From Phenylobacterium sp. NIBR 498073 (lineage in GTDB: Bacteria > Pseudomonadota > Alphaproteobacteria > Caulobacterales > Caulobacteraceae): DNA of 64,000 nt. The stretch lies in contig NZ_CP114599.1 of assembly GCF_027286305.1 (NCBI RefSeq), positions 4,012,001 to 4,076,000 on the forward strand, in the 5' to 3' direction. The notes beneath the pieces were generated by a model. That model saw only the letters and a program-made list of their open reading frames with translations, searched no databases and was not told the DNA's origin. Shown in pieces: positions 1-64,000 of this stretch; the first letter of the stretch is position 1, and each line of letters begins with the position of its first letter. The position numbers and the translations under genes are program-made.

Positions 1-24
1 TGACACTCGGGGATAGGCGCCCCG

Positions 25-1056
25 TCAGGGCCGCAGCACCGCCCGGCCGTGGATCTTGCCCTCGCGCAGGCGCTGGTAGACATCGACGGCCTGGTCGAGG
101 GCGAAGGTCTCGATGTCGGCCTTGATGGCGCCGGACTGCGCCAGCGCGATGACCTCCATCAGCTCGGTGCGCGAGCCCCAGTAGGGGATGGAGACCTGGG
201 TGCCGTAGGGCGGGTTGTTCGCCGAATAGCTGAGCACGCCGCCGGCCAGGCCGACGATGGTCAGGCGGCTGGCGCGGCCGACCGTGCGCGCGCAGAGGTC
301 GACGGTCGGTTGGGCGCCGACGAAGTCCAGCGCCACGCTGATCCCGCGCGGGCCGGCGAGGTCGGAGATCTCCTCCACCGCGAGGTCGCCGTTGCGGGTG
401 TTGATCGTGTGGGCGACGCCGAGCTGGCGGGCGTGCGCGAGCTTGGCCTCGTCGATGTCGCCGGCGATGATCTTCGCCGAGGTCATCGCCTGGAGGATCT
501 GCACGGCCATGTGGCCGAGGCCGCCGACGCCGAGCACCAGCACCGTGGCGTCGGGGGTCAGCAGCGGCAGCGCCGCCTTGATCGCGTGATAGGGGGTCAG
601 GGCCGCGTCGCTGAGCGGGGCGGCGGCCAGCGGGTCGAGGCCGCCGAGCGGCACCAGCAGCCGCGCCGAGGGGACGATCATGAACTCGGCCATGCCGCCG
701 TCGGAGCCGAGGCCGCCGCCGTAGCTGGGAATGGAGGCGTGGCGCTCGCAATAGTTCTCGGCCGAGGACTGGCAGGTCTTGCACTGGCCGCAGCCCCAGG
801 GACCGTAGACGGCGACGGGATCGCCCTCCTTCCAGCCGCTCACGCCCTCGCCGAGCTGCTCGATCCAGCCGGCATTCTCGTGGCCGAGGGTGAAGGGGCC
901 CGGCACGCTGAAGCCGTGGTCGAGCACGTGCAGGTCGGAGTGGCAGACCCCGGCCCCGCCCATCCGCACCAGCACCTGGCCGGGACCGGGCACGGGCTTC
1001 GGAATGTCGACGACCTCAGGCGGGCGGCCGGAGGCGATGAAGCGGACAGCCTTCAT
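25..1056 (-). CDS. Zinc-dependent alcohol dehydrogenase (MDR family)
   Basis: A 343-residue medium-chain dehydrogenase that should oxidise an alcohol, or reduce an aldehyde, with NAD(P) in the cytoplasm. The catalytic zinc ligands are visible as C38 in GVCHSD, H59-E60 in LGHEN and probably D150 in PLSDAALTPY. The structural zinc knuckle is C89, C92, C95 and C103 (CGQCKTC and NYC). The Rossmann motif GVGGLG lies near residues 176-181. Length and motif order fit the propanol-preferring/NAD(P)-dependent alcohol dehydrogenase group. The next gene is a serine dehydratase on the other strand, about 400 bp away, so this is probably a single transcription unit. The substrate cannot be told from sequence. 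Confidence 0.9.
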   Translation of the reverse strand: MKAVRFIASGRPPEVVDIPKPVPGPGQVLVRMGGAGVCHSDLHVLDHGFSVPGPFTLGHENAGWIEQLGEGVSGWKEGDPVAVYGPWGCGQCKTCQSSAENYCERHASIPSYGGGLGSDGGMAEFMIVPSARLLVPLGGLDPLAAAPLSDAALTPYHAIKAALPLLTPDATVLVLGVGGLGHMAVQILQAMTSAKIIAGDIDEAKLAHARQLGVAHTINTRNGDLAVEEISDLAGPRGISVALDFVGAQPTVDLCARTVGRASRLTIVGLAGGVLSYSANNPPYGTQVSIPYWGSRTELMEVIALAQSGAIKADIETFALDQAVDVYQRLREGKIHGRAVLRP

Positions 1057-1189
1057 GCCGGGAACTCCTGGTTGTGGAGCGGGGAGTTTGGGGGCGTGGC
1101 GTCGGGGAAGGCAATGGGGGGGGATCAGTCCCTAGCGTTAGAGACCGAGTTCCAAGCTCGCCAGTTCTTGTCCGCTGTCGAGGCTCGCC

Positions 1190-1266
1190 AAGCCGACGAC
1201 GACGCGATCGCCAAGGGGCAGATCGACAAGCAGGCGCTTACCAAGCACAGCGCCGAGCGCGACACG
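1190..1266 (+). pseudogene. Relic of the N-terminus of a Baeyer-Villiger/flavin monooxygenase
   Basis: In one frame this stretch reads AIAKGQIDKQALTKHSAERD. It aligns with the N-terminus of the intact monooxygenase at 4732 (APAKGRIDKQALLAKYVAER), with one codon missing and high DNA identity across GCCAAGGGGC and GATCGACAAGCAGGCGCT. There is no usable start codon next to it, and downstream bases do not continue the family sequence in any one frame. It is therefore a decayed fragment of a paralogue or a partial duplication. The rest of the 1057-1455 gap shows no convincing gene and probably carries the promoter of the downstream dehydratase. Confidence 0.6.
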
Positions 1267-1455
1267 CACAGTATTGCCCGCCCGTTCCGCGCCCCGAGTT
1301 CCTGCCGATCCGCCCACCTCCGTCTACCCGCGCAACACCCCAGGCATCGAGTCCTTAGGGAAAACGCGCAGGGCGTCTACGCACTTCACCCTATGCTAAG
1401 CCAGCGCTTTCGGCCGCATCCTTCAGCCTGCTGATTTCTTCAAGAGGCGCAGGGT

Positions 1456-3051
1456 GTGATGGCCAGTGAAGATGTCTTAGAAGACAATCCCGTCCCGCAA
1501 CTGGATACGAGCGAGCCGCCCGCCGGCTCGGATCGGCGTGCGTTCATGGTGCGCAGCGCGATGGCCGCGGCCATCGCGACCCTGACCGGTCGGCCCATCG
1601 CGGCCTATGCGCAGACGCCGGCGACCTCGCCGCAGGACTCGGTGAAGCTCGATCCCAGCCTCAATGTCGTGAAGAAGTCCAAGGGGCCGGTGATGACCCT
1701 GGTGGACGAATTCTACAAGGTCGGTCCCGGCCCGTCGTCGTCGCACACCATCGGGCCGATGCGGATCACCTACGACTTCTATCAACGCTGCACGAAGCTG
1801 CCCGCCGCCCAGCTGGACACCGCCACGGCGCTGCAGGTGAACCTGTTCGGCAGCCTGAGCGCCACCGGCAAGGGCCATGGCACCGAGCGCGCGGCGCTGG
1901 CCGGGCTGATCGGCAAGGAGCCGGCGACGGTCGACCCCGCCTTCCTCGACAGCCTGGCCACCAACCCGGACCAGACTTTCAAGGTCAAGCTCGGGAACAA
2001 GGAGATCCCGGTCTCGCTGAAGAATATCGTCTATGACGCCACCAAGGGCGACTTCCACCACCCCAACACCATGACCGCCAAGCTGATGGCCGGCGACAAG
2101 GTGCTGCTGGAGCAGGAATACTATTCGGTCGGCGGCGGCTTCATCGAGTGGAAGGGCTACGAGCCGCCGAAGAAGAACCCGCCGAAGTATCCGTACGAGC
2201 GGATCAGCCAAGTCATCGAGCACTGCAACCGCGACAAGATCTCGATCGCCCAGTTGGCGCGCGCCAACGAGACGGCGATCTCGGGCAAGAGCGACGCCGA
2301 GATCGACGCCTTCCTCGACAAGATCCTCGGAGCCATGGACGCAACGGTGAAGACCGGGCTCGCGGCGCCGACCTCGACCCTGCCCGGACCGATAAAGCTG
2401 AAGACCAAGGCGCACGACGTCTATCAGAGCGCCCAGAAGCAGGAGGGCGATGCGCGCCGCGCCATCGGGCTCGTCGCGGCCTACGCCCTGGCCGGCTCGG
2501 AGGAGAACGCCCGCGGTCACTTGGTGATCACCGCCCCGACCGGCGGCTCGGCCGGGGTCCTGCCAGCGGTCATCTACTCACTGGGGCCGAACGGCGTGAA
2601 GATGTCGAAGGAGAAGCTGCGCGAAGCGCTGCTAGCCGGCGCCGTTATCGGCTACCTCTGTAAGCACAACGCGACCCTGTCGGCGGCCGAGGGCGGATGC
2701 CAGGCCGAGATCGGCGTCGCCTCGGCCATGGGCGCGGCGGCCATCGCCCAGGCCTATGGCGACGCGCCGCAGGTGGCGGCCAACGCCGCCGAGGGCGCGC
2801 TGGAGCACCACCTGGGCATGACCTGCGATCCGGTCGCCGGCTTCGTGCAGATCCCCTGCATCGAGCGCTGCGCGTTCGGGGCGGTGAAGGCCTGGACCGG
2901 CTATCTCATCGCCAAGAACGAGATCCCCGCCAACCGGCGCGTCGATTTCGACTCGACGGTCGACGCCATGGCGCTCACCGCCAAGGAGATGAACTCCAAG
3001 TACAAGGAGACCTCCGAAGGCGGCCTGGCCGTTTCGCTCGTGCTCTGCTGA
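1456..3051 (+). CDS. sdaA: L-serine dehydratase (iron-sulfur type) with an N-terminal Tat signal
   Basis: Family role: deaminates L-serine to pyruvate and ammonia using a [4Fe-4S] cluster. The beta domain begins near residue 80 with the hallmark GPGPSSSHTIGP (about 90-101). The alpha domain carries the cluster cysteines C415 (EGGC), C457 (MTCDP) and C468 (IPCIE), and the protein ends in the conserved C-terminal cysteine C531. At 531 residues it is about 75 longer than cytoplasmic SdaA. The extra N-terminus holds a twin-arginine signal: DRRAFMVR at 26-33, a hydrophobic stretch, then AYAQ near 50-53. Tat exports folded, cofactor-loaded proteins, so a periplasmic or membrane-facing enzyme is inferred. 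The porin gene follows 4 bp after the stop codon, so the two are probably co-transcribed. Confidence 0.88.
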   Translation: MMASEDVLEDNPVPQLDTSEPPAGSDRRAFMVRSAMAAAIATLTGRPIAAYAQTPATSPQDSVKLDPSLNVVKKSKGPVMTLVDEFYKVGPGPSSSHTIGPMRITYDFYQRCTKLPAAQLDTATALQVNLFGSLSATGKGHGTERAALAGLIGKEPATVDPAFLDSLATNPDQTFKVKLGNKEIPVSLKNIVYDATKGDFHHPNTMTAKLMAGDKVLLEQEYYSVGGGFIEWKGYEPPKKNPPKYPYERISQVIEHCNRDKISIAQLARANETAISGKSDAEIDAFLDKILGAMDATVKTGLAAPTSTLPGPIKLKTKAHDVYQSAQKQEGDARRAIGLVAAYALAGSEENARGHLVITAPTGGSAGVLPAVIYSLGPNGVKMSKEKLREALLAGAVIGYLCKHNATLSAAEGGCQAEIGVASAMGAAAIAQAYGDAPQVAANAAEGALEHHLGMTCDPVAGFVQIPCIERCAFGAVKAWTGYLIAKNEIPANRRVDFDSTVDAMALTAKEMNSKYKETSEGGLAVSLVLC

Positions 3052-3055
3052 GGCC

Positions 3056-4573
3056 ATGGGGCCGGGGGCGACAGTCCGGCGCGCGATCGCAGCCGGCGCG
3101 CTGAGCGCCGCGTTCGCGACCGCGGCCCAAGCCCAGGATCGGCCGGCGACGACCGCCGAGCTGCAGCAGCAGGTCTCCGCGCTGCAGGCGCAATTGCGGG
3201 CCATGGAGCAGCAGCAGCAGGCGCTGACCGCGACGCTCGGCCGGCTGCAGCAGCAGCTGGACGGCCAGACCGCCGCCGCGCCGCGGCCGGCCCCGGCGGC
3301 GGCCCCGCCTGCGCAGGCCGCGCTCGCCCCGCCGCTGACGACGGTGAAAAGCTCTGGCGAGTCGATGGGCCAGAAGCTGGCCGAGCGCTATCAGGACGGC
3401 ATCGTGATCTGGCAGACGCCGCCGGACGCCGACGTCCCGTTCCTGCTGAAATACAACATCAATTCCCAGGTCCGGTATCTGAACACCACCTCGGGCGAGG
3501 AGACCTTCACCGACCATCTGGGCGCCGAGCGCGCGGTCAACCTGCGCAACGACATCACCGTCAATCGCACGATGTTCATCCTCGGCGGCTACATCTTCGA
3601 TCCGCGGCTGCGCTACAGCTCGACGGTCTGGACCTCGGCCGGGTCGAACTCGATCGTCATCGCCGGCAACATCGGCTGGCAGTTCAACAAGGCCTTCACC
3701 CTGACCGGCGGCTATACCGGCGTGCCGGGCAGCCGCTCGCTGGTGAACACCTTCCCGTTCTTCCAGTCGACCGACCGGACCATGGCCGACAACTTCTTCC
3801 GCCCCGGCTTCACGCAGGGGATCTGGGCCAACGGGGACATCACCAAGGACCTGCATTACCTGGCCTTCGTCGGCAACGGCCTGAACACGTTGAACATCTC
3901 GGCGGCCAAGATCGACGAGAACCTGATGGCGTCGGGCAGCCTGTGGTGGGAGCCGCTCGGCGACTTTGGCCCGCCCGGCAAGTCGCGAAACATGTACGAC
4001 GACTACTACGCCTCGCCGGATCTGCGCGTGCGCTTGGGCACGTCGTTCACGTGGGCCAGGGAAGACCGCTTCTCAGACCTCGATCAGTCGAGTCCCGAGA
4101 ACACCTCGATGCACAATTCGGACGGCGTGCTGACCTTCGCCACCGGCGCCTTCGCGCCCGGCGTGACGGTGGACAACGCCACTTACCGGATGTGGGCGAT
4201 CGACGTCGGCCTGAAGAAGTACGGCTGGTCGCTGAACGGGCAGTACTATTTCCGCTGGATCGACGACTTCAAGGCCGACGGCCCGATGCCGATCGACACC
4301 ATGTTCGACCACGGCTTCGAGCTGTCCGGGGCGGCGTTCATCGTGCCGAAGAAGGTGATGGCCTACGGCCGCGGCTCGATGGTGTTCGGCGAGTTCCGCG
4401 ACTCCTGGGAGGCCGGGGTGGGGGTGAAGTGGTACTTCGTCCCGACCGAGCGCATGTGGCTGACCGCCGAGGTGATGCGCGTGGTCGACGTGCCCTATGG
4501 CGGCGTCTTCACCCCCTACACGGCCGGCCTGACGGCCTGGGTGCCGATGGTCCAGGCGGTGCTGGCCTTCTGA
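3056..4573 (+). CDS. Outer-membrane porin with N-terminal coiled coil
   Basis: A 505-residue secreted protein. Residues 1-27 form a signal peptide ending AAQAQ. Residues about 30-75 are a glutamine/leucine-rich coiled coil (ELQQQVSALQAQLRAMEQQQ), then a Pro/Ala linker. From about residue 100 it shows the alternating aromatic/polar pattern of a large beta-barrel and ends in a hydrophobic Phe (VQAVLAF), the usual BAM targeting signature. This architecture matches OprO/OprP-like and related alphaproteobacterial porins, but the substrate is not evident. It starts 4 bp after the Tat-signal serine dehydratase and is probably in the same operon. That suggests a link between solute entry and periplasmic metabolism (inference). 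Confidence 0.8.
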   Translation: MGPGATVRRAIAAGALSAAFATAAQAQDRPATTAELQQQVSALQAQLRAMEQQQQALTATLGRLQQQLDGQTAAAPRPAPAAAPPAQAALAPPLTTVKSSGESMGQKLAERYQDGIVIWQTPPDADVPFLLKYNINSQVRYLNTTSGEETFTDHLGAERAVNLRNDITVNRTMFILGGYIFDPRLRYSSTVWTSAGSNSIVIAGNIGWQFNKAFTLTGGYTGVPGSRSLVNTFPFFQSTDRTMADNFFRPGFTQGIWANGDITKDLHYLAFVGNGLNTLNISAAKIDENLMASGSLWWEPLGDFGPPGKSRNMYDDYYASPDLRVRLGTSFTWAREDRFSDLDQSSPENTSMHNSDGVLTFATGAFAPGVTVDNATYRMWAIDVGLKKYGWSLNGQYYFRWIDDFKADGPMPIDTMFDHGFELSGAAFIVPKKVMAYGRGSMVFGEFRDSWEAGVGVKWYFVPTERMWLTAEVMRVVDVPYGGVFTPYTAGLTAWVPMVQAVLAF

Positions 4574-4731
4574 TCCTGGAAACCTGACCGGCGGGTCGCC
4601 GCTTGCCCGATTGCAGAACGCCGATAACATACTGTACATTCGAAAAACAACGAGCCGCAGAGAGTGATCGTTCGGCTTTGGCCGGGCGCCCACCACGGCG
4701 GCAATAGATTGATAAAGTTGGGGAATTCTGC

Positions 4732-6546
<1,815 letters not shown>

Positions 6547-6604
6547 GCGCCGTCCTTTATTTTGGGGCGTGACGGGCGCTTCAACCGGCTTCCACTTGAA
6601 GCTG

Positions 6605-7042
6605 TCACGCCCCTCTACCGGCTGCGAAGCGGTCGTCGAAATCGCGGGAGAGATCCCCGAGGGTGACGGCCGCGAACCGCGCGGAGATCAGGTCGCGGGC
6701 CTGACTGAGGGTTCCCTCCAGCGCGCCGTTGACCGCCTGCTCGACCAGGCATTCGGGGTGGTCCCGCGACTGGCCGATGGCGAACAGCGCCGGCTCGCCC
6801 AGGGCCCGGTAGATGTCCAGCAGGGTGATGTCGTCGAGGCGCCGGGCCAGCGCCCAGCCGCCGCCCTGCCCGGACTCCGAGGCCACCAGCCCGTCGCGGC
6901 GCAGGCCGGCCATGGTGCGGCGCACCACCACCGGATTGGTCGCCAGCATCGCCGCCAGCTGCTCTGAGGTCGCCCGCCCGCCCAGCCGGTCCATGTGGAT
7001 CAGGGCGTGCAGCATTCGCGAAAGTCGGCTGTCGGTGCGCAT
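6605..7042 (-). CDS. Rrf2 family transcriptional regulator
   Basis: A 145-residue winged-helix regulator. The start was placed at the ATG giving MRTDSRLSRML, which fits the family N-terminus; an upstream in-frame ATG (7108) would add an unrelated peptide and run into the divergent promoter. The helix-turn-helix segment is ATSEQLAAMLATNPVVVRRTMAGLRRDGLV, and the wing is GQGGGWALARRLDDITLLDIYRAL. IscR-type cluster cysteines are absent (one Cys, in PECLVEQ), so it is probably not an Fe-S sensor. It is divergent from a thioredoxin-reductase-like flavoprotein at 7147, which is its likely target. Confidence 0.88.
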   Translation of the reverse strand: MRTDSRLSRMLHALIHMDRLGGRATSEQLAAMLATNPVVVRRTMAGLRRDGLVASESGQGGGWALARRLDDITLLDIYRALGEPALFAIGQSRDHPECLVEQAVNGALEGTLSQARDLISARFAAVTLGDLSRDFDDRFAAGRGA

Positions 7043-7109
7043 GGCGCAGATATGGCCCCTGCGCACAATCGTAACAAGGACAGTTGCGGAAACGATCGCC
7101 ACGCCCATA

Positions 7110-7138
7110 TCCGTAACTTCGAAAGTATCGAATACGGA
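7110..7138. promoter_or_regulatory. Candidate operator (inverted repeat) for the Rrf2 regulator
   Basis: The arms TCCGTA (7110-7115) and TACGGA (7133-7138) are exact reverse complements separated by 17 bp, and the centre contains TTCGAA. The right arm overlaps the ribosome-binding GGAG of the flavoprotein gene. Assignment to Rrf2 rests on location alone. Confidence 0.4.
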
Positions 7139-7146
7139 GATGGACG

Positions 7147-8040
7147 ATGTACGACGCGATCGTGGTGGGGGCGAGCTTCGCGGGCCTGTCTGCGGCGATG
7201 CAGCTGGCGCGGGCGCGGCGCAAGCTGCTGGTGATCGACGCCGGGGCGCCGCGCAACCGCTTCGCCGAGGCGGCGCACGGGTTCCTCGGCCAGGACGGCG
7301 TGGCGCCGGCGACGATCATGCGCACGGGCCTCAACCAACTCAGCGCCTATCCCAGCGTCGAGTTCGCCGACGGGCTGGCGACCCGCGCCTGGGGCGAGAT
7401 CGACGCCTTCCGGGTCGAACTGGACGACGGGGCCCCGCTGGCGGCGCGGCGGCTGATCCTGGCCACCGGGGTGCGCGACGCCCTGCCCGACCTGCCGGGC
7501 CTGGCCGAACGCTGGGGAATGAGCGTGCTGCACTGTCCCTACTGCCACGGCTACGAGATGAACCGCGGGCCGCTGGGCCTGCTCGGCGGAGACCCAGCCC
7601 TGGCGCTCAAGGCCGGGCTGATCGCCGAGTGGGGGCCGACCACCCTCTTCCTGCAGGGCGGCGCGGCGCCCGAAACCGAGACGGCGGCCAAGCTGGCCGC
7701 GCGTGGGGTCGCCATCGAGGCTGCGCCCATCGCGCAGCTGATCGGCGAAGCGCCGCGGCTGTCGGCGGCGCGGCTGGCCGACGGCCGCGAGATCGCGCTC
7801 GCCGGCCTGTTCGTCGCCCCGCGCACCCGCCCGGCCAGCCCGCTGGCCGAGCAGCTGGGCTGCGCCTTCGAGGACGGCATGAGCGGCCCCTATGTGCGGG
7901 TCGACGACAGGCAGCAGACCAGCATCCCGGGCGTCTATGCGGCCGGCGACCTAGCGATGCAGATGCACAACGGCACGCTGGCCTCGGCGGCGGGCGCAAT
8001 GGCCGGGTTTGGCGCGCACCAGTCGCTGGTCGGACTCTAG
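7147..8040 (+). CDS. NAD(P)/FAD-dependent oxidoreductase, thioredoxin-reductase-like
   Basis: A 297-residue two-domain flavoprotein. The FAD motif GASFAG is near residues 7-12. The redox pair is CPYC (C130, C133) in the segment HCPYCHGYEM, placed as in low-molecular-weight thioredoxin reductases. The C-terminal FAD segment reads VYAAGDLAMQMHNG. It should pass electrons from NAD(P)H through FAD to a disulfide, but the partner is unknown and no thioredoxin gene is adjacent. ATG is preceded by CGGAGATGGACG. It is divergent from the Rrf2 gene and its stop codon overlaps that of the convergent Crp/Fnr gene. A role in a redox response controlled by Rrf2 is inferred. Confidence 0.88.
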   Translation: MYDAIVVGASFAGLSAAMQLARARRKLLVIDAGAPRNRFAEAAHGFLGQDGVAPATIMRTGLNQLSAYPSVEFADGLATRAWGEIDAFRVELDDGAPLAARRLILATGVRDALPDLPGLAERWGMSVLHCPYCHGYEMNRGPLGLLGGDPALALKAGLIAEWGPTTLFLQGGAAPETETAAKLAARGVAIEAAPIAQLIGEAPRLSAARLADGREIALAGLFVAPRTRPASPLAEQLGCAFEDGMSGPYVRVDDRQQTSIPGVYAAGDLAMQMHNGTLASAAGAMAGFGAHQSLVGL

Positions 8041-8717
8041 CTTTCCGCCACCCGCTCGAGCCGGCGCAGGTCGAGCACGGCGAGCCCGCCATAGTCGAGG
8101 TCGATCAAGCCCTCGCGGGCGAACTCGAGCAGCAGGCCGTTGACGGTCTTGCGGCTGAGCCCGACCATCTCGGCCAGGGCCTGCTGGCTGAGCCGCAGCT
8201 CGGGCGGGCCCTGGCGGCTGCGGGCCAGGGCCAGCAGCCGCGAAGCCAGCCGCTGGCGCGGCGGCAGGGCGATGGCGTCGGCCGCCATCCGCACCGCGCC
8301 GCGCAGCTGCAGGTAGACGAGCGCGGCGACCGCGCGCCAGACCTCGGGCCGGGTGCGGGCGATGCGCTCGAGCCCGGCGTCGGAGACCCGGAGCAGCAGG
8401 CTGTCCTGGGCGCAGACCGCGGTGACGATCCGAGGCCCGCCGCCGAAGGCCACGCTCTGGCCCAGCGCTGCGCCGGGCCCGGACTGGCTGAAGCGCACCT
8501 CGCGGTCGCCGGGCGCCTGGCAATAGAGGTCGACCGCGCCCTCGATCACCACCAGCACGCCCGCCGCCTCGTCGCCCTCGGCCTGGGCCCAGCGGCCAGC
8601 GGCGAGCCGGGCGAGCTGGCCCTCGGCCAGCAGCGCCTCAGCCAGCTCGCGGCCATGCGGCGCCAGCCAAGCCGAGCCCAGCAGCACCGCCAGCGCCTTG
8701 CCGCGATCGTCGGTCAT
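8037..8717 (-). CDS. Crp/Fnr family transcriptional regulator
   Basis: A 226-residue regulator with an N-terminal cyclic-nucleotide-binding-fold domain (about 1-120, with VLVVIEGAVDLYCQ) and a C-terminal winged helix (about 150-222). The recognition region is LSQQALAEMVGLSRKTVNGLLLEFAREGLI. FNR-type N-terminal cluster cysteines are absent, and the cAMP-contact signature is not convincing, so the ligand is unknown. Its stop codon overlaps the stop of the flavoprotein gene on the other strand (8037-8040). It is divergent from a TauD-type dioxygenase, with a clear palindrome just upstream of its own start, which suggests autoregulation and control of the dioxygenase. Confidence 0.88.
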   Translation of the reverse strand: MTDDRGKALAVLLGSAWLAPHGRELAEALLAEGQLARLAAGRWAQAEGDEAAGVLVVIEGAVDLYCQAPGDREVRFSQSGPGAALGQSVAFGGGPRIVTAVCAQDSLLLRVSDAGLERIARTRPEVWRAVAALVYLQLRGAVRMAADAIALPPRQRLASRLLALARSRQGPPELRLSQQALAEMVGLSRKTVNGLLLEFAREGLIDLDYGGLAVLDLRRLERVAES

Positions 8718-8725
8718 GGCAAGAC

Positions 8726-8741
8726 TGTAACCTGGGTGACA
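8726..8741. promoter_or_regulatory. Crp/Fnr-type operator palindrome
   Basis: TGTAACCTGGGTGACA has the form TGTnACC-N2-GGTnACA, matching at 7 of 8 positions in each arm. This is the general layout of Crp/Fnr family sites. It lies 9 bp upstream of the Crp/Fnr start codon and 60 bp upstream of the dioxygenase ATG. Binding is inferred from position and symmetry. Confidence 0.6.
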
Positions 8742-8800
8742 ATCTTCGGCGAGCAGCGTTCCTAGATTTTGCGCAACATCACGCCAGGGAGGCGACCAAC

Positions 8801-9628
8801 ATGACCGCCATCGTCCGCGACACCGAAGGCTGCGGCGCCGAGATCGCCAACATCTCGCTGCCCGAGGCCAGCGCCGCCGAGATCGACCTGATCCGCCAGA
8901 CCGTCTTTCGCCGCGGCGTCGCCTTCCTGCACGGCCAGCACCTGAGCCCCGAGCAGCACATCGCCTTCGCCGAGCAGATCGGGCCGATCGTGGTCAACCG
9001 CTACTTCCCGCCCTCGGAGAAGTACCCGCAGATCGCCAAGGTCGAGAAGACCGAGGCCCAGACCACCAATATCGGCGGCGGCTGGCACACCGACCACAGC
9101 TATGACGCCGAGCCGGCCATGGGCTCGGTGCTGCTGGCCATCGAGACCCCGCCGAGCGGCGGCGACACCATGTTCGCCGACATGTACGCCGCCTACGAGG
9201 CGCTGTCGGACGGGCTGAAGGCGACGCTGGCGTCCTTGCGGGCGGTGCATGCCTCCGAGCACATCTATGGAATGGACGGGGTATACGGAAAGACCGACCA
9301 GGCGCACCTGGCCGGCAAGACCGACACCCCCAGCGCGACGCACCCGGTGGTGATCACCCACCCGGGCAGCGGCAGGAAGGCGCTCTATGTGAACCCGGCC
9401 TTCACGCTCGGCTTCGAGGGCTGGAGCCGCGAGGAGAGCCGCGCCCTGCTGGCCTATCTCTACCAGCATGCGGTGAAGCCGGAGTTCGTCCACCGCTTCG
9501 CCTGGAAGCCCGGCTCGATGGCGATCTGGGACAACCGCGCCACCTGGCACCAGGCGATGAACGACTATCAGGGCCACCACCGGCTGATGCACCGCATCAC
9601 CATCGCCGGCGGCCCGCTGGCGGCTTAG
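8801..9628 (+). CDS. TauD/TfdA family 2-oxoglutarate-dependent dioxygenase
   Basis: A 275-residue non-heme Fe(II) oxygenase that couples oxidation of a small substrate to decarboxylation of 2-oxoglutarate. The facial triad is visible: H96 and D98 in GGWHTDHSY and the distal H250 in NRATWHQAMNDY, with the 2-oxoglutarate-binding arginine in the following RLMHR. Residues and length fit TauD (taurine), TfdA and related enzymes, but no sulfonate transporter is nearby, so the substrate is open. A good ribosome-binding site (GGGAGGCG) precedes the ATG. It is divergent from a Crp/Fnr regulator with a shared operator-like palindrome. Confidence 0.9.
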   Translation: MTAIVRDTEGCGAEIANISLPEASAAEIDLIRQTVFRRGVAFLHGQHLSPEQHIAFAEQIGPIVVNRYFPPSEKYPQIAKVEKTEAQTTNIGGGWHTDHSYDAEPAMGSVLLAIETPPSGGDTMFADMYAAYEALSDGLKATLASLRAVHASEHIYGMDGVYGKTDQAHLAGKTDTPSATHPVVITHPGSGRKALYVNPAFTLGFEGWSREESRALLAYLYQHAVKPEFVHRFAWKPGSMAIWDNRATWHQAMNDYQGHHRLMHRITIAGGPLAA

Positions 9629-9674
9629 GGGCGCCTTTTCCGCCTTTTAACCCCTCGCCGCTATTTGGGACGGC

Positions 9675-11804
9675 GTGCTCCAAGATCCGCCGAGAAGCCG
9701 TATCGCCATGCCTGTTCGCCAAGCGGGGTTTTTCCTGCTGGCGCTTGCAGGCGTGTACGGCCTGGCTTGGTTCTGCATAGAGATCCCGGAGCGTTCGGGG
9801 CTGGTCGCGCCAATCTGGCTTGCGAACGGGTTCCTGCTGGCTCTGTCGCTGAGGGCTCCTCCCAGCGGCTGGCCTATGTTGATGCTCGCAGGGTTCGCCG
9901 GCAATCTGCTTGCCTATCCTGGCTTCCTGGACGCGCTTGACTCAGCCGTGCACTTCGCCGCCAGCGATGTCGCCGAAGTCCTCATCGCGCTCCTCCTGAT
10001 CCGCGCATTAATCGGCGCCGCTCCCGACTTCTCCAGTCGACGGGACCTGATCCTGTTCATTGTGGTTTGCGGTCTCATCGCGCCAGGCGCCGGCACGCTC
10101 GTGGCCAGCGGACACCTGACTGGCGAGCCGTTCGATCGGCCGGCCGGTCAAATGATCCGCTGGATGGTCTCCAATGCGATGGGGCTTCTGGTCGCAACGC
10201 CGCTTCTGCTGGCCTTGGCGGATATGCGCGAGGATCTGCTCGAACGGCGCCCTGAGCCTGGCGCGCTGCTTTGTCTCGGGGGGCTGGGCGTCGTGCTCGT
10301 CGTCGCCCTGAGCAGCTCTGCTGTGGCGGCGTTGTTTCTCATCGCGCCAGTATTGATGTGGGTCGTCTTCAGACTTGAGCGCGTGGGCGCCGCCCTGGGC
10401 GGCGCCATGGTGGGACTGTCGACGATCGGCGCAACCCTATGGGGGCGAGGTCCAATCGCGGCCCAGGGCGCAGGGGCCGACGCGATGCTTCTGCTGCACG
10501 GCTTTCTGACATCGCTAATGCTGACAAGTCTCGTCGTCGGCGCCGTCCTGCGGGACAGGCGCGTGCTTCGAGAGCAACTAGCGATCGCCAGCATCGCCGC
10601 CGTTGCGGCGCAGGAACGGGCGTTGATGGAGGAGAGCAAGGCTCGCCAGGCGGCGGAAGTCGCTGCGGAGATGAAAGCGACTTTTCTGGCGGAAATGACC
10701 CACGAGCTGCGGACGCCGGTGACCAGCATGATCGGCTTCGCCCGCATCGCGCAGGATGAAGCTCCAGCATCGCTGGCCTCTAAGATTGAAAAGATCGTCG
10801 GTGCGGGCGAGGGCCTTCTGCAGACCGTGAACGACCTGCTCGACTTCTCCAAGCTCGAGGCGGGCCGATTGGTGATCAGGCCTCAGCCGACCGGGCTGCG
10901 CGCGTTGGGCCGAAAGGCGCTCGAATTGCTGGAGCCCCAGGCCGACGCCAAGGGCCTGAAGTTGGTGCATGAGGACGGTCCTGACTGGACCCTGATGGTC
11001 GACGGGCCTCGGCTCAACCAGATCCTTGTGAACTACCTTAGCAATGCGGTGAAGTTCAGTCCCACGGGCGAGGTTCGCCTGCGAACCCCGTATGATGCTG
11101 ATCGGGGCATTCTACGGCTTGAGGTGACCGACAACGGGCCAGGCGTTGCTCCGGAGCAGGCCTCGTTGGTCTTCGACCGATATGCACAGACGGAGGCTGG
11201 CGCAGCAGCGCCTGGAACCGGGCTCGGATTGTCGATCTGCCGCCAGCTCGCAGAAGCTATGAACGGGTCCGTGGGGGTCGACAGCGCGCCCGGCGGCGGC
11301 AGCACCTTCTGGCTGGAAATCCCTGCGCAGTCGACGCGCCCATTGGCGGCTGAGCCTTCGCCTCCACAGCGCGCCATCGGCCAGCAATTTGAAGGAAGAG
11401 TCCTGGTCGCCGACGACAACCCAGGAAATCGTCATATCGCCAGGCACTTCCTGGAGGCGATCGGCTTTGACGTCGTGGAGGCGACGAACGGAGCCGAAGC
11501 GGTAGAACAGGCCCGGGCAGCGACCTTTGACATCGTCCTCATGGACTTGAACATGCCTGTGCTGGGCGGACGCCAAGCCGCTGCAATCCTTCGGGAGAGC
11601 GACGGGCCGAACAGGAGCGTCCCGATCATCGCCTTTTCGGCCGGATCGGCGGAAGACGGAGAGGGCCTCGATGAGCGTCTCTTCAACGGATTTGTCCAAA
11701 AGCCGCTGCAGCCACGCGAACTGATCGAAGCGCTCGCAGCGAGCGCGTCGCGTGCAAACAGCCGCGAGTCAGATTTCATCGTCCAGCCCGCGGCGGTATC
11801 CTGA
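9675..11804 (+). CDS. MASE1-type hybrid sensor histidine kinase/response regulator
   Basis: A 709-residue membrane sensor. Residues about 13-300 hold roughly eight hydrophobic helices of MASE1 type. A short coiled coil leads to the HisKA domain with phospho-acceptor H343 in EMTHELRTP. The ATPase domain shows N-box NYLSNAVKFS, G1 DNGPGVAP and G2 GTGLGLSI. The C-terminal receiver begins VLVADDNPGN and has phospho-acceptor D624 in VLMDLNMP. There is no HPt domain or output regulator nearby, so it is an orphan hybrid kinase. The GTG start follows GGGA; an ATG at 9708 that drops 11 residues is equally plausible. Confidence 0.88.
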   Translation: MLQDPPRSRIAMPVRQAGFFLLALAGVYGLAWFCIEIPERSGLVAPIWLANGFLLALSLRAPPSGWPMLMLAGFAGNLLAYPGFLDALDSAVHFAASDVAEVLIALLLIRALIGAAPDFSSRRDLILFIVVCGLIAPGAGTLVASGHLTGEPFDRPAGQMIRWMVSNAMGLLVATPLLLALADMREDLLERRPEPGALLCLGGLGVVLVVALSSSAVAALFLIAPVLMWVVFRLERVGAALGGAMVGLSTIGATLWGRGPIAAQGAGADAMLLLHGFLTSLMLTSLVVGAVLRDRRVLREQLAIASIAAVAAQERALMEESKARQAAEVAAEMKATFLAEMTHELRTPVTSMIGFARIAQDEAPASLASKIEKIVGAGEGLLQTVNDLLDFSKLEAGRLVIRPQPTGLRALGRKALELLEPQADAKGLKLVHEDGPDWTLMVDGPRLNQILVNYLSNAVKFSPTGEVRLRTPYDADRGILRLEVTDNGPGVAPEQASLVFDRYAQTEAGAAAPGTGLGLSICRQLAEAMNGSVGVDSAPGGGSTFWLEIPAQSTRPLAAEPSPPQRAIGQQFEGRVLVADDNPGNRHIARHFLEAIGFDVVEATNGAEAVEQARAATFDIVLMDLNMPVLGGRQAAAILRESDGPNRSVPIIAFSAGSAEDGEGLDERLFNGFVQKPLQPRELIEALAASASRANSRESDFIVQPAAVS

Positions 11805-11862
11805 ACGGCCAACGTCTCCTGCTGACGCGTTCGAGTCCGGCGCCTGTGGCGACGCCTTCCCA

Positions 11863-12417
11863 TCAGTCCCTCGCTAACGCCTCGAGGACCTCCACGGCGC
11901 GGAGGGCAGCCTCGTGGCCGGCGCCGATTTCCACCAGCACCAAGCCGTCCACGAGCGCCAGGATCCCCGCCGCCTGACCAGACGCGGAGTGTCCGTCGAG
12001 AGGACGCAACCGTTGCTCGATCCATTGCAGGAAGCCCTGCATCACCTCCGCAGAGATTAGGGTAAAGGGCGGCTCGCCTCTTCCCGCGGCGGCCACTACC
12101 TCAAGCCACAAGCGCATGTAGGGCATGAAGTCCGGTTCGATGACGATCCGGGCGGCGCGTGCAGTCAAAGCGGCCGCCGAGAGCCGGGCGTCTTCGGGGA
12201 TCGCCGCGTCCAGCCGCTCCGACATGGAGGCCGCCAGGCGCGCCATGACCTGTGCGAGCACCTCGGCCTTGTCGACGAAGTAGTAGAGCAGCATGCGGTC
12301 GCTGACCTCTGCCGCAGCAGCCAGTTGCCGCAGGCTGGACTGCGACAACCCGGTCCGCAGCAGATGGCCGGTCAGAGCTCCGATCACGCGTTCGCGTTGC
12401 TCGTCTCTGGGCGACAT
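11863..12417 (-). CDS. TetR family transcriptional regulator
   Basis: A 184-residue repressor-type protein. The N-terminal helix-turn-helix runs about 10-55 (SQSSLRQLAAAAEVSDRMLLYYFVDKAEVL, with the typical LLYYFVDK ending). The rest is an all-helical ligand-binding and dimer domain (residues 60-184) of unknown ligand. It is divergent from a small four-helix membrane protein. The 62-bp gap between them contains two 16-bp palindromes that are very likely its operators, so it should repress both itself and the membrane protein. A drug or lipophilic inducer would be typical, but nothing in the sequence identifies one. Confidence 0.9.
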   Translation of the reverse strand: MSPRDEQRERVIGALTGHLLRTGLSQSSLRQLAAAAEVSDRMLLYYFVDKAEVLAQVMARLAASMSERLDAAIPEDARLSAAALTARAARIVIEPDFMPYMRLWLEVVAAAGRGEPPFTLISAEVMQGFLQWIEQRLRPLDGHSASGQAAGILALVDGLVLVEIGAGHEAALRAVEVLEALARD

Positions 12418-12427
12418 GCTCCCCCCT

Positions 12428-12443
12428 TGTAGCGACCGCTACA
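12428..12443. promoter_or_regulatory. TetR operator 1
   Basis: TGTAGCGACCGCTACA is a 16-bp palindrome with one central mismatch. It lies 10 bp upstream of the TetR start codon. It is the imperfect twin of the palindrome at 12455, with 27 bp between centres. Confidence 0.8.
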
Positions 12444-12454
12444 TCGTGCAAACG

Positions 12455-12470
12455 TGTAGCGATCGCTACA
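12455..12470. promoter_or_regulatory. TetR operator 2
   Basis: TGTAGCGATCGCTACA is a perfect 16-bp palindrome. It ends 9 bp before the ATG of the membrane protein and touches its ribosome-binding AGGAA, so a bound repressor would block transcription or initiation of that gene. Confidence 0.8.
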
Positions 12471-12479
12471 GGAATTGCG

Positions 12480-12881
12480 ATGGACCTCGACCTCTACGAA
12501 ATCCTGCCTTGGATTGCAGCCCTGGCGTTCGTGGCCATCGGGTTGATGCATGCCTCGGACCGTCCGCCCATGCGGGGATCATGGCTCGCGCCTAGCGCTC
12601 TCGCGGCCCTCCTCTTCGGGTGGAGCGCATTCACCATCGCTCGCGAGGGCTTCGCCGTTTGGGCCGAGCACACGCGCAACGCCTGGGGAAACCAGATTTG
12701 GTTCGATCTTCTGCTGGCCGCTGGGCTCGCGCTGGCGCTGCTTTTCCCACGGGCCAGGGCGGTCGGGATGCATCCGGCCCGATGGCTGCTGTTCGTGGGG
12801 TTGAGCGGCAGCATCGGCCTGTTCGCCATGCTGGCGCGATGCCTCTTTCTAGAAGAGCGCCGGCGGGCCGCCGCGCCCTGA
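12480..12881 (+). CDS. Small four-helix membrane protein, function unknown
   Basis: A 133-residue protein with four predicted membrane helices: about 8-26 (LPWIAALAFVAIGLMHAS), 38-55, 78-97 (FDLLLAAGLALALLF) and 102-122. No family recognised; the topology resembles small DoxX-like or DUF-type inner-membrane proteins but diagnostic residues are lacking. It is divergent from the TetR gene, and a perfect TetR-type operator overlaps its translation start region, so it is the likely main target of that repressor. It is followed after about 80 bp by an epoxide-hydrolase-fold protein, perhaps in the same transcript. Confidence 0.75.
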   Translation: MDLDLYEILPWIAALAFVAIGLMHASDRPPMRGSWLAPSALAALLFGWSAFTIAREGFAVWAEHTRNAWGNQIWFDLLLAAGLALALLFPRARAVGMHPARWLLFVGLSGSIGLFAMLARCLFLEERRRAAAP

Positions 12882-12960
12882 TCGGCGCGCTCCCTTTCGC
12901 ATCAGCCGCGCGCAGTTCGACACCATGGGCCCGGGGAGCGGCCCCGAAAGGAGCTTCAAT

Positions 12961-13347
12961 ATGACTGCTGAGACCCCTTCGTCGCTCGAGATCGTCCGGG
13001 GATTCATGAAGGACATGCAAGGGCTCGACTACGCCCGTGCCGTTCAAAGGGTGGCGGCCGGCCTCGAGTATGTGAACCCCCCGCCAATCGGCGCAGCCCA
13101 TGGGCCCGACGGCATGCGAGCGGTTCTTGAGCCTTTCTTCGCCCCGACGCTCGAGAACGAGTTCGTGATCCTGCGAGACGCCATGGCCGGCGAGACCGTG
13201 TTCCTGGAAAGGCTCGATCGGCACCGGCTGGCCGATCGCTGGGTCGAGTTGCCGGTGACCGGAGTGTTTCGGGTCGAGCGAGGACTAATCACCTACTGGC
13301 GGGACTATTTCGACGCGGCGACGATCCTCAGCCAGTGGCCGAGCTAA
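12961..13347 (+). CDS. Limonene-1,2-epoxide-hydrolase/SnoaL-like fold protein
   Basis: A 128-residue cone-fold (NTF2-like) protein. The ATG at 12961 is chosen because AAAGGAG sits 7 nt upstream; a longer frame from 12925 lacks this. The segment ERLDR (84-88, with R84 and D86) and the motif WRDYFD (113-118) correspond to the Asp-Arg-Asp catalytic region of limonene-epoxide hydrolases, so epoxide hydrolysis is plausible. Many SnoaL-like relatives are isomerases or have no known activity. It may be co-transcribed with the upstream membrane protein under TetR control. Confidence 0.75.
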   Translation: MTAETPSSLEIVRGFMKDMQGLDYARAVQRVAAGLEYVNPPPIGAAHGPDGMRAVLEPFFAPTLENEFVILRDAMAGETVFLERLDRHRLADRWVELPVTGVFRVERGLITYWRDYFDAATILSQWPS

Positions 13348-13399
13348 CGCCGCGTTGCGACCTGCGTCGTGGCCGCCGCCGCCAGAAGCCGTCCAACCG

Positions 13400-14380
13400 T
13401 CAGCCGCCGCCAGCCCGCATCAGGTCGCTGACCTTGAGCGCGGCGGGGCCGAGGATGACGATGAACAGCACCGGCAGGAAGAAGACGATCATCGGGATCG
13501 TCAGCTTGGCGGGCAGCTGGGCGGCCTTCTTCTCGGCCGCGGAGATGCGCATCTCGCGGTTCTCCTTGGCCATGACCCGCAGGGCCGCGCCCAGCGGGGT
13601 GCCGTAGCGCTCGGCCTGGATCATGGCGGTGGTCACCGACTTGATGCCCGGATGGTTGGTCCGCCGGGCCAGCCCCTCATAGGCCAGCCGCCGCTCGGGC
13701 AGGTACGAGATCTCGGCGGTCAGCAGGGTCAGCTCCTCGGCCAGCTCGATCGAGGCGCCGCCGATCTCCTGGGCGACCTTCTGGATCGCGGCCTCGATCG
13801 ACATGCCGCTCTCGACGCAGATCAGCAGCAGGTCGAGGGCGTCGGGCCAGGCGCCGACGATGGAGTCGCGGCGCTTCTGCGAGACATTGGTGATGAACAC
13901 GTTCGGCGCGTAGTAGCCGCCGGTCATCGCCGCCACAGCGAAGAAGAACCGGGTCATCGGCGGCAGGTCGAAATCGTTGACCAGGAATAGGTAGCCGCCG
14001 ACCACGATGAAGAACACGAACGGCAGGATGAACCGGAAGAAGTAGAAGGTGGAGACCGGCCGCGGGCCGCGGAAGCCGGCCTGGGCCAGCTTTTCGACCA
14101 CCTTCGGATCCTCCAGCAGGCGCGAGAGCTGGAGGCGTTCGACGACCTTCTTGTAGAGGCCCTCGTCGACGTGGCGCAGGCTGCTCTGGCCGCGGGATCC
14201 GGCCAGGGCCTCGCGCGACTTGCGGCGCAGCTCCTCGCGGCGGGTCGACACCGACTTCAGCCGCGCCTCGAGACCGCGGCGGTTCATCATCGGCGTGGCG
14301 ATGGTGACGATGGTCGCAAAGCAGACCACCGCCACGAAGATGGTCAGCAGGTTGGTCGGGTTGGTGAGCGTCTCGACCAT
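13400..14380 (-). CDS. tadC: Tad pilus platform protein TadC
   Basis: A 326-residue inner-membrane protein of the type II secretion F family, one of the two platform proteins on which CpaF acts to extrude Flp pili. It has an N-terminal membrane helix (about 10-30), a pair of helices near 110-150, the cytoplasmic T2SSF domain at about 170-295 (DALDLLLICVESGMSIEAAIQKVAQEI), and a C-terminal helix ending at about 318. In Caulobacter the equivalent gene is also called cpaH. It starts 4 bp after tadB and is the last gene of the minus-strand pilus operon. Confidence 0.93.
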   Translation of the reverse strand: MVETLTNPTNLLTIFVAVVCFATIVTIATPMMNRRGLEARLKSVSTRREELRRKSREALAGSRGQSSLRHVDEGLYKKVVERLQLSRLLEDPKVVEKLAQAGFRGPRPVSTFYFFRFILPFVFFIVVGGYLFLVNDFDLPPMTRFFFAVAAMTGGYYAPNVFITNVSQKRRDSIVGAWPDALDLLLICVESGMSIEAAIQKVAQEIGGASIELAEELTLLTAEISYLPERRLAYEGLARRTNHPGIKSVTTAMIQAERYGTPLGAALRVMAKENREMRISAAEKKAAQLPAKLTIPMIVFFLPVLFIVILGPAALKVSDLMRAGGG

Positions 14381-14384
14381 GCCG

Positions 14385-15365
14385 TCAGAGCCTGAAGTTG
14401 ATCATCTTGCGCATCGAGAGCACGCCGAGCGTCATCCAGAAGGCCCCGATCATCAGCATCACGCGGCCGCGCGGATCGGTGAACAGCGGGCCCATATAGT
14501 CGGGCGCGGTGATGAAGATGAGGATCGCCACCGCCGGCGGCAGGCAGCCGATGATCGCCGCCGAGGCCACCGCCTCGGCCGACAGCGCCTTGACCTTCTC
14601 GCGCATCAGCTTGCGCGAGCGGATGACGGTGGAGAGGTTGCCGAGCGCCTCGGCCAGGTTGCCGCCGGTCTTGGCCTGGATCGCCAGCACGATGGCGAAG
14701 AACCGCACCTCGGGGGTCGGCATCTCGGCGTGCATCTTGTCGAGCGCCTGGTCGATGGTCATGCCCATGCCGATGCCCTCGACCAGACGGTGGAACTGAC
14801 CGGCCAACGGTTCGGGCGCCTCCTTGGCGATGACCCGCAGGCTGTCGTGCACGGGCAGGCCCGACTTGATGCCGCGCACGACGATGTCCATGGCGTCGGG
14901 AAAGGCCTCGGTGAACTTCTTGATCCGCGACTTGGCGATCGCGCCCACCACCCAGCGCGGCAGGCCCAGACCCGCGGCGAAGGCAAGGCCGACAGCCGCC
15001 AGCGGCATCTTGGTGACCGCCCAGACGACCAGCAGGACCACGAGGGCGAGGCCCGCGCTGATCAGCCAGAACGTGCTGACCTTCATGCCGATGCCGGCCT
15101 GACGCAGCTTCGAGGAGATGCTGAGCAGGGCCTTCTTCTGCTCGCGGTCCTGATCCTTGAGGGTCTTGATGATCTGCCGACGGCGCTGTTCCTGGGCGCT
15201 GACCGCGGGGCGGCGGCGATTGGCCTCGCGCAGCTCCTCGCCGCCGACCAGGGCCTGGGCTCGCTTCAGCGTCTTGGCGTCGGCGGTCGAGCCGCCGGCC
15301 AGGGCCAGGCCGACGCCGGCGATGGCGACGAACCCGAGCACGGCGATCAGCAGCGTCAGCAACAT
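14385..15365 (-). CDS. tadB: Tad pilus platform protein TadB
   Basis: A 326-residue F-family inner-membrane protein, partner of TadC. The N-terminal helix (residues 1-25) and a glycine-led alanine tract are followed by a basic cytoplasmic linker, helices near 95-140, the T2SSF domain at about 160-285 (FPDAMDIVVRGIKSGLPVHDSLRVIAKE), and a terminal helix pair. Equivalent to cpaG in Caulobacter. Its start lies 3 bp after the CpaF stop and tadC follows within 4 bp, indicating tight translational coupling. Confidence 0.93.
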   Translation of the reverse strand: MLLTLLIAVLGFVAIAGVGLALAGGSTADAKTLKRAQALVGGEELREANRRRPAVSAQEQRRRQIIKTLKDQDREQKKALLSISSKLRQAGIGMKVSTFWLISAGLALVVLLVVWAVTKMPLAAVGLAFAAGLGLPRWVVGAIAKSRIKKFTEAFPDAMDIVVRGIKSGLPVHDSLRVIAKEAPEPLAGQFHRLVEGIGMGMTIDQALDKMHAEMPTPEVRFFAIVLAIQAKTGGNLAEALGNLSTVIRSRKLMREKVKALSAEAVASAAIIGCLPPAVAILIFITAPDYMGPLFTDPRGRVMLMIGAFWMTLGVLSMRKMINFRL

Positions 15366-15368
15366 CGG

Positions 15369-16895
15369 CTATTCCGCCGCGTCGAGGGCTTCGGCCAGCT
15401 CGCGCTCCAGGCCATAGTAACGGGCGCGGTCCCAGAACCGCGGCCGGGCGATGCCGGTGGAGCGGTGACGGCCGAGGACCTTGCCGTCGGCGTCGTCGCC
15501 AGTGATCTCGTAGACGAAAAGGTCCTGGGTGATGATCACGTCGCCTTCCAGGCCCACCACCTCGGTGATGTGGGTGATGCGGCGCGAGCCGTCGCGCAGG
15601 CGGGCGGCCTGGATGATCACGTCGACCGAGCCGACGATCATTTCGCGGATGGTCCTCGAGGGCAGGCCGTAGCCGCCCATGGTGATCATCGACTCCATCC
15701 GGCTGATCGCCTCGCGCGGGGAGTTGGCGTGCAGGGTCCCCATCGAGCCGTCGTGGCCGGTGTTCATCGCCTGGAGGAGGTCGAAGGCCTCCGGGCCGCG
15801 GACTTCGCCGACGATGATCCGCTCCGGACGCATCCGCAGGCAGTTCTTGACCAGGTCGCGCATGGTGATCTGGCCCTGCCCTTCCAGGTTCGGCGGGCGG
15901 GTTTCCAGACGCACGACGTGCGGCTGCTGGAGCTGCAGCTCGGCGGCGTCCTCGCAGGTGATGACGCGTTCGGACGGGTCGATGAAGGCGGTCAGGGTGT
16001 TGAGCAGGGTGGTCTTGCCCGAGCCGGTCCCGCCGGAGATGACCAGGTTGCATCGGCAGGCGCCGATGACCCCGAGAACCCGCGCCCCTTCCGGGCTGAT
16101 GGAGGCGAACTCCACCAGGTTCTTCATGGTCAGCTTGTCCTTCTTGAACTTCCGGATGGTCAGGGTGGGACCATCCAGCGCCAAGGGCGGGGCGATGACG
16201 TTGACGCGGCTGCCGTCGGGCAGGCGCGCGTCGCAGATCGGCGAGCTTTCGTCGACCCGGCGGCCGACCTGGCTGACGATCCGCTGGCAGATGTTCATCA
16301 GCTGGCCGTTGTCGCGGAAGCGGACATTGGTCAGTTGCACGCGACCGGCGACTTCGATGAACACCCGGCCCGCGCCGTTGACCATGATGTCGGCGATGTC
16401 GTCGCGGGCCAGCAGCGGCTCCAGCGGGCCGTAGCCGAGGACGTCGTTGATGATGTCCTGGACCAGCATGTCCTGCTCGGACACCGACATCGAGACGTTC
16501 TTGATCGCCACCAGCTCGGCGACGATGTCGCGGATCTCCTCGGCGGCCTGCTTGGCGTCGAGCTGAGCCAGCTGCGCCAGGTCGATCGTGTTGATCAGGG
16601 CGTTGAAGATCGTGGTCTTGGTGGCGTGGTAGTAGTCGCTCTGCTCGCGGACGACCTGGGTGGTCGGCGCCGGCCCCTGGGCGGCGCGCAGCTGCTCGAA
16701 GCCCAGGGTCGGCTTCGGGCCGGCCGCGGGCTTGGCGCGCTCGCTGGCCGGCGGCGGCGTCTGCACCGGCGCAGCCGGCGTGGGCGACGGCTCGATCCGC
16801 TGCGGGCGCGTAGCGATCGCCGGACCTTCGGCGGCGGGAGGCGGCGCCTGGCGCGGCGCCTGCGACCCGCCTTCTGTGGGGCGCTTGCCGAACAT
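15369..16895 (-). CDS. cpaF: Tad pilus assembly ATPase CpaF (TadA)
   Basis: A 508-residue secretion ATPase of the GspE/VirB11 class that powers Flp pilus extension and retraction. A Pro/Ala-rich N-terminal tail (1-80) precedes the N-terminal domain. Walker A is GGTGSGKTT (288-296), followed by the Asp box (ITCEDAAEL) and Walker B region RIIVGEVRGPEAFDLL. The His box is GTLHANSP. Its ATG directly follows the CpaE stop codon. It is expected in the cytoplasm, docked to TadB/TadC. Confidence 0.95.
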   Translation of the reverse strand: MFGKRPTEGGSQAPRQAPPPAAEGPAIATRPQRIEPSPTPAAPVQTPPPASERAKPAAGPKPTLGFEQLRAAQGPAPTTQVVREQSDYYHATKTTIFNALINTIDLAQLAQLDAKQAAEEIRDIVAELVAIKNVSMSVSEQDMLVQDIINDVLGYGPLEPLLARDDIADIMVNGAGRVFIEVAGRVQLTNVRFRDNGQLMNICQRIVSQVGRRVDESSPICDARLPDGSRVNVIAPPLALDGPTLTIRKFKKDKLTMKNLVEFASISPEGARVLGVIGACRCNLVISGGTGSGKTTLLNTLTAFIDPSERVITCEDAAELQLQQPHVVRLETRPPNLEGQGQITMRDLVKNCLRMRPERIIVGEVRGPEAFDLLQAMNTGHDGSMGTLHANSPREAISRMESMITMGGYGLPSRTIREMIVGSVDVIIQAARLRDGSRRITHITEVVGLEGDVIITQDLFVYEITGDDADGKVLGRHRSTGIARPRFWDRARYYGLERELAEALDAAE

Positions 16896-18395
16896 CTACT
16901 TCTTCTTGAACAGGCCGGAGAGCAGCGAGGTCTTCTGGACCTGCGGCGGCTCGCGGCGGGCGATCTGCTGGGCCAGCTGGTCGAGGCCCTCGGCGGCCTT
17001 CGACTTGGGGCCGACCTCGCTGATCATCTGGCCGTTGTTGGCGGCCTGGCCGAACAGCTTGGGATCGAACGGCAGGCAGAGCGCGGGGGTGAGGTCGAGC
17101 GCCTCGCCGAAGTCCTTGACCGGGATTTCCGGACGGCCGGGCACCCCGACCTGGTTCAGCACCAAGCGCGGGGGCGCATCGTTGGGCCGGGCGCGGCGGA
17201 CCAGGTCGACGATGTTCTTGGCGTTGCGCAGCGAGGCCAGGTCGGGCGTGGCGACGATCACCAGATCGTCCGACGACAGCAGGATCTTGCGCTTCCAGGC
17301 GGTCCAGACGTGCGGCAGGTCGAGCACCACGAACGGCGCGGCGCCGCGGATCTTCTGGGTGACCTCCTCGAACGCCTCGGCCGAGATGTCGTAGTCGCTG
17401 TCGAGCGTCGCCGGGGCGGCGAACAGCGACAGGCGCTCCGAGCAGCGGGCCATCATCCGGTCCATCAGGACGGGATCGAGGCGGTCGGGCTGGCCGAGCG
17501 CGTCGGCGACGCCCTGCAGCGGATCCTGGTTGAAGTCGAGCCCGGCGGTGCCGAACGGCAGGTCGAGGTCGACCAGCACCGCGCCGGTCTGCAGCCGCTC
17601 GGTGATCGAGTAGGCGACATTGTGAGCCAGGGTCGAGACCCCCGCCCCGCCCTTGGCGCCGCAGAAAGCGATCTGGCGACCGATGAACGGCGCCGAGGGA
17701 TCGGCGTAGAGGCCGGTGGCGGTGCGGACCAGCAGCAGGGGGTTGAGCGGCGGGACCAGATACTCCGACACTCCGCGGCGCATCAGCTCGCGATAGAGGG
17801 CGATGTCATTGGCCGAACCGATGACCACCACCTTGGTGCCCGGGTCGCAGACCTCGGCCAGGCGGTCGAGCTGAGCCAGCAGCACCGGGGCCGGATCGGT
17901 GCTCTCGACCATCACCAGCGAGGGCGTGGCCTGGTTCTGATAGGCCTCGACGGCGGCGGCCAGGCCGCCCATGCGCACGACGACGACGCCACGCTCCATG
18001 CGCCGGTCGGCGGCGGCGACCTCGGCGAACTCAGCGGTCTCGGCGCTGGCGCAGTAGATGTGGACGGTGATCCGCGGCAGGCTGGCCTCGCCGAAGGCCG
18101 CCTCGGCCCCAGCGAGCATGTCATGCACCGGATTGGTCGCGGCCGGCCGCTCCGGCGGCAACGGCGGCACGGCGGGCTCGTCGAAGTCGTCCTCGGCGGC
18201 GGCCTCGAGCCGAGCCTCGGCGCGGGCGCTCTCGCGCACCGGCGGCAGGTCGGCGAAGGGGTCGGCGAACGGATCGGCGGCGGCGGCTTCGGCGGCGGGC
18301 GGCGGTTCGGGCCACGCGGCCTCCGGCGGCGAGGCGAACTCGTCGTCGGCGTCGAAGTCGAGATCGAAGGGATCTGCGCCCTGTTGCGGCTTCAT
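16896..18395 (-). CDS. cpaE: Pilus polar-localisation ATPase CpaE (TadZ)
   Basis: A 499-residue MinD/ParA-like protein that places the Tad machine at the cell pole. Residues 1-105 are an acidic, low-complexity N-terminus rich in Asp, Ala and Pro. Residues 108-225 form a degenerate receiver-like domain. The deviant Walker A is GAKGGAGVS (246-254). The C-terminus ends in a basic KKK tail. It overlaps the cpaD stop codon by one base (TGATG) and directly abuts cpaF, so all three are translated from one message. Confidence 0.93.
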   Translation of the reverse strand: MKPQQGADPFDLDFDADDEFASPPEAAWPEPPPAAEAAAADPFADPFADLPPVRESARAEARLEAAAEDDFDEPAVPPLPPERPAATNPVHDMLAGAEAAFGEASLPRITVHIYCASAETAEFAEVAAADRRMERGVVVVRMGGLAAAVEAYQNQATPSLVMVESTDPAPVLLAQLDRLAEVCDPGTKVVVIGSANDIALYRELMRRGVSEYLVPPLNPLLLVRTATGLYADPSAPFIGRQIAFCGAKGGAGVSTLAHNVAYSITERLQTGAVLVDLDLPFGTAGLDFNQDPLQGVADALGQPDRLDPVLMDRMMARCSERLSLFAAPATLDSDYDISAEAFEEVTQKIRGAAPFVVLDLPHVWTAWKRKILLSSDDLVIVATPDLASLRNAKNIVDLVRRARPNDAPPRLVLNQVGVPGRPEIPVKDFGEALDLTPALCLPFDPKLFGQAANNGQMISEVGPKSKAAEGLDQLAQQIARREPPQVQKTSLLSGLFKKK

Positions 18396-19075
18396 CAGTT
18401 GACCACCTGCGACACCGTGCCCTTCGCCTGACTGTCACTGGCCGAGGACGTGACCTCGCCCTTGCGGTACTTGCCGAGCGTCACGTCGCGGCGCTGGGCG
18501 TCGGCCGGATCGATGGCCGCCGGGCCGAGCAGGTCGGCCGGATTGGCGATCTGGGCCGCCATGTTGGCGGTGACAGAACAGCCGAATTGCGACTGCACCT
18601 CGTTGGTCGCCGAGCGTGAGATGTTGTCCCACTGCCGACCGCAGGTCGGGATCGACACCGCGTAGCTCTCGCGGCCGACGATCAACGGCGCGCGGGCGTC
18701 GCCCCCCGCCTCGTAGCCCTGGACGCGGACCTCGGCGCCGTAGCTGGCCAGCGTGGCGCGGGCGCCCTCGGTCGCGCGCGACACCATCGCCGCGTCGGGC
18801 CCGCCGACCGGCGCGCGCAGGGTGATCGGACCGCGCCCGCCGAGCCGCCAATCGCCGGCGAACCGAGCCAGGGCGTCTTGCTGGGTCGGCGACAATCCCT
18901 GGGCGTGGACCGCCAGGCGGATCTCCGCGGTCTGCGGCTGGACGTCCGGGGTCCAGAGTTCGGTCGGGGTGCGGGCGGCCTGCGCGCGGGTCAGCTCCGG
19001 CGGCGGCGACGTACTGGCGCAGGCGCTGAGAACCGCGGCGGCGGCGACCAGGACGGAAAGGCGAAGTGCGCTCAT
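18395..19075 (-). CDS. cpaD: Pilus assembly lipoprotein CpaD
   Basis: A 226-residue CpaD-family protein. The N-terminus MSALRLSVLVAAAAVLSACAS is a lipoprotein signal with lipobox LSAC, so it should be lipid-anchored in the outer membrane near the CpaC secretin. The CpaD domain follows (LSPTQQDALARFAGDWRLGGRGPITLRAPVG). Cysteines in PTCGRQW and FGCSVT are typical of the family. The start ATG overlaps the cpaC stop (ATGA). The domain supports secretin assembly. Confidence 0.93.
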   Translation of the reverse strand: MSALRLSVLVAAAAVLSACASTSPPPELTRAQAARTPTELWTPDVQPQTAEIRLAVHAQGLSPTQQDALARFAGDWRLGGRGPITLRAPVGGPDAAMVSRATEGARATLASYGAEVRVQGYEAGGDARAPLIVGRESYAVSIPTCGRQWDNISRSATNEVQSQFGCSVTANMAAQIANPADLLGPAAIDPADAQRRDVTLGKYRKGEVTSSASDSQAKGTVSQVVN

Positions 19076-20529
19076 TCGATCACGTAGCCATGCGGCCCCT
19101 GATAGCTGCGCCCCGATTGCGCCTGGGGATTGGCGTTGTAGGCCTTGATCAGCGAGCCCATCAGAACGGTGGACGGATCGTCGGCGATGCGCAGACCGTC
19201 GACCGGCGTCTGCAGGCGCTTGGGGTCGGCAGCGTCGACGATGTAGGGCGTCACCAGGATCACCAGCTCGCTCTCGCCGGCCAAGTAGTCGCGCGAACGA
19301 AACAGGGCGCCGAGCACCGGCAGGGTGGTCATGCCGGGCAGGCTGTCGATGTTCTGCTTGGTCTTTTCCTGCAACAGGCCAGCGATCATCATCGAGCCGC
19401 CGGAGGGCAGCTCGACCGCGGTCTCGGCGCGCCGCACGGTCAGGGCCGGGATAGTCAGGGTGGTGCCGGTGCCGGGCGTGCCGACCGAGAATGCGCCCTG
19501 GCTGGTCAGCTCCGACACCTCGGTCGACAGCTTCAGCGCGATGCGGCCCGAGGACAGCACCACCGGGGTGAAGCCGAGGCCGACGCCGAACGGCTTGAAC
19601 TGGACGCTGATGGCGCCGTTTGTGTCCTGAGCCACCGGGATCGGAAACTCGCCGCCGGCCAGGAACCGGGCCGATTCGCCGGAGACCGCGCTGAGGGTCG
19701 GCTCGGCGAGGGTGCGCACCAGACCGACGCGTTCGAAAGCCTTGAGGGTGGCTTCGCCCTCATACTTGCCGCCGAGCTCGCGGACCTGGGCGACGCCGCC
19801 GCCGAGCAAGGCGCCGTTGATCGCGAAGCTGGAGGTCGTGCCGAGCAGGAACTGGGTGCTGCCCAGCTCGCCGAGCACGGCGTTCATATTGACGCCGAGC
19901 TGCTTGATGACGTTGCGCTGCATTTCGACGATGCGCACCTTGAGCATCACCTGGTCCTTGCCGGCGACGCTCATCATGTTGATCGCCCGGTCGGGGTTGG
20001 CCACCGCGGCGCGGGCGATCTGCATGGCCCTGTCAGCGTCGGCCAGGTTCGCCACCTGGCCCGAGAGGATCAGGCTCTCGTTCATCGAATCGACCTGGAC
20101 GCGGGCGCCCGGCACGATGCGGTTGATGGTCTGGGCGACAGCGCTCGGATCCTGGTCGACGCGGATGTCTAGCGCCAGGATGCGGCGGCCGGCGGAGTCG
20201 AAGAACACCGCGTCGGTGGTGCCGTTCTTGAGGCCGAGGATGAAGATCCGCCGCGGCGAGCGCAGCATGGCGTCGGCGACGCCCGGATTGGTCACCAGCA
20301 CGTCGCGGACGTCGACCGGCAGCTCGATGATCGCCGACTTGCCGGTCGGCAGGTTGAGCGCCTGGGAGGCGGTCCCGCCGGTCAGGTTGACGCGGACCAC
20401 CGCCGATTGGGCGGCGAGGCCCGCGGCCATGGCGGGAGCGGCGGCCTCGGCCGCCTGGGCGATGGCCGCGCCCGGCGCCAGCAGGGCGGCGGAGGCGGCG
20501 AGCGCGGTGAGGATGCGGCGCGGCGTCAT
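19072..20529 (-). CDS. cpaC: Tad pilus secretin CpaC (RcpA)
   Basis: A 485-residue outer-membrane secretin through which the Flp pilus emerges. A signal peptide (1-25) precedes the pilus N-terminal domain (about 60-130, LPTGKSAIIELPVDVRDVLVTNPGVADA), a BON-like domain (about 140-195) and the secretin domain (about 260-445) with VELPSGGSMMIAGLLQ and a C-terminal ELVILVTPYIV. The start overlaps the cpaB stop (ATGA). A stand-alone copy of its N-terminal domain is encoded at 22943. Confidence 0.95.
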   Translation of the reverse strand: MTPRRILTALAASAALLAPGAAIAQAAEAAAPAMAAGLAAQSAVVRVNLTGGTASQALNLPTGKSAIIELPVDVRDVLVTNPGVADAMLRSPRRIFILGLKNGTTDAVFFDSAGRRILALDIRVDQDPSAVAQTINRIVPGARVQVDSMNESLILSGQVANLADADRAMQIARAAVANPDRAINMMSVAGKDQVMLKVRIVEMQRNVIKQLGVNMNAVLGELGSTQFLLGTTSSFAINGALLGGGVAQVRELGGKYEGEATLKAFERVGLVRTLAEPTLSAVSGESARFLAGGEFPIPVAQDTNGAISVQFKPFGVGLGFTPVVLSSGRIALKLSTEVSELTSQGAFSVGTPGTGTTLTIPALTVRRAETAVELPSGGSMMIAGLLQEKTKQNIDSLPGMTTLPVLGALFRSRDYLAGESELVILVTPYIVDAADPKRLQTPVDGLRIADDPSTVLMGSLIKAYNANPQAQSGRSYQGPHGYVIE

Positions 20530-21389
20530 GGATTGGCGACCTCGGTGACCTGCCCGGCGCGGAACACGCGCACGCCCTGGGCGGAGGCGCGGCTGGCGAC
20601 GCCGCGGCCCGGCGGGCCGCCGATGTCGGCGTAGGAGCGCAAGGCCAGCTGCATCTCGCCTTGGGCCTTGCCGCGGGCGATGACCTCGACGTCGGCGGCG
20701 GGAACTTCGATGGTGGCGACGCCGCCGACGATGGTCCGGGAGTCCTTGGCCGGCTCGATGTTCTGGTCGATGGCCAGGACGCGGACGTTGCGCATCAGCA
20801 CCTCGGTCAGCATCGCCTTGGCGCCGCCGCTGGAGTCCTGACGGCTCTGCAGCACGTCGACCCGGTCGCCCGGCAGGATGAATCCGCCGGCCGCGGTCTC
20901 GGCGTTGATCGGTATGGCCATGGCCCGCATGCCCGGCGCCAGCACCACGGCCATGAAGCCGCTCTGGCCGGCGCGGACCACCTTGCGCGCCACCACCGGC
21001 TCGCCCGCGGCGAGGGCCTCCTTGACGATCGCGCCTTCGAAGGCCTGGATCGGCCCCTGGGGCATGACCAGGTCGTTGGCGGCGCGGGCGGCCTTCTGCA
21101 CGGCCTTGTCGGGCATCTTCGCCGGCAGGGCCGGCGCGGCGCCGTCGGTGACGAAGGCGGCGTTGAGCGCGTTGGCGGGCCAGGGCTGCCAGCCGAGGTC
21201 GGCGGGGGTCAGGCGGGTGCCGATCGGCAGCTCACGCTTGGCGACCAGCACCTGGACCACGGGTTGCGGCGGCGGCGCGGCGGCGAGCGCCTCGGGCCGC
21301 TGGGGCGTGACCATGCCGCGCACGATGAAGGCCAGCCCAATGGCGGCGATCGCGGCGACGGCCAACAAGGCGATACGGGCGGGACCCAT
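20526..21389 (-). CDS. cpaB: Pilus assembly protein CpaB (RcpC)
   Basis: A 287-residue periplasmic protein of the CpaB/RcpC family. An uncleaved-looking signal anchor (residues 1-25, RIALLAVAAIAAIGLAFIVRG) is followed by an SAF domain (about 50-115: VLVAKRELPIGTRLTPADLGWQPWP) and the RcpC domain (about 130-235: AIPINAETAAGGFILPGDRVDVLQ). It is the first gene of the overlapping cpaB-cpaC-cpaD-cpaE-cpaF-tadB-tadC run. A near-consensus CtrA box lies about 120 bp upstream. Confidence 0.93.
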   Translation of the reverse strand: MGPARIALLAVAAIAAIGLAFIVRGMVTPQRPEALAAAPPPQPVVQVLVAKRELPIGTRLTPADLGWQPWPANALNAAFVTDGAAPALPAKMPDKAVQKAARAANDLVMPQGPIQAFEGAIVKEALAAGEPVVARKVVRAGQSGFMAVVLAPGMRAMAIPINAETAAGGFILPGDRVDVLQSRQDSSGGAKAMLTEVLMRNVRVLAIDQNIEPAKDSRTIVGGVATIEVPAADVEVIARGKAQGEMQLALRSYADIGGPPGRGVASRASAQGVRVFRAGQVTEVANP

Positions 21390-21506
21390 GGTCGGTGCTC
21401 GAGGCTCCGCGCAAGCGGGTGACGGGCGGGTGCGCCGCGGTCCGCGGGCGCACGCGATTCGGTCTACCGGCGTTTTGCCGGCATGGTCTGTTTGCGCGGC
21501 CCATGG

Positions 21507-21521
21507 TTAACGCGGCCTAAA
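21507..21521 (-). promoter_or_regulatory. Putative CtrA box upstream of cpaB
   Basis: Read toward cpaB this is TTTA-N7-TTAA, 7 of 8 matches to the CtrA consensus TTAA-N7-TTAA. It sits in the 139-bp gap between cpaA and cpaB. In Caulobacter the pilus genes are CtrA-controlled, which supports the call. Confidence 0.5.
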
Positions 21522-21528
21522 GCCACGT

Positions 21529-22047
21529 TTAGAAACCAGGCCAGGCCTTCATCAGCGGCGAGGTCGCGAAGGTCGCCAGCGCCCCGGCCGCGATCGCCAC
21601 CCCGTAGGGCACCGCCTCCTTGGGATCGGCCAGCCGCCCGAACCAGGCCGGGCCGCTGAGCACGTAGGGGCGCAGCAGCGGCGAGCGCAGGCTGATCAGG
21701 GCCAACGCCAAGGCGCCGCCGGCCATGCCCGTCATCACCACATAGGAGAGCGCGGCCGGCGCGCCGAGCCAGAGGGCGGCGGCCGCGAACAGCTTGGCGT
21801 CGCCGCCGCCGATCCAGCGCAGGGCGAACATCCCGATGCCCACCGCCAGCGCGCCGAGCCCGATCAGCAGGTGCGCGCCGATGGCCATGGGCGCAATCCC
21901 GACCAGCAGGGCCGCCGGGAAGAAGGCGAGAATCAGCAGGCCGGAGATCCAGTTGGGGATGGTGAAGCTGGTCAGGTCGCGCAGCGCGCCGACGATCACC
22001 AGCACCGGGAAGACGAGCAGCAACGCGGCCTGGAGAAGCGTGATCAT
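21529..22047 (-). CDS. cpaA: Prepilin peptidase CpaA
   Basis: A 172-residue membrane aspartyl protease (type A24) that cleaves Flp prepilins and TadE-like pseudopilins. The two catalytic aspartates are visible: D24 in LRDLTSFTIPN and the one in the GGGDAKLF motif near residue 82. About six membrane helices. It lacks the zinc-binding domain of PilD-type enzymes, as usual for CpaA/TadV. It is separated from the upstream pilin gene by an intrinsic terminator and from cpaB by a CtrA-like box, so it may be a transcription unit of its own. Confidence 0.93.
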   Translation of the reverse strand: MITLLQAALLLVFPVLVIVGALRDLTSFTIPNWISGLLILAFFPAALLVGIAPMAIGAHLLIGLGALAVGIGMFALRWIGGGDAKLFAAAALWLGAPAALSYVVMTGMAGGALALALISLRSPLLRPYVLSGPAWFGRLADPKEAVPYGVAIAAGALATFATSPLMKAWPGF

Positions 22048-22115
22048 GTCTGGAACGGTCCGGAACGTTTGTTCGACGGCACTTTGCGCGCCCAGCCGTG
22101 AATGGATGATTGAAA

Positions 22116-22148
22116 AGAAAAAGGCCGCTGCGGAGAGCGGCCTTTTTT
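22116..22148. terminator. Bidirectional intrinsic terminator between the second pilin gene and cpaA
   Basis: Stem GGCCGCT (22123-22129) and AGCGGCC (22136-22142), with six T after it on the plus strand and a run of A before it, which gives a U-tract for minus-strand transcripts. It should stop transcription coming from the pilin genes before cpaA. Confidence 0.85.
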
Positions 22149-22166
22149 CTGTTCAGTCCCGACGCC

Positions 22167-22358
22167 CTATGGCGCAGGCGGAGGCGCGGGCGTCTGGGGA
22201 AAGGCGTTGGCGACGGTGCGGTACGCCTCGGTCAGGGCGACCGACAACGGCCCCAGGGCCGCGACGAGGACGATGGTGATGAGAGCCGCCATGAGCGCGT
22301 ATTCGACGGCGGTCGCGCCCGACTGCTGAACGCGGAACCGTTCAAGTAGCTTTCTCAT
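22167..22358 (-). CDS. Second Flp family type IVb pilin
   Basis: A 63-residue Flp pilin. The start is set at MRKLLERF, after a GGGAAGGGG-like ribosome-binding site; a longer frame adds seven residues. The basic leader is followed by the prepilin site and core QSGATAVEYALMAALITIVLVAALG: G then A as cleavage point and the conserved E-Y pair. Unlike PilA it ends in a proline-rich tail (PQTPAPPPAP). It lies about 100 bp after pilA and just before a strong terminator. It may be a minor or alternative pilin. Confidence 0.85.
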   Translation of the reverse strand: MRKLLERFRVQQSGATAVEYALMAALITIVLVAALGPLSVALTEAYRTVANAFPQTPAPPPAP

Positions 22359-22411
22359 TCCGCAACCCCTTCCCGGCAAACCGTGGTCGGAACATCACGT
22401 CAGAAGACGCA

Positions 22412-22437
22412 ACCGCGGCGGCTTTCGCCGCCGCGGT
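22412..22437 (-). other. Perfect 11-bp hairpin with GAAA loop between the two pilin genes
   Basis: Arms ACCGCGGCGGC and GCCGCCGCGGT are exact reverse complements around a 4-nt loop, which reads GAAA on the transcribed (minus) strand, a GNRA tetraloop. No U-tract follows, so it is more likely an RNA-stabilising or processing hairpin, or an attenuator, at the pilA 3' end than a classical terminator. Confidence 0.65.
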
Positions 22438-22455
22438 CCGTCGAACCGTGAACGC

Positions 22456-22638
22456 TTACGTCGCGCTCTTCGGATCCTTCAGAGTGCCCTCGATGTCCGA
22501 GAAAGCGCTCGACAGGCCATCGCTCAGGAAGCCCATGGCCGCGACCAGGGCCACGGCGATCAGGGCCGCGATCAGGCCGTACTCGATGGCGGTGGCGCCG
22601 GACTCATCTTTCAGGAAGCGCGAAACGAACTTCGACAT
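22456..22638 (-). CDS. pilA: Major Flp family type IVb pilin PilA
   Basis: A 60-residue pilin. The start is MSKFVSRFLKDES, preceded by AGGAGATCGAGC; the longer open frame upstream is the promoter region. The leader ends at SG, then the mature protein starts ATAIEYGLIAALIAVALVAAMGF, the Flp hydrophobic core with the required glutamate at position 5. CpaA should remove the leader and the machine encoded downstream assembles it into polar pili. It is the first gene of the minus-strand group and is expected to be the most highly expressed, given a strong ribosome-binding site and a stabilising 3' hairpin. Confidence 0.93.
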   Translation of the reverse strand: MSKFVSRFLKDESGATAIEYGLIAALIAVALVAAMGFLSDGLSSAFSDIEGTLKDPKSAT

Positions 22639-22733
22639 GCTCGATCTCCTTTTGTTTAGCGAGCAGATTGTTGAGGCATCAAACCTTTTGGTCTGCTCGC
22701 CCCGAAACGCAGGATGACTTTCGCAAACTTGGC

Positions 22734-22748
22734 TTAATCGGCAGTAAA
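22734..22748 (-). promoter_or_regulatory. Putative CtrA box in the pilA promoter region (proximal)
   Basis: TTTA-N7-TTAA toward pilA, 7 of 8 matches to TTAA-N7-TTAA, about 100 bp upstream of the pilA ATG in an AT-rich stretch. Caulobacter pilA is a known CtrA target. Confidence 0.55.
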
Positions 22749-22795
22749 CAGTCATGTATAAACGAATCTTCACTCATGGTTTACTTGCGTTTACT

Positions 22796-22810
22796 GTAAA
22801 TATCGGTTAA
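22796..22810 (-). promoter_or_regulatory. Putative CtrA box between pilA and the divergent pilus gene (distal)
   Basis: TTAA-N7-TTAC toward pilA, 7 of 8 matches. A third weaker match (TTTA-N7-TTAC) lies at 22780-22794. GANTC motifs (CcrM methylation sites in Caulobacter) occur at 22764 and 22853. The sites may serve both pilA and the divergent gene at 22943. Confidence 0.5.
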
Positions 22811-22942
22811 CCACGAGCCCGGAATTGGGGATTTTCGGCGTTTCGACATAATGATTCTCGCGCCCGCGAGGGGCCGAAAGTTCAGGCTTTATTGACCATT
22901 CCAATCGAGTCTTCGCTCGACGCCTTCACGCTGGAACCGCCC

Positions 22943-23323
22943 ATGCGCCGCCCGATCCTGTCCCTGACGTTCGCCCTGGCCGCCCTCGCGGGGGCCGCCC
23001 AGGCCGCGCCGGCGCTGGTCGTCCCGATCGACCAGAGCACCCCCCTGGCCCTGCCGCGGGGGACCCGCGACGTGCTGGTCGGCAATCCGGCCATCGCCGA
23101 CGTGAGCGTGATCGACGCCGGCAAGGCGGTGGTCAGCGGACGCGGCTACGGGGTCACCAACCTGGTGGTCATCGACCAGCTGGGCCGCACGGTGCTGGAG
23201 CGCCAGGTGGTGGTCGCCGCCCCCAGCCAGGGCCGGGTGTCGGTGATCCGCGGTCCGCGCGTCGAGGAGTACGCCTGCGCCGGCGGCTGCGAACGCTCGG
23301 GCGGCGATTCAGCAAAGCCTTAA
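22943..23323 (+). CDS. Secreted stand-alone CpaC/RcpA N-terminal domain protein
   Basis: A 126-residue protein. The start is placed at MRRPILSLTFALAALAGAAQA, a signal peptide; a frame from 22892 adds 17 unrelated residues. The mature part matches the pilus-formation N-terminal domain that opens secretins such as CpaC: STPLALPRGTRDVLVGNPAIADVSVIDAGKAVVSGRGYGVTNLVVID. It lacks the secretin pore domain. Two C-terminal cysteines (ACAGGC) could form a disulfide. It is transcribed divergently from pilA and toward the two TadE-like genes, so a periplasmic accessory role in Tad pilus assembly is likely. Confidence 0.82.
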   Translation: MRRPILSLTFALAALAGAAQAAPALVVPIDQSTPLALPRGTRDVLVGNPAIADVSVIDAGKAVVSGRGYGVTNLVVIDQLGRTVLERQVVVAAPSQGRVSVIRGPRVEEYACAGGCERSGGDSAKP

Positions 23324-23378
23324 ACCTCCGGTTAGCCAGACTTGGCTAGTCTCCGGCGCTCACGCCCCTGGAGACGCC

Positions 23379-24014
23379 ATGCCGCGCTCTGCCATCCAGC
23401 TTCGCGCCGCCATTAGACGGTTCGTGCGCTCGCGCCGCGGCGCGACGGCGGTGGAGTTCGCCCTGATCAGCATGCCGCTGATGATCCTGGTCTTCGGGGT
23501 GCTGGAGCTGGCGATGATCCTGCTGGTCTCGGCGACCCTGGACACCGCCACCGACTTCGCCGCGCGCAACATCCGCACCGGGGTGTTCCAGCAGGGGCCC
23601 AGCAACATGAAGGGCCAGGAGGGCTTCCGCCGGCTGGTCTGCGCCAACATGAGCTGGCTGCAGCAGATGTGCACCCAGGCCGCGCCCGAGCCGGGCGATC
23701 CCGACCCCAACCCGCTGTTCGTCGAGGCCCGCACCTTCGACAGCTACGTCGCCGCCGGCGCCTTGCAGCCGCGCGATCCGACCGTCTTTGACCCGACCAC
23801 CTTCAACCCCAATCAGCTCGACTGGTGCGCCGGGAACCCGGAGGACATCGTGGTGGTCACGACCTATTTCAAATGGCCGATCGTCACGCCGCTGATCCGC
23901 CCGCTGTTCAAGAACTATGACGGCGGCCGGATGATCAGCTCGACGCGGCTGTTCCGCAACGAGCCGTTCAATCCGGCGCTCTCCCGCCGCGGGAACAGCA
24001 CCCAATGCCCGTAA
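23379..24014 (+). CDS. TadE-like pseudopilin 1
   Basis: A 211-residue TadE/TadG family protein. After a basic leader (RRFVRSRRG) comes the pseudopilin motif GATAVEFALISMPLMILVFGVLELAMILLVS, with the processed glycine and conserved EF. The C-terminal periplasmic part holds paired cysteines (CANM, MCTQA, WCAG). Such proteins are processed by CpaA and act in pilus assembly or stability. The ribosome-binding site is CTGGAGACGCC. Its stop region overlaps the next gene by 10 bp. Confidence 0.88.
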   Translation: MPRSAIQLRAAIRRFVRSRRGATAVEFALISMPLMILVFGVLELAMILLVSATLDTATDFAARNIRTGVFQQGPSNMKGQEGFRRLVCANMSWLQQMCTQAAPEPGDPDPNPLFVEARTFDSYVAAGALQPRDPTVFDPTTFNPNQLDWCAGNPEDIVVVTTYFKWPIVTPLIRPLFKNYDGGRMISSTRLFRNEPFNPALSRRGNSTQCP

Positions 24015-24529
24015 GAAACGACCTGATCGGCGACCGTCGCGGCTCGGCCGCCGTCGAGTTCGCCTTCATCGTGCCGATCGTGCTGGCGCTCTATTTCGGC
24101 ATGGTCGAGGCGACCCAGGCGCTGCTGGCCAACCGCCGGGCCAGCGCGGTCACCACCGCGGTCGGCGACCTAGTGACCCAGCAGGCCCAGGTGACGAGCG
24201 CCGACGTCAACGGCATCTTCGGCGCCAGCACCGCGATCATGAAGCCGTTCTCGACCGACACCCTGGCGATCCGGGTGACCAGCATCGAGATCGACGCCAG
24301 CGGCGCCCCAAAGCAGAAGTGGACCATGGACAACGGCCGCACCATTCCGGCCACCGACGTGACCACCGTCGCCCCCACCATGCGCACCCCGAACACCGCG
24401 GTGCTGCGCGCCGAGACCGTCTACGAGTACTCCACGCCGTTCCAGCGGATGCTGCCGGGCAAGTTCACCTTCCGGCACAAGATGGACCTGGCGCCGCGCG
24501 CCGGCGTGCCGATCGCGCTCAACCCCTGA
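24005..24529 (+). CDS. TadE-like pseudopilin 2
   Basis: A 174-residue TadE family protein. The motif is GSAAVEFAFIVPIVLALYFGMVEATQALLANRR near residues 12-45, following a short basic leader. The periplasmic region (45-174) has no cysteine-rich segment, unlike the first copy. It overlaps the end of pseudopilin 1 by 10 bp, so the two are translationally coupled and probably pair. Its 3' end overlaps the convergent pabC gene by 11 bp. Confidence 0.88.
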   Translation: MPVRNDLIGDRRGSAAVEFAFIVPIVLALYFGMVEATQALLANRRASAVTTAVGDLVTQQAQVTSADVNGIFGASTAIMKPFSTDTLAIRVTSIEIDASGAPKQKWTMDNGRTIPATDVTTVAPTMRTPNTAVLRAETVYEYSTPFQRMLPGKFTFRHKMDLAPRAGVPIALNP

Positions 24530-25283
24530 CCGCGGCGGCGAGCGCCGCGACCAGCGGCGAATGATCCCAGGCGAAGCCGTCCAGCGACCTGGCCTGGCGC
24601 ACGCCGATCAGGCTGTTGGTCAGGAACACCGCGTCGGCGCGGGCCAGCTCGGCGAGCCCCGAGCGGGTCTCGACGACGTTCAGTCCCTGCCCCGCCGACG
24701 CCGCGATCACCTTCGCCCGCATGGTTCCGGCCAGCACGCCGCAGTCGAGCCCCGGCGTGTAGAGCCGTCCGCCCCACAGCCAGAAGACATTGGCCGCCGC
24801 CGCGCAGGCGACGTCGCCGCGGGTGTTGAGCATCAGCGCCTCGTCCATGCCGGCCTCGCGCGCCTGCGCCCGGGCCAGGACGTTATCGAGATAGGACAGC
24901 GTCTTCAGCCGCGAGGCGGGCGAGAGCTCGTTGCGGCGGACGGTGCTGGTGATCAGGTCGGCCGGGTCCTGCGGGGCCGGGGCCGGAGCGGCCGAGGCGA
25001 GGAGGCGCACGGCCGGCGCCTGCGGCCGATCCAGACCGCGGCCGCCGGACCCGGCGGTGAGGGTCAGGCGCACCGCCGCGCGGGGGGCTTCCAATCCGGC
25101 GAGCGCCTGGGCCATGGCCGCTTCGGCCGCGGCGCGGTCGAGCGGCGGCAGGCCGAGGGCCGCGCAGCCGGCGGCCATGCGTTCGAGGTGCGGCCGGGGA
25201 TCGACGAGGGCGCCGCCCACGGCCAGCAGGGTTTCGAACAGGCCGTCGCCGAGCAGCAGGCCGCGGTCGTCGAGCGGGATCAT
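24519..25283 (-). CDS. pabC: Aminodeoxychorismate lyase / class IV aminotransferase
   Basis: A 254-residue PLP enzyme of fold type IV that should convert 4-amino-4-deoxychorismate to p-aminobenzoate and pyruvate for folate synthesis. The family N-terminus DRGLLLGDGLFETLL and the PLP-lysine region SRLKTLSYLDNVLARAQA are visible, followed by GDVACAAAANVFW. The ATG overlaps the pabB stop codon (ATGA), which supports the lyase role over a branched-chain aminotransferase. The open frame continues upstream to 25496, but that part is a shadow of pabB. Confidence 0.88.
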   Translation of the reverse strand: MIPLDDRGLLLGDGLFETLLAVGGALVDPRPHLERMAAGCAALGLPPLDRAAAEAAMAQALAGLEAPRAAVRLTLTAGSGGRGLDRPQAPAVRLLASAAPAPAPQDPADLITSTVRRNELSPASRLKTLSYLDNVLARAQAREAGMDEALMLNTRGDVACAAAANVFWLWGGRLYTPGLDCGVLAGTMRAKVIAASAGQGLNVVETRSGLAELARADAVFLTNSLIGVRQARSLDGFAWDHSPLVAALAAAVRG

Positions 25284-26617
25284 GCGGGGGGCGCCTCCGT
25301 GAGCGCATTGGCCAGGGCTGCGATCTTGGCTTCCGTCTCCAGGCGCTCGGCGTGCGGGTCGCTGCCCTCGACGATTCCGGCCCCGGCCCGCGCCTCCACC
25401 CGCCAGCCGCCGGCGGTCTGCACGCAGGCGGCGGTGCGGATCAGGACGCTGGAATCGAAGCCGCCGTCCGCGCCGGCCCAGAACAGCGAACCGCAATAGG
25501 GACCGCGCGGGGTCTCCAGCTCGGCGATCACCTTCATCGCCTGGACCTTGGGCGCGCCGGTGATCGAGCCGGGCGGAAAGGCCGCGGCCAGCAGGTCGAG
25601 GGCGTCGCGGCCCGGGCTCAGCGCGCCGGTGACGGTGGAGACCAGGTGGTGGACGTTGGCGAAGCTCTCCAGCGCCCAGAGCGCGGGGACCTTGACGCTG
25701 CCCGGCGCGCAGACGCGGGCCAGGTCGTTGCGCATCAGGTCGACGATCATCAGGTTCTCGGCCCGGTCCTTGTCGCTGGCGAGCAGCTCGGCGGCGAGGG
25801 CGGCGTCGCTCGCCGGGTCGGCGCCGCGCGGCCGGGTGCCCTTGATGGGCTTGGTCTGCGCCGCGCCCTCACGGACCTGGAGGAAGCGCTCGGGCGAGTT
25901 GGAGACCAGGGCCAGGCCCGGCAGGCGCAGATAGGCGGCGAACGGCGCGGCGCTCTGGTCCAGCAGCCGGGCGAAGAGGTCGAAGGGCTGCACGCCCGCC
26001 GCCAGCGCGCAGGTCCAGGCGCGGGCGATGTTGGCCTGGAAGATCTCGCCGGCGCGGATGCGGGCGACGACCTCCTCGACCGCCGCCTCGTAGGCGGCCG
26101 CGTCGCTCGCCTGCAGCGGCCCGGCGAGGACGCCGCCGCGGGGCGCGCGCGGGGCGGCGTCCAGCCAGCCGAGCGCGGCGCGGGCGCGGGCCTGCGCCGT
26201 ATCGTGGTCGCCGGCGCGGCCGACGGCGATCACCTTCCCGGCCCGGCGGTCGAAGGCCAGCAGGGCGTCGTAGCGGGCGGCGGCGAGATCGGGCCAGTCC
26301 GGCTGGCGCGCCAGGCCCAGCGCCTCGACGTGGTCGCCAAGCTCGTAGGCGGCCAGGCCCACCACGCCGCCCTGGAACGGCGGGCCGTCCGTCGCCGGCG
26401 CCGCCGGCGGGCCGAGCAGATCCCGCAGGCGGGCGAACGGCTGGCCGGCCTCGCCGGCGCGGTGCGTCAGGGTCGCGGACGGCGCGCGGGCGACATAGGA
26501 CCATCGCGCGCCCGTCCCGCCGGTGACCAGGCCCAGCGCCCACGGCTCGCCGGCGAAGGCGCTGAGCACCTCGGCCGGTTCGCGCCAGGGCGCGGAAAGC
26601 TGGACGACGCAGGTCAT
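25280..26617 (-). CDS. pabB: Aminodeoxychorismate synthase component I
   Basis: A 445-residue chorismate-binding enzyme. It aminates chorismate to 4-amino-4-deoxychorismate with ammonia from a glutaminase partner. The C-terminal chorismate domain shows the PabB-specific PIKGTRPRG (lysine nucleophile) rather than the PIAGT of anthranilate synthase. It is followed by DKDRAENLMIVDLMRNDL, FPPGSITGAPK and ARAGAGIVEGSDPHAE. It is coupled by a 4-bp overlap to pabC. The amidotransferase pabA is not in the window. Confidence 0.93.
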   Translation of the reverse strand: MTCVVQLSAPWREPAEVLSAFAGEPWALGLVTGGTGARWSYVARAPSATLTHRAGEAGQPFARLRDLLGPPAAPATDGPPFQGGVVGLAAYELGDHVEALGLARQPDWPDLAAARYDALLAFDRRAGKVIAVGRAGDHDTAQARARAALGWLDAAPRAPRGGVLAGPLQASDAAAYEAAVEEVVARIRAGEIFQANIARAWTCALAAGVQPFDLFARLLDQSAAPFAAYLRLPGLALVSNSPERFLQVREGAAQTKPIKGTRPRGADPASDAALAAELLASDKDRAENLMIVDLMRNDLARVCAPGSVKVPALWALESFANVHHLVSTVTGALSPGRDALDLLAAAFPPGSITGAPKVQAMKVIAELETPRGPYCGSLFWAGADGGFDSSVLIRTAACVQTAGGWRVEARAGAGIVEGSDPHAERLETEAKIAALANALTEAPPA

Positions 26618-26654
26618 GGCCCGGGCCTTAGCCCCAGCGCGGCGCCAGGGGAAG

Positions 26655-28100
26655 TCAGATGCGCCGGCCGCCCCCGCGCACGAACAGCAGGCCGACGAAG
26701 CCGATGGCCAGCAGGATCGTCACCATGGCGAAGCCGCCCTGCTGGCTGTGGGTCGCCTTGGTGCCCCAGTTGACCATCATCGGCCCGAGCCAGCCGGTGG
26801 CGACGCCCGACAGCGCATAGACCCCGAAGAAGGCGCCGGTCTGATCGGGCGGGGTGATCCGCGTCAGCATGGTGCGGCTGGAGGCGTACTGGGCGGTGAT
26901 GAACACCGCATTGGAGAAGCTGATCAGTATGTAGATCCACTCCGGCAGGGTGCGGAACACCGGCCCGTCCCACATCGGCGGATGGGCGGCGACGTCGTAG
27001 GCCCAGAAATAGAGGATCCTGTCCGGGGCCATGCCCAACAGGGCGATGATGCCGAGCAGCGACATGAAGATCTCGACGCGCACCGCGCCCTTGGGGCCGA
27101 GGCCGGCGTCCAGCCAGCGGCCGACGAAGCCGCCGAGCACCGCCAGGACGGAGAGGACGATGCCGTACATCAGCATCTCCAGCGCGCCCCACTTCATCAC
27201 GCCGATGGCGTAGAGCCCAGCGTAGATGAGGATGGCGTTCATGCCGTCGACATAGAACATCCGGCTGACCAGATAGACGGCCGCGTCCTTGTAGCGGCGC
27301 ACGGTGGCGACCATCCGCACCAACTGGACCGCGCCGCTGCGGAACGCGGTGAGCATCGGAATCCCGGTCTTCGGCGCGTCGGGCGTGAACAGGAACAGCG
27401 GCAAGGCGCCGAGCGCGAAGATGCCGGCGGCGAGCAGCGCCACCACCCGCTCGGGCTCATGGCTGGCCGGATCGAGCCCGAACAGCGGCGCGGCAGGCAC
27501 CCAGGCCCAGTCGACCTTTCCCGGCAGGGCGAAGGCCCAGGCGGTGAAGCCCAGGGCCACCACCGAGGTGAGGTTGCCGAGCGCCAGAGCCAGGCCCGAG
27601 GCCTTGTGCGCCGCGCCTAAGCCCGCAGCGCGGACCAGCAGCGAATTGTGCAGCACCTCGCTGAACGCAAACAGCAGGCCGATGGCGGTGACCAGCAGCA
27701 TGACCATGGTGACGCTGAGGCCGCTGTGGTCGGGCCTGGCCCACCACAGCGCGACCATCATCGGGACCATCAGCCCTACGATCAGGGCCAGCCAGCCCTT
27801 GCGCGGGCCCAGCTGGTCGATCGAGGCGCCGAGCAACGGCGCGGTCAGCATCACCGCCCAGCCGGCGTACTGGCTCCATTGGGAGATCACCTCCTGGCCG
27901 CGCACCGGGTCGCCGACCATCACGCCCGCCACATAGGGCATGAAGATGTAGATGGTGATCAGGATCACGTAGGGATTGCGGGCGCCCTCGAACAGCGACC
28001 AGGCGACCCCGCCGCGGTTCAGGCGGCCGTCCCCCATGACTTCGGCGTCGATCGGGAGGTCGGCGACCGACCCCGATCCGCTGGCTTCGACTGTACTCAA
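26655..28100 (-). CDS. MFS transporter, UMF1/Atg22-like
   Basis: A 481-residue transporter with about 12 membrane helices. The start SLFEGARNPYVILITIYIFMPYVA and the loop DQLGPRKGWLALIVGLM match the bacterial UMF1 branch related to yeast Atg22, in which the substrate is often unknown and may be amino acids or small organic acids. A 20-residue hydrophilic N-terminus precedes helix 1. It is a single gene, divergent from the ABC transporter at 28331 across 230 bp. That gap shows no clear operator. Confidence 0.85.
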   Translation of the reverse strand: MSTVEASGSGSVADLPIDAEVMGDGRLNRGGVAWSLFEGARNPYVILITIYIFMPYVAGVMVGDPVRGQEVISQWSQYAGWAVMLTAPLLGASIDQLGPRKGWLALIVGLMVPMMVALWWARPDHSGLSVTMVMLLVTAIGLLFAFSEVLHNSLLVRAAGLGAAHKASGLALALGNLTSVVALGFTAWAFALPGKVDWAWVPAAPLFGLDPASHEPERVVALLAAGIFALGALPLFLFTPDAPKTGIPMLTAFRSGAVQLVRMVATVRRYKDAAVYLVSRMFYVDGMNAILIYAGLYAIGVMKWGALEMLMYGIVLSVLAVLGGFVGRWLDAGLGPKGAVRVEIFMSLLGIIALLGMAPDRILYFWAYDVAAHPPMWDGPVFRTLPEWIYILISFSNAVFITAQYASSRTMLTRITPPDQTGAFFGVYALSGVATGWLGPMMVNWGTKATHSQQGGFAMVTILLAIGFVGLLFVRGGGRRI

Positions 28101-28330
28101 GGGGCTCTCCCGGACGCCCGCTCATGGCGGCGGACTTGGCCGGCAGGTTACGCCCCGGTGCGGGCTTGGGAATCGAAAAAGCGGCATGGCGGAGAGATAA
28201 CGTCGGTTGCCCACGCGGCGAGCGGGCGGCATAGTCCGGCGCGTCGACATCGGCCGGCGCAGGGAGAGTGAAATGAGAACGTTCGTGTCCAACCAGAAAG
28301 GAAAATCCTCGCAACAGGACATGATCGTTC

Positions 28331-30166
28331 ATGCAATCACGTACTCCGGGGGCGCTGGCGCAAGCAGACGCGCCGCATAACCCCCACGCCCTTCGGCCGT
28401 CGCGGACGGCCGGCCTCGACGCCCAGGCGCGCGCCCGGGCGCTGAAATTCGTTTCCTACTATCGGCCGCACATTCCGCTGCTCCTGGCGGACCTGGCCTG
28501 TGCAGTGCTCGTCTCGGCGACGGCGCTGTTCCTGCCGCTGTGCGCCAACTACGTCGCCCGCCAGCTCGGGGCGAGCGGCGCGACGCCGCAGATCCTGCAC
28601 CAGATCTACGCGGTCGGCGGGATCATGCTGGGCCTGCTGGCGGTGCAGGTCCTGGCGACGCTGTTCGTCGACTATCAGGGCCATGTGATGGGCGCGAAGA
28701 TGGAGAGCGCGCTTCGCAAGGAGCTGTTCGAGCACTGCCAGACCCTGCCCTTCCGGTTCTACGACCGGACCCGGACCGGGCAGCTGATGAGCCGGATCAC
28801 CAACGACCTGTTCATGCTGGGCGAGCTCTATCACCACGGCCCCGAGGACTTGGCCATCGCGGTGCTGAAGTTCGCCGGGGCGATCGCCATCCTCGCCTAT
28901 CTCGACGTGCCGCTGACCCTGATGATTGTCGCGATCATCCCGTTCGCGGTGCTGTACGCCCTGCACTTCAGCGGGCGGATGAGCATCGCCCTGACCCAGT
29001 CCAAGCGGCAGGTCGGGGCGATCAACGAGCGGGTCGAGGATTCGCTGGCCGGCATCCGGGTGGTGAAGTCGTTCGCGAACGAGGACGTCGAGAACCGCCG
29101 CTTCGAGGCGGAGAATCTCAAGTTCCTCGACACTCGGCGGGCCGGCTACAAGAGCGAGGCCTTCTTCTCGGTCGGGACCACCACCTTCGCCCAGCTGATC
29201 ACCGTGGTGGTCATCGTCGCCGGGGCGATCCGCGTGCAGCAGGCGCAGCTGAGCGTCGCCGACATGCTGACCTTCCTCCTGTGCGTGGCGGTGTTGATCG
29301 ACCCCGTGCAGCGGCTGGCGAACTTCGTACGGCTCTGGCAGCAGGGCTACACTGGGTTCACCAGAATGATGGAGATCCTGGAGACCGCGCCGGAGGTCGC
29401 CGACCGGCCCGGCGCAATCGTGCTGGAGCGGCCGCGCGGGGCGCTCGCGTTCCGAAACGTCAGCTTCCGCTACGAGGAGGACGGCCCGCACGTGCTGCGC
29501 AACGTCTCGCTGGACGTCCGCCCCGGCGAGTTCGTGGCGCTGGTCGGGACCTCCGGGGTCGGCAAGACGACGCTGTGCTCGCTGATCCCGCGGTTCTACG
29601 AGCCGAGCGGCGGGGCGGTGCTGGTCGACGGGACCGACGTGCGGGACCTGACGCTGAGCTCGCTCCGGCGCAACGTCGCGGTGGTGCAGCAGGACGTCTA
29701 CTTGTTCGCCGGCAGCGTGGCCGAAAACCTGCGCTATGGGCGACCGGACGCGAGCGAGGACGAGATCGTCGAGGCGGCCCGGCGGGCCAACGCCCATGAC
29801 TTCATCATGGCGCTGCCGAACGGATACGACACCGACATCGGCCAGCGCGGGGTGAAGCTGTCGGGCGGGCAGAAGCAGCGGCTGACCATCGCCCGCGCCT
29901 TCCTCAAGGACGCCCCGATCCTGATCTTCGACGAAGCGACCAGCGCGCTCGACAACGAGAGCGAGAAGGCCGTGCAGGGCGCGCTGGGGGAACTGGCCCG
30001 CAACCGCACGACCCTGGTCATCGCCCACCGGCTGTCGACGGTGCGGAACGCCGACCGCATCCTGGTGCTGACCGACCAGGGCGTCGCCGAGCAGGGCAGC
30101 CACGAGCAGCTGATCGCCGCCGGCGGGGCCTATGAGCGGCTCTACCGGATGCAGGCGAGCATCTAG
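28331..30166 (+). CDS. ABC exporter, fused permease and ATPase (MsbA-like)
   Basis: A 611-residue half-transporter expected to form a homodimer. The N-terminal region has a 35-residue soluble tail, then six membrane helices (about 50-335). The nucleotide-binding domain has Walker A GTSGVGKTT (406-414), signature LSGGQKQ (510-516), Walker B LIFDEATSALD near 530-540 and the switch His in VIAHRLS. It looks like a lipid or drug exporter. No lipid A or glycan genes are adjacent, so the substrate is undetermined. Confidence 0.9.
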   Translation: MQSRTPGALAQADAPHNPHALRPSRTAGLDAQARARALKFVSYYRPHIPLLLADLACAVLVSATALFLPLCANYVARQLGASGATPQILHQIYAVGGIMLGLLAVQVLATLFVDYQGHVMGAKMESALRKELFEHCQTLPFRFYDRTRTGQLMSRITNDLFMLGELYHHGPEDLAIAVLKFAGAIAILAYLDVPLTLMIVAIIPFAVLYALHFSGRMSIALTQSKRQVGAINERVEDSLAGIRVVKSFANEDVENRRFEAENLKFLDTRRAGYKSEAFFSVGTTTFAQLITVVVIVAGAIRVQQAQLSVADMLTFLLCVAVLIDPVQRLANFVRLWQQGYTGFTRMMEILETAPEVADRPGAIVLERPRGALAFRNVSFRYEEDGPHVLRNVSLDVRPGEFVALVGTSGVGKTTLCSLIPRFYEPSGGAVLVDGTDVRDLTLSSLRRNVAVVQQDVYLFAGSVAENLRYGRPDASEDEIVEAARRANAHDFIMALPNGYDTDIGQRGVKLSGGQKQRLTIARAFLKDAPILIFDEATSALDNESEKAVQGALGELARNRTTLVIAHRLSTVRNADRILVLTDQGVAEQGSHEQLIAAGGAYERLYRMQASI

Positions 30167-30182
30167 GGGCGATGGGAGACGA

Positions 30183-30308
30183 TGCTCCTCCTCTGGGGGA
30201 GCTGTCAGCCTCATGGCTGACTGAGGGGGACTTTAACTCTCTTGAGAGCAGTCCCCCTCCGTCTCGGCGCTATGCGCCGATCCACCTCCCCCAGCGGGGG
30301 AGGATCTG
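30183..30308. repeat. Composite palindromic intergenic repeat (REP-like)
   Basis: The outer parts (TCCTC with CTGGGGGAG, and CTCCCCCAGCGGGGGAGGA) are complementary. Inside are hairpins GTCAGCC/GGCTGAC, GAGGGGGACT/AGTCCCCCTC and CGGCGC/GCGCCG. The element fills the gap between the convergent ABC exporter and aminotransferase genes and has a cruciform-forming, non-coding design typical of dispersed extragenic repeats. Confidence 0.7.
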
Positions 30309-30314
30309 ATGGCT

Positions 30315-31484
30315 TCAGGCCAGCTTGGCGTCGGCGGCGGCGAGCGCAGCCTGGGTGTCGGCCTTGAAGCCTTGGGCGGCGAGGGCTTCGGCCAGGGCGT
30401 TGAGGCAGAGGCGGACGTGCCAGGGGGTCGCCGAGGCGCCCATCAGGCCGATGCGCCAGACCTTGCCCTTCAGCGGGCCAAGGCCGGCGCCGAGCTCCAG
30501 GTCCCACTTGTCGAGCACGTAGGTGCGGACGGCGGCCTCATCGACGCCGTCGGGAACGATCACCGCGTTGAGCTGCGGCAGGCGGTCCTTGGCGTCGACC
30601 AGGAACTTCAGGCCCAGGGCCTCGATGCCGGCGGCCAGCGCCTCATGGGTGCGGGCGTGGCGGACCAGGACGGCCTGCTGGCCTTCCTCGAACAGGGCGA
30701 CCAGGCTTTCGTGCAGGCCGTAGAGCGCGTTGATCGGCGCGGTGTGGTGATAGGTGCGCCCGCCGTCGCCGCCCCAGTAGCTCATCAGCAGGTTGAAGTC
30801 GCAGAGCCAGTTACGGACCTTGGTCTTGCGGCCGGTGATCGCCGCCTGCGCGCGCTTCGACAGCGCGATCGGCGAGAGGCCCGGAGGGGCCGATAGGCAC
30901 TTCTGGGTGCCGGAATAGACCGCGTCGGCGTCCCAGGCGGCGACGTCGACGGTGATCCCGCCGAGCGAGGTCACGCAGTCCACGATCGAGAGCGCGCCGT
31001 GCTGGCGGGCCAGGCCGCAGAGGGTGGCGGCGTCCGAGCGCGCGCCGGTCGACGTCTCGGCGTGAACGAAGGCCAGGACCTTGGTCGGGGCGGCCTTGAG
31101 CGCTTCCTCGACCACGGCCGGATCCACCGGCTTGCCCCATTCGAACTCGAGTTTCACGACCTCGGCGCCGGCCCGGTCGGCCATGTCGGCCATGCGGCCG
31201 CCGAAGGCGCCGTTGATGGCGATGACGGCGCGGTCGCCCGGCTCCAGCAGGTTCATGATCGCCGCTTCCATGCCGGCGGTGCCGGGCGCGGGCAGCGGGA
31301 CGCAGGCGTGGTCGGGGGCGTTGAACAGCCGGGCCAGCGCGCCCTTGATCTCTTCCATCAGATCCTGGAACTGCGGGTCCAGGTGGCCGATGGTCGGGCG
31401 GGCGAGCGCGGCCAGCACGCGGGGGCTGACGTCGGAGGGGCCGGGCCCCATCAGGATGCGCCGCGGCGGCTGGAAGCTCTGCAT
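30315..31484 (-). CDS. Alanine--glyoxylate / serine--glyoxylate aminotransferase family
   Basis: A 389-residue class V PLP aminotransferase. The start MQSFQPPRRILMGPGPSDVSPRVLAAL is the family N-terminus; the upstream in-frame extension to 31562 is leader DNA. The PLP-lysine lies in YSGTQKCLSAPPGLSPIALS, and the phosphate-binding region in PAPGTAGMEAAIMNLLEPGD. It should transfer an amino group to glyoxylate, from serine or alanine, or act in purine catabolism like PucG. No photorespiration or serine-cycle genes are adjacent. Its ribosome-binding site lies in a hairpin (31490-31516). Confidence 0.88.
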   Translation of the reverse strand: MQSFQPPRRILMGPGPSDVSPRVLAALARPTIGHLDPQFQDLMEEIKGALARLFNAPDHACVPLPAPGTAGMEAAIMNLLEPGDRAVIAINGAFGGRMADMADRAGAEVVKLEFEWGKPVDPAVVEEALKAAPTKVLAFVHAETSTGARSDAATLCGLARQHGALSIVDCVTSLGGITVDVAAWDADAVYSGTQKCLSAPPGLSPIALSKRAQAAITGRKTKVRNWLCDFNLLMSYWGGDGGRTYHHTAPINALYGLHESLVALFEEGQQAVLVRHARTHEALAAGIEALGLKFLVDAKDRLPQLNAVIVPDGVDEAAVRTYVLDKWDLELGAGLGPLKGKVWRIGLMGASATPWHVRLCLNALAEALAAQGFKADTQAALAAADAKLA

Positions 31485-31489
31485 GACTG

Positions 31490-31516
31490 GTCCCCGTCTT
31501 TGTTGGTTGCGGGGAC
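31490..31516 (-). promoter_or_regulatory. Hairpin covering the ribosome-binding site of the aminotransferase gene
   Basis: On the transcribed strand GTCCCCG pairs with CGGGGAC (7 bp, 13-nt CAA-rich loop). The right arm contains the likely Shine-Dalgarno GGGGA, five bases before the ATG. A similar element precedes the enoyl-CoA hydratase gene at 44824-44845. Confidence 0.5.
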
Positions 31517-31562
31517 GCTTAGGGGATCGGGGCGGCGATGTCAGCCCAGGGAAACCCAGCAA

Positions 31563-31611
31563 GTGTCATCCCAGCTGGAGCGAAGCGAAAGGCCGGGACC
31601 CATTCGCGCCG
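31563..31611. repeat. Degenerate half-copy of the GTGTCATCCC palindromic repeat
   Basis: The segment runs GTGTCATCCC, then about 20 divergent bases, then CCGGGACCCATTCGCGCCGC. It corresponds to the left half of the complete 141-bp element at 45506-45646 (GTGTCATCCC, then CCGGGATCCATTTGCGCCGC). It lies between the aminotransferase and phosphatase genes. Confidence 0.65.
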
Positions 31612-31625
31612 CAGTCGAAGCGGCG

Positions 31626-32399
31626 TCAGCCCAGGATGCGGGCCTCGATCTTGTCGCGCAGGGCGGCGTCGACGCCGAGAACTTCGGCCAGGTAGTTGTC
31701 GACCGAGCCGTGGCGCTCGACCATCACCGAGAAAGCTTCGGCGAGGAACGCCTCGTGGACGCTGACCGCCTGGCGCAGGCCGGCGTCGTCGACGGTGACG
31801 CCGGTCAGGTCGTGGATCCAGGGGCCGAGGAACTCGATGCGCTTCTCAACGTCCGCCGCGGCGTTGGTCGCCAGATAGTCGGCCATGGTGTCGTCGCGGT
31901 GCACGCCGGCGATGTGGTGGGTCAGGGCGCAGATCATGCCGGTGCGGTCCTTGCCGGCCGCGCAGTGGACGACCACGGCGCCGTCTGTCTTCGCCAGGGT
32001 GGCGAAGTAGCGGCTGAACAGGTCGATGATCCGCTCGGCGTGCGGCGCGGCGCGGTAGAAGCCGAGGCTGTCGTTGAAGAACCAGTCGGCATTGACGCTG
32101 GGCGCGGCCTTCAGGGCGTCGGCCCAGTCGTGCTCAGGACCGTCGATGTCGTTCTCGATCACCGCGCCGGAGAAGCCTTCCCAGCGGCGCGAGGGCTCGC
32201 GCTCGCGCTCGCGGCGGCGGCGCAGGTCGACGATCACCCCGACCCCCAGGTCACGCAAGCCGGCGAGGTCGCCGTCGGTGGCGTAGGCGTGATTGGCCGA
32301 GCGGAACAGGCGTCCGGCCTTCAGGCCCCGGCCGCAGGCGGTGTCGTAGCCGCCGAAGTCGCGGAAGTTGTCGATGGCTTCGAATTTGATCGTCGTCAT
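31626..32399 (-). CDS. Tyrosine/serine protein phosphatase (PTP-like)
   Basis: A 257-residue protein of the bacterial dual-specificity/PtpB-like family. The P-loop HCAAGKDRTG (CX5R) holds the nucleophilic cysteine and arginine. The N-terminal signature NFRDFGGYDT is also typical. The start is MTTIKFEAIDNFRD; the open frame beyond it (to 33518) is antisense to the YeiH gene. The extra Lys-Asp in the P-loop is found in family members that also act on phosphoinositides. The target is unknown. A palindromic repeat remnant lies just downstream. Confidence 0.88.
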   Translation of the reverse strand: MTTIKFEAIDNFRDFGGYDTACGRGLKAGRLFRSANHAYATDGDLAGLRDLGVGVIVDLRRRREREREPSRRWEGFSGAVIENDIDGPEHDWADALKAAPSVNADWFFNDSLGFYRAAPHAERIIDLFSRYFATLAKTDGAVVVHCAAGKDRTGMICALTHHIAGVHRDDTMADYLATNAAADVEKRIEFLGPWIHDLTGVTVDDAGLRQAVSVHEAFLAEAFSVMVERHGSVDNYLAEVLGVDAALRDKIEARILG

Positions 32400-32449
32400 G
32401 GCGGCGGATTTAGCGCGTCCCAGGCGTGATTTCGAGGGGGCGCGGCGCC

Positions 32450-33454
32450 TCAGGCCCAGCCGAGCAGGGTCAGCAGACCAAGCGCCAGCAGGCCGAGCAG
32501 CAGCAACGACAGGCTGGCCGCCGCCACGACCCGCGGCCCGGCCGCCAGCAGCGCCCGCACGTCGGTCCCGAGCCCCAACGCGGCCATGGCGGCGATGGTC
32601 AGCCAGGTGGAGATCTGGCCGGCGGCCTGGATCGCCGGCTGCGGGGCGACGCCCGCCGCACGCAGGGCGGCCAGCGCCAGGAAGGCGACCACGAACCAGG
32701 GAACCAGGCGGGGGAGGTCCGCGGGCGCTCCGCGACGCGACAAGAGGCCGAGCGCCAGGCACACCGGCCCGAGCGCCACCACGCGGGTCAGCTTGACCAG
32801 CGCCCCGACCTGCACGGCCGCGGCCCCCGCCGGCGCGGCGGCGGCCAGCACCTGGGGCACGGCGTAGACGGTGAGGCCCGCGAAGGCCCCGGCGGCCAGC
32901 GGCGCGAGGCCGAGCCAGGCGGCCAGCGCCGGGACGGCCAGCACCACCCCGACCCCGAGCACGGCGGTGAAGGCGATGGCCGAGGCGACGTCGTCCGGCT
33001 CGGCCCCGATCACCGGAGCGACGGCGGCGATCGCCGAGTTGCCGCAGATCGAGTTGCCGGCGGCGATCAGCACCGCCATGCGGCGCGGCAGGCCGAAGGC
33101 CCGGGCGATGGCGTAGCCGCCAGCCACCGATAGCGCCACAACCAGGGCGATCCCGGCCAGCATCGCCGGACCGACCGCCGCCAGGGCGTCGGCGCTGACC
33201 CCGACGCCGAGCAGGGCGACGGCCAATTCGAGCAGGGTGCGGGCGCTGAACTCGATCCCGCCGCTCCAGAGCGGTCCCGGCGTCCAGAGCGTGCGGACCG
33301 CAGCGCCGAGCAGGATGGCGAGAACCAAGGCCTCCAGCCAGGCGCGGCCGGTCAGCCGCGCCTCGAGCCCCTGCAGGCCGACGGCGGCGAGCCCCAGCAG
33401 CGCGCAGAGCAGCACCCCGGGCAGGCGATGGCGAATGGCGAGGGCGGGCGACAT
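32450..33454 (-). CDS. YeiH/UPF0324 family membrane transporter
   Basis: A protein of about 334 residues with about ten membrane helices and the family signature NSICGNSAIAAVAPVIGA. The YeiH family is annotated as putative sulfate exporters, but its true substrate is uncertain. The ATG at 33454 (MSPALAIRH) is preferred because it leaves 80 bp for the divergent promoter and has AAGGGGG before it; an ATG at 33484 would add ten residues. It is divergent from a LysR regulator, the same arrangement as yeiH-yeiE in enterobacteria. Confidence 0.82.
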   Translation of the reverse strand: MSPALAIRHRLPGVLLCALLGLAAVGLQGLEARLTGRAWLEALVLAILLGAAVRTLWTPGPLWSGGIEFSARTLLELAVALLGVGVSADALAAVGPAMLAGIALVVALSVAGGYAIARAFGLPRRMAVLIAAGNSICGNSAIAAVAPVIGAEPDDVASAIAFTAVLGVGVVLAVPALAAWLGLAPLAAGAFAGLTVYAVPQVLAAAAPAGAAAVQVGALVKLTRVVALGPVCLALGLLSRRGAPADLPRLVPWFVVAFLALAALRAAGVAPQPAIQAAGQISTWLTIAAMAALGLGTDVRALLAAGPRVVAAASLSLLLLGLLALGLLTLLGWA

Positions 33455-33534
33455 GCCCCCTTGTCCGCCTTGGCGTTCGATCATTCCAACGCATTGTTCT
33501 TGCCATACCGATCGTCAATTCAGATCATACCGCC

Positions 33535-34419
33535 ATGACCCTGGAGCAGTTGCGCATCTTCGTGGCGGTGGCCGAGCGCCAGCACATGACGCGCGCAGCG
33601 CAGGCGCTGAACATCACCCAGTCGGCGGCCAGCGCAGCGATCGCGGCGCTGGAGGCGCGGCACGACGCGCGGCTGTTCGACCGAGTCGGCCGCGGCCTGA
33701 CGCTGAGCGAGGCCGGCCGCGCCTTCCTGCCCGAAGCCCGGGCGGTGCTGGCCCGCGCCGCCGACGCCGAGCGGCTGCTGGACGACCTGGCCGGCCTGAA
33801 GCGCGGGCGCATCGACATCTTCGCCAGCCAGACGGTCGGGGCCTATTGGCTGCCGCCGCGCCTGGCGGCGTTCGGGCGGGCCCATCCGGGGATCGAGTTG
33901 CATCTGGCGATCGGCAACACCGCCCAGGTGACCGAGGCGGTGCTGAGCGGGGCGGTCGAGTTGGGCTTCGTCGAGGGCGCGGTCGAGGCGCCGCGGCTGG
34001 AGCGGCGGCAGGTCGGCGCCGACCGGCTGGCGATGGTGGCCACGCCCGACCACCCGCTGGCGCGGGGCCGGGGGTTCGAGGTCGCCGCGCTCCTCGACCA
34101 CCGCTGGGCGCGGCGCGAGGCCGGCTCGGGCACGCGCTCGGAGTTCGAACAGGCGCTGCGCGACCTGGGGATCGATCCCGACGCCCTGCCCTGCGCGCTG
34201 GTGCTGGCCTCGAACGAGGCGATCCTGTCGGCGGTGACGCAGGGCGGGCTGCTGGCGGCGGTGTCGGAACTGGCGGCGCGGCCGCTGATCGCCAGCGGCG
34301 CGCTGGTCGCGGTCGGACCGGAACTGCCGCCGCGCCCGTTCGACCTGGTCCGCCACCCGGACCGCCGGCCGAGCCGTGCGGCTGCGGCGCTGCTGGATAG
34401 CCTGTCCGGCGCGCTCTAG
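33535..34419 (+). CDS. LysR family regulator (YeiE-like context)
   Basis: A 294-residue LysR-type protein. The N-terminal helix-turn-helix covers about 1-60 (MTLEQLRIFVAVAERQHMTRAAQALNITQSAASAAIAALE), and the effector-binding domain of two alpha/beta lobes covers about 90-290. It is divergent from the YeiH-type transporter, so by LysR custom it should control that gene from a site in the 80-bp intergenic space. The inducer is unknown; enterobacterial YeiE is linked to sulfite, which makes sulfur oxyanions a reasonable first guess. Confidence 0.9.
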   Translation: MTLEQLRIFVAVAERQHMTRAAQALNITQSAASAAIAALEARHDARLFDRVGRGLTLSEAGRAFLPEARAVLARAADAERLLDDLAGLKRGRIDIFASQTVGAYWLPPRLAAFGRAHPGIELHLAIGNTAQVTEAVLSGAVELGFVEGAVEAPRLERRQVGADRLAMVATPDHPLARGRGFEVAALLDHRWARREAGSGTRSEFEQALRDLGIDPDALPCALVLASNEAILSAVTQGGLLAAVSELAARPLIASGALVAVGPELPPRPFDLVRHPDRRPSRAAAALLDSLSGAL

Positions 34420-34563
34420 TCCGACTTCACCGCCAGGCGCGGCGCCCCAAAGTGGGGCCCAAACCCGACGCACGGCGGACAAAGGCCTATCGTCCGCGGG
34501 ATCCCCGTGAAACGCTGATTTCGCTGACAGATGCACGTCGCGGTCGGGAGATCCTCCCATCCC

Positions 34564-35349
34564 TCAGGCGGACGCTTCGGCCGCGATGACATAGTCATGG
34601 CCGTGAGCGAGCCCGCCGTGCCGCAGGCATAGGTCGAGACTGCGCCCCCGCATCGTTTCGACCCACAGCCCCATGGCTGCGGCGAGGGAGGAGTCGGGCA
34701 GCTTGGCGAGGCGGCGCGCCGCCATGTCGAGCTGCCCGTTCACCCAGGCCGCGCGATAGCGGTTGCCGAAGCGGCGTGCGGACAGCACCCGATAGCCCGA
34801 GGCCCGCAGGCTGCTCACCACCCATTCGGCCGGGAATTCGCGATAGGGCGTCTCGCCGGCCAGCAGCAGCACCGCATCGCGCAGCCGCCCGATGTCGCGC
34901 ACCGCACGCGCCGCCTCGGTGGGCGCCTCGCCGGTCACGTAGGGATCGAGCCCGATCACATAGAGCCGCCGCTTCACCAGCGGCCGCAGTCGCGCAAACA
35001 GGTGCGGCTGGAAATAGGGCGAGAAGCCCTCGACCGCCCCGACCAGATAGTCGGCGAGCACGGTGTCGAACCCCTCCTCCGCCAGCAGGTCGCCGTCGGT
35101 CCAGTTGCCGACGATCAGCCGATCCTGCGCGCGCAGCCGCGCGCCGACGCGCTCGCGCACCTGATCGCCGTGCGCCGCCGAGCCGGTCACCGCGCACCAG
35201 CGGTCGGTGGCCAGCCCCGTCGACCACAGCGCCGAGTTCACGCCGGTCCCGGCGTCGAGGAAGCCGCCCCAGGGGACGTCGCCCTGGAGGTGCTCGATAT
35301 GGCGGAAGAGCGCCGAGGTCTTGAGGGCGCCTTGAGGAGCGGGAGGCAT
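34564..35349 (-). CDS. Class I SAM-dependent methyltransferase, Zur-site-linked
   Basis: A 261-residue protein with the SAM-binding motif FLDAGTGVNSALW near residues 30-42 and an acidic motif in TVLADYLVGAVEGFSPYF. No closer family was recognised; it resembles spermidine-synthase-like or small-molecule methyltransferases. The C-terminal end is histidine-containing (LCLRHGGLAHGHDYV). A perfect AT-rich palindrome of Zur type ends 11 bp upstream of its start codon and is shared with the divergent ZnuD-like zinc receptor. Repression by zinc is therefore likely. The role could be in a metallophore, or zinc-sparing modification (inference). Confidence 0.75.
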   Translation of the reverse strand: MPPAPQGALKTSALFRHIEHLQGDVPWGGFLDAGTGVNSALWSTGLATDRWCAVTGSAAHGDQVRERVGARLRAQDRLIVGNWTDGDLLAEEGFDTVLADYLVGAVEGFSPYFQPHLFARLRPLVKRRLYVIGLDPYVTGEAPTEAARAVRDIGRLRDAVLLLAGETPYREFPAEWVVSSLRASGYRVLSARRFGNRYRAAWVNGQLDMAARRLAKLPDSSLAAAMGLWVETMRGRSLDLCLRHGGLAHGHDYVIAAEASA

Positions 35350-35360
35350 CTTGATGAATG

Positions 35361-35376
35361 TTATGTTATAACATAA
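35361..35376. promoter_or_regulatory. Zur-like operator between methyltransferase and zinc receptor
   Basis: TTATGTTATAACATAA is a perfect 16-bp palindrome in otherwise GC-rich DNA. It has the TGTTATA/TATAACA core known from Zur boxes and sits in a divergent promoter whose plus-strand gene encodes a ZnuD-like receptor. Binding is inferred. Confidence 0.72.
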
Positions 35377-35413
35377 TGAACGAGGCTTCAGTCATGTGCC
35401 GGGGTCCCGTAAA

Positions 35414-37438
35414 ATGCAACTTCGAACTGTCCTGCTCGCCGCCGCCAGCCTGTCGGCGAGCGCCACCGCGGCCTGGGCCGACCAATCCGGGCCTGGCGCG
35501 GAAATCGGCGAAATCGTCGTCACCGGCGACCCGCTGGGCCGCTCCGACAGGGACGTGGCCTCCAGCGTGGCGGTGGTGCGCGGCCAGGACCTGGACCATC
35601 GCCGGCAGGCGACGCTGGGCGAGACCCTGACCGGCCTGCCGGGCGTCAACTCCGACACCTTCGGCGGCGGGGCGAGCCGGCCGGTGATCCGCGGCCAGAC
35701 CGCGCCGCGGGTGAAGGTGCTGACCGACGGCGCGGCGATCATGGACGCCTCCGAGGTGTCGCCGGACCATGCCGTGTCGGGCGAGCCGCTGCTGCTGGAG
35801 GGCGTCGAGATCCTGCGCGGGCCCAGCGCCCTGCTCTATGGCGGCGGGGCGATCGGCGGCGCGGTCAACCTGATCGACAAGAAGGTCCCGACCGCCATTC
35901 CCGACGACGGCTTCGAGGGCGTCGCTGAAGTACGTCTGGGCTCGGCCGACAACGAGCGGGCCGGGGTGGTCGGAGTGACCGGCGGGACCGGCAATTTCGC
36001 GATTCGGCTGGAAGCGGCCGGCCGCCGGGCCGACGACTACGAGGTTCCGGACTGGCCGGAGGACACGCTGGACGGCTCGTTCAACCGCAGCCGGACGGCG
36101 ACGCTCGGCCTGTCGTGGATCGGCAGCCAGGGATACCTGGGCGCGGCCTATACCGACCAGCGCAGCACCTACGGCCTGCCCGGCCACAGCCACGAATACG
36201 AGGACTGCCACCCGCACGGCTCGAGCCTGCACTGCGGCGGCCACGACCACGATCATGAGCACGAACATGGCGAGGGCGACGAGCACGGCGCGCCGATCGT
36301 CGAGCTGAGGAGCAAGCGGGTCGACGTGCGCGGCGAACTGCGCGACCCGCTGGCTGGGATCGAGCGCATCCGCCTGCGCGGCGGCTACACCGACTACGCC
36401 CACGACGAGATCGACGACGGGTTGGTGGCGACCACCTTCACCAACAAGGGCTATGACGCCCGGATCGAGGCGCAGCATGCGCCGCTCGGCGCCCTGCGCG
36501 GCGTGGTCGGGGTGCAGACCGCGCGCAGCGACTTCGCGGCGGTCGGCGCGGAGTCGTTCATTCCCAAGAGCCGGACGACCAACTCGGCGATCTTCGTGCT
36601 CGAGGAGCTGGAGCTCGGCGCCTGGCGGTTCGAGGGGGCGCTGCGCCAGGAGTGGCAGGACGCCCGCGCCGTCGGCCGCATCGACACCGACCACAGCCCG
36701 TTCTCGGCCTCGGCGGCGGCCACCTGGCGGCTGGCCCCGGACTATGCGGCGAGCCTGTCGGTGGCGCGTTCGCAGCGCGCCCCGAGCGCCCAGGAGCTGT
36801 ACGCCCGCGGCGTCCACCTGGCGACCAACACCTATGAGATCGGGACTCCGACCCTGGACGTCGAGACCGCCAATTCGGTGGAGTTGAGCCTGAAGAAGAC
36901 CGGCGGGGCGACGACCTTCTCGGCCAGCGCCTATCGCTACGCCTATGACGGCTACATCTTCGCCCGCACCCTCGACCAGTTCGAGGACTTCCGGCTGATC
37001 CGCTACAGCCAGGCGGACGCGACCTTCACCGGGATCGAGGGCGAGGTGCGCCACGCCTTCGCGCCGGGCCTGTCGGCGAGCGTGTTCGGCGACTATGTGC
37101 GCGCGAAGTTCGACGAGGGCGGCGACCTGCCGCGCATTCCGGCCGGGCGGCTGGGGGTGCGGGGCGACTTCGCCCGCGGCGACTGGTCGGGGAGCCTCGA
37201 ATACGTGCGGGTCTTCGAGCAGGAGAAGATCGCCGACTTCGAGACCAAGACCCCGGGCTACGACATGTTCAACGGCACGCTGGCCTACGACTTCGCCGCC
37301 GCCGGGTTCGCCAGCCAGGTGTTCGTGCGCGGGACCAACCTGCTGGACGAGAAGGCGCTGAACCACGCCTCGTTCATCGCCGACGTCGCCCCGCTGCGCG
37401 GCCGCAACTTCGCGGTCGGCCTGCGGACGAAGTTCTAG
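35414..37438 (+). CDS. znuD: TonB-dependent zinc receptor, ZnuD-like
   Basis: A 674-residue outer-membrane receptor. The ATG at 35414 begins a good signal peptide (MQLRTVLLAAASLSASATAAWA); a GTG at 35396 would add six residues. The plug domain follows (IGEIVVTGDPLGRS; GVNSDTFGGGASRPVIRGQ) and the barrel ends in GLRTKF. An extracellular loop at about 257-292 is packed with His, Asp, Glu and two Cys (GHSHEYEDCHPHG, HDHDHEHEHG). This matches the zinc-binding loop of Neisseria ZnuD, including the preceding YGLPGHSHEYEDCH-type segment. It should bind zinc or a zinc complex at the surface using TonB energy. It is controlled by the Zur-like palindrome 38 bp upstream. Confidence 0.9.
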   Translation: MQLRTVLLAAASLSASATAAWADQSGPGAEIGEIVVTGDPLGRSDRDVASSVAVVRGQDLDHRRQATLGETLTGLPGVNSDTFGGGASRPVIRGQTAPRVKVLTDGAAIMDASEVSPDHAVSGEPLLLEGVEILRGPSALLYGGGAIGGAVNLIDKKVPTAIPDDGFEGVAEVRLGSADNERAGVVGVTGGTGNFAIRLEAAGRRADDYEVPDWPEDTLDGSFNRSRTATLGLSWIGSQGYLGAAYTDQRSTYGLPGHSHEYEDCHPHGSSLHCGGHDHDHEHEHGEGDEHGAPIVELRSKRVDVRGELRDPLAGIERIRLRGGYTDYAHDEIDDGLVATTFTNKGYDARIEAQHAPLGALRGVVGVQTARSDFAAVGAESFIPKSRTTNSAIFVLEELELGAWRFEGALRQEWQDARAVGRIDTDHSPFSASAAATWRLAPDYAASLSVARSQRAPSAQELYARGVHLATNTYEIGTPTLDVETANSVELSLKKTGGATTFSASAYRYAYDGYIFARTLDQFEDFRLIRYSQADATFTGIEGEVRHAFAPGLSASVFGDYVRAKFDEGGDLPRIPAGRLGVRGDFARGDWSGSLEYVRVFEQEKIADFETKTPGYDMFNGTLAYDFAAAGFASQVFVRGTNLLDEKALNHASFIADVAPLRGRNFAVGLRTKF

Positions 37439-37443
37439 GGACT

Positions 37444-37478
37444 CGTTTTCCTCCCCTGCAAAGCGGGGGAGGAAAACG
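37444..37478. repeat. Perfect inverted repeat between convergent genes
   Basis: CGTTTTCCTCCCC (37444-37456) and GGGGAGGAAAACG (37466-37478) are exact complements with a 9-nt loop. It lies between the convergent receptor and AMP nucleosidase genes. The T/A tracts are inside the stem and no T-run follows, so it may be a terminator for both strands or a short member of the CCTCCCC repeat family seen at 30183-30308. Confidence 0.6.
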
Positions 37479-37486
37479 CGCTACGC

Positions 37487-38935
37487 CTAGCGGAACGGCG
37501 GCTCGTCGAAGCTGCGCAGCTTGCGGGAGTGGACCCGGGGGCCTTCCTCGCGCAGCAGGTCCATGGTCGCGATGCCGATCTGCAGGTGCTGGCCGATGGC
37601 GCGTTCGTAGAAGGCGTTGGCCTGGCCCGGCAGCTTGATCTCGCCGTGCAGCGGCTTGTCCGACACGCAGAGCAGCGTCCCGTAGGGCACCCGGAAGCGG
37701 TAGCCCTGGGCGGCGATGGTGGCGCTCTCCATGTCGATGGCCACGGCGCGCGATTGATTGAACCGCAGCGACGAGGACGAGAAGCGGAGCTCCCAGTTGC
37801 GGTCGTCGGTGGTGACCACCGTGCCGGTGCGCAGCCGGCGCTTGAGCATCTCGCCGCTTTCGCCGGTGACGGTCTCGGCGGCGCGGTTCATCGCCACCTG
37901 GATCTCGGCGATCGGCGGGATCGGGATTTCCGGCGGCAGCACGTCGTCGAGCACATGGTCGTCGCGCAGATAGGCGTGGGCCAGGACGTAGTCGCCGATG
38001 GTCTGCGAGCCGCGCAGGCCGCCGCAGTGACCGATCATCAGCCAGGCCTGCGGCCGCAGCACCGCCAGGTGGTCTGTGATGGTCTTGGCGTTGGAGGGGC
38101 CGACGCCGATGTTGACCAGGGTCAGGCCGCGCTTGCCCTTGGCCATCAGGTGGTAGGCCGGCATCTGGTGACGCCGCCAGGCGCCGTCGGCGACCACCTG
38201 CTCGGGGTTCTTGGTCTCTGCCGTCACCAGCACGCGGCCGGCGGCCGAGAGGGCGTCGTACTTGCCCTCGGCGATCTGCTGACAGCCCCAGCGCACGAAC
38301 TCGTCCACGTAGCGGTGGTAGTTGGTGAACAGGATGTAGGGCTGCACGTGCTCGGCCGGGGTGCCGGTGTAGTGCGCCAGCCGGGCCAGCGAAAAGTCGG
38401 TGCGCAGGCCGTCGAACAGGGCCAGCGGCCGGGTCGGCTCCAGGCTGGCGTCCCAGAAGCCGTCAGCGATCTCGTCGCCGATATGGGCCAGCTCGGTGGT
38501 CGGGAAGTGGCGGGCGATCTCGGCCGAGCCGACATCGGCCATGGCCAGGTCGACAGCGCCGTCCAGCACATAGGGGAACGGCATTTCCTGGCGCGAGCGC
38601 CCGACGTCGACGGTGACCTCGAAGTCGGCCATCAGCAGGCTGATCTGCTCGGTCAAATAGTCGCGGTAGAGGTCCGGGCGGGTCACGGTGACCGAGTAGG
38701 CGCCGGGCTGCGACAGGCGGGCGTAGGCGCGCGACAGGCGCGGGTAGCTGTGCCCCGGAGGCCAGGTCAGCCGCAGTTCCGGATAGGCGAAGATTCCTTC
38801 GGCGCGGGAGGCGGGACTGGGCGGCGGGCCGCCGGCCAGGAAGGTTTTCAGGGCGCTCCGCAGAGCTTCGACGGTCGTCTGATATTCGGTATTGAGCCGC
38901 TCGACGATGGCGGCTGCTTTCTCTTCGTTGAACAT
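37487..38935 (-). CDS. amn: AMP nucleosidase
   Basis: A 482-residue enzyme that hydrolyses AMP to adenine and ribose 5-phosphate. The N-terminal domain (about 1-180) is specific to Amn. The C-terminal phosphorylase-fold domain carries GVGPSNAKTITDHLAVLRP, IGHCGGLRGSQTIGDYVLAHAYLRDDHVLD and the substrate-binding AIDMESATIAAQGYRFRVPYGTLLCVSDKPLHGE. Length equals that of E. coli Amn. It functions in purine nucleotide pool control. A single gene with its own promoter in the 123-bp gap before the symporter gene. Confidence 0.94.
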   Translation of the reverse strand: MFNEEKAAAIVERLNTEYQTTVEALRSALKTFLAGGPPPSPASRAEGIFAYPELRLTWPPGHSYPRLSRAYARLSQPGAYSVTVTRPDLYRDYLTEQISLLMADFEVTVDVGRSRQEMPFPYVLDGAVDLAMADVGSAEIARHFPTTELAHIGDEIADGFWDASLEPTRPLALFDGLRTDFSLARLAHYTGTPAEHVQPYILFTNYHRYVDEFVRWGCQQIAEGKYDALSAAGRVLVTAETKNPEQVVADGAWRRHQMPAYHLMAKGKRGLTLVNIGVGPSNAKTITDHLAVLRPQAWLMIGHCGGLRGSQTIGDYVLAHAYLRDDHVLDDVLPPEIPIPPIAEIQVAMNRAAETVTGESGEMLKRRLRTGTVVTTDDRNWELRFSSSSLRFNQSRAVAIDMESATIAAQGYRFRVPYGTLLCVSDKPLHGEIKLPGQANAFYERAIGQHLQIGIATMDLLREEGPRVHSRKLRSFDEPPFR

Positions 38936-39058
38936 GGGTCAGTTTAGCCTGCTCTTGTGCAGGTTGCGAGACGTCTCTTTCACGCTTTTGCAAACCTATG
39001 GACGAAAGCCCCCATTGTCGGCCACAAGGCCTGCTCTAGTGACGTTGGGGGACCCGCC

Positions 39059-40309
39059 ATGAACAGACTTTTCACCGCCTTCATTGTTGGGGCGATGGTG
39101 CTCGGGGTCCTCGTCGGCTGGGGCGTGAACCAGGGGCTGAGCCCCGAACAGGCCAAGTCCGTCGCCGACAACCTGACCATCATCACCGACGTCTTCCTGC
39201 GGCTGATCAAGATGATCATCGCCCCGCTGGTGTTCTCGACCCTGGTGGCGGGCATCGCCCACATGGAGGACGCCGCCTCCATCGGCCGGGTCGGCGTCAA
39301 GACCATGGCCTGGTTCATCACCGCCTCGATCGTCTCGCTGACCATCGGCCTGATCATGGTGCACCTGATCCAGCCCGGCGTCGGCATGGGCCTGGTCGAC
39401 AGCGCAGGCCACGCGGCCGGCACGGTCGACGCCAGCAAGCTGACCCTGAAGGAATTCGTCACCCACCTGGTGCCGAAGTCGATCGTCGAGGCGATGGCCA
39501 ACAACGAGATCCTGCAGATCGTGGTGTTCTCGGTGTTCGTCGGCACCGCGGTCGCGGCGCTGGACGACAAGGCCCCGGCCGTCACCGCCCTGGTCGACCA
39601 GATCGCCAACATCATGCTGAAGGTCACCGGCTACGTCATGAAGACCGCGCCGCTGGCGATCTTCGCGGCCCTGGCGGCCACCATCTCGACCCAGGGCCTG
39701 GGCGTGCTGATCGACTACGCCAAGTTCGTGCTCGGCTTCTACGCCTCGCTCGGCGTGCTGTGGGGCCTGCTGAGCCTGGCGGTCGTCCTCATCGTGGGCA
39801 AGCGCGCCCTGCAGCTGCTCGGCCAGATCCGCCAGCCGGCGCTGCTGGCCTTCGCCACCGCCTCGTCGGAAGCAGCCTATCCGCGGACCCTGGAAGAACT
39901 GCAGAAGTTCGGTCTGTCGCGCCGGATCTCCAGCTTCGTGCTGCCGCTGGGCTACTCGTTCAACCTCGACGGCTCGATGATGTATTGCACCTTCGCGGTG
40001 ATGTTCATCGCCCAGGCCTATGGCATCGAGCTGACCATCGGCCAGCAGATCACCATGCTGCTGCTGCTGATGGTGACCTCGAAGGGCATGGCCGGGGTGC
40101 CGCGCGCCTCGCTGGTGGTGATCGCCGCCACCCTGACCTACTTCGACCTGCCGGAGGCCGGCCTGCTGCTGATCCTCGGCGTCGACCACCTGCTCGACAT
40201 GGGCCGCAGCGCCACCAACGTGGTCGGCAACTCGGTGGCCGCCGCGGTGGTCGCCAAGTGGGAGAACCAGATCGAGGAACCCAGCGAGGGCGAAACCGCC
40301 CGCGCCTGA
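39059..40309 (+). CDS. Dicarboxylate/amino acid:cation symporter (DAACS family)
   Basis: A 416-residue transporter of the GltP/DctA family. The start MNRLFTAFIVGAMVLGVLVGW is used, after GTTGGGGGACCC; a frame from 38957 adds a non-family peptide. Eight helices and two re-entrant hairpins are expected. Signature parts are the serine-rich tip in FATASSEAAYPRTLEELQKFG and NLDGSMMYCTFAVMFIAQAYG. It imports C4-dicarboxylates, glutamate or aspartate with protons or sodium. The substrate cannot be separated by sequence alone. A short GGCGCC-based hairpin follows the gene. Confidence 0.9.
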   Translation: MNRLFTAFIVGAMVLGVLVGWGVNQGLSPEQAKSVADNLTIITDVFLRLIKMIIAPLVFSTLVAGIAHMEDAASIGRVGVKTMAWFITASIVSLTIGLIMVHLIQPGVGMGLVDSAGHAAGTVDASKLTLKEFVTHLVPKSIVEAMANNEILQIVVFSVFVGTAVAALDDKAPAVTALVDQIANIMLKVTGYVMKTAPLAIFAALAATISTQGLGVLIDYAKFVLGFYASLGVLWGLLSLAVVLIVGKRALQLLGQIRQPALLAFATASSEAAYPRTLEELQKFGLSRRISSFVLPLGYSFNLDGSMMYCTFAVMFIAQAYGIELTIGQQITMLLLLMVTSKGMAGVPRASLVVIAATLTYFDLPEAGLLLILGVDHLLDMGRSATNVVGNSVAAAVVAKWENQIEEPSEGETARA

Positions 40310-40414
40310 CCACCCTGACGGGGCGCCTTTGCGGCGCCTGTTAACGGACGATTCCGGGATTGCCGCATATTACGCGTAACCTTGATTTTTCAGGGCGCGC
40401 GGAAGGGGGGCGAC

Positions 40415-40495
40415 ATGAAGGGCATCGTCTGGACGGAGATCCTGGGATCCATGGCGGATTCCACGGGCCCCCGCGGACGGCGTCCGGGGGCCTGA
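40415..40495 (+). CDS. 26-codon leader ORF upstream of the GGDEF-EAL gene
   Basis: ATG at 40415 follows the strong ribosome-binding site GGAAGGGGGG and runs to a TGA six bases before the downstream ATG. The start, MKGIVWTEILGS, looks like the N-terminus of H-NOX (heme-NO-binding) proteins, which often begin MKGI(V/I)FTEFL; the rest (rich in Gly, Arg, Pro) does not. H-NOX genes commonly sit next to cyclic-di-GMP enzymes. It could be a truncated H-NOX remnant kept as a translated leader, or chance. The end of the ORF runs through a hairpin that hides the next gene's ribosome-binding site. Confidence 0.5.
   Translation: MKGIVWTEILGSMADSTGPRGRRPGA
40466..40492 (+). promoter_or_regulatory. Hairpin sequestering the GGDEF-EAL ribosome-binding site
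   Basis: GGCCCCC (40466-40472) pairs with GGGGGCC (40486-40492), and GGAC with GTCC inside, with a 2-nt bulge and a 3-nt loop. The right arm is the likely Shine-Dalgarno of the gene at 40502. Ribosomes finishing the 26-codon leader ORF would open it. Confidence 0.6.
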
Positions 40496-40501
40496 TCCGG
40501 C

Positions 40502-41980
40502 ATGTCCCTTCCCATCCCCGCACCTGTGACGCGCGACGCCGAAGCCCTGCTCATCGAGGCCCGGCAGGAGCTGCGGCAGGTCTCCGCCAGCCTGGCCGCG
40601 CGCATCGAGGAGCTGGAGACCGAGCGCGCGCTCACCATGCACCTGGCGCGGACCGACAGCCTGACCGGGCTGCTCAACCGCGGCGCCTTCACCGCCGCCC
40701 TGGTCGGGCGGCTGGAGGAGGCCCAGCGCAGCGGCGAGCCAGTGGCGCTGCTGGTCATCGACCTCGACCGCTTCAAGAACCTCAACGACAGCCTGGGCCA
40801 TGACGCCGGCGACCAGCTGCTGATCGAGATCGGCCGCCGGCTGAAAGCCTCCGCGCGCGAGGGCGACGTGGTCTCGCGCCTCGGCGGCGACGAGTTCGCG
40901 GTGATCGCCGCGGGCGCCGAGGCCGCCGCCCGCGCCGCCGAGCTGACCTCGGCCCTGACCCAGACCCACACCATCTACGGCCGGGCGATCGCGCCGGGCG
41001 CCTCGGTCGGGCTCGCGGTCTATCCGACCGACGCAGCCGACGCCGCCGACCTGCAGCGGTTCGCCGACATCGCGCTCTATCGCGCCAAGACCGCCGGCGG
41101 CAGCCGCTGGTCGGCCTTCGACGATGACCTGCGCAAGGCCACCGAGGCCCGCAACAGCCTGGAGACCGAGCTGCGCCGGGCGATCCCGGCCGGCCACATC
41201 GTTCCCTGGTTCCAGCCGGTGGTGAACGCCGCCGACGGACGGATCATCGCCGCCGAGGTGCTGGCCCGCTGGAACCACGCCGAGCGCGGCATGATCCCGC
41301 CGGGCGTGTTCGTGCCGTTGGCCGAGGAGCTGGGCCTGATCGCCGAGCTGGACGGGGCGATCTTCCAGTCGGCCTGCCAACGCGCCGCCCCCTGGGTCGC
41401 CGAGGGGATGATCGACACGATCTCGTGCAACGTCTCGCAGCGCGAGCTGATGGACCCGGCCTTTTCGCGCAAGCTGATCGCGCGGCTGGCCGACACCGAC
41501 CTGCCGGCCACCGCCCTGACCGTCGAGATCACCGAGACCTTCCTGGTCCACGACCTCAGCCTGGCGCGCCGCCATATCGAGCGGCTGGCCTCACGCGGCG
41601 TGCGCATCGCGCTCGACGACTTCGGCACCGGCTATTCGAACCTGCGCGCGCTGCTGCAGCTGCCGATCCATACGGTGAAGCTGGACCAGTCGCTGATCGG
41701 CGGAGTCGGCCGCGACCCGCGGGTCTCCAAGCTGGTCCGGGCCATGCTCGGCGCCGCCAAGTCGCTGGACGCCCGCATCGTCGCCGAGGGGGTGGAGGAC
41801 GAGGCCCAGGCCATCTTCCTGCGCGCCGCCGGCGCCGACCGGATGCAGGGCTACCTGTTCGCACGCCCGATGCCGGGCGACGACTGCGAGGCCCTGATGC
41901 GGGCCCAGGCGGCCGGCGCCGAGGCGCCCACCGACCGCATCATGGCCGCCGCCGCGACCCTGCGCACGGTCGCCTTCTAG
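40502..41980 (+). CDS. Bifunctional GGDEF-EAL cyclic-di-GMP enzyme
   Basis: A 492-residue cytoplasmic protein without membrane helices. An N-terminal coiled coil (about 12-48) precedes the cyclase domain with intact GGDEF at 128-132 and [12 protein letters not shown]. The phosphodiesterase domain starts with EVL (252-254) in place of EAL. It keeps the metal/catalytic motifs ([28 protein letters not shown]), so both activities are possible. There is no inhibitory RxxD site clearly placed. It should tune c-di-GMP, relevant to the polar pili and motility of this type of cell. Expression appears tied to the leader ORF just upstream. Confidence 0.9.
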
Positions 41981-42096
41981 GCAATCACAAGCATCGCGCC
42001 GGATAGGGCGCCAACCCGACTCGACAAACCTCCGCCCCGCCCACGTGATGCCGGCGCCGCGCTCCGCGGCGCGGCGATCAAAGCGGAGCAACGAGC

Positions 42097-42924
42097 ATGC
42101 CGACCATCACCACCCACGACGGCGCCGAGATCTTCTACAAGGACTGGGGCGCCGGACGTCCCCTCGTGTTCCATCACGGCTGGCCGCTGAGCGCCGACGA
42201 CTGGGACGCGCAGATGATGTTCTTCCTGGCCAAGGGCTATCGGGTGATCGCCCACGACCGCCGCGGGCACGGCCGGTCCAGCCAGACCGCCGGCGGCCAC
42301 GAGATGGACACCTACGCCGCCGACATGGCGGCGCTGGCCGCGCACCTGGACCTGAAGGACGCTGTCCACATCGGCCACTCCACCGGCGGCGGCGAGGTCG
42401 CGCGCTATGTCGCCCGCTACGGCCGCGGCGGGCGGGTCGGCAAGGCGGTGCTGATCGGGGCGGTGCCGCCGATCATGGTCAAGTCGGACAAGAACCCCGG
42501 CGGCCTGCCGATCGAGGTGTTCGACGGCTTCCGCGCCGCCCTGGTCGCCAACCGCGCGCAGTTCTTCCACGACGTGCCGGCCGGGCCGTTCTACGGCTTC
42601 AACCGGCCCGGGGCGAAGGTGTCGGAAGGGGTGATCGACAACTGGTGGCGCCAGGGGATGATGGGCGCGGCCAACGCCCACTACGAGTGCATCAAGGCCT
42701 TCTCGGAGACCGACTTCACCGAGGACCTGCGGGCGATCGAGGTCCCGGTGCTGGTCATGCACGGCGACGACGATCAGATCGTGCCGATCGCCGATTCCGC
42801 GCTGCTGGCGATCAAGCTGCTCAGGAAGGGCGAACTGAAGGTCTATCCGGGCCTGCCGCACGGCATGTGCACGACCCATCCGGAAATCATCAACCCGGAC
42901 CTGCTGGCCTTCATCGCGGCCTGA
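42097..42924 (+). CDS. Alpha/beta hydrolase, non-heme chloroperoxidase-like
   Basis: A 275-residue alpha/beta hydrolase. The oxyanion region is [12 protein letters not shown], the nucleophile serine lies in GHSTGGGE (about residue 98), the acid in HGDDDQIVP (about 227) and the histidine in [12 protein letters not shown]. This set is typical of the cofactor-free haloperoxidase/esterase group (also arylesterases). The natural substrate is unknown. The ATG follows AGCGGAGCAACGAGC. It stands alone between the c-di-GMP enzyme and htpX. Confidence 0.88.
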
Positions 42925-42992
42925 CGGATTTGGACCGCGGGAGGACGGCTACGCCTTGCGCAGCCGCCCCGCCCGCCCCCATATCCGGCCCC

Positions 42993-43967
42993 ATGCACAA
43001 TCACCTTCGCACCTTCATGCTGCTGGCGGGCATGACCGCCCTGTTCGTCGGCGTCGGCTACCTGATCGGCGGGGCGACCGGCATGGCCGTCGCGCTCGCC
43101 ATCGGCGTGGCGATGAACTTCTTCAGCTACTGGAACTCCGACAAGATCGTGCTGCGCATGTACGGCGCGCGCGAGGTCGATCCGGCGACCTCCGAGCCGC
43201 TGCTGCGCAACTATGTCAACGACGTCTACGAGCTGGCCGACCGGGCCAACATGCCGCGGCCGAAGGTCTATGTGATGGAGACCGAGCAGCCGAACGCCTT
43301 CGCCACCGGCCGCGACCCCGAGCACGCCGCCGTGGCCGCCACCGTCGGCCTGCTGCGCATGCTGGACCGCCGCGAGATCCGCGGGGTGATGGCCCACGAG
43401 CTGGCGCACGTGAAGAACCGCGACACCCTGACCATGACGATCACCGCGACCCTGGCGGGGGCGATCTCGTCGCTGGCCAACTTCGCGCTGTTCTTCGGCG
43501 GCAACGATCGCGAGCGCCCGGGCGGGATCATCGGGACCATCGCGCTGATGGTGCTGGCGCCCATGGCCGCGGCCCTGGTGCAGATGGCGATCAGCCGCGG
43601 TCGCGAATACGAGGCCGACAAGCACGGCGCAGAGATCAGCGGCGACCCGCAGGCCCTGGCCAGCGCGCTGCAGAAGATCGAGGCCTACGCCCACGGCATC
43701 GTCAACGTCACCGCCGAGCGCAATCCGGCCACCGGCCAGATGTTCATCATCAACCCGCTGGCGGGCCGCGGGGCGGACAACCTGTTCTCAACCCACCCGG
43801 CCACCGGCAACCGCGTGGCGGCGCTGATGAAGATGGGCGGCGGCCGCGGCGCCCCGCCGCGCCAGCAAGACCCGATCGTCAGCGGCGGCGGCCGCTGGGG
43901 CGGCGGCGCGACCGCCGTGCCGACCACCGAGCCGGGCAAGCCGCAAGGCGGGCCCTGGAACAGCTAG
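42993..43967 (+). CDS. htpX: Membrane zinc protease HtpX
   Basis: A 324-residue M48 metalloprotease for quality control of inner-membrane proteins. Two N-terminal helices (about 7-44) precede the zinc motif HELAH (135-139), with the third ligand glutamate in [15 protein letters not shown], and a second helix pair lies between them (about 146-195). The C-terminus has a Gly/Pro-rich tail of about 45 residues, longer than in E. coli. The start [11 protein letters not shown] is the family N-terminus; the open frame before it is antisense or noncoding. HtpX is often heat- or envelope-stress-controlled; no heat-shock promoter was identified here. Confidence 0.94.
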
Positions 43968-44022
43968 GGGCCACAGCTAACGGCCCCAGCAGCCCGGTTT
44001 CGCCGCCCTGGCGGCAAATGCC

Positions 44023-44817
44023 CTAGCGCCCCTGGAACACCGGCTTGCGCTTTTCGAGGAAGGCGCGGCGGGCTTCCTGGCCGTCCTCGCTGCGGAAGGC
44101 GCGGCCGATGTTGGAGACCTCGTAGCGGAGCTGCTGCTCCATATCGATCGACTCGTAGGACTTCACGATGCCGCGCTTGAGCAGGCGCAGGGTGATCGGC
44201 GACCACTCGCAGAGCTGGGCGCAGTACTCGGCCAGCCGGGCATGGAAGTTCGCGTCGTCAACCGCCTCGCCGGCCATGCCCCACTCCAGGGCCTGCGCGC
44301 CGACGACCGTGCGGTTCTCCATCATGAAGCGCATGGCGCGCTCATAGCCCATGACCTGCGGCAGGGTGATGGTCAGGCCGGCGTCCGGCGAGCCGCCGAT
44401 GCGGGTGTAGCCGGCCATCAACCGCGCGCTGGAGGCGATGAGGCGCACGTCGGCAGCCATGGCCAGGCCCAGGCCCGCGCCGACCGCCACGCCGTTGATC
44501 CCGCCGACCACCGGCTTGTCGCAACGCTTGCGCAGGGCGAGCACGAACTGGCCGACCCAGCTGATGTCGTCGAGTTGGGCGGTCATCGCGGAGTCCGGGT
44601 GGTAAGGCTCGGAGCCCGACAGGTCGAGCCCGGCGCAAAAGGCGTCGCCCGAGCCGGTCAGGGCCACGACCCAGACATTGTCGTCGCGGGCGGCGGCGTC
44701 GACCGCCTCGATCACGCCCCAGGCCAGCTGCTGGCTGAGCGCGTTCTTCTTCTCCGGACGGTTCAGGCGGATGGTGCGGACGTGGCCGGCGTCGGACACC
44801 TCGACAAGCTTGGACAT
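44023..44817 (-). CDS. Enoyl-CoA hydratase/isomerase family protein
   Basis: A 264-residue crotonase-fold enzyme. The CoA/oxyanion-hole region is AFCAGLDLSG, and the second hole segment is GGINGVAVGAGLGLAMAADVRLIASSARL. In the active site the usual hydratase glutamate pair is not fully clear (MAGYTRIGGSPDAGLT in the place of the second Glu region has Asp), so hydratase versus isomerase or other acyl-CoA chemistry is open. It is a single gene whose ribosome-binding site lies in a small hairpin resembling that of the aminotransferase at 31484. Confidence 0.85.
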   Translation of the reverse strand: MSKLVEVSDAGHVRTIRLNRPEKKNALSQQLAWGVIEAVDAAARDDNVWVVALTGSGDAFCAGLDLSGSEPYHPDSAMTAQLDDISWVGQFVLALRKRCDKPVVGGINGVAVGAGLGLAMAADVRLIASSARLMAGYTRIGGSPDAGLTITLPQVMGYERAMRFMMENRTVVGAQALEWGMAGEAVDDANFHARLAEYCAQLCEWSPITLRLLKRGIVKSYESIDMEQQLRYEVSNIGRAFRSEDGQEARRAFLEKRKPVFQGR

Positions 44818-44823
44818 GGTTTC

Positions 44824-44845
44824 CCCGTTTCTTTGCGTTGACGGG
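44824..44845 (-). promoter_or_regulatory. Small hairpin next to the enoyl-CoA hydratase ribosome-binding site
   Basis: On the transcribed strand CCCGT pairs with ACGGG around a 12-nt loop (CAACGCAAAGAA). The right arm runs into GGGGA before the ATG. Loop sequence and position match the element upstream of the aminotransferase gene. Confidence 0.4.
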
Positions 44846-44893
44846 ACAATGGACGCGGTGGGAGGTGGTGGCCAGACCTAAGGGGAGGACGGC

Positions 44894-45493
44894 ATGGCCC
44901 AGATGCACGACGCAGACACCCTGGCCTTCTATGACCGCGAGGCCGCGGCCTACGCCGCGCGCCAGCGGGGCGCGCCGGTGCGGCTGCAGGCCTTTCTCGA
45001 ACAGCTGCGGCCGCGGGCGCGCATCCTGGAGCTGGGCTGCGGCGCCGGTCAGGACGCCGAGCTGATGACCGCCGCCGGCTTCGAGGTCACCCCCACCGAC
45101 GGCTCGGCGGGCTTAGCGGCGGAAGCTGAGGCGCGGCTGGGGCGGCCGGTGCGGGTGATGCGGTTCGAGGAGCTGGACGAGACCGCCGCCTATGACGGCG
45201 TCTGGGCCAACGCCTGCCTGTTGCACGTCCCGGAAGACGGGCTGGCCGACGTGCTGGCCCGCATCCACCGGGCGCTGAAGCCGGGCGGCCGCTTCCACAC
45301 CGGGTTCAAGGCCGGCGACGGCGGCGGGCGCGACAGCCTGGGCCGCTACTACAACTTCCCCGACGAGGCGCGGCTGCGGGCCGCCTACGGCGCGGCCGGC
45401 GACTGGGCGGCGCTGACCATCACCCCCGGCAAGGGCGGCGGCTTCGACGGGGTGATGCGCGATTGGCTGTTCGTGGACGCGGTGAAGGGATAG
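44894..45493 (+). CDS. Class I SAM-dependent methyltransferase
   Basis: A 199-residue methyltransferase. SAM motif I is ILELGCGAGQDAELM (about 43-57), motif II TPTDGSAGLAAEA (about 66-78), and VWANACLLHVPEDGLADVLARIHRALKPGGRF is the classical UbiE/type-11 continuation. The substrate is unknown. The ATG follows AGGGGAGGACGGC, a strong site. It is divergent from the enoyl-CoA hydratase and followed by a palindromic repeat. Confidence 0.88.
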   Translation: MAQMHDADTLAFYDREAAAYAARQRGAPVRLQAFLEQLRPRARILELGCGAGQDAELMTAAGFEVTPTDGSAGLAAEAEARLGRPVRVMRFEELDETAAYDGVWANACLLHVPEDGLADVLARIHRALKPGGRFHTGFKAGDGGGRDSLGRYYNFPDEARLRAAYGAAGDWAALTITPGKGGGFDGVMRDWLFVDAVKG

Positions 45494-45505
45494 AGCGCCC
45501 TTCAG

Positions 45506-45646
45506 GTGTCATCCCGGAAAGCCCATAGGGCTTGTCCGGGATCCATTTGCGCCGCGTCGGCGGAAATGGGCGCGGTCCGAACAAGGGGTCCGCGATCAGG
45601 TGTTCATGGGTCCCGGACAGCCGCTGCGCGGCTTCCGGGATGACAC
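45506..45646. repeat. 141-bp palindromic intergenic repeat
   Basis: Terminal arms GTGTCATCCCGGAA and TTCCGGGATGACAC are exact 14-bp complements. Inside are hairpins AAGCCC/GGGCTT and AGCCGC/GCGGCT and a second stem, GTCCGGGATCCAT with ATGGGTCCCGGAC (12 of 13). It lies between the convergent methyltransferase and nrdB genes. A degenerate half-copy is at 31563. Confidence 0.8.
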
Positions 45647-45652
45647 GTTTAC

Positions 45653-46681
45653 CTACTCCGCCGCCTCGCTGCGCTTGGCCAGCACTTTGTCGAACGACGC
45701 CCAGACGCCGTCGGCGCCGTGCCACTGGCCCTTGGTCGCGGCCTTCGAGTACTCGGTCGAGCGGGCCTCGAAGAAGTTGGCGTGCTCGACGCCCGAGAGC
45801 ATCGACTGCAGCCAGGGCAGCGGATTTTCCTTCACGCCGTAGACTTCCGGCAGCGCCAGCTGGCGCAGGCGCCAGTCGGCGATGAAGCGGATGTAGGCCT
45901 TGATGTCGTCCGGGGTCATGCCCTGGATCTCGCCGGCCTCGAAGGCCAGGTCGATGAACTTGTCCTCCAGGCCGACCACGGTCTTGCAGCAGTCGACGAT
46001 GTCGTCGCCGACGCTCTTGGTGACCGCGCCGGTCTCCTTGTTGAACGCGTGGTAGAGCTTGATGATGCCTTCGCAGTGCAGGCTCTCGTCGCGCACCGAC
46101 CACGAGACGATCTGGCCCATGCCCTTCATCTTGTTGTGGCGCGGGAAGTTCATCAGCATCGCGAAGCTGGCGAACAGCTGCAGGCCCTCGGTGAAGCCGC
46201 CGAACATGGCGAGCGTCCGGGCGATGTCGGCGTTCGAATCGACGCCGAACTTCTGCATGTAGTCGTGCTTGTCGCGCATCGCCTGGTAGTCGAGGAACGC
46301 CGTGAACTCGGAATCGGGCATGCCGATCGTCTCGAGCAGCAGGGCGTAGGCGGCGATGTGGATCGTCTCCATGTTGGAGAAGGCCGACAGCATCATCTTC
46401 ACCTCGGTGGGTTTGAAGACGCGGCTGTAGCGTTCCATGTAGTTGTCGTTCACCTCGACGTCCGATTGCGTGAAGAACCGGAAGATCTGGGTAAGGAGGT
46501 TGCGCTCCTTGTCGTTGAGCTTGGCCGCCCAATCCTTGAGGTCTTCGCCCAGCGGCACCTCTTCGGGCATCCAGTGGACCTGCTGCTGCTTCTTCCAGAA
46601 GTCATAGGCCCACGGATAGCGGAACGGCTTGTAGGCGAAGGACGGGGTAAGCAGGCCGGGCTGAGCGGACGTCGCGGTCAC
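45653..46681 (-). CDS. nrdB: Class I ribonucleotide reductase, beta subunit
   Basis: A protein of about 342 residues that houses the di-metal/tyrosyl radical cofactor. Metal ligands are visible: D in TQSDVEVND, E and H in METIH, E in FGGFTEGLQ, and E and H in DESLHCEG. The radical tyrosine follows at IAAY with canonical spacing. The GTG at 46681 (VTATSAQPGLLTPSF) is preferred; longer frames from 46741 or 46783 run into the NrdR-like boxes. nrdA lies upstream on the same strand but is separated by an LpxR-like gene, and nrdB has its own operator. Confidence 0.9.
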   Translation of the reverse strand: MTATSAQPGLLTPSFAYKPFRYPWAYDFWKKQQQVHWMPEEVPLGEDLKDWAAKLNDKERNLLTQIFRFFTQSDVEVNDNYMERYSRVFKPTEVKMMLSAFSNMETIHIAAYALLLETIGMPDSEFTAFLDYQAMRDKHDYMQKFGVDSNADIARTLAMFGGFTEGLQLFASFAMLMNFPRHNKMKGMGQIVSWSVRDESLHCEGIIKLYHAFNKETGAVTKSVGDDIVDCCKTVVGLEDKFIDLAFEAGEIQGMTPDDIKAYIRFIADWRLRQLALPEVYGVKENPLPWLQSMLSGVEHANFFEARSTEYSKAATKGQWHGADGVWASFDKVLAKRSEAAE

Positions 46682-46748
46682 GGGTGCGGCTTTCGAATCT
46701 GACGGCTGGTGTTGGAGCCTATCTAGGCGCCGTTCGGGCATCCGCGGA

Positions 46749-46797
46749 AGGGCATATCTTGTGGTCGGGACATCAGGGCACACGCAAGATGTTGTGA
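46749..46797 (-). promoter_or_regulatory. Pair of NrdR-like boxes upstream of nrdB
   Basis: Two 16-bp sites, 46782-46797 (ACGCAAGATGTTGTGA) and 46749-46764 (right half ATCTTGTGG), are offset by 33 bp, about three helical turns. This is the layout of NrdR operators (consensus near ACAC-AATATCTTGTGT). The first is a good match and the second a half match. Confidence 0.6.
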
Positions 46798-46837
46798 AAC
46801 ATGGGGATGAACGATGCGCGCTGAATATGTCGCTCGA

Positions 46838-46897
46838 AGGGCGGCCGGTTCGGGCTCAGCGGCGGTCCAGGCGACGCTGAGCCTGCGCGGCCGCCCT
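46838..46897. repeat. Nested inverted repeat upstream of the nrdB promoter
   Basis: Outer arms AGGGCGGCCG/CGGCCGCCCT (10 bp) and inner arms GGCTCAGCG/CGCTGAGCC (9 bp) are both perfect, with a 13-nt loop. It lies between the LpxR-like gene's stop and nrdB; there is no U-tract. Confidence 0.6.
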
Positions 46898-46965
46898 GTC
46901 GTAGGGCCGGCGGATGCAGTTCGAAGGGGCGGCCCGCTTCCTCCCCATGAAGGGGAGGGCGGAGG

Positions 46966-47802
46966 TCACTTCTGCGGCTTGATCGAGAAGGTGAAGGCCA
47001 GGACCGAGTCTTCCTTGGTCTCCTGACCGAAGACCATGTGCTCGCCCTTCACCTCGCGGTGGATGTAGCCGAACGAGGTCTGCAACGCGCCCTTGCGATA
47101 CGCCACGCCGACATGCGCATCGCCGACCAGGGCGCTGGACGGATCAGTGGTGAAGCCCTGGCGGTCCCAGCTGTTGCCGTTGCGCAGCACGTTGAGCCCG
47201 ACGGCGCGGCCGCTGGCGGCGGCGAACAGGTACCAGCGGCCCTGGTCGCCATAGGCCTTGCCGTCGCGGACGCCGAGGTCGTTGAGGCGGTCCTCGACCT
47301 CGCCGTCGCGCTTCTGGGCGACGGTGAGGGTGGCGCCGGCCTCGGCCTGGCCGCCGCTGTTGGAGAGGCCGACGCCGGTATGCGGAGTCAGGGCGACGTC
47401 GAGCTCGCCGGCCCCGAAGCGCACCGGCGCCCAGTCGCGGGTGACCGCGACTTCGTAGGCGTCGGCGTCGAACTGGGCGGCGCGCGGGTCAATGTTGGCC
47501 GGCAGGCCGCTGGGCGAACGCTCGGTCCCGCCGACGCTGAGCCGCATGGTGTCGATCGAGCCGCGGGCGGTCTTGCCGAGTTGGAAGTTGTTGGTGGTCC
47601 AGCGGACCGGGGCGCCGTCGGCGGCGAACTGCTCGCGCTCGACGAGGTTGGCGAAGTCATCCTGACGTATCTTCGGCGCCTTGTCCGGCGCGAAGCCCGC
47701 GCCCTTCAGCTCCGTATCACCGCCAGGCCTCGATGTTTGGGCCGCGCCCTCCGTCGCAGCGCCAAAGCACAAGGCGATGGCCAGCCCAGCCAACAGCCTC
47801 AT
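46966..47802 (-). CDS. LpxR/DUF2219-like outer-membrane protein
   Basis: A 278-residue secreted protein. The start MRLLAGLAIALCFGAATEGAAQ is a signal peptide, preceded by GGGAG. The C-terminal half alternates as a beta-barrel (ALTPHTGVGLSNSGGQAEAGATLTV; LFAAASGRAVGLNVLRNGNSWD; FGYIHREVKGEHMVFGQETKEDSVLAFTFSIK) and resembles the LpxR lipid A 3-O-deacylase family in layout. The catalytic His/Ser/Asn set could not be placed with certainty, so enzymatic activity is not assumed. It sits between nrdA and nrdB on the same strand, an unexpected position, and has hairpin-rich upstream DNA. Confidence 0.6.
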   Translation of the reverse strand: MRLLAGLAIALCFGAATEGAAQTSRPGGDTELKGAGFAPDKAPKIRQDDFANLVEREQFAADGAPVRWTTNNFQLGKTARGSIDTMRLSVGGTERSPSGLPANIDPRAAQFDADAYEVAVTRDWAPVRFGAGELDVALTPHTGVGLSNSGGQAEAGATLTVAQKRDGEVEDRLNDLGVRDGKAYGDQGRWYLFAAASGRAVGLNVLRNGNSWDRQGFTTDPSSALVGDAHVGVAYRKGALQTSFGYIHREVKGEHMVFGQETKEDSVLAFTFSIKPQK

Positions 47803-48120
47803 CGGCGAATCTCCCGTACCGCATCGTTGAGCGTGCGGCTCAACAAGCACCCTTCCATGATGATGGAATGACGCCAACGGAAAATCCGTTCCTCTGCCCT
47901 GCGTCACATAGGGTTTACACCTGAGGTGGCGCGCCCCTGGGCGTGGAACTGCGCCAGACTGGGACAAAGCAGGGAAAATGCGCGCAATTTGTGCGCGCCG
48001 ACGCGAACGGACGCCTTGGCGCGGGCGCCGTCCGGACAGCAATCGAGGGGCGCGAAGGCCCCTCGCCTCAGGTCTTTGAGAATTTCCGCCGCCGGAGGAC
48101 GGCGGCTAGAACCTTGGCGC
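47803..48120. other. Intergenic region with three inverted repeats upstream of the LpxR-like gene
   Basis: No gene is supported in this 318-bp gap. It contains GTTGAGC/GCTCAAC (47826-47844), TTCCAT/ATGGAA (47853-47868) and AACGGA/TCCGTT (47876-47890) in a row just upstream of the LpxR-like start. These could be hairpins in the 5' leader or operator half-sites. The remainder, toward nrdA, shows nothing recognisable. Confidence 0.5.
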
Positions 48121-49986
48121 CTACTGGCAGGCCAGGCACTCTTCGTAGTCGGTGCGCTCGGACGGCGCGTCGATGACCATGGCCACACCCTCGCCGCCGG
48201 CGTGAGCGGCGCGCTGCACCGACTTGGAGCGCAGGTAGTAGAGCGACTTGCAGCCGCGTTCCCAGGCCTGCCAGTGCAGCATGTGCAGGTCCCACTTGTC
48301 GACGTCGCCCGGCAGGAAGACGTTGACCGACTGCGACTGGCAGATGTCGGGCGTGCGGTCGGCGGCCAGTTCGATGACCCAGCGCTGGTCCAATTCGAAG
48401 GCGGTCTTGAAGACGTCCTTCTCGTCCTGGCTGAGGAAGTCGAGGTGCTGGACCGAACCTTCGTTCTCCAGGATCGAGTCCCAGACCTGCGAGGTGTTCT
48501 TGCCCTTCTCGTCGAGCAGACGCTCCAGGTAGGGGTTCTTCACCGCGAACGAGCCCGACAGGGTCTTGTGGGTGTAGATGTTGGCCGGGATCGGCTCGAT
48601 GCCCGCCGAGGTGCCGCCGCAGATGATCGAGATCGAAGCGGTCGGGGCGATGGCCAGCTTGTGGCTGAACCGCTCCATGACGCCCTTCTCGGCCGCGTCG
48701 GGGCAGGCGCCGCGTTCGGCGGCCAGCTTGCGCGAGGCCGCGTCGCACTGGCGGCGCAGGTGCTTGAACAGACGCATGTTCCAGCTCTTGGCCAGGGCGC
48801 TCTCGAACGGCACGTTCTGCATCTGCAGGAAGGAGTGGAAGCCCATCAGGCCCAGGCCCACCGAGCGCTCGCGCTGGGCGGCGTAGACCGCGTTGGCCAT
48901 TTCCGGCGGCGCGCTGCGGATGAAGTCCTCCAGCACGTTGTCGAGGAAGCGCATGACGTCCTCGACGAAGGTCGGGTGGTCGCGCCACTCCATGAACTTC
49001 TCGGCGTTGACCGAGGACAGGCAGCAGACCGCGGTCCGCTCGCGGCCCAGGTGGTCGGTGCCGGTGTGGAGCATGATCTCCGAGCACAGGTTCGACTGGC
49101 GGACCGACAGGCCGAGGTCGCGCTGATGCTGCGGCATCGAGCGGTTCACGGTGTCGGAGAAGATCAGGTAGGGCTCGCCGGTCTGCAGGCGGATCTCGAG
49201 GATCTTCTGCCACAGCGAGCGGGCGTCGACCTCGCGCAGGACTTCCTGGTTCTTCGGCGAGCGCAGGCCGAACATCGCCCCGTCGCGCACCGCCTCCATG
49301 AACTCGTCGGTGATGTTGATGCCGTGGTGCAGGTTCAGGGACTTGCGGTTGAAGTCGCCCGAAGGCTTGCGGATCTCAAGGAACTCCTCGATCTCCGGGT
49401 GGTGGATGTCGAGATAGACCGCGGCCGAGCCGCGGCGCAGCGAACCCTGCGAAATCGCAAGGGTCAGCGAGTCCATCACCCGGATGAAGGGGATGATGCC
49501 GCTGGTCTGGCCCGCGCCCTTGACCTTCTCGCCGATCGAACGGACGCCGCCCCAGTAGGTGCCGATGCCGCCGCCGTTGGAAGCGAGCGCGACGTTCTCG
49601 TTCCAGACGCTCTGGATGCCGTCGAGCGAATCGCCGACCGCGTTCAGGAAGCAGGAGATCGGCAGGCCGCGACCGGCGCCGCCGTTCGAGAGCACCGGGG
49701 TGGCCGGCATGAACCAGAGGTTCGAGATGTAGTCGTAGACCCGTTGGGCGTGCTCGGCGTCGTCGGCGTAGGCCGTCGCCACGCGGGCGAACATGTCCTG
49801 GTAGCTCTCGCCGGCCAGCAGGTAGCGGTCCTCGAGGGTGGTCTTGCCGAACTCGGTCAGCAGGGCGTCGCGCGAGCGATCGACCTCCACCTTCCGGACG
49901 AGCTGGAGCGCAGGCCGTTCAGCCCGCTCCGGGGCCGTCTGGGTCGCTTCCGAAACCGTCCGCATCACCGCTTCGCCGCTGCTCAT
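48121..49986 (-). CDS. nrdA: Class I ribonucleotide reductase, alpha subunit
   Basis: A protein of about 621 residues that reduces ribonucleotides to deoxyribonucleotides. Visible features: TPVLSNGGAGRGLPISCFLNAVGD (first redox cysteine region), NLCSEIMLHT (active-site Cys), a second redox cysteine, NPYLERLLDEKGKN, and the flexible tail ending EECLACQ (CxxC). The N-terminus goes directly into LLTEFGKTTLEDRYLL, so the usual regulatory ATP-cone domain is absent. The ATG at 49986 is used: the GTG at 50046 lies inside an NrdR-like box. The gene is followed by the LpxR-like gene and then nrdB. Confidence 0.93.
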   Translation of the reverse strand: MSSGEAVMRTVSEATQTAPERAERPALQLVRKVEVDRSRDALLTEFGKTTLEDRYLLAGESYQDMFARVATAYADDAEHAQRVYDYISNLWFMPATPVLSNGGAGRGLPISCFLNAVGDSLDGIQSVWNENVALASNGGGIGTYWGGVRSIGEKVKGAGQTSGIIPFIRVMDSLTLAISQGSLRRGSAAVYLDIHHPEIEEFLEIRKPSGDFNRKSLNLHHGINITDEFMEAVRDGAMFGLRSPKNQEVLREVDARSLWQKILEIRLQTGEPYLIFSDTVNRSMPQHQRDLGLSVRQSNLCSEIMLHTGTDHLGRERTAVCCLSSVNAEKFMEWRDHPTFVEDVMRFLDNVLEDFIRSAPPEMANAVYAAQRERSVGLGLMGFHSFLQMQNVPFESALAKSWNMRLFKHLRRQCDAASRKLAAERGACPDAAEKGVMERFSHKLAIAPTASISIICGGTSAGIEPIPANIYTHKTLSGSFAVKNPYLERLLDEKGKNTSQVWDSILENEGSVQHLDFLSQDEKDVFKTAFELDQRWVIELAADRTPDICQSQSVNVFLPGDVDKWDLHMLHWQAWERGCKSLYYLRSKSVQRAAHAGGEGVAMVIDAPSERTDYEECLACQ

Positions 49987-50045
49987 GCCCCAAAACCCAT
50001 AACTATCAGATGCTTTGCCTCCGGGACACCGCCCGGCCGTCGTCA

Positions 50046-50061
50046 CCGCTATATCTAGTGG
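50046..50061 (-). promoter_or_regulatory. NrdR-like box upstream of nrdA
   Basis: The core CTATATCTAGTG matches the NrdR consensus acaCwAtATaTwGtgt at all its strongly conserved positions. It lies 60 bp before the nrdA ATG. A weaker ATAT-centred site about 34 bp farther upstream may be its partner. Confidence 0.55.
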
Positions 50062-50317
50062 CTGCCCCGCCCCCGATACGCTCCATATGGGGCCATGAAG
50101 GCTAATGACTCGTCAACGGTCTGGAGCGGTCATCCCCACGAGAATTTCGTTAACGTCGCATTTACCTTTGACGCCAGGGCTTGACGGGCTTGAGTTTTCC
50201 ACAGGCCCTCCGCGCCCGGACAAAGGCGCTGCTCACGCGACTGTGAAAACTGGGGGTGATTCAATCGCGAGTCGTTCGCACTTGCCCACCGCCGACCACC
50301 ACCCTATCCACACCCCG

Positions 50318-50415
50318 TCACTGGGGAGTAGCCGCCCGTAACTCCAGCGGGGGACGCGTCAACAAACTTGCCGAAAGGCATGGCGCATCCGGCGAATTGC
50401 TTGGCGAGACCTTTG
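50318..50415 (+). ncRNA. yybP-ykoY (manganese) riboswitch
   Basis: The invariant core GGGGAGTAGCC (50323-50333) is followed by a pairing element and CGTCAACAAACTTG (50357-50370). It then continues with GGCATGGCGC and a closing GGCGAGACCTTT (50403-50413 region), the consensus layout of the yybP-ykoY aptamer in Proteobacteria. The family senses Mn2+. The gene that follows is a Gdt1/UPF0016-type manganese exporter, its textbook partner. About 80 nt lie between aptamer end and the start codon, enough for an expression platform. Confidence 0.88.
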
Positions 50416-50497
50416 GCTTTCGTGCGTCGGTCCATGCGGGGTCGGCGGCGCGGAAGGCCATTGGTATGTCTCGACCCCGCCTGGACGCCTGTTCCCT

Positions 50498-51055
50498 ATG
50501 GAAGCCTTCCTCGTATCGACCGGCCTCGTGGCCGTCGCTGAAATCGGCGACAAGACCCAGTTGCTGGCCCTGCTGCTGGCCGCCCGATTCCGAAAGCCCG
50601 CGCCGATCATTCTCGGCATCCTGGTCGCCACCATCGCCAACCACGCCCTGGCCGCCTGGGTCGGGGTCGCAGCCGCCTCGCTGCTGAACGGCCCGTGGAT
50701 GAAGTGGGTGCTGGGCCTGGCCTTCATCGGCTTCGGCGTCTGGGCGCTGATTCCCGACAAGTTCGAGGAGAGCGACAAGCCCAAGGACCGGGCCGGAGTG
50801 TTCCTGACCACCCTGGTGGCGTTCTTCTTCGTGGAGATGGGCGACAAGACCCAGGTGGCGACCGTCGCCCTGGCGGCGAAGTTCCACCAGGTGCTGCTGG
50901 TCGCGGCCGGCACCACGCTCGGCATGATGATCGCCAACGTCCCGGCGGTGCTGATCGGCGAGGCCGCGGCCACCCGTCTGCCGCTGAAGTACATCCGCTG
51001 GGCCGCGGCGGCGTCCTTCGCGGCGATCGGCGTCTGGATCCTGATCGCGAGCTAA
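50498..51055 (+). CDS. TMEM165/GDT1 (UPF0016) family manganese exporter
   Basis: A 185-residue membrane protein with six helices in two repeated halves. Each half has the family motif E-x-G-D-K-T/S: AEIGDKTQLLALLLAARF (about 14-31) and FVEMGDKTQVATVALAAKF (about 109-127). Bacterial members (MneA and MntX-like) export Mn2+ and are induced through the yybP-ykoY riboswitch found directly upstream. It should protect against manganese overload. It overlaps the stop of the convergent SLC13 permease gene by 4 bp. Confidence 0.92.
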   Translation: MEAFLVSTGLVAVAEIGDKTQLLALLLAARFRKPAPIILGILVATIANHALAAWVGVAAASLLNGPWMKWVLGLAFIGFGVWALIPDKFEESDKPKDRAGVFLTTLVAFFFVEMGDKTQVATVALAAKFHQVLLVAAGTTLGMMIANVPAVLIGEAAATRLPLKYIRWAAAASFAAIGVWILIAS

Positions 51056-52836
51056 CCGGCGGTCAGCGGCCAGAACCAGGCGATCAGCGGCGCGCCCAGG
51101 ACCAGGACCAAAAGGGTCAGGGGCGCGCCCAGCCGCGGATAATCGGCGAATCGGTAGCCGCCCGGCCCCATCACCAGGGTGTTGCACTGGTGGCCGATGG
51201 GCGTGAGGAAGTCCGACGCCGCGCCGACCGCCACCGCCATCAGGAACGGGTCGGGATTGAGCCCCAGTTGGCGGGCCATGCTGGCCCCGACCGGCGCGAC
51301 GATCAGCACGGTCGCGGCGTTGTTGAGGAACGGCGTGGCGGCCATGGCCACAGCCATGATCGACACCAGCGCGATCATCGGCGACTGGCCGCGGAACACG
51401 CTGGAGAGCCAGCCGCCGATCAGCTCGGCCCCGCCGGTCGTGGAGATCGCCTCCGAGACCGGGATCATCGCAGCGATCAGCACGATCAGCGGCCCGTCGA
51501 CGGCGGCGTAGGCCTCACGCATGCGCAGGGCGCCGACGACGATCATCCCGACGGCCGCGCCAAAGAAGGCGATGGCCACGGGGACCACCTGGAAGGCGAC
51601 CAACACCATGGCCGCGGCCAGGATCACCGCCGGGGCGAGCACATGGCGGATGCCGCCGAGCCGCACCTCGCGTTCGGCCAGCGGCAGCAGGCCGAGCGCA
51701 GCCAGGGCGGCGGGCAGCGTGCGCTCCGAACCCTGCAGCACGATGATGTCGCCGGCGCGCAGGCGGATGCGGCCGGGGCGCTGCTTGAGGTCGAAACCCG
51801 AGCGGCTGACCGCCAGCAGGTTCACGCCGTGCCGGCCGTAGAGGTCCGACTGCTGGGCCGAGCGGCCGATCAGTTCCGATTCGCCGCCGACCACCGCCTC
51901 GACCACGCGGACCTCGTCGGTCGGCTCCTCCATCGCGACCGGCCGGTCGGAACGGGTCAGCCGCAGCTTGCCGCGGTTGATCAGCTCGTCGAGCGCCTGT
52001 GGCTCGCCCTGCAGCAGCAGCACGTCGCCGGGGCGGACCTTGGTATTGGGATGCGGCCGGGGGCGCCGACGGCCGCCGCTGAGCAGCATCATCACCCGCG
52101 CCTCGCCGCCGGCCAGATCGTGCAACGCCCCGATCCGCAGGCCCGCCAGCGGCCAATCGCCGGGAGCCTCGACCTCGGTGAGGTAGGCGTTGGCGGCCAG
52201 GGCTTCCTCGAGGTTGACGGCTGGCGCGCGGTCCTTGGGCAGGATGCGGTAGGCGAAGGCCAGAAACACGAAGCCGATCGCCGCCAGCGCCAGCCCGACC
52301 GGCGCATAGTCGTACATGCCGAACGGCTTGCCGAGCAGTTCCTCGCGGACCTGCGAGACGATGATGTTGGGCGCGGTGCCGACCAGGGTGACAATGCCGC
52401 CGAGCATCGCCCCGAACGCCATCGGCATCAGCAGCCGCGAGGGCGAGGATCCGGTGCGTCGCGAGAGCTGCAGGGCCACCGGCATCAGGATGGCCAGGGC
52501 GCCGACGTTCTTGGTGGCGGTCGAGAGGATGGTCACCGCTGCGGTGAGCACCGGGACCTGGCTGCGCTCGGTCTTCAGCCGCGGGATCAGCGGGCGGAGC
52601 GCCGCCTCGACGATGCCGGACCTGCCGAAGGCGGCGCTGACCACTAGGGCCGCGGCGATGATCACCGTGATGTCGTTGGAGAAGCCGTCGAAAGCGCTCT
52701 TGGCCGGGACTACGCCGGTCGCCACGCCGGCGAGCAGCGCGCAAATCGCGATGACGTCATAGCGGAAGCGCCCCCAGATGAAGGCGCCGATGGTCAGCGC
52801 GACGAGTCCGAAGGCCAGTCCCTGGTCGAGCGTCAT
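51052..52836 (-). CDS. SLC13 (DASS) family permease with TrkA-C domains
   Basis: A 594-residue transporter. Helices in the N-terminal third include the motif LTAAVTILSTATKNVGALAILMPVALQLS and GAMLGGIVTLVGTAPNIIVS, matching the hairpin SNT-like motifs of the citrate/dicarboxylate/sulfate family. Two soluble RCK-C (TrkA-C) domains lie in the middle (about 210-375), then the second half of the membrane unit follows, ending at GPGGYRFADYPRLGAP. Members carry sulfate, dicarboxylates or citrate; the RCK-C insertion suggests gated or nucleotide-sensitive transport. A single gene convergent with the Mn exporter. Confidence 0.88.
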   Translation of the reverse strand: MTLDQGLAFGLVALTIGAFIWGRFRYDVIAICALLAGVATGVVPAKSAFDGFSNDITVIIAAALVVSAAFGRSGIVEAALRPLIPRLKTERSQVPVLTAAVTILSTATKNVGALAILMPVALQLSRRTGSSPSRLLMPMAFGAMLGGIVTLVGTAPNIIVSQVREELLGKPFGMYDYAPVGLALAAIGFVFLAFAYRILPKDRAPAVNLEEALAANAYLTEVEAPGDWPLAGLRIGALHDLAGGEARVMMLLSGGRRRPRPHPNTKVRPGDVLLLQGEPQALDELINRGKLRLTRSDRPVAMEEPTDEVRVVEAVVGGESELIGRSAQQSDLYGRHGVNLLAVSRSGFDLKQRPGRIRLRAGDIIVLQGSERTLPAALAALGLLPLAEREVRLGGIRHVLAPAVILAAAMVLVAFQVVPVAIAFFGAAVGMIVVGALRMREAYAAVDGPLIVLIAAMIPVSEAISTTGGAELIGGWLSSVFRGQSPMIALVSIMAVAMAATPFLNNAATVLIVAPVGASMARQLGLNPDPFLMAVAVGAASDFLTPIGHQCNTLVMGPGGYRFADYPRLGAPLTLLVLVLGAPLIAWFWPLTAG

Positions 52837-52932
52837 CGTCGCTACCTGCCCCGCCCGTTGCGGCGGAGCTTGGACAACGCCGCACGGCGGCGAAAGCTGC
52901 GCCCTTCAGCAAACCAACAGGCCCAAAGCAAA

Positions 52933-52958
52933 AGAGCCCGGCCTTTCGGCCGGGCTCT
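52933..52958 (-). terminator. Intrinsic terminator of the OmpA-family gene
   Basis: An 11-bp perfect stem (AGAGCCCGGCC with GGCCGGGCTCT), loop GAAA on the transcribed strand, followed by TTTTGCTTT. It lies 30 bp after the OmpA stop codon. Confidence 0.88.
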
Positions 52959-52988
52959 CCGCTAGATCGGCTGATCGCCGAGATCGAC

Positions 52989-54179
52989 TTAGAAGTTGAT
53001 GTCGATCGTCGAGCGGCGGTTCAGCGGTTCCTTCACGCCGTCGGCGGTCGGGACGGCGAGTTGGGTTTCGCCCTTCCAATCCACTTGCAGCGCGCCTTGG
53101 TTCACGCCCAGGCCCACGAGGGCGTCGGCGGTGGCCTTCGCACGACGTTCCGACAGGCGGACGTTGTACGCAGCCGAACCCGAGGTGTCGGTGTGGCCGA
53201 CCACGATCACGCGGGTCGCGTTGCCGCTGGTCGCGTAGGTCGCAGCTTCCTGGATCACCGTCTGGGCTTCCGGCGTCAGCACGTACTGATCGAACGGGAA
53301 GTAGACGATGAACTGCTTGGCCTCATACGCCGGCGGAGGCGGCGGCGGAGGCGGAGGCGGCGGGGGAGGCGGCGGCGGGGGCGGCGGCGGCGGCGGCGGG
53401 GGCGGCGGCGGCGCGAACGAGTAGCGCAGGCCGACGGTCACCGACTGGTCGTTGTATTCGCCCGTGAAGACGCCCGGCTGCAGAGCGTGCGAACCGGTCG
53501 ACGCGAAGTCGAGGTCCGTGCCGCCCAGGTAGCGGTAGGTCAGGTCGACGTTCAGACGGTCGGTCGCGCGCCAAGCCAGACCAGCGATCAGCTGCCAGGC
53601 CAGGGCGGTGTCGTCGTCGTCGATGGACAGGTTCTGGATCGACGGGTTGGCGGCGGTGTAGGCGCCGGTCACCGACGAGAACTGACCGACGGAGTCGACC
53701 TTCACGTGGTTGATGCCGATACCGGCGCCGACGAACGGATTGATGACCGCGCCGGGGGCGATGTCATAGATCACGTTGCCCATCAGGGTCCACGACGTGA
53801 TGTCGCCCGAGGCCGCGCCGCAGTTCGGGGCGGCGGCCGAGCGGACCACGCCCGGGGTGCAGAGACCGAGGATCGAATTGTTCGAACCACCGCGGATCGA
53901 CTCGATGTCGCCCGGACGGTAGCCGCCTTCGAGTTCCACGCGCCAATGCTCGTTCAGCTGATAGCCGAGACGCGCAAAGCCGGTCCAGTCTTCTTCCTGG
54001 TTGAACGTCCAGTTGTAGGGCGAGCCGCCAGCGGCGTTGTTCGACGATTCACCGTCGATGCCGTCCGGCCAGTGGTAGCCGAGGTCGACAGCGCCGTACC
54101 AACCAACTTCTTGCGCCGAAGCACCCGATGCGGCGAACACCGCAGCCAGGGCGGCCCCCGCTAGGAGTTTGAATTTCAT
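52989..54179 (-). CDS. OmpA-family outer-membrane protein with a 27-proline linker
   Basis: A 396-residue protein. Signal peptide 1-22 (MKFKLLAGAALAAVFAASGASA). An eight-stranded OmpA-like barrel (about 23-255) starts VGWYGAVDLGYHWPDG and ends SVTVGLRYSFA. It is followed by an uninterrupted run of 27 prolines (257-283) and then the peptidoglycan-binding OmpA domain (about 285-396), with FPFDQYVLTPEAQ and GHTDTSGSAAYNVRLSERRA. It should anchor the outer membrane to the cell wall. The barrel and the OmpA-C domain are normal; the length of the proline run is unusual. It is probably highly expressed, with a strong terminator. Confidence 0.93.
   Translation of the reverse strand: MKFKLLAGAALAAVFAASGASAQEVGWYGAVDLGYHWPDGIDGESSNNAAGGSPYNWTFNQEEDWTGFARLGYQLNEHWRVELEGGYRPGDIESIRGGSNNSILGLCTPGVVRSAAAPNCGAASGDITSWTLMGNVIYDIAPGAVINPFVGAGIGINHVKVDSVGQFSSVTGAYTAANPSIQNLSIDDDDTALAWQLIAGLAWRATDRLNVDLTYRYLGGTDLDFASTGSHALQPGVFTGEYNDQSVTVGLRYSFAPPPPPPPPPPPPPPPPPPPPPPPPPPPAYEAKQFIVYFPFDQYVLTPEAQTVIQEAATYATSGNATRVIVVGHTDTSGSAAYNVRLSERRAKATADALVGLGVNQGALQVDWKGETQLAVPTADGVKEPLNRRSTIDINF
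53331..53411. repeat. 81-bp GGC-type triplet repeat encoding 27 prolines
   Basis: 27 consecutive proline codons (CCG mostly, some CCC and CCT), appearing as GGC/GGA/GGG triplets on the plus strand. Simple-sequence tracts of this kind can change length by slippage. Confidence 0.9.
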
Positions 54180-54666
54180 ATTCAGAGCCCTCTCTTGCCC
54201 TCTGCTGCGGCCAAATGACCCAGCGCTGTTATATCAAGGGCCAACCATTACGAAAGTGTCGCCGGAGCAACACCTTCGCCAATTCGTGGCGCCTCTCAAA
54301 TCCAACCCCAGGACGTTACACAATCTTCCCCTCGGCGATCAACTTCGGGGCGAGAGACACATCCCTCGTTCGGTCGCCAACGATGCGCCTGGGCTACACC
54401 GTGGCTCCGAATTCTTGTTTTCGACTCCAGGTCCGAAAGGCCCTCGCGCTACGCAGCGCACGCGCCAGCCGGCTAAAGCCGATTGATTCTCTTGAACTAT
54501 GAGCGCACTCAGCTGGACCGTCCAGTCCGTGCGGGACGCGAACGTCCGCATTCTGCAAGTACGCGCGTTATGTCTGGCTGGTTACTCCCCCTTCGCCTAA
54601 GACGCGAATCTCGTCTCCGGTTCGAGCGGACAACGCCCCCCCTACGGCTTAGTTCCGCCGCGGCTG
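54180..54666. other. 487-bp intergenic region upstream of the OmpA gene
   Basis: No gene supported on either strand and no tRNA or known RNA recognised. It is less GC-rich than its surroundings and should hold the OmpA promoter, with a leader that may be long. Local hairpins exist at 54515-54528 (GGAC/GTCC) and 54531-54549 (GCGGGACG/CGTCCGC). Confidence 0.5.
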
Positions 54667-56472
54667 TCAGTTTTCTTGCGCGCGTCGGTAGCGTCGGACT
54701 CTTCCCCCCAGAGCCTCGGGCCGGTTGAGCGCCTTTCGGAACTCATCGCGCCGCTCGTGGATCGATGCGATGATTAGTCCCATTGGCACCCCGATCTCAA
54801 CCAAAACCGCCTCCGACAATTGTAAACTAGCTTCAACCGTCTCGGGCACGGCGTCGGTGGCGCCCAGCTCGTAGAGCCGCTGGGCCTGGCGCGCGTCGCG
54901 GGCGCGGGCGACGATGGTCAGGTCCGGCCGCATGGCCCGGGCGGTGGCGACGATCGCCTCCACCCCTTCGGGCGAATCCATGGTCACCACCAGGGCCGGG
55001 GCGGTCTCCAGCCCGCAGCGGCGCAGGAACTCCTGGCGCGAAGCGTCGCCGAAATAGATCGCCTCGCCGGCGTGGCGGGCGGCCTCGACCAGCTTCGGGT
55101 CGCGCTCGGCCGCCACCCAGGCGATGTCGTGCCGGTGCAGCATGTCGCCGACCAGCTTGCCGACCCGGCCATAGCCGACGACCAGCACCTTGGGCGCCTC
55201 GGCATGCCCCGGATCGGCGGCGGGCGGCGCGGCCGGTTCGGCCGCCAGCCCCTGCCCGCCGGTCTTGCGCCCGCCGAGTTTCAGGCCAAGCGCCGCCAGC
55301 AGCGGGATGCACATCATCGAGATCGTCGAGGAGACCAGCACCATCTGACCCAACGGCCGCGGAACGATGCCGTCGCCCATGGCCGCCGACAGGATGACAT
55401 AGGCGAACTCCCCGCCCCCGGCGAGCAGCAGGCCGGCCTCCAGCGCCCCGCGCCAGGGCAGGCCGAACAACCGTCCGAGCCCGAACACCACCGTGGCGTT
55501 GAGCGCCACGACGCCGACCGACATGCCAAGGATCGCCCATGGCTTGGCGGCCAGCAGCGACAGGTCGAGCCCGATGCCGACCGAGAGGAAGAACAGGCCG
55601 AGCAGCAGGCCCTTGAACGGCTCGATGGTGACCTCGACCTCGTGGCGGTACTCGGTCTCGGCCAGCAGCAGGCCGGCGATGAACGCCCCCAGGGCCATGG
55701 AGAGGCCGGTCAGCGCGCTGACCAGACCTGCGCCGATGACCACCAGCAGGCAGGCGGCCATGAACAGCTCCTCGCTCTTGGCGCGGGCCACCGACTTGAG
55801 CATCGGGCGCAGCAGCAGCCGGCCGAAGGCCACCAGGATCATCACCCCGAGCGCGGCCGGCGCGAAGGCCAGCAGCAGGCGCGGCGAGAACACCGCATCC
55901 TCGCCGCCGCCGCGGCCAAGGATCGCCAGGGTGACCAGGATCGGAGCGACGGCCAGGTCCTGGAACAGCAGCACCGAGAAGGTGGCCCGCCCAGCGGGGG
56001 AGTGCTGGCGCTTGTGCTCGGTCAGGATCTGCATGACCACCGCGGTCGAGGACAGCGCCAGGGCCGCCCCGATCGCCGCCGCCGGGGCGACGTCCAGCCC
56101 GAAGGCCATGGCCGCCAGAGCGATGGCCGCCAGGCACAGGCTGACCTGCAGCGCGCCCATGCCGAACACCCAGCGCCGCATCAAGCGCAGACGCTCCCAC
56201 GACAGCTCCAGGCCGATCATGAAGAGCAGGAAGACCACCCCGAACTCGGCCAGCTGGGCGATCTCGTCGGGATTGGCGATGGTGAAGTAGCCGAGCCAGG
56301 GAAAGGCGCCGCTAAGGGCACCCAGGCCGAAAGGGCCGAGGACGACGCCCGCGCCGAGGAAGCCGAGGATGGGACTGATCCGCCAGCGGCGGAACAAGGG
56401 CACGATCACGCCGGCGGTGGCGAGAAAGAGGACGACGTCCTTGTATTCGCCGGGCGAAACGTGACCTTCCAT
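54667..56472 (-). CDS. CPA2 monovalent cation:proton antiporter with RCK domain (KefB/KefC-like)
   Basis: A 601-residue protein. The ATG at 56472 has a perfect ribosome-binding site (GAAGGAGAGCGC); an ATG at 56499 lacks one. Twelve helices of the Na+/H+ exchanger domain (about 5-375) include FLLFMIGLELSWERLRLMRR and LALSSTAVVMQIL. A cytoplasmic TrkA-N (Rossmann) domain follows with VLVVGYGRVGKLVGDMLHR (about residue 410-428). Kef-type systems export potassium and are gated by ligands such as glutathione adducts; no kefF/kefG-type ancillary gene is present. It is divergent from the copper operon. Confidence 0.9.
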   Translation of the reverse strand: MEGHVSPGEYKDVVLFLATAGVIVPLFRRWRISPILGFLGAGVVLGPFGLGALSGAFPWLGYFTIANPDEIAQLAEFGVVFLLFMIGLELSWERLRLMRRWVFGMGALQVSLCLAAIALAAMAFGLDVAPAAAIGAALALSSTAVVMQILTEHKRQHSPAGRATFSVLLFQDLAVAPILVTLAILGRGGGEDAVFSPRLLLAFAPAALGVMILVAFGRLLLRPMLKSVARAKSEELFMAACLLVVIGAGLVSALTGLSMALGAFIAGLLLAETEYRHEVEVTIEPFKGLLLGLFFLSVGIGLDLSLLAAKPWAILGMSVGVVALNATVVFGLGRLFGLPWRGALEAGLLLAGGGEFAYVILSAAMGDGIVPRPLGQMVLVSSTISMMCIPLLAALGLKLGGRKTGGQGLAAEPAAPPAADPGHAEAPKVLVVGYGRVGKLVGDMLHRHDIAWVAAERDPKLVEAARHAGEAIYFGDASRQEFLRRCGLETAPALVVTMDSPEGVEAIVATARAMRPDLTIVARARDARQAQRLYELGATDAVPETVEASLQLSEAVLVEIGVPMGLIIASIHERRDEFRKALNRPEALGGRVRRYRRAQEN

Positions 56473-56556
56473 GCGCTCTCCTTCTGTGATGAGCGCCACT
56501 ATGGGGTTTCGACGCCTCTTGCGTAACCCGTCGGGCAGCCCTTAAGACGCCCGCCC

Positions 56557-56949
56557 ATGCACTTCGGCCGAAAAAAGCGCGCGGCGCGGGCGAGCCTGGG
56601 GGTCCTGGCGGCCCTTCTGGCCCTGTTCGCCCAGGCGTTGCTGCCGGGTGCGGCCATGGCGGCCGAATCGCTTTCCACCGTCCGCGTCGAGCTCTGCACC
56701 GAGAACGGCGCCGAGACCGTGGTCATCGGCGCCGACGGCCAGGAGCGGAAAGGCGGCTTCGCCGGACTGCCCTGTCACGACTGTCTGGCCGCCACCCTGG
56801 CGGTCGTCGTCACCCCCGAACTGGCGGTCGCGCCGGTGGCCTACGCCGCGGTCGTGGTCCGCCACGCCGCCCCCGCCGTCACCGCCCAGCCGCGCGCCCG
56901 CGCCCCGCCGCGCCCCCCGGGCCAAGGCCCGCCTTCCCTGAACGTCTGA
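56557..56949 (+). CDS. DUF2946 family protein, first gene of a copper operon
   Basis: A 130-residue protein with one N-terminal hydrophobic segment (about 14-36), probably a signal peptide or anchor. Conserved metal-type residues are C47 and the LPCHDC motif (C73, H74, C76) of DUF2946. Members are small envelope proteins next to copper genes. The C-terminal 35 residues are basic and proline-rich. The genes after it encode a TonB receptor, a YcnI-domain protein and a PCuAC chaperone, so a role in copper uptake or distribution is likely; the exact function is unknown. Confidence 0.82.
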   Translation: MHFGRKKRAARASLGVLAALLALFAQALLPGAAMAAESLSTVRVELCTENGAETVVIGADGQERKGGFAGLPCHDCLAATLAVVVTPELAVAPVAYAAVVVRHAAPAVTAQPRARAPPRPPGQGPPSLNV

Positions 56950-57014
56950 GCCGAAACCGACCGCAGCGCCCGCGCGCCTGCGGTTCTTCTCGTACGTCCA
57001 GGGACACCACCAAC

Positions 57015-59066
57015 ATGTTCGCTTTCCTGCGCGCCTCGCCGCGCGCGCTGCTGCTCGCCGCCAGCGCCCTTTCGCTGCCCGCCCTCGCCCATGCCGACGA
57101 CTCCGGCCCGCTGGTCGATGCGGTGATCGTCACCGCCCATCCCGATCCGGAAGACCCGCCGGTCGTCGCCGACGCCCGGCGGCGGCTGTCGGAAACGCCC
57201 GGCGCGGTGGCGGTGATCTCCGCCGAAGCCTATCGCGACCGCTACGCCCAGGGACTGGCCGAAACCCTGCGCGACGTGCCCGGCGTCTACGCCCAGAAGA
57301 AGTGGGGCGACGACACCCGGCTCTCGATCCGCGGCTCGGGGATCGGCAATCCAAACCACAACCGCGGCACGCTGCTGGCCCAGGACGGCGTGCCGTTCAA
57401 CGAGGCCGACGGCTATGGCGACTTCCAGCAGATCGACCCGCTGATCGCCCGCTTCACCGAGGTCTACAAGGGCGCCAACGCCCTGCGCTTCGGCGGCGCG
57501 CTGCTGGGCGGGGCGATCAACATGGTGACGCCGACCGGCAAGGACGCCGGGGCGCAGAACCTGCTGCGGCTGGACGGCGGGTCCTACCGCACGATCCGCG
57601 GCCACGGCGAGGTCGCCCGCCAATGGGGCGAGTGGGACATGTTCGCCGCCGCCACCGCGATCTCGGCCAACGGCTGGCGCGAGCAGAGCGACCAGACCGC
57701 CCAGCACGTCTCGCTCAACATCGGCCGCAGCTTCGGCGAGGACCGCGAGCTGCGCTTCATCCTGTCGGGCCACAATATCGACCAGGAGATCCCCGGCGCG
57801 GTCGAACTCGGTCAGGCGCTGAACAGTCCGCGCAAGGCCAGCCCGGGCAATGTCGCCAACGAGTACCAGCGCAACATGCGCAGCGTGCGCGGTACGCTGC
57901 AGACCCGCTGGCGGGTGGCCGACAACGCGGTGTTCGAGGGCGGGGTCTATGCGAGCTGGAAGGATCTCGACCATCCGATCTTCCAGGTCATCGACCAGGA
58001 GAGCCGCAACTGGGGCGCGTTCGGACGGCTGGACGTCGAGGGCGAAGTCGCCGGGCGGCGGGCGGACCTGTTCGTCGGCGCCTCGGCGCGGCTCGGCGAC
58101 CTGGACGCCCTGCAATGGGTGAACATGAAATCCTCGAAGGGGGCCAAGCGCGCCGACAGCGCCCAGAACGCCCGCGCTCTGGACGTGTTCGCCGAGGGCC
58201 GCGTGTTCGTGACGGACCAGCTGGCCCTGGTCGGCGGCGGCTCGCTGGGATCGGCAAACCGTCAGTTCCGCAACCACCTGAACCGGACGGCGGATCGTTC
58301 GATGACCTACGAGTGGTTCGCGCCGCGCCTCGGGGTGCTGTGGCAGGCCGACGACGGCGCCCAGGCGTTCGCCAACCTGACCAAGTCGGTAGAGCCGCCC
58401 AATTTCAGCGCCCTGGTCCAGACCGGGCCGTTCGTCGGCTTCGCGCCGCTCAAGGCCCAGGAGGCCTGGACCGCCGAGGTGGGGACCCGCGGCCGACGCG
58501 GCGTGATCGCCTGGGACGTCGCCCTCTATCGGGCCGAGCTGGAGAACGAGCTGCTGAACTTCGTGGTCACGCCCAGCATTCCAGCCGCCACCTTCAACGC
58601 CGGGCCGACGATCCACCAGGGCCTGGAGGCCGGGCTCGACTGGCGCGTCGGGAACGCACGGCTGCGCCAGACCTACGCCTGGTCGGACTTCCGGTTCGAC
58701 GGCGACAGCGTCTATGGCGACAACCAGCTGCCGGTCGTGCCCGAGCATCTCTACCGGGCCGAACTGCGCTACGATCATCCCAGCGGCTGGTTCATCGCGC
58801 CCTCGGTCGAATGGTCGATCACCGACACCTATGTCGACTACGCCAACACCCTGAAGGCCCCGTCCTATGCGGTCTGGTCGCTGGGCGGCGGCTGGCGCGG
58901 CCCGGACGGGATCAGCGTCTTCGTCGAGGCCCGCAACCTGGCCGACGAGCGCTATGTCTCGAACTTCAGCGCCGTCACCGACGCGCAGGCGCCGAGCGTC
59001 TCCAAGGCGGTGTTCTTCCCCGGCGAAGGCCGCTCGGTGTTCGGAGGCGTGACATGGGCGTTCTGA
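57015..59066 (+). CDS. TonB-dependent receptor, probably for copper or a copper complex
   Basis: A 683-residue outer-membrane receptor. Signal peptide 1-27. TonB box region DAVIVTAHPDPEDPP, plug domain about 45-170 (RYAQGLAETLRDVPGVYAQKKWGDDTRLSIRGSG; GALLGGAINMVTPTGKD) and a 22-strand barrel ending SVFGGVTWAF. Context (DUF2946, YcnI and PCuAC) points to copper. It lacks the long His-rich loop of the zinc receptor at 35414. It overlaps the YcnI gene start by 13 bp, an operon signal. Confidence 0.9.
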   Translation: MFAFLRASPRALLLAASALSLPALAHADDSGPLVDAVIVTAHPDPEDPPVVADARRRLSETPGAVAVISAEAYRDRYAQGLAETLRDVPGVYAQKKWGDDTRLSIRGSGIGNPNHNRGTLLAQDGVPFNEADGYGDFQQIDPLIARFTEVYKGANALRFGGALLGGAINMVTPTGKDAGAQNLLRLDGGSYRTIRGHGEVARQWGEWDMFAAATAISANGWREQSDQTAQHVSLNIGRSFGEDRELRFILSGHNIDQEIPGAVELGQALNSPRKASPGNVANEYQRNMRSVRGTLQTRWRVADNAVFEGGVYASWKDLDHPIFQVIDQESRNWGAFGRLDVEGEVAGRRADLFVGASARLGDLDALQWVNMKSSKGAKRADSAQNARALDVFAEGRVFVTDQLALVGGGSLGSANRQFRNHLNRTADRSMTYEWFAPRLGVLWQADDGAQAFANLTKSVEPPNFSALVQTGPFVGFAPLKAQEAWTAEVGTRGRRGVIAWDVALYRAELENELLNFVVTPSIPAATFNAGPTIHQGLEAGLDWRVGNARLRQTYAWSDFRFDGDSVYGDNQLPVVPEHLYRAELRYDHPSGWFIAPSVEWSITDTYVDYANTLKAPSYAVWSLGGGWRGPDGISVFVEARNLADERYVSNFSAVTDAQAPSVSKAVFFPGEGRSVFGGVTWAF

Positions 59067-59542
59067 GAACCCTGATGATCGGTGCGGGCGCGCTTCTCGC
59101 CCTGCCTGGCGCGGCCGGCGCGCACATCGTCGCCGATCCTGGCCGTGCGGAGGCCGGCGCCTATCAGGCGGTCGTGTTCCGCGTCGGACATGGCTGCGGC
59201 GAGGCGGCGACCACCGCGCTGCGCATCGAAATTCCGGCAGAGATGGCCTCGGCCCGTCCGCAGCCCAAGCCCGGCTGGCGGCTGGAGATCGAGCGCCGGG
59301 AGGGGCGGGTCGCGGCGATCACCTGGCGCGGCGAATTGCCGGCCGACCAGTTCGACGCGTTCGCACTGCTGTTCAAACTGCCCGACCAGGCCGCGACGCT
59401 CTACTTCCCCACCGTGCAGTCCTGCGGCGCCGAGCAGAGCCAATGGACGGAAATCCCTTCGGCGGGCGAGCGGGCCAGCCATCCGGCCCCCGCGCTCGTC
59501 GTCACCCCCAAGGCCGCTGCGGCCGAACCCCACCAGCACTAG
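59054..59542 (+). CDS. YcnI-domain (DUF1775) copper-binding protein
   Basis: A 162-residue periplasmic protein. Signal peptide 1-23 (ending GAAGA), so the mature protein begins with His24 (HIVADPGRAEAGA), the N-terminal copper ligand known for the YcnI family. Family residues follow in VVFRVGHGCGEAATTALRIEIP and ITWRGELPADQFDAFALLF. The C-terminal end has His (EPHQH). It shares 13 bp with the receptor's 3' end and is followed within 11 bp by the PCuAC gene. Unlike membrane-anchored YcnI it has no C-terminal helix. It is thought to hand copper to or receive it from PCuAC. Confidence 0.88.
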   Translation: MGVLRTLMIGAGALLALPGAAGAHIVADPGRAEAGAYQAVVFRVGHGCGEAATTALRIEIPAEMASARPQPKPGWRLEIERREGRVAAITWRGELPADQFDAFALLFKLPDQAATLYFPTVQSCGAEQSQWTEIPSAGERASHPAPALVVTPKAAAAEPHQH

Positions 59543-59553
59543 AGGACGCCCCC

Positions 59554-60051
59554 ATGCGACACCTTGCGATCATCGCCGCCGCCGCTGCGGCCCTGACCCT
59601 TTCCACCGCCGCCCAGGCGGCGACCTATCGGCTCGGAACCCTGGAGGTGGTCGACCCGTGGAGCCGGCCGGCCGCCGCGAACGGCAACGGCGGCGGCTTC
59701 ATGACCATCGTCAACCGCGGGGCCGGCGCCGACGCCCTGGTCGCGGTCGAAACTCCCGCGGCGCGCAAGACCGAGGTGCACCGCTCCTCGACGGCCGGCG
59801 GGGTGATGAAGATGGAGCGCCAGGACGCCGGCGTCGCCATCCCGGCCGGCAAGCAGGCAGCCTTCGCGCCCGGCGGCTATCACGTGATGTTCCTGGGCCT
59901 GACCAAGGCGACCAGGCTCGGCGACAAGATCCCGGCGACGCTGGTCTTCAAGAGCGGCGCGAAGCTGAAGGTCGAGTTCCAGGTGGCCGCGGCCGCGCCC
60001 GGAACGGCAAGCGGCAAGGCGCCGGCGGCGGATGCGCACCACCATCACTGA
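59554..60051 (+). CDS. PCu(A)C periplasmic copper chaperone
   Basis: A 165-residue secreted protein (signal 1-22) of the PCu(A)C/DUF461 family that loads copper into periplasmic targets, classically the CuA site of cytochrome oxidase. The Cu(I) motif is complete: H76, M87 (H-x10-M), H110 and M112 (HVM). A His-rich tail (AHHHH) follows. It is the last gene of the copper set, immediately after the YcnI protein. The ATG follows GAGGACGCCCCC. Confidence 0.92.
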   Translation: MRHLAIIAAAAAALTLSTAAQAATYRLGTLEVVDPWSRPAAANGNGGGFMTIVNRGAGADALVAVETPAARKTEVHRSSTAGGVMKMERQDAGVAIPAGKQAAFAPGGYHVMFLGLTKATRLGDKIPATLVFKSGAKLKVEFQVAAAAPGTASGKAPAADAHHHH

Positions 60052-60122
60052 GCCTTTACGCGGCAAGGCGCTGCGATGACCAAGGGCGGCGTTGACAGCG
60101 CCGCCCCCCGCGTCGTCTATGC

Positions 60123-60145
60123 CCTCCATATTTTAAGAATGGAGG
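60123..60145 (+). promoter_or_regulatory. Hairpin or operator over the acyl-CoA ligase ribosome-binding site
   Basis: CCTCCAT (60123-60129) and ATGGAGG (60139-60145) are perfect complements around nine bases. The right arm includes GGAGG, the Shine-Dalgarno of the TTG start at 60153. It could be an RNA hairpin limiting translation or the binding site of a repressor. Confidence 0.5.
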
Positions 60146-60152
60146 ATCGTCC

Positions 60153-61784
60153 TTGGTTTGGAATTACGCCAACCTCTGGGAGTCCGTCGCCGACGCGACC
60201 CCTGACCGCCCCGCCCTCATCCATGGCGAGCGTCGCCTGAGCTGGCGCGAATTCGACCGCCGCGCCAACGCCCTGGCCCAGGCCATGGTCCAGGCCGGCC
60301 TGACCCAGCAGTCGAAGGTGGCGGCCTATCTCTACAACGGGCCCGAGTACCTCGAGAGCTACTACGCCGCCTTCAAGGCCGGCCTGGTCCCGTTCAACAC
60401 CAATTACCGCTACGGCGGCGACGAACTGACCTACCTGTTCGACAACGCCGACGCCGAGGCCGTGGTGTTCCACGCCTCGTTCGCCGAGATGGCCGACAAG
60501 GTGCGCGGCCGCCTGCCCAAGGTGAAGATCTGGATCGCCGTGCCGGAAGCCGGCCATCCGGTCCCCGACTGGGCCGCCGACTACGACGCCATCGTCGCGG
60601 CCGGCGCCGACCGCTTCGAAGCCCCCTGGGGCCGCACCGCCGACGACCTGCTGATCATGTACACCGGCGGCACCACCGGCATGCCCAAGGGCGTGATGTG
60701 GCGCCAGGAAGACCTGTTCAAGGCGCTGGGCGGCGGGGCCAACCTGCTGCTTGGCCTGCCGCCGCTGGAGACCGTGGCCGAAGCCGGCCAGCGGGCCAAG
60801 GCGGTCGACGCCTCGGGCGCGCCGCTGAACATCACCATTCCGGTCGCCCCGCTGATGCACGCCACCGGCCAGTTCATCTCGTTCGGGACCCTGATCTCGG
60901 GCGGCGCCGTCGCCACCCTGACCGGCCGCAAATTCGACCCGGCGGTGCTGTTCGATGAGGTCGAGCGCCTGGAGGCCGCCGGCCTGATCATCGTCGGCCC
61001 GGCCTTCGCCGCGCCGATGCTGGAGACCCTGGACGCCAATCCGGGCCGCTGGACCATGCCGTCGCTGAAGCGCATCGCCTCGTCGGGCGCCATGTGGGGC
61101 CTGGAGAACAAGCAGGGCCTGCTGAAGCACCTTCCGAACGTGATGCTGATGGACAGCCTCGGCTCGTCCGAGGCCCTGGGCCTGGCGTCCTCGACCTCGG
61201 GCGCGGGCCAGGCGACCAGCACCGCCAAGTTCGTGACCGGCCCCAACGCGGCGGTGTTCACCGAGGACGGCGTGCGGGTCGAGGCCGGCTCGGGCGTCCG
61301 CGGCCTGGTCGCCGTCGGCGGCCACACCCCGATCGGCTACTACAAGGATGAGGAAAAGTCGGCCAAGACCTTCCGCACCTTCGAAGGTCGCCGCTGGAGC
61401 GTGCCGGGCGACTGGGCGACCGTCGAGGCTGACGGCTCGATCACCCTGCTGGGCCGCGGCTCGCAGGTGATCAACACCGGCGGCGAGAAGGTCTTCCCCG
61501 AAGAGGTCGAAGAAGCCCTGAAGCGTTTCCCGGGCGTGCGCGACGCGGCCGTGGTCGGCCTGCCCGACCCGCGCTTCGGCGAGCGTATCGGCGCGATCGT
61601 GGACTTCGGCGGCGACAACCTGCCGACCCTGGCCGAGCTGTCGGCTCACGTGAAGGGCCTGCTGGCCGACTACAAGGCCCCGCGGGAACTGGTGCTGGCC
61701 CCGGTGGCCCGCGCCCCGAACGGCAAGCTGGACTACAAGGCGCTGAAGGCCCAGGCGATCGCCGCCCTGTCCACCGACGCCTAA
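60153..61784 (+). CDS. Acyl-CoA synthetase (AMP-binding ligase)
   Basis: A 543-residue ANL-family ligase that activates a carboxylic acid with ATP and joins it to CoA. The P-loop is MYTGGTTGMPKGVMW (about 168-182), the A5 region DSLGSSEALG, and the A7/A8 region GDWATVEADGSITLLGRGSQVINTGGEKVFPEEVEEAL; the catalytic lysine lies in APNGKLDYKAL. The start is TTG: GGAGG lies seven bases upstream, and the resulting MVWNYANLWESVADATPDRPA fits the family N-terminus. The substrate is open (fatty or aromatic acid). A hairpin overlaps the ribosome-binding site. Confidence 0.9.
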   Translation: MVWNYANLWESVADATPDRPALIHGERRLSWREFDRRANALAQAMVQAGLTQQSKVAAYLYNGPEYLESYYAAFKAGLVPFNTNYRYGGDELTYLFDNADAEAVVFHASFAEMADKVRGRLPKVKIWIAVPEAGHPVPDWAADYDAIVAAGADRFEAPWGRTADDLLIMYTGGTTGMPKGVMWRQEDLFKALGGGANLLLGLPPLETVAEAGQRAKAVDASGAPLNITIPVAPLMHATGQFISFGTLISGGAVATLTGRKFDPAVLFDEVERLEAAGLIIVGPAFAAPMLETLDANPGRWTMPSLKRIASSGAMWGLENKQGLLKHLPNVMLMDSLGSSEALGLASSTSGAGQATSTAKFVTGPNAAVFTEDGVRVEAGSGVRGLVAVGGHTPIGYYKDEEKSAKTFRTFEGRRWSVPGDWATVEADGSITLLGRGSQVINTGGEKVFPEEVEEALKRFPGVRDAAVVGLPDPRFGERIGAIVDFGGDNLPTLAELSAHVKGLLADYKAPRELVLAPVARAPNGKLDYKALKAQAIAALSTDA

Positions 61785-61808
61785 CGTAACAAAAAAGTAA
61801 CGTGCTTC

Positions 61809-61841
61809 AGAGGGCGCGGCCGGTCCACGGTCGCGCCCTCT
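61809..61841 (+). terminator. Stem-loop after the acyl-CoA ligase gene
   Basis: A 14-bp stem (AGAGGGCGCGGCCG with CGGTCGCGCCCTCT, one G-U pair) and a 5-nt loop, followed by only a weak T-tract (TCTTCGT). Possible terminator for the ligase transcript ahead of the peptidase gene. Confidence 0.55.
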
Positions 61842-61873
61842 TCGTAAGACCCTCAGAAGGCTCGAAAATACCG

Positions 61874-63919
61874 ATGAAGACCCTCTGGCTGGGCGCGGCT
61901 TCCGCCGCGGCCCTTCTTTGCGTGTCGGCCCCGGCGCTGGCGGACAACCTGCCCGACCTCTCCAAGGCGCCGCGAATGGGCCCTTGGGGCTTCGACATGG
62001 CCGGCCGCGACACCGCCGTGGCCCCGTCGCACGACTTCTTCGAGTACGCCAACGGCACGTACATGAAGAAGCTCGAGATTCCGTCGGACCGCTCGCGCTT
62101 CGGAGCCTTCGACGCCCTGCAGGACCTCTCGCAGGAGCGCATGCGCGCGGTGACCGAGAAGGCCGCCGCCAACAAGGCCGCGACCGGCGAGGAGGCCCAG
62201 GTCGGCGCCTTCTACCGGAGCTACATGGATGAAGCCGCGGTCGAGGCGCTGGGCGCCAAGCCGCTGGCCGGCGACCTGGCCGCCATCGGCAAGATCAAGA
62301 CCAAGGCCGAGCTGGCCGGCCTGATGGGCGCGACGATGCGCCAGTTCGGCGGCGCGTTCTTCGGAAGCTACATCCACGACGACGCCAAGGCGCCCGATCG
62401 CTACACGGTCTATGTCAACCAGGGCGGGCTGGGCATGCCTGACCGCGACTACTACCTGACCGACCGCTTCAAGACCCAGAAGGCCGCCTACGAGGCCTAT
62501 GTCGCCAAGCAGCTGACCCTGGCCGGCTGGGCCAAGCCGGCCGAGCACGCCGCCGCCATCGTCGCCCTGGAGACCCAGATCGCCGAGGCGTCCTGGACGC
62601 GAGCCGAGAGCCGCGACGACGACAAGACCTACAACCCCTATACCGTCGCCGAGCTGCAGGCGTACGCGCCAGGCTTCGATTGGGCCGCCTACCTCAAGGG
62701 CGCCAAGCTGGACAAGATCGACCGCGTCGTCGTCGCCCAGAACACCGCGTTCCCGAAGATCGCCAAGATCTTCGCCGACACGCCGATGGACACCCTGAAG
62801 GCGTGGTCGGCGTTCCACCTGGTCGACCAGGCCGCGCCGTACCTGTCCAAGGACTTCGTCCAGGCCAGCTTCGAGTTCCGCAACAAGACCCTGTCGGGCC
62901 AGCCCGAGCAACGCCCGCGCTGGAAGCGCGCGGTGGCGGCCACCGACAACAACCTCGGCGACCCGCTGGGCAAGCTCTATGTCGCGGCCTACTTCCCGCC
63001 GGAGAGCAAGGCGAAGATGGAGACGCTGGTCGCCAACGTCAAAATCGCCATGAAGGGCCGGATCGAGAAGCTCGAGTGGATGGGCCCGGACACCAAGGCC
63101 AAGGCCCTGGAGAAGCTGTCGAAATTCGGCGCCAAGATCGGCTATCCGGACAAGTGGCGCGACTTCTCGGGCCTGGAGGTCAAGGACGGTGACCTCTACG
63201 GCAACGTCAAGCGGGCCAGCGCCTTCGACTGGGACTATCACGTCGCGCGCCTGGGCGGCCCGGTCGACAAGGACGAGTGGCTGATGACCCCGGCCACGAT
63301 CAACGCCTACTACCTGTCGACCAAGAACGAGATCGCCTTCCCGGCCGCCATCCTTCAGCCGCCGTTCTTCGATCCCGACGGCGACCCGGCGGTGAACTAC
63401 GGCGCCATCGGCGGGGTGATCGGCCACGAGATCACCCACGGCTTCGACGACCAGGGCCGCAAGTCCGACGGCGACGGCAAGCTGACCGACTGGTGGACCG
63501 CCGAGGACGCGGCCAAGTTCGACGCCCAGGCCAAGAAGTTCGGCGCCCAGTATTCGGCGGTCGAGGTGCTGCCGGGCGCGCGCATCAACGGCGAGCTGAC
63601 CATGGGCGAGAATATCGCGGACCTGGGCGGCCTGCTGGTGGCGCTGGACGCCTATCGCCTGTCGCTGAACGGCCAGCCCTCGCCGGTGATCGAGGGCGTC
63701 ACCGGCGACCAGCGGGTGTTCCTGGGTTGGGCCCAGGTGTGGCGCGGCAAGTACCGCGACGACATGATGCGCCAGCAGCTGGTCTCGGACCCGCACTCGC
63801 CGCCCAAGTACCGCGTCGACGTGCCGGTGAAGAACATCGACGCCTTCTACGAGGCGTTCGGCGTCAAGCCGGGCGACGGCATGTACCTGGCCCCGGGCGG
63901 CCGGGTGCGGATCTGGTAG
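61874..63919 (+). CDS. M13 family metallopeptidase (neprilysin-like)
   Basis: A 681-residue secreted zinc endopeptidase. Signal peptide 1-22 (MKTLWLGAASAAALLCVSAPALA). The N-terminal domain is helical. The catalytic domain has the substrate-binding NAYYL and the zinc motif HEITHGFDDQG (H518, E519, H522). The third ligand is E579 in GENIADLGG, the M13 hallmark. The C-terminal conserved end RVDVPVKNIDAFYEAFGVKPGDGMY precedes the usual Trp-containing tail (VRIW). It should cleave short peptides in the periplasm. The upstream in-frame extension from 61802 contains a hairpin and is not coding. Confidence 0.93.
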   Translation: MKTLWLGAASAAALLCVSAPALADNLPDLSKAPRMGPWGFDMAGRDTAVAPSHDFFEYANGTYMKKLEIPSDRSRFGAFDALQDLSQERMRAVTEKAAANKAATGEEAQVGAFYRSYMDEAAVEALGAKPLAGDLAAIGKIKTKAELAGLMGATMRQFGGAFFGSYIHDDAKAPDRYTVYVNQGGLGMPDRDYYLTDRFKTQKAAYEAYVAKQLTLAGWAKPAEHAAAIVALETQIAEASWTRAESRDDDKTYNPYTVAELQAYAPGFDWAAYLKGAKLDKIDRVVVAQNTAFPKIAKIFADTPMDTLKAWSAFHLVDQAAPYLSKDFVQASFEFRNKTLSGQPEQRPRWKRAVAATDNNLGDPLGKLYVAAYFPPESKAKMETLVANVKIAMKGRIEKLEWMGPDTKAKALEKLSKFGAKIGYPDKWRDFSGLEVKDGDLYGNVKRASAFDWDYHVARLGGPVDKDEWLMTPATINAYYLSTKNEIAFPAAILQPPFFDPDGDPAVNYGAIGGVIGHEITHGFDDQGRKSDGDGKLTDWWTAEDAAKFDAQAKKFGAQYSAVEVLPGARINGELTMGENIADLGGLLVALDAYRLSLNGQPSPVIEGVTGDQRVFLGWAQVWRGKYRDDMMRQQLVSDPHSPPKYRVDVPVKNIDAFYEAFGVKPGDGMYLAPGGRVRIW

Positions 63920-63942
63920 GGCGCGGCTGAGGTCGCGAGAAG

Positions 63943-63977
63943 GGCGGCGCCCCGGCCCGGGTCGCCGCCTTTTCTTT
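63943..63977 (+). terminator. Intrinsic terminator of the M13 peptidase gene
   Basis: Stem GGCGGCG (63943-63949) with CGCCGCC (63963-63969), GC-rich inner pairs, then TTTTCTTT. It lies 24 bp after the stop codon. Confidence 0.85.
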
Positions 63978-64000
63978 GGGCTTCTGCATTTTTGACATTT

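Follow-up and report, generated by a model that had tools for sequence, protein, structure and literature searches.

A predicted Tat-exported serine dehydratase beside a porin-like gene points to serine use outside the cytoplasm

The window, a stretch of 64,000 nucleotides from Phenylobacterium sp. NIBR 498073 (contig NZ_CP114599.1, positions 4,012,001 to 4,076,000), contains at 1456-3051 on the forward strand an open reading frame of 531 codons when counted from GTG 1456. We consider ATG 1459 the likelier start, and residue numbers are counted from it; all features of this gene and its neighbour lie on the forward strand. The product is a single-chain [4Fe-4S] L-serine dehydratase that is predicted to be exported. 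It scores 403.5 bits against the NCBIfam model TIGR00720, passing the equivalog cut-off for L-serine ammonia-lyase (345.1 bits), and a single chain holds an SDH_beta domain (1708-2154; PF03315, 7e-42) and an SDH_alpha domain with the [4Fe-4S] site (2236-3030; PF03313, 2.7e-65), each far above its Pfam cut-off. Its best solved relative, by sequence and by fold, is the Legionella pneumophila enzyme LpLSD (4RQO), which the fold comparison matches at E 7e-22 with 38% identity over 459 columns. The enzyme of P. haematophilum DSM 21793 is 98% identical to the window dehydratase, and the window genome encodes a second, ordinary SdaA of 39% identity that has no N-terminal extension.

We compared the protein with relatives from at least 80 loci, 60-98% identical to it, which were picked by peptide patterns in one scan of a genome collection, so that counts among these loci should not be read as prevalence. 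When 299 Pseudomonadota genomes were sampled evenly, two had the enzyme, one of them the window genome. In a tree of 104 sequences, with Caulobacteraceae SdaA and LpLSD as the only outgroup, the predicted exported form makes up one side of a branch with an SH-aLRT value of 100 and a long stem. The clade reaches across phyla (NCBI) that include Pseudomonadota, Acidobacteriota, Bacteroidota, Verrucomicrobiota and Planctomycetota, and many of its members are metagenome bins. A search for plasmid carriage gave no match in PLSDB.

The residues linked to catalysis and cluster binding in LpLSD are in place. H140 (1876-1878), present in 82 of 82 clade members and in all 22 cytosolic SdaA compared, is the equivalent of LpLSD His61, the proposed catalytic base (PMC12647591). 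The cluster ligands C414 (2698-2700), C456 (2824-2826) and C467 (2857-2859) correspond to LpLSD C343, C385 and C396 and are each found in 80 of 80 members, so that all four positions are invariant in the clade. The C-terminal C530 (3046-3048; LpLSD C458), for which a 'tail-in-mouth' role has been described (PMC12647591), has a counterpart in 78 of 82. Judged by its domains, score and catalytic residues, the protein is a member of the SdaA family, as the earlier note described it.

Other positions set the clade apart from the cytosolic enzymes. LpLSD and cytosolic SdaA share with the window dehydratase the two domains, the fold, the three cluster cysteines, the catalytic histidine and the C-terminal cysteine; they have no export signal, are about 38-40% identical to it, and carry Asn, Tyr and TNGAAG where the clade has Cys, Cys and TGGSAG. 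In LpLSD numbering, Cys replaces Asn400 in 80 of 80 members (C471, 2869-2871) and Tyr330 in 78 of 81 (C401, 2659-2661; Tyr or Phe in cytosolic SdaA), as against 0 of 22 at either position, and the glycine-rich motif differs by N291G and A293S. These cytosolic states are common to the 22 sequences compared and need not define the family. The position of Gly345 is Ala or Ser in the clade. We suggest from these patterns that the chemistry is probably kept, with possible differences in specificity or redox behaviour. That C401 and C471 form a disulfide is a guess; three members have Gly at position 401 and yet keep C471, so any coupling of the two is not strict.

The dehydratase stop codon (TGA, 3049-3051) is followed 4 nucleotides later by an ORF at 3056-4573 that we describe as an outer-membrane porin-like protein. 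Its sequence begins with a signal peptide (3056-3133) that ends at AQA before Q, followed by a coiled coil of residues 33-71 (3152-3268), which is helical in the model and has a Q/L-rich, heptad-like sequence, then by many beta strands and a C-terminal Phe. No Pfam or NCBIfam family could be assigned to it, and its fold matches, to 16- and 18-strand porins, come from a low-confidence model (pLDDT 46). The 4-bp spacing reported in the earlier note is thus correct, and the identification as a porin is weaker than it was put there. A profile search for PDB relatives returned only chance matches to coiled coils. In 13 of 80 relative loci, an orthologue of this protein (56-92% identical) lies no further than 6 kb from the dehydratase, and 44 of the 80 have one or more of five porin types (the window's own, Porin_2, Porin_4, OprD and DcaP) within that distance, a recurrence that fits export.

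The first 51 residues of the dehydratase (1459-1611) form an extension that is absent from ordinary SdaA, and we interpret them as a predicted Tat signal peptide. The earlier note had drawn attention to an N-terminal D-R-R-A-F-M-V-R motif (residues 25-32; 1531-1554) and a hydrophobic stretch that would fit Tat export, and the relatives bear this out. Judged by inspection and conservation, the twin-arginine motif is followed by a hydrophobic run and then by a cleavage site at residues 49-52, AYA before Q. The twin arginine (R26 and R27) is kept in all 79 clade members with a readable extension, as is the Phe two residues further on (F29), and the following basic residue (R32) is kept in 73 of the 79. 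Among the relatives, R26 and R27 are each encoded by six different arginine codons, which indicates that conservation acts on the residue and not on the DNA, and that the motif is no chance find. Signals end in an AxA-like site in 63 members and in a lipobox in 13, together 76 of 78 tested, and both endings occur between close relatives within Caulobacteraceae. Such interchange between sites for signal peptidases I and II is expected only of exported proteins and so supports export. The window genome also encodes TatC (match at 1.1e-69).

Relatives that keep the extension and lack the twin arginine, the result that the earlier note had named as speaking against its proposal, were looked for and none was found; the motif is absent only where the whole extension is absent (L066 and L074) or where a contig end cuts it (L055). 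On this comparative evidence, export of the window dehydratase is very likely. L066 and L074 may have returned to the cytoplasm, or they may be artefacts of assembly or gene-start assignment. In another subgroup (L068-L073, Bacteroidota and one Acidobacteriota), a Cys-rich motif such as CGGCSSIDCTPC precedes the twin arginine; its role could lie in binding a cluster or metal, or in proofreading.

What the enzyme might be used for is most readily seen in the gene neighbourhoods of the relatives. We defined a fixed set comprising pyruvate formate-lyase (PFL), its activase, Pta, AckA, an MFS or AspT-type transporter, the five porin types, asparaginase, AspA and Dcu. Of 80 relative loci, 76 have at least one gene of this set no more than 6 kb away, as against 0 of 20 control loci of cytosolic sdaA. 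Since the relatives themselves supplied the set, and the controls are all from Caulobacteraceae, where PFL is rare, a test for PFL at the level of whole genomes matters too. The enzyme is present in six of 199 Caulobacteraceae genomes and a full-length PFL in four, all four being among those six (hypergeometric probability about 2e-7, with kinship ignored). Within 6 kb, the 80 loci contain PflB in 46, PflA in 40, MFS in 28, AspT in 27, Pta in 25 and AckA in 23 cases, and the PflB and PflA proteins are a true PFL and activase by TIGR01255 and TIGR02493, both above cut-off. For the neighbouring MFS protein we sought a known transporter identity and found no PDB relative at E 0.001, and NCBIfam similarity that was weak and below cut-off.

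The genes recur in several layouts: Pta-AckA-enzyme-MFS-PflB-PflA in Caulobacter, Brevundimonas and some Sphingomonas; enzyme-MFS-Pta-AckA-PflB-PflA in Gammaproteobacteria and Acidobacteriota; enzyme-PflB-PflA-AspT-Porin_2 in Microvirga; and enzyme-porin, as in the window. Many relatives have PFL, activase, Pta, AckA and a transporter beside the gene and the window genome does not: it has neither PFL nor a close MFS homologue, and its Pta-AckA pair lies at another locus, so a fermentation role cannot be read from the window genome itself. Upstream regulation gave no further support, as FNR-type sites (TTGAT-N4-ATCAA) in the 300 bp upstream of the gene at 79 loci numbered 2 against 0.5 expected with one mismatch and 7 against 5.7 with two, and the window has none.

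Degraded copies suggest how the two arrangements came to be separate. In Phenylobacterium PB1.003, the enzyme lies beside a porin and a Pta-AckA-MFS-PflB-PflA cluster lies on another contig, where the last 30 residues of a lost dehydratase copy remain between AckA and MFS (L133:6640-6729). The genome G173 presents the reciprocal case, with an intact enzyme in the PFL operon and a porin, 76-79% identical to the window's, that follows a degraded copy (L141, reverse strand), of which the signal peptide is left, joined to the final few residues just before the intact porin gene. These remnants show that porin-linked and PFL-linked versions once coexisted and that each lineage lost one copy. The porin-linked version is the one kept by the window genome.

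Taken together, the clade and its neighbours point to a use of serine outside the cytoplasm that has not been described. Our preferred reading, to which we assign a probability of about 0.68, is that the window gene encodes a type 2 L-serine dehydratase that is exported by Tat and deaminates serine, or a close relative of it, outside the inner membrane, with the pyruvate being re-imported. The enzyme would acquire its [4Fe-4S] cluster and fold in the cytoplasm before export, and would then be released into the periplasm, as the AxA site of the window protein predicts, or, in some relatives, be held in a membrane as a lipoprotein. Serine, or a similar amino acid such as cysteine or threonine, would enter through the co-encoded porin, and deamination would yield a 2-oxo acid, pyruvate in the case of serine, together with ammonia. 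For most relatives, uptake of the pyruvate would likely fall to the neighbouring MFS or AspT-type carrier, probably with formate or acetate leaving in return. PFL, Pta and AckA would then turn the pyruvate into formate, acetate and ATP, which would amount to an oxygen-poor fermentation of serine that begins outside the cytoplasm. With PFL and MFS missing in the window lineage, pyruvate would there feed general metabolism. The earlier note knew of no described role for such a module; we likewise found none in the open-licence literature, and the relatives' PflB, PflA, Pta, AckA and transporter genes now suggest pyruvate fermentation, a suggestion that does not extend to the window genome.

Several observations weigh against this reading. 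Residues near the cluster differ from those of all 22 cytosolic SdaA, so the substrate may have shifted; two clade members have no signal; FNR-type sites are not enriched; and the window genome has no PFL or close MFS. It is also chemically awkward to place an oxygen-labile cluster in the periplasm of aerobes. Actual export, enzyme activity, transporter roles and energetic benefit are, like the substrate, given the changed residues near the cluster in sequence, things that we infer. A bolder version of the proposal, offered tentatively and with the odds against it, is that the clade represents a rare and widespread extracytoplasmic serine fermentation, in which the Fe-S enzyme would be adapted to the envelope, possibly by a C401-C471 disulfide, and pyruvate would be exchanged for formate or acetate; uptake by this exchange would then cost no ion gradient, and the ammonia would not have to cross the cytoplasm.

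The alternative that survives best also has the enzyme exported, with a natural substrate other than L-serine, such as cysteine, threonine, D-serine or a serine-containing metabolite, and takes the cluster-side changes as a new specificity. We regard it as unlikely, with real points in its favour: the TGGSAG motif, Y330C, N400C and G345A lie near the cluster in sequence, a long branch separates the clade from the sampled SdaA, and cysteine is the substrate of the related CyuA enzymes (PMC12647591). The invariant histidine and three cluster cysteines, the nearly invariant C-terminal cysteine, and the score above the L-serine ammonia-lyase cut-off argue for serine, as do the PFL, Pta and AckA neighbours, which imply a pyruvate-like product, although cysteine or threonine could also give one. 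A quite improbable variant is that an exported serine deaminase serves chiefly to release ammonia in the envelope, for pH homeostasis or nitrogen supply, with pyruvate as a by-product; the asparaginase II and aspartase genes of some loci, the pH-homeostasis role proposed for a comparable pathway in Actinobacillus (PMC10634366) and the want of a PFL to use pyruvate in the window lineage would fit it, but the commonest neighbours serve the use of pyruvate, not of ammonia or acid. That the RR segment does not lead to export at all, and that the dehydratase stays in the cytoplasm, or is kept by its N-terminal helix at the inner face of the membrane, and passes pyruvate directly to PFL, would agree with the cytoplasmic location of PFL, Pta and AckA and with the two members that have no extension, but is very improbable in view of the invariant RR with its varied codons, the endings for both types of signal peptidase and the recurrence of porins near the gene.

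The preferred reading, Tat export followed by deamination outside the inner membrane, has partial parallels in known systems. Type 2 serine dehydratases are known as oxygen-sensitive cytoplasmic enzymes, and cofactor-containing proteins exported by Tat are typically redox enzymes, among which we know of no [4Fe-4S] dehydratase of central metabolism. The twin-arginine signal is common to those proteins and the window dehydratase, and insertion of their cofactor before export is described in PMC3712460. The closest metabolic analogue is the AnsB-AspA-DcuA pathway proposed for Actinobacillus succinogenes (PMC10634366), which likewise starts with an amino-acid reaction in the periplasm and takes up the product for use in oxygen-poor metabolism, export in our case being predicted from genes. 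Genes for periplasmic asparaginase II, AspA and Dcu sit together with the dehydratase set in some relatives; asparaginase, however, hydrolyses an amide and needs no cluster, whereas the window [4Fe-4S] lyase would release pyruvate and ammonia. The [4Fe-4S] L-cysteine desulfidase CyuA (9FYI) has a homologous catalytic domain and chemistry, but Cys23 and Glu25 replace the catalytic His of serine dehydratases, and no signal peptide is mentioned for it (PMC12647591). Our search for an exported SdaA found no description in open-licence papers, the only ones covered, which is weak evidence of absence.

If the preferred reading is correct, the cell envelope would be the workplace of an Fe-S lyase of central metabolism across a clade in five phyla, and amino-acid fermentation could begin outside the cytoplasm, with porins, carriers and PFL joined to the dehydratase in one pathway. 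The exported dehydratase would also offer a concrete case for studying the survival of an exposed catalytic cluster in the periplasm.

Some further features of these loci are recorded here as separate observations. Downstream of the porin-like gene, the window encodes a flavin monooxygenase (4732-6546) that resembles the pentalenolactone D synthase PtlE (686 bits, below the cut-off of 1100). A partial second copy of the 5' end of this gene (4738-4816) lies just upstream of the dehydratase, at 1192-1267, with 80% identity over 79 bp, and is also present in the P. haematophilum locus L003 and not in L004. A small gene of one family is found downstream of the dehydratase in three Acidobacteriota loci (L048, L050 and L065), that of L048 being a putative 2OG-Fe(II) oxygenase (PF13759). 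In several phyla, a DUF3300-cluster gene lies near the dehydratase (L017, L036, L060 and L064; PF11737 shown in L060).
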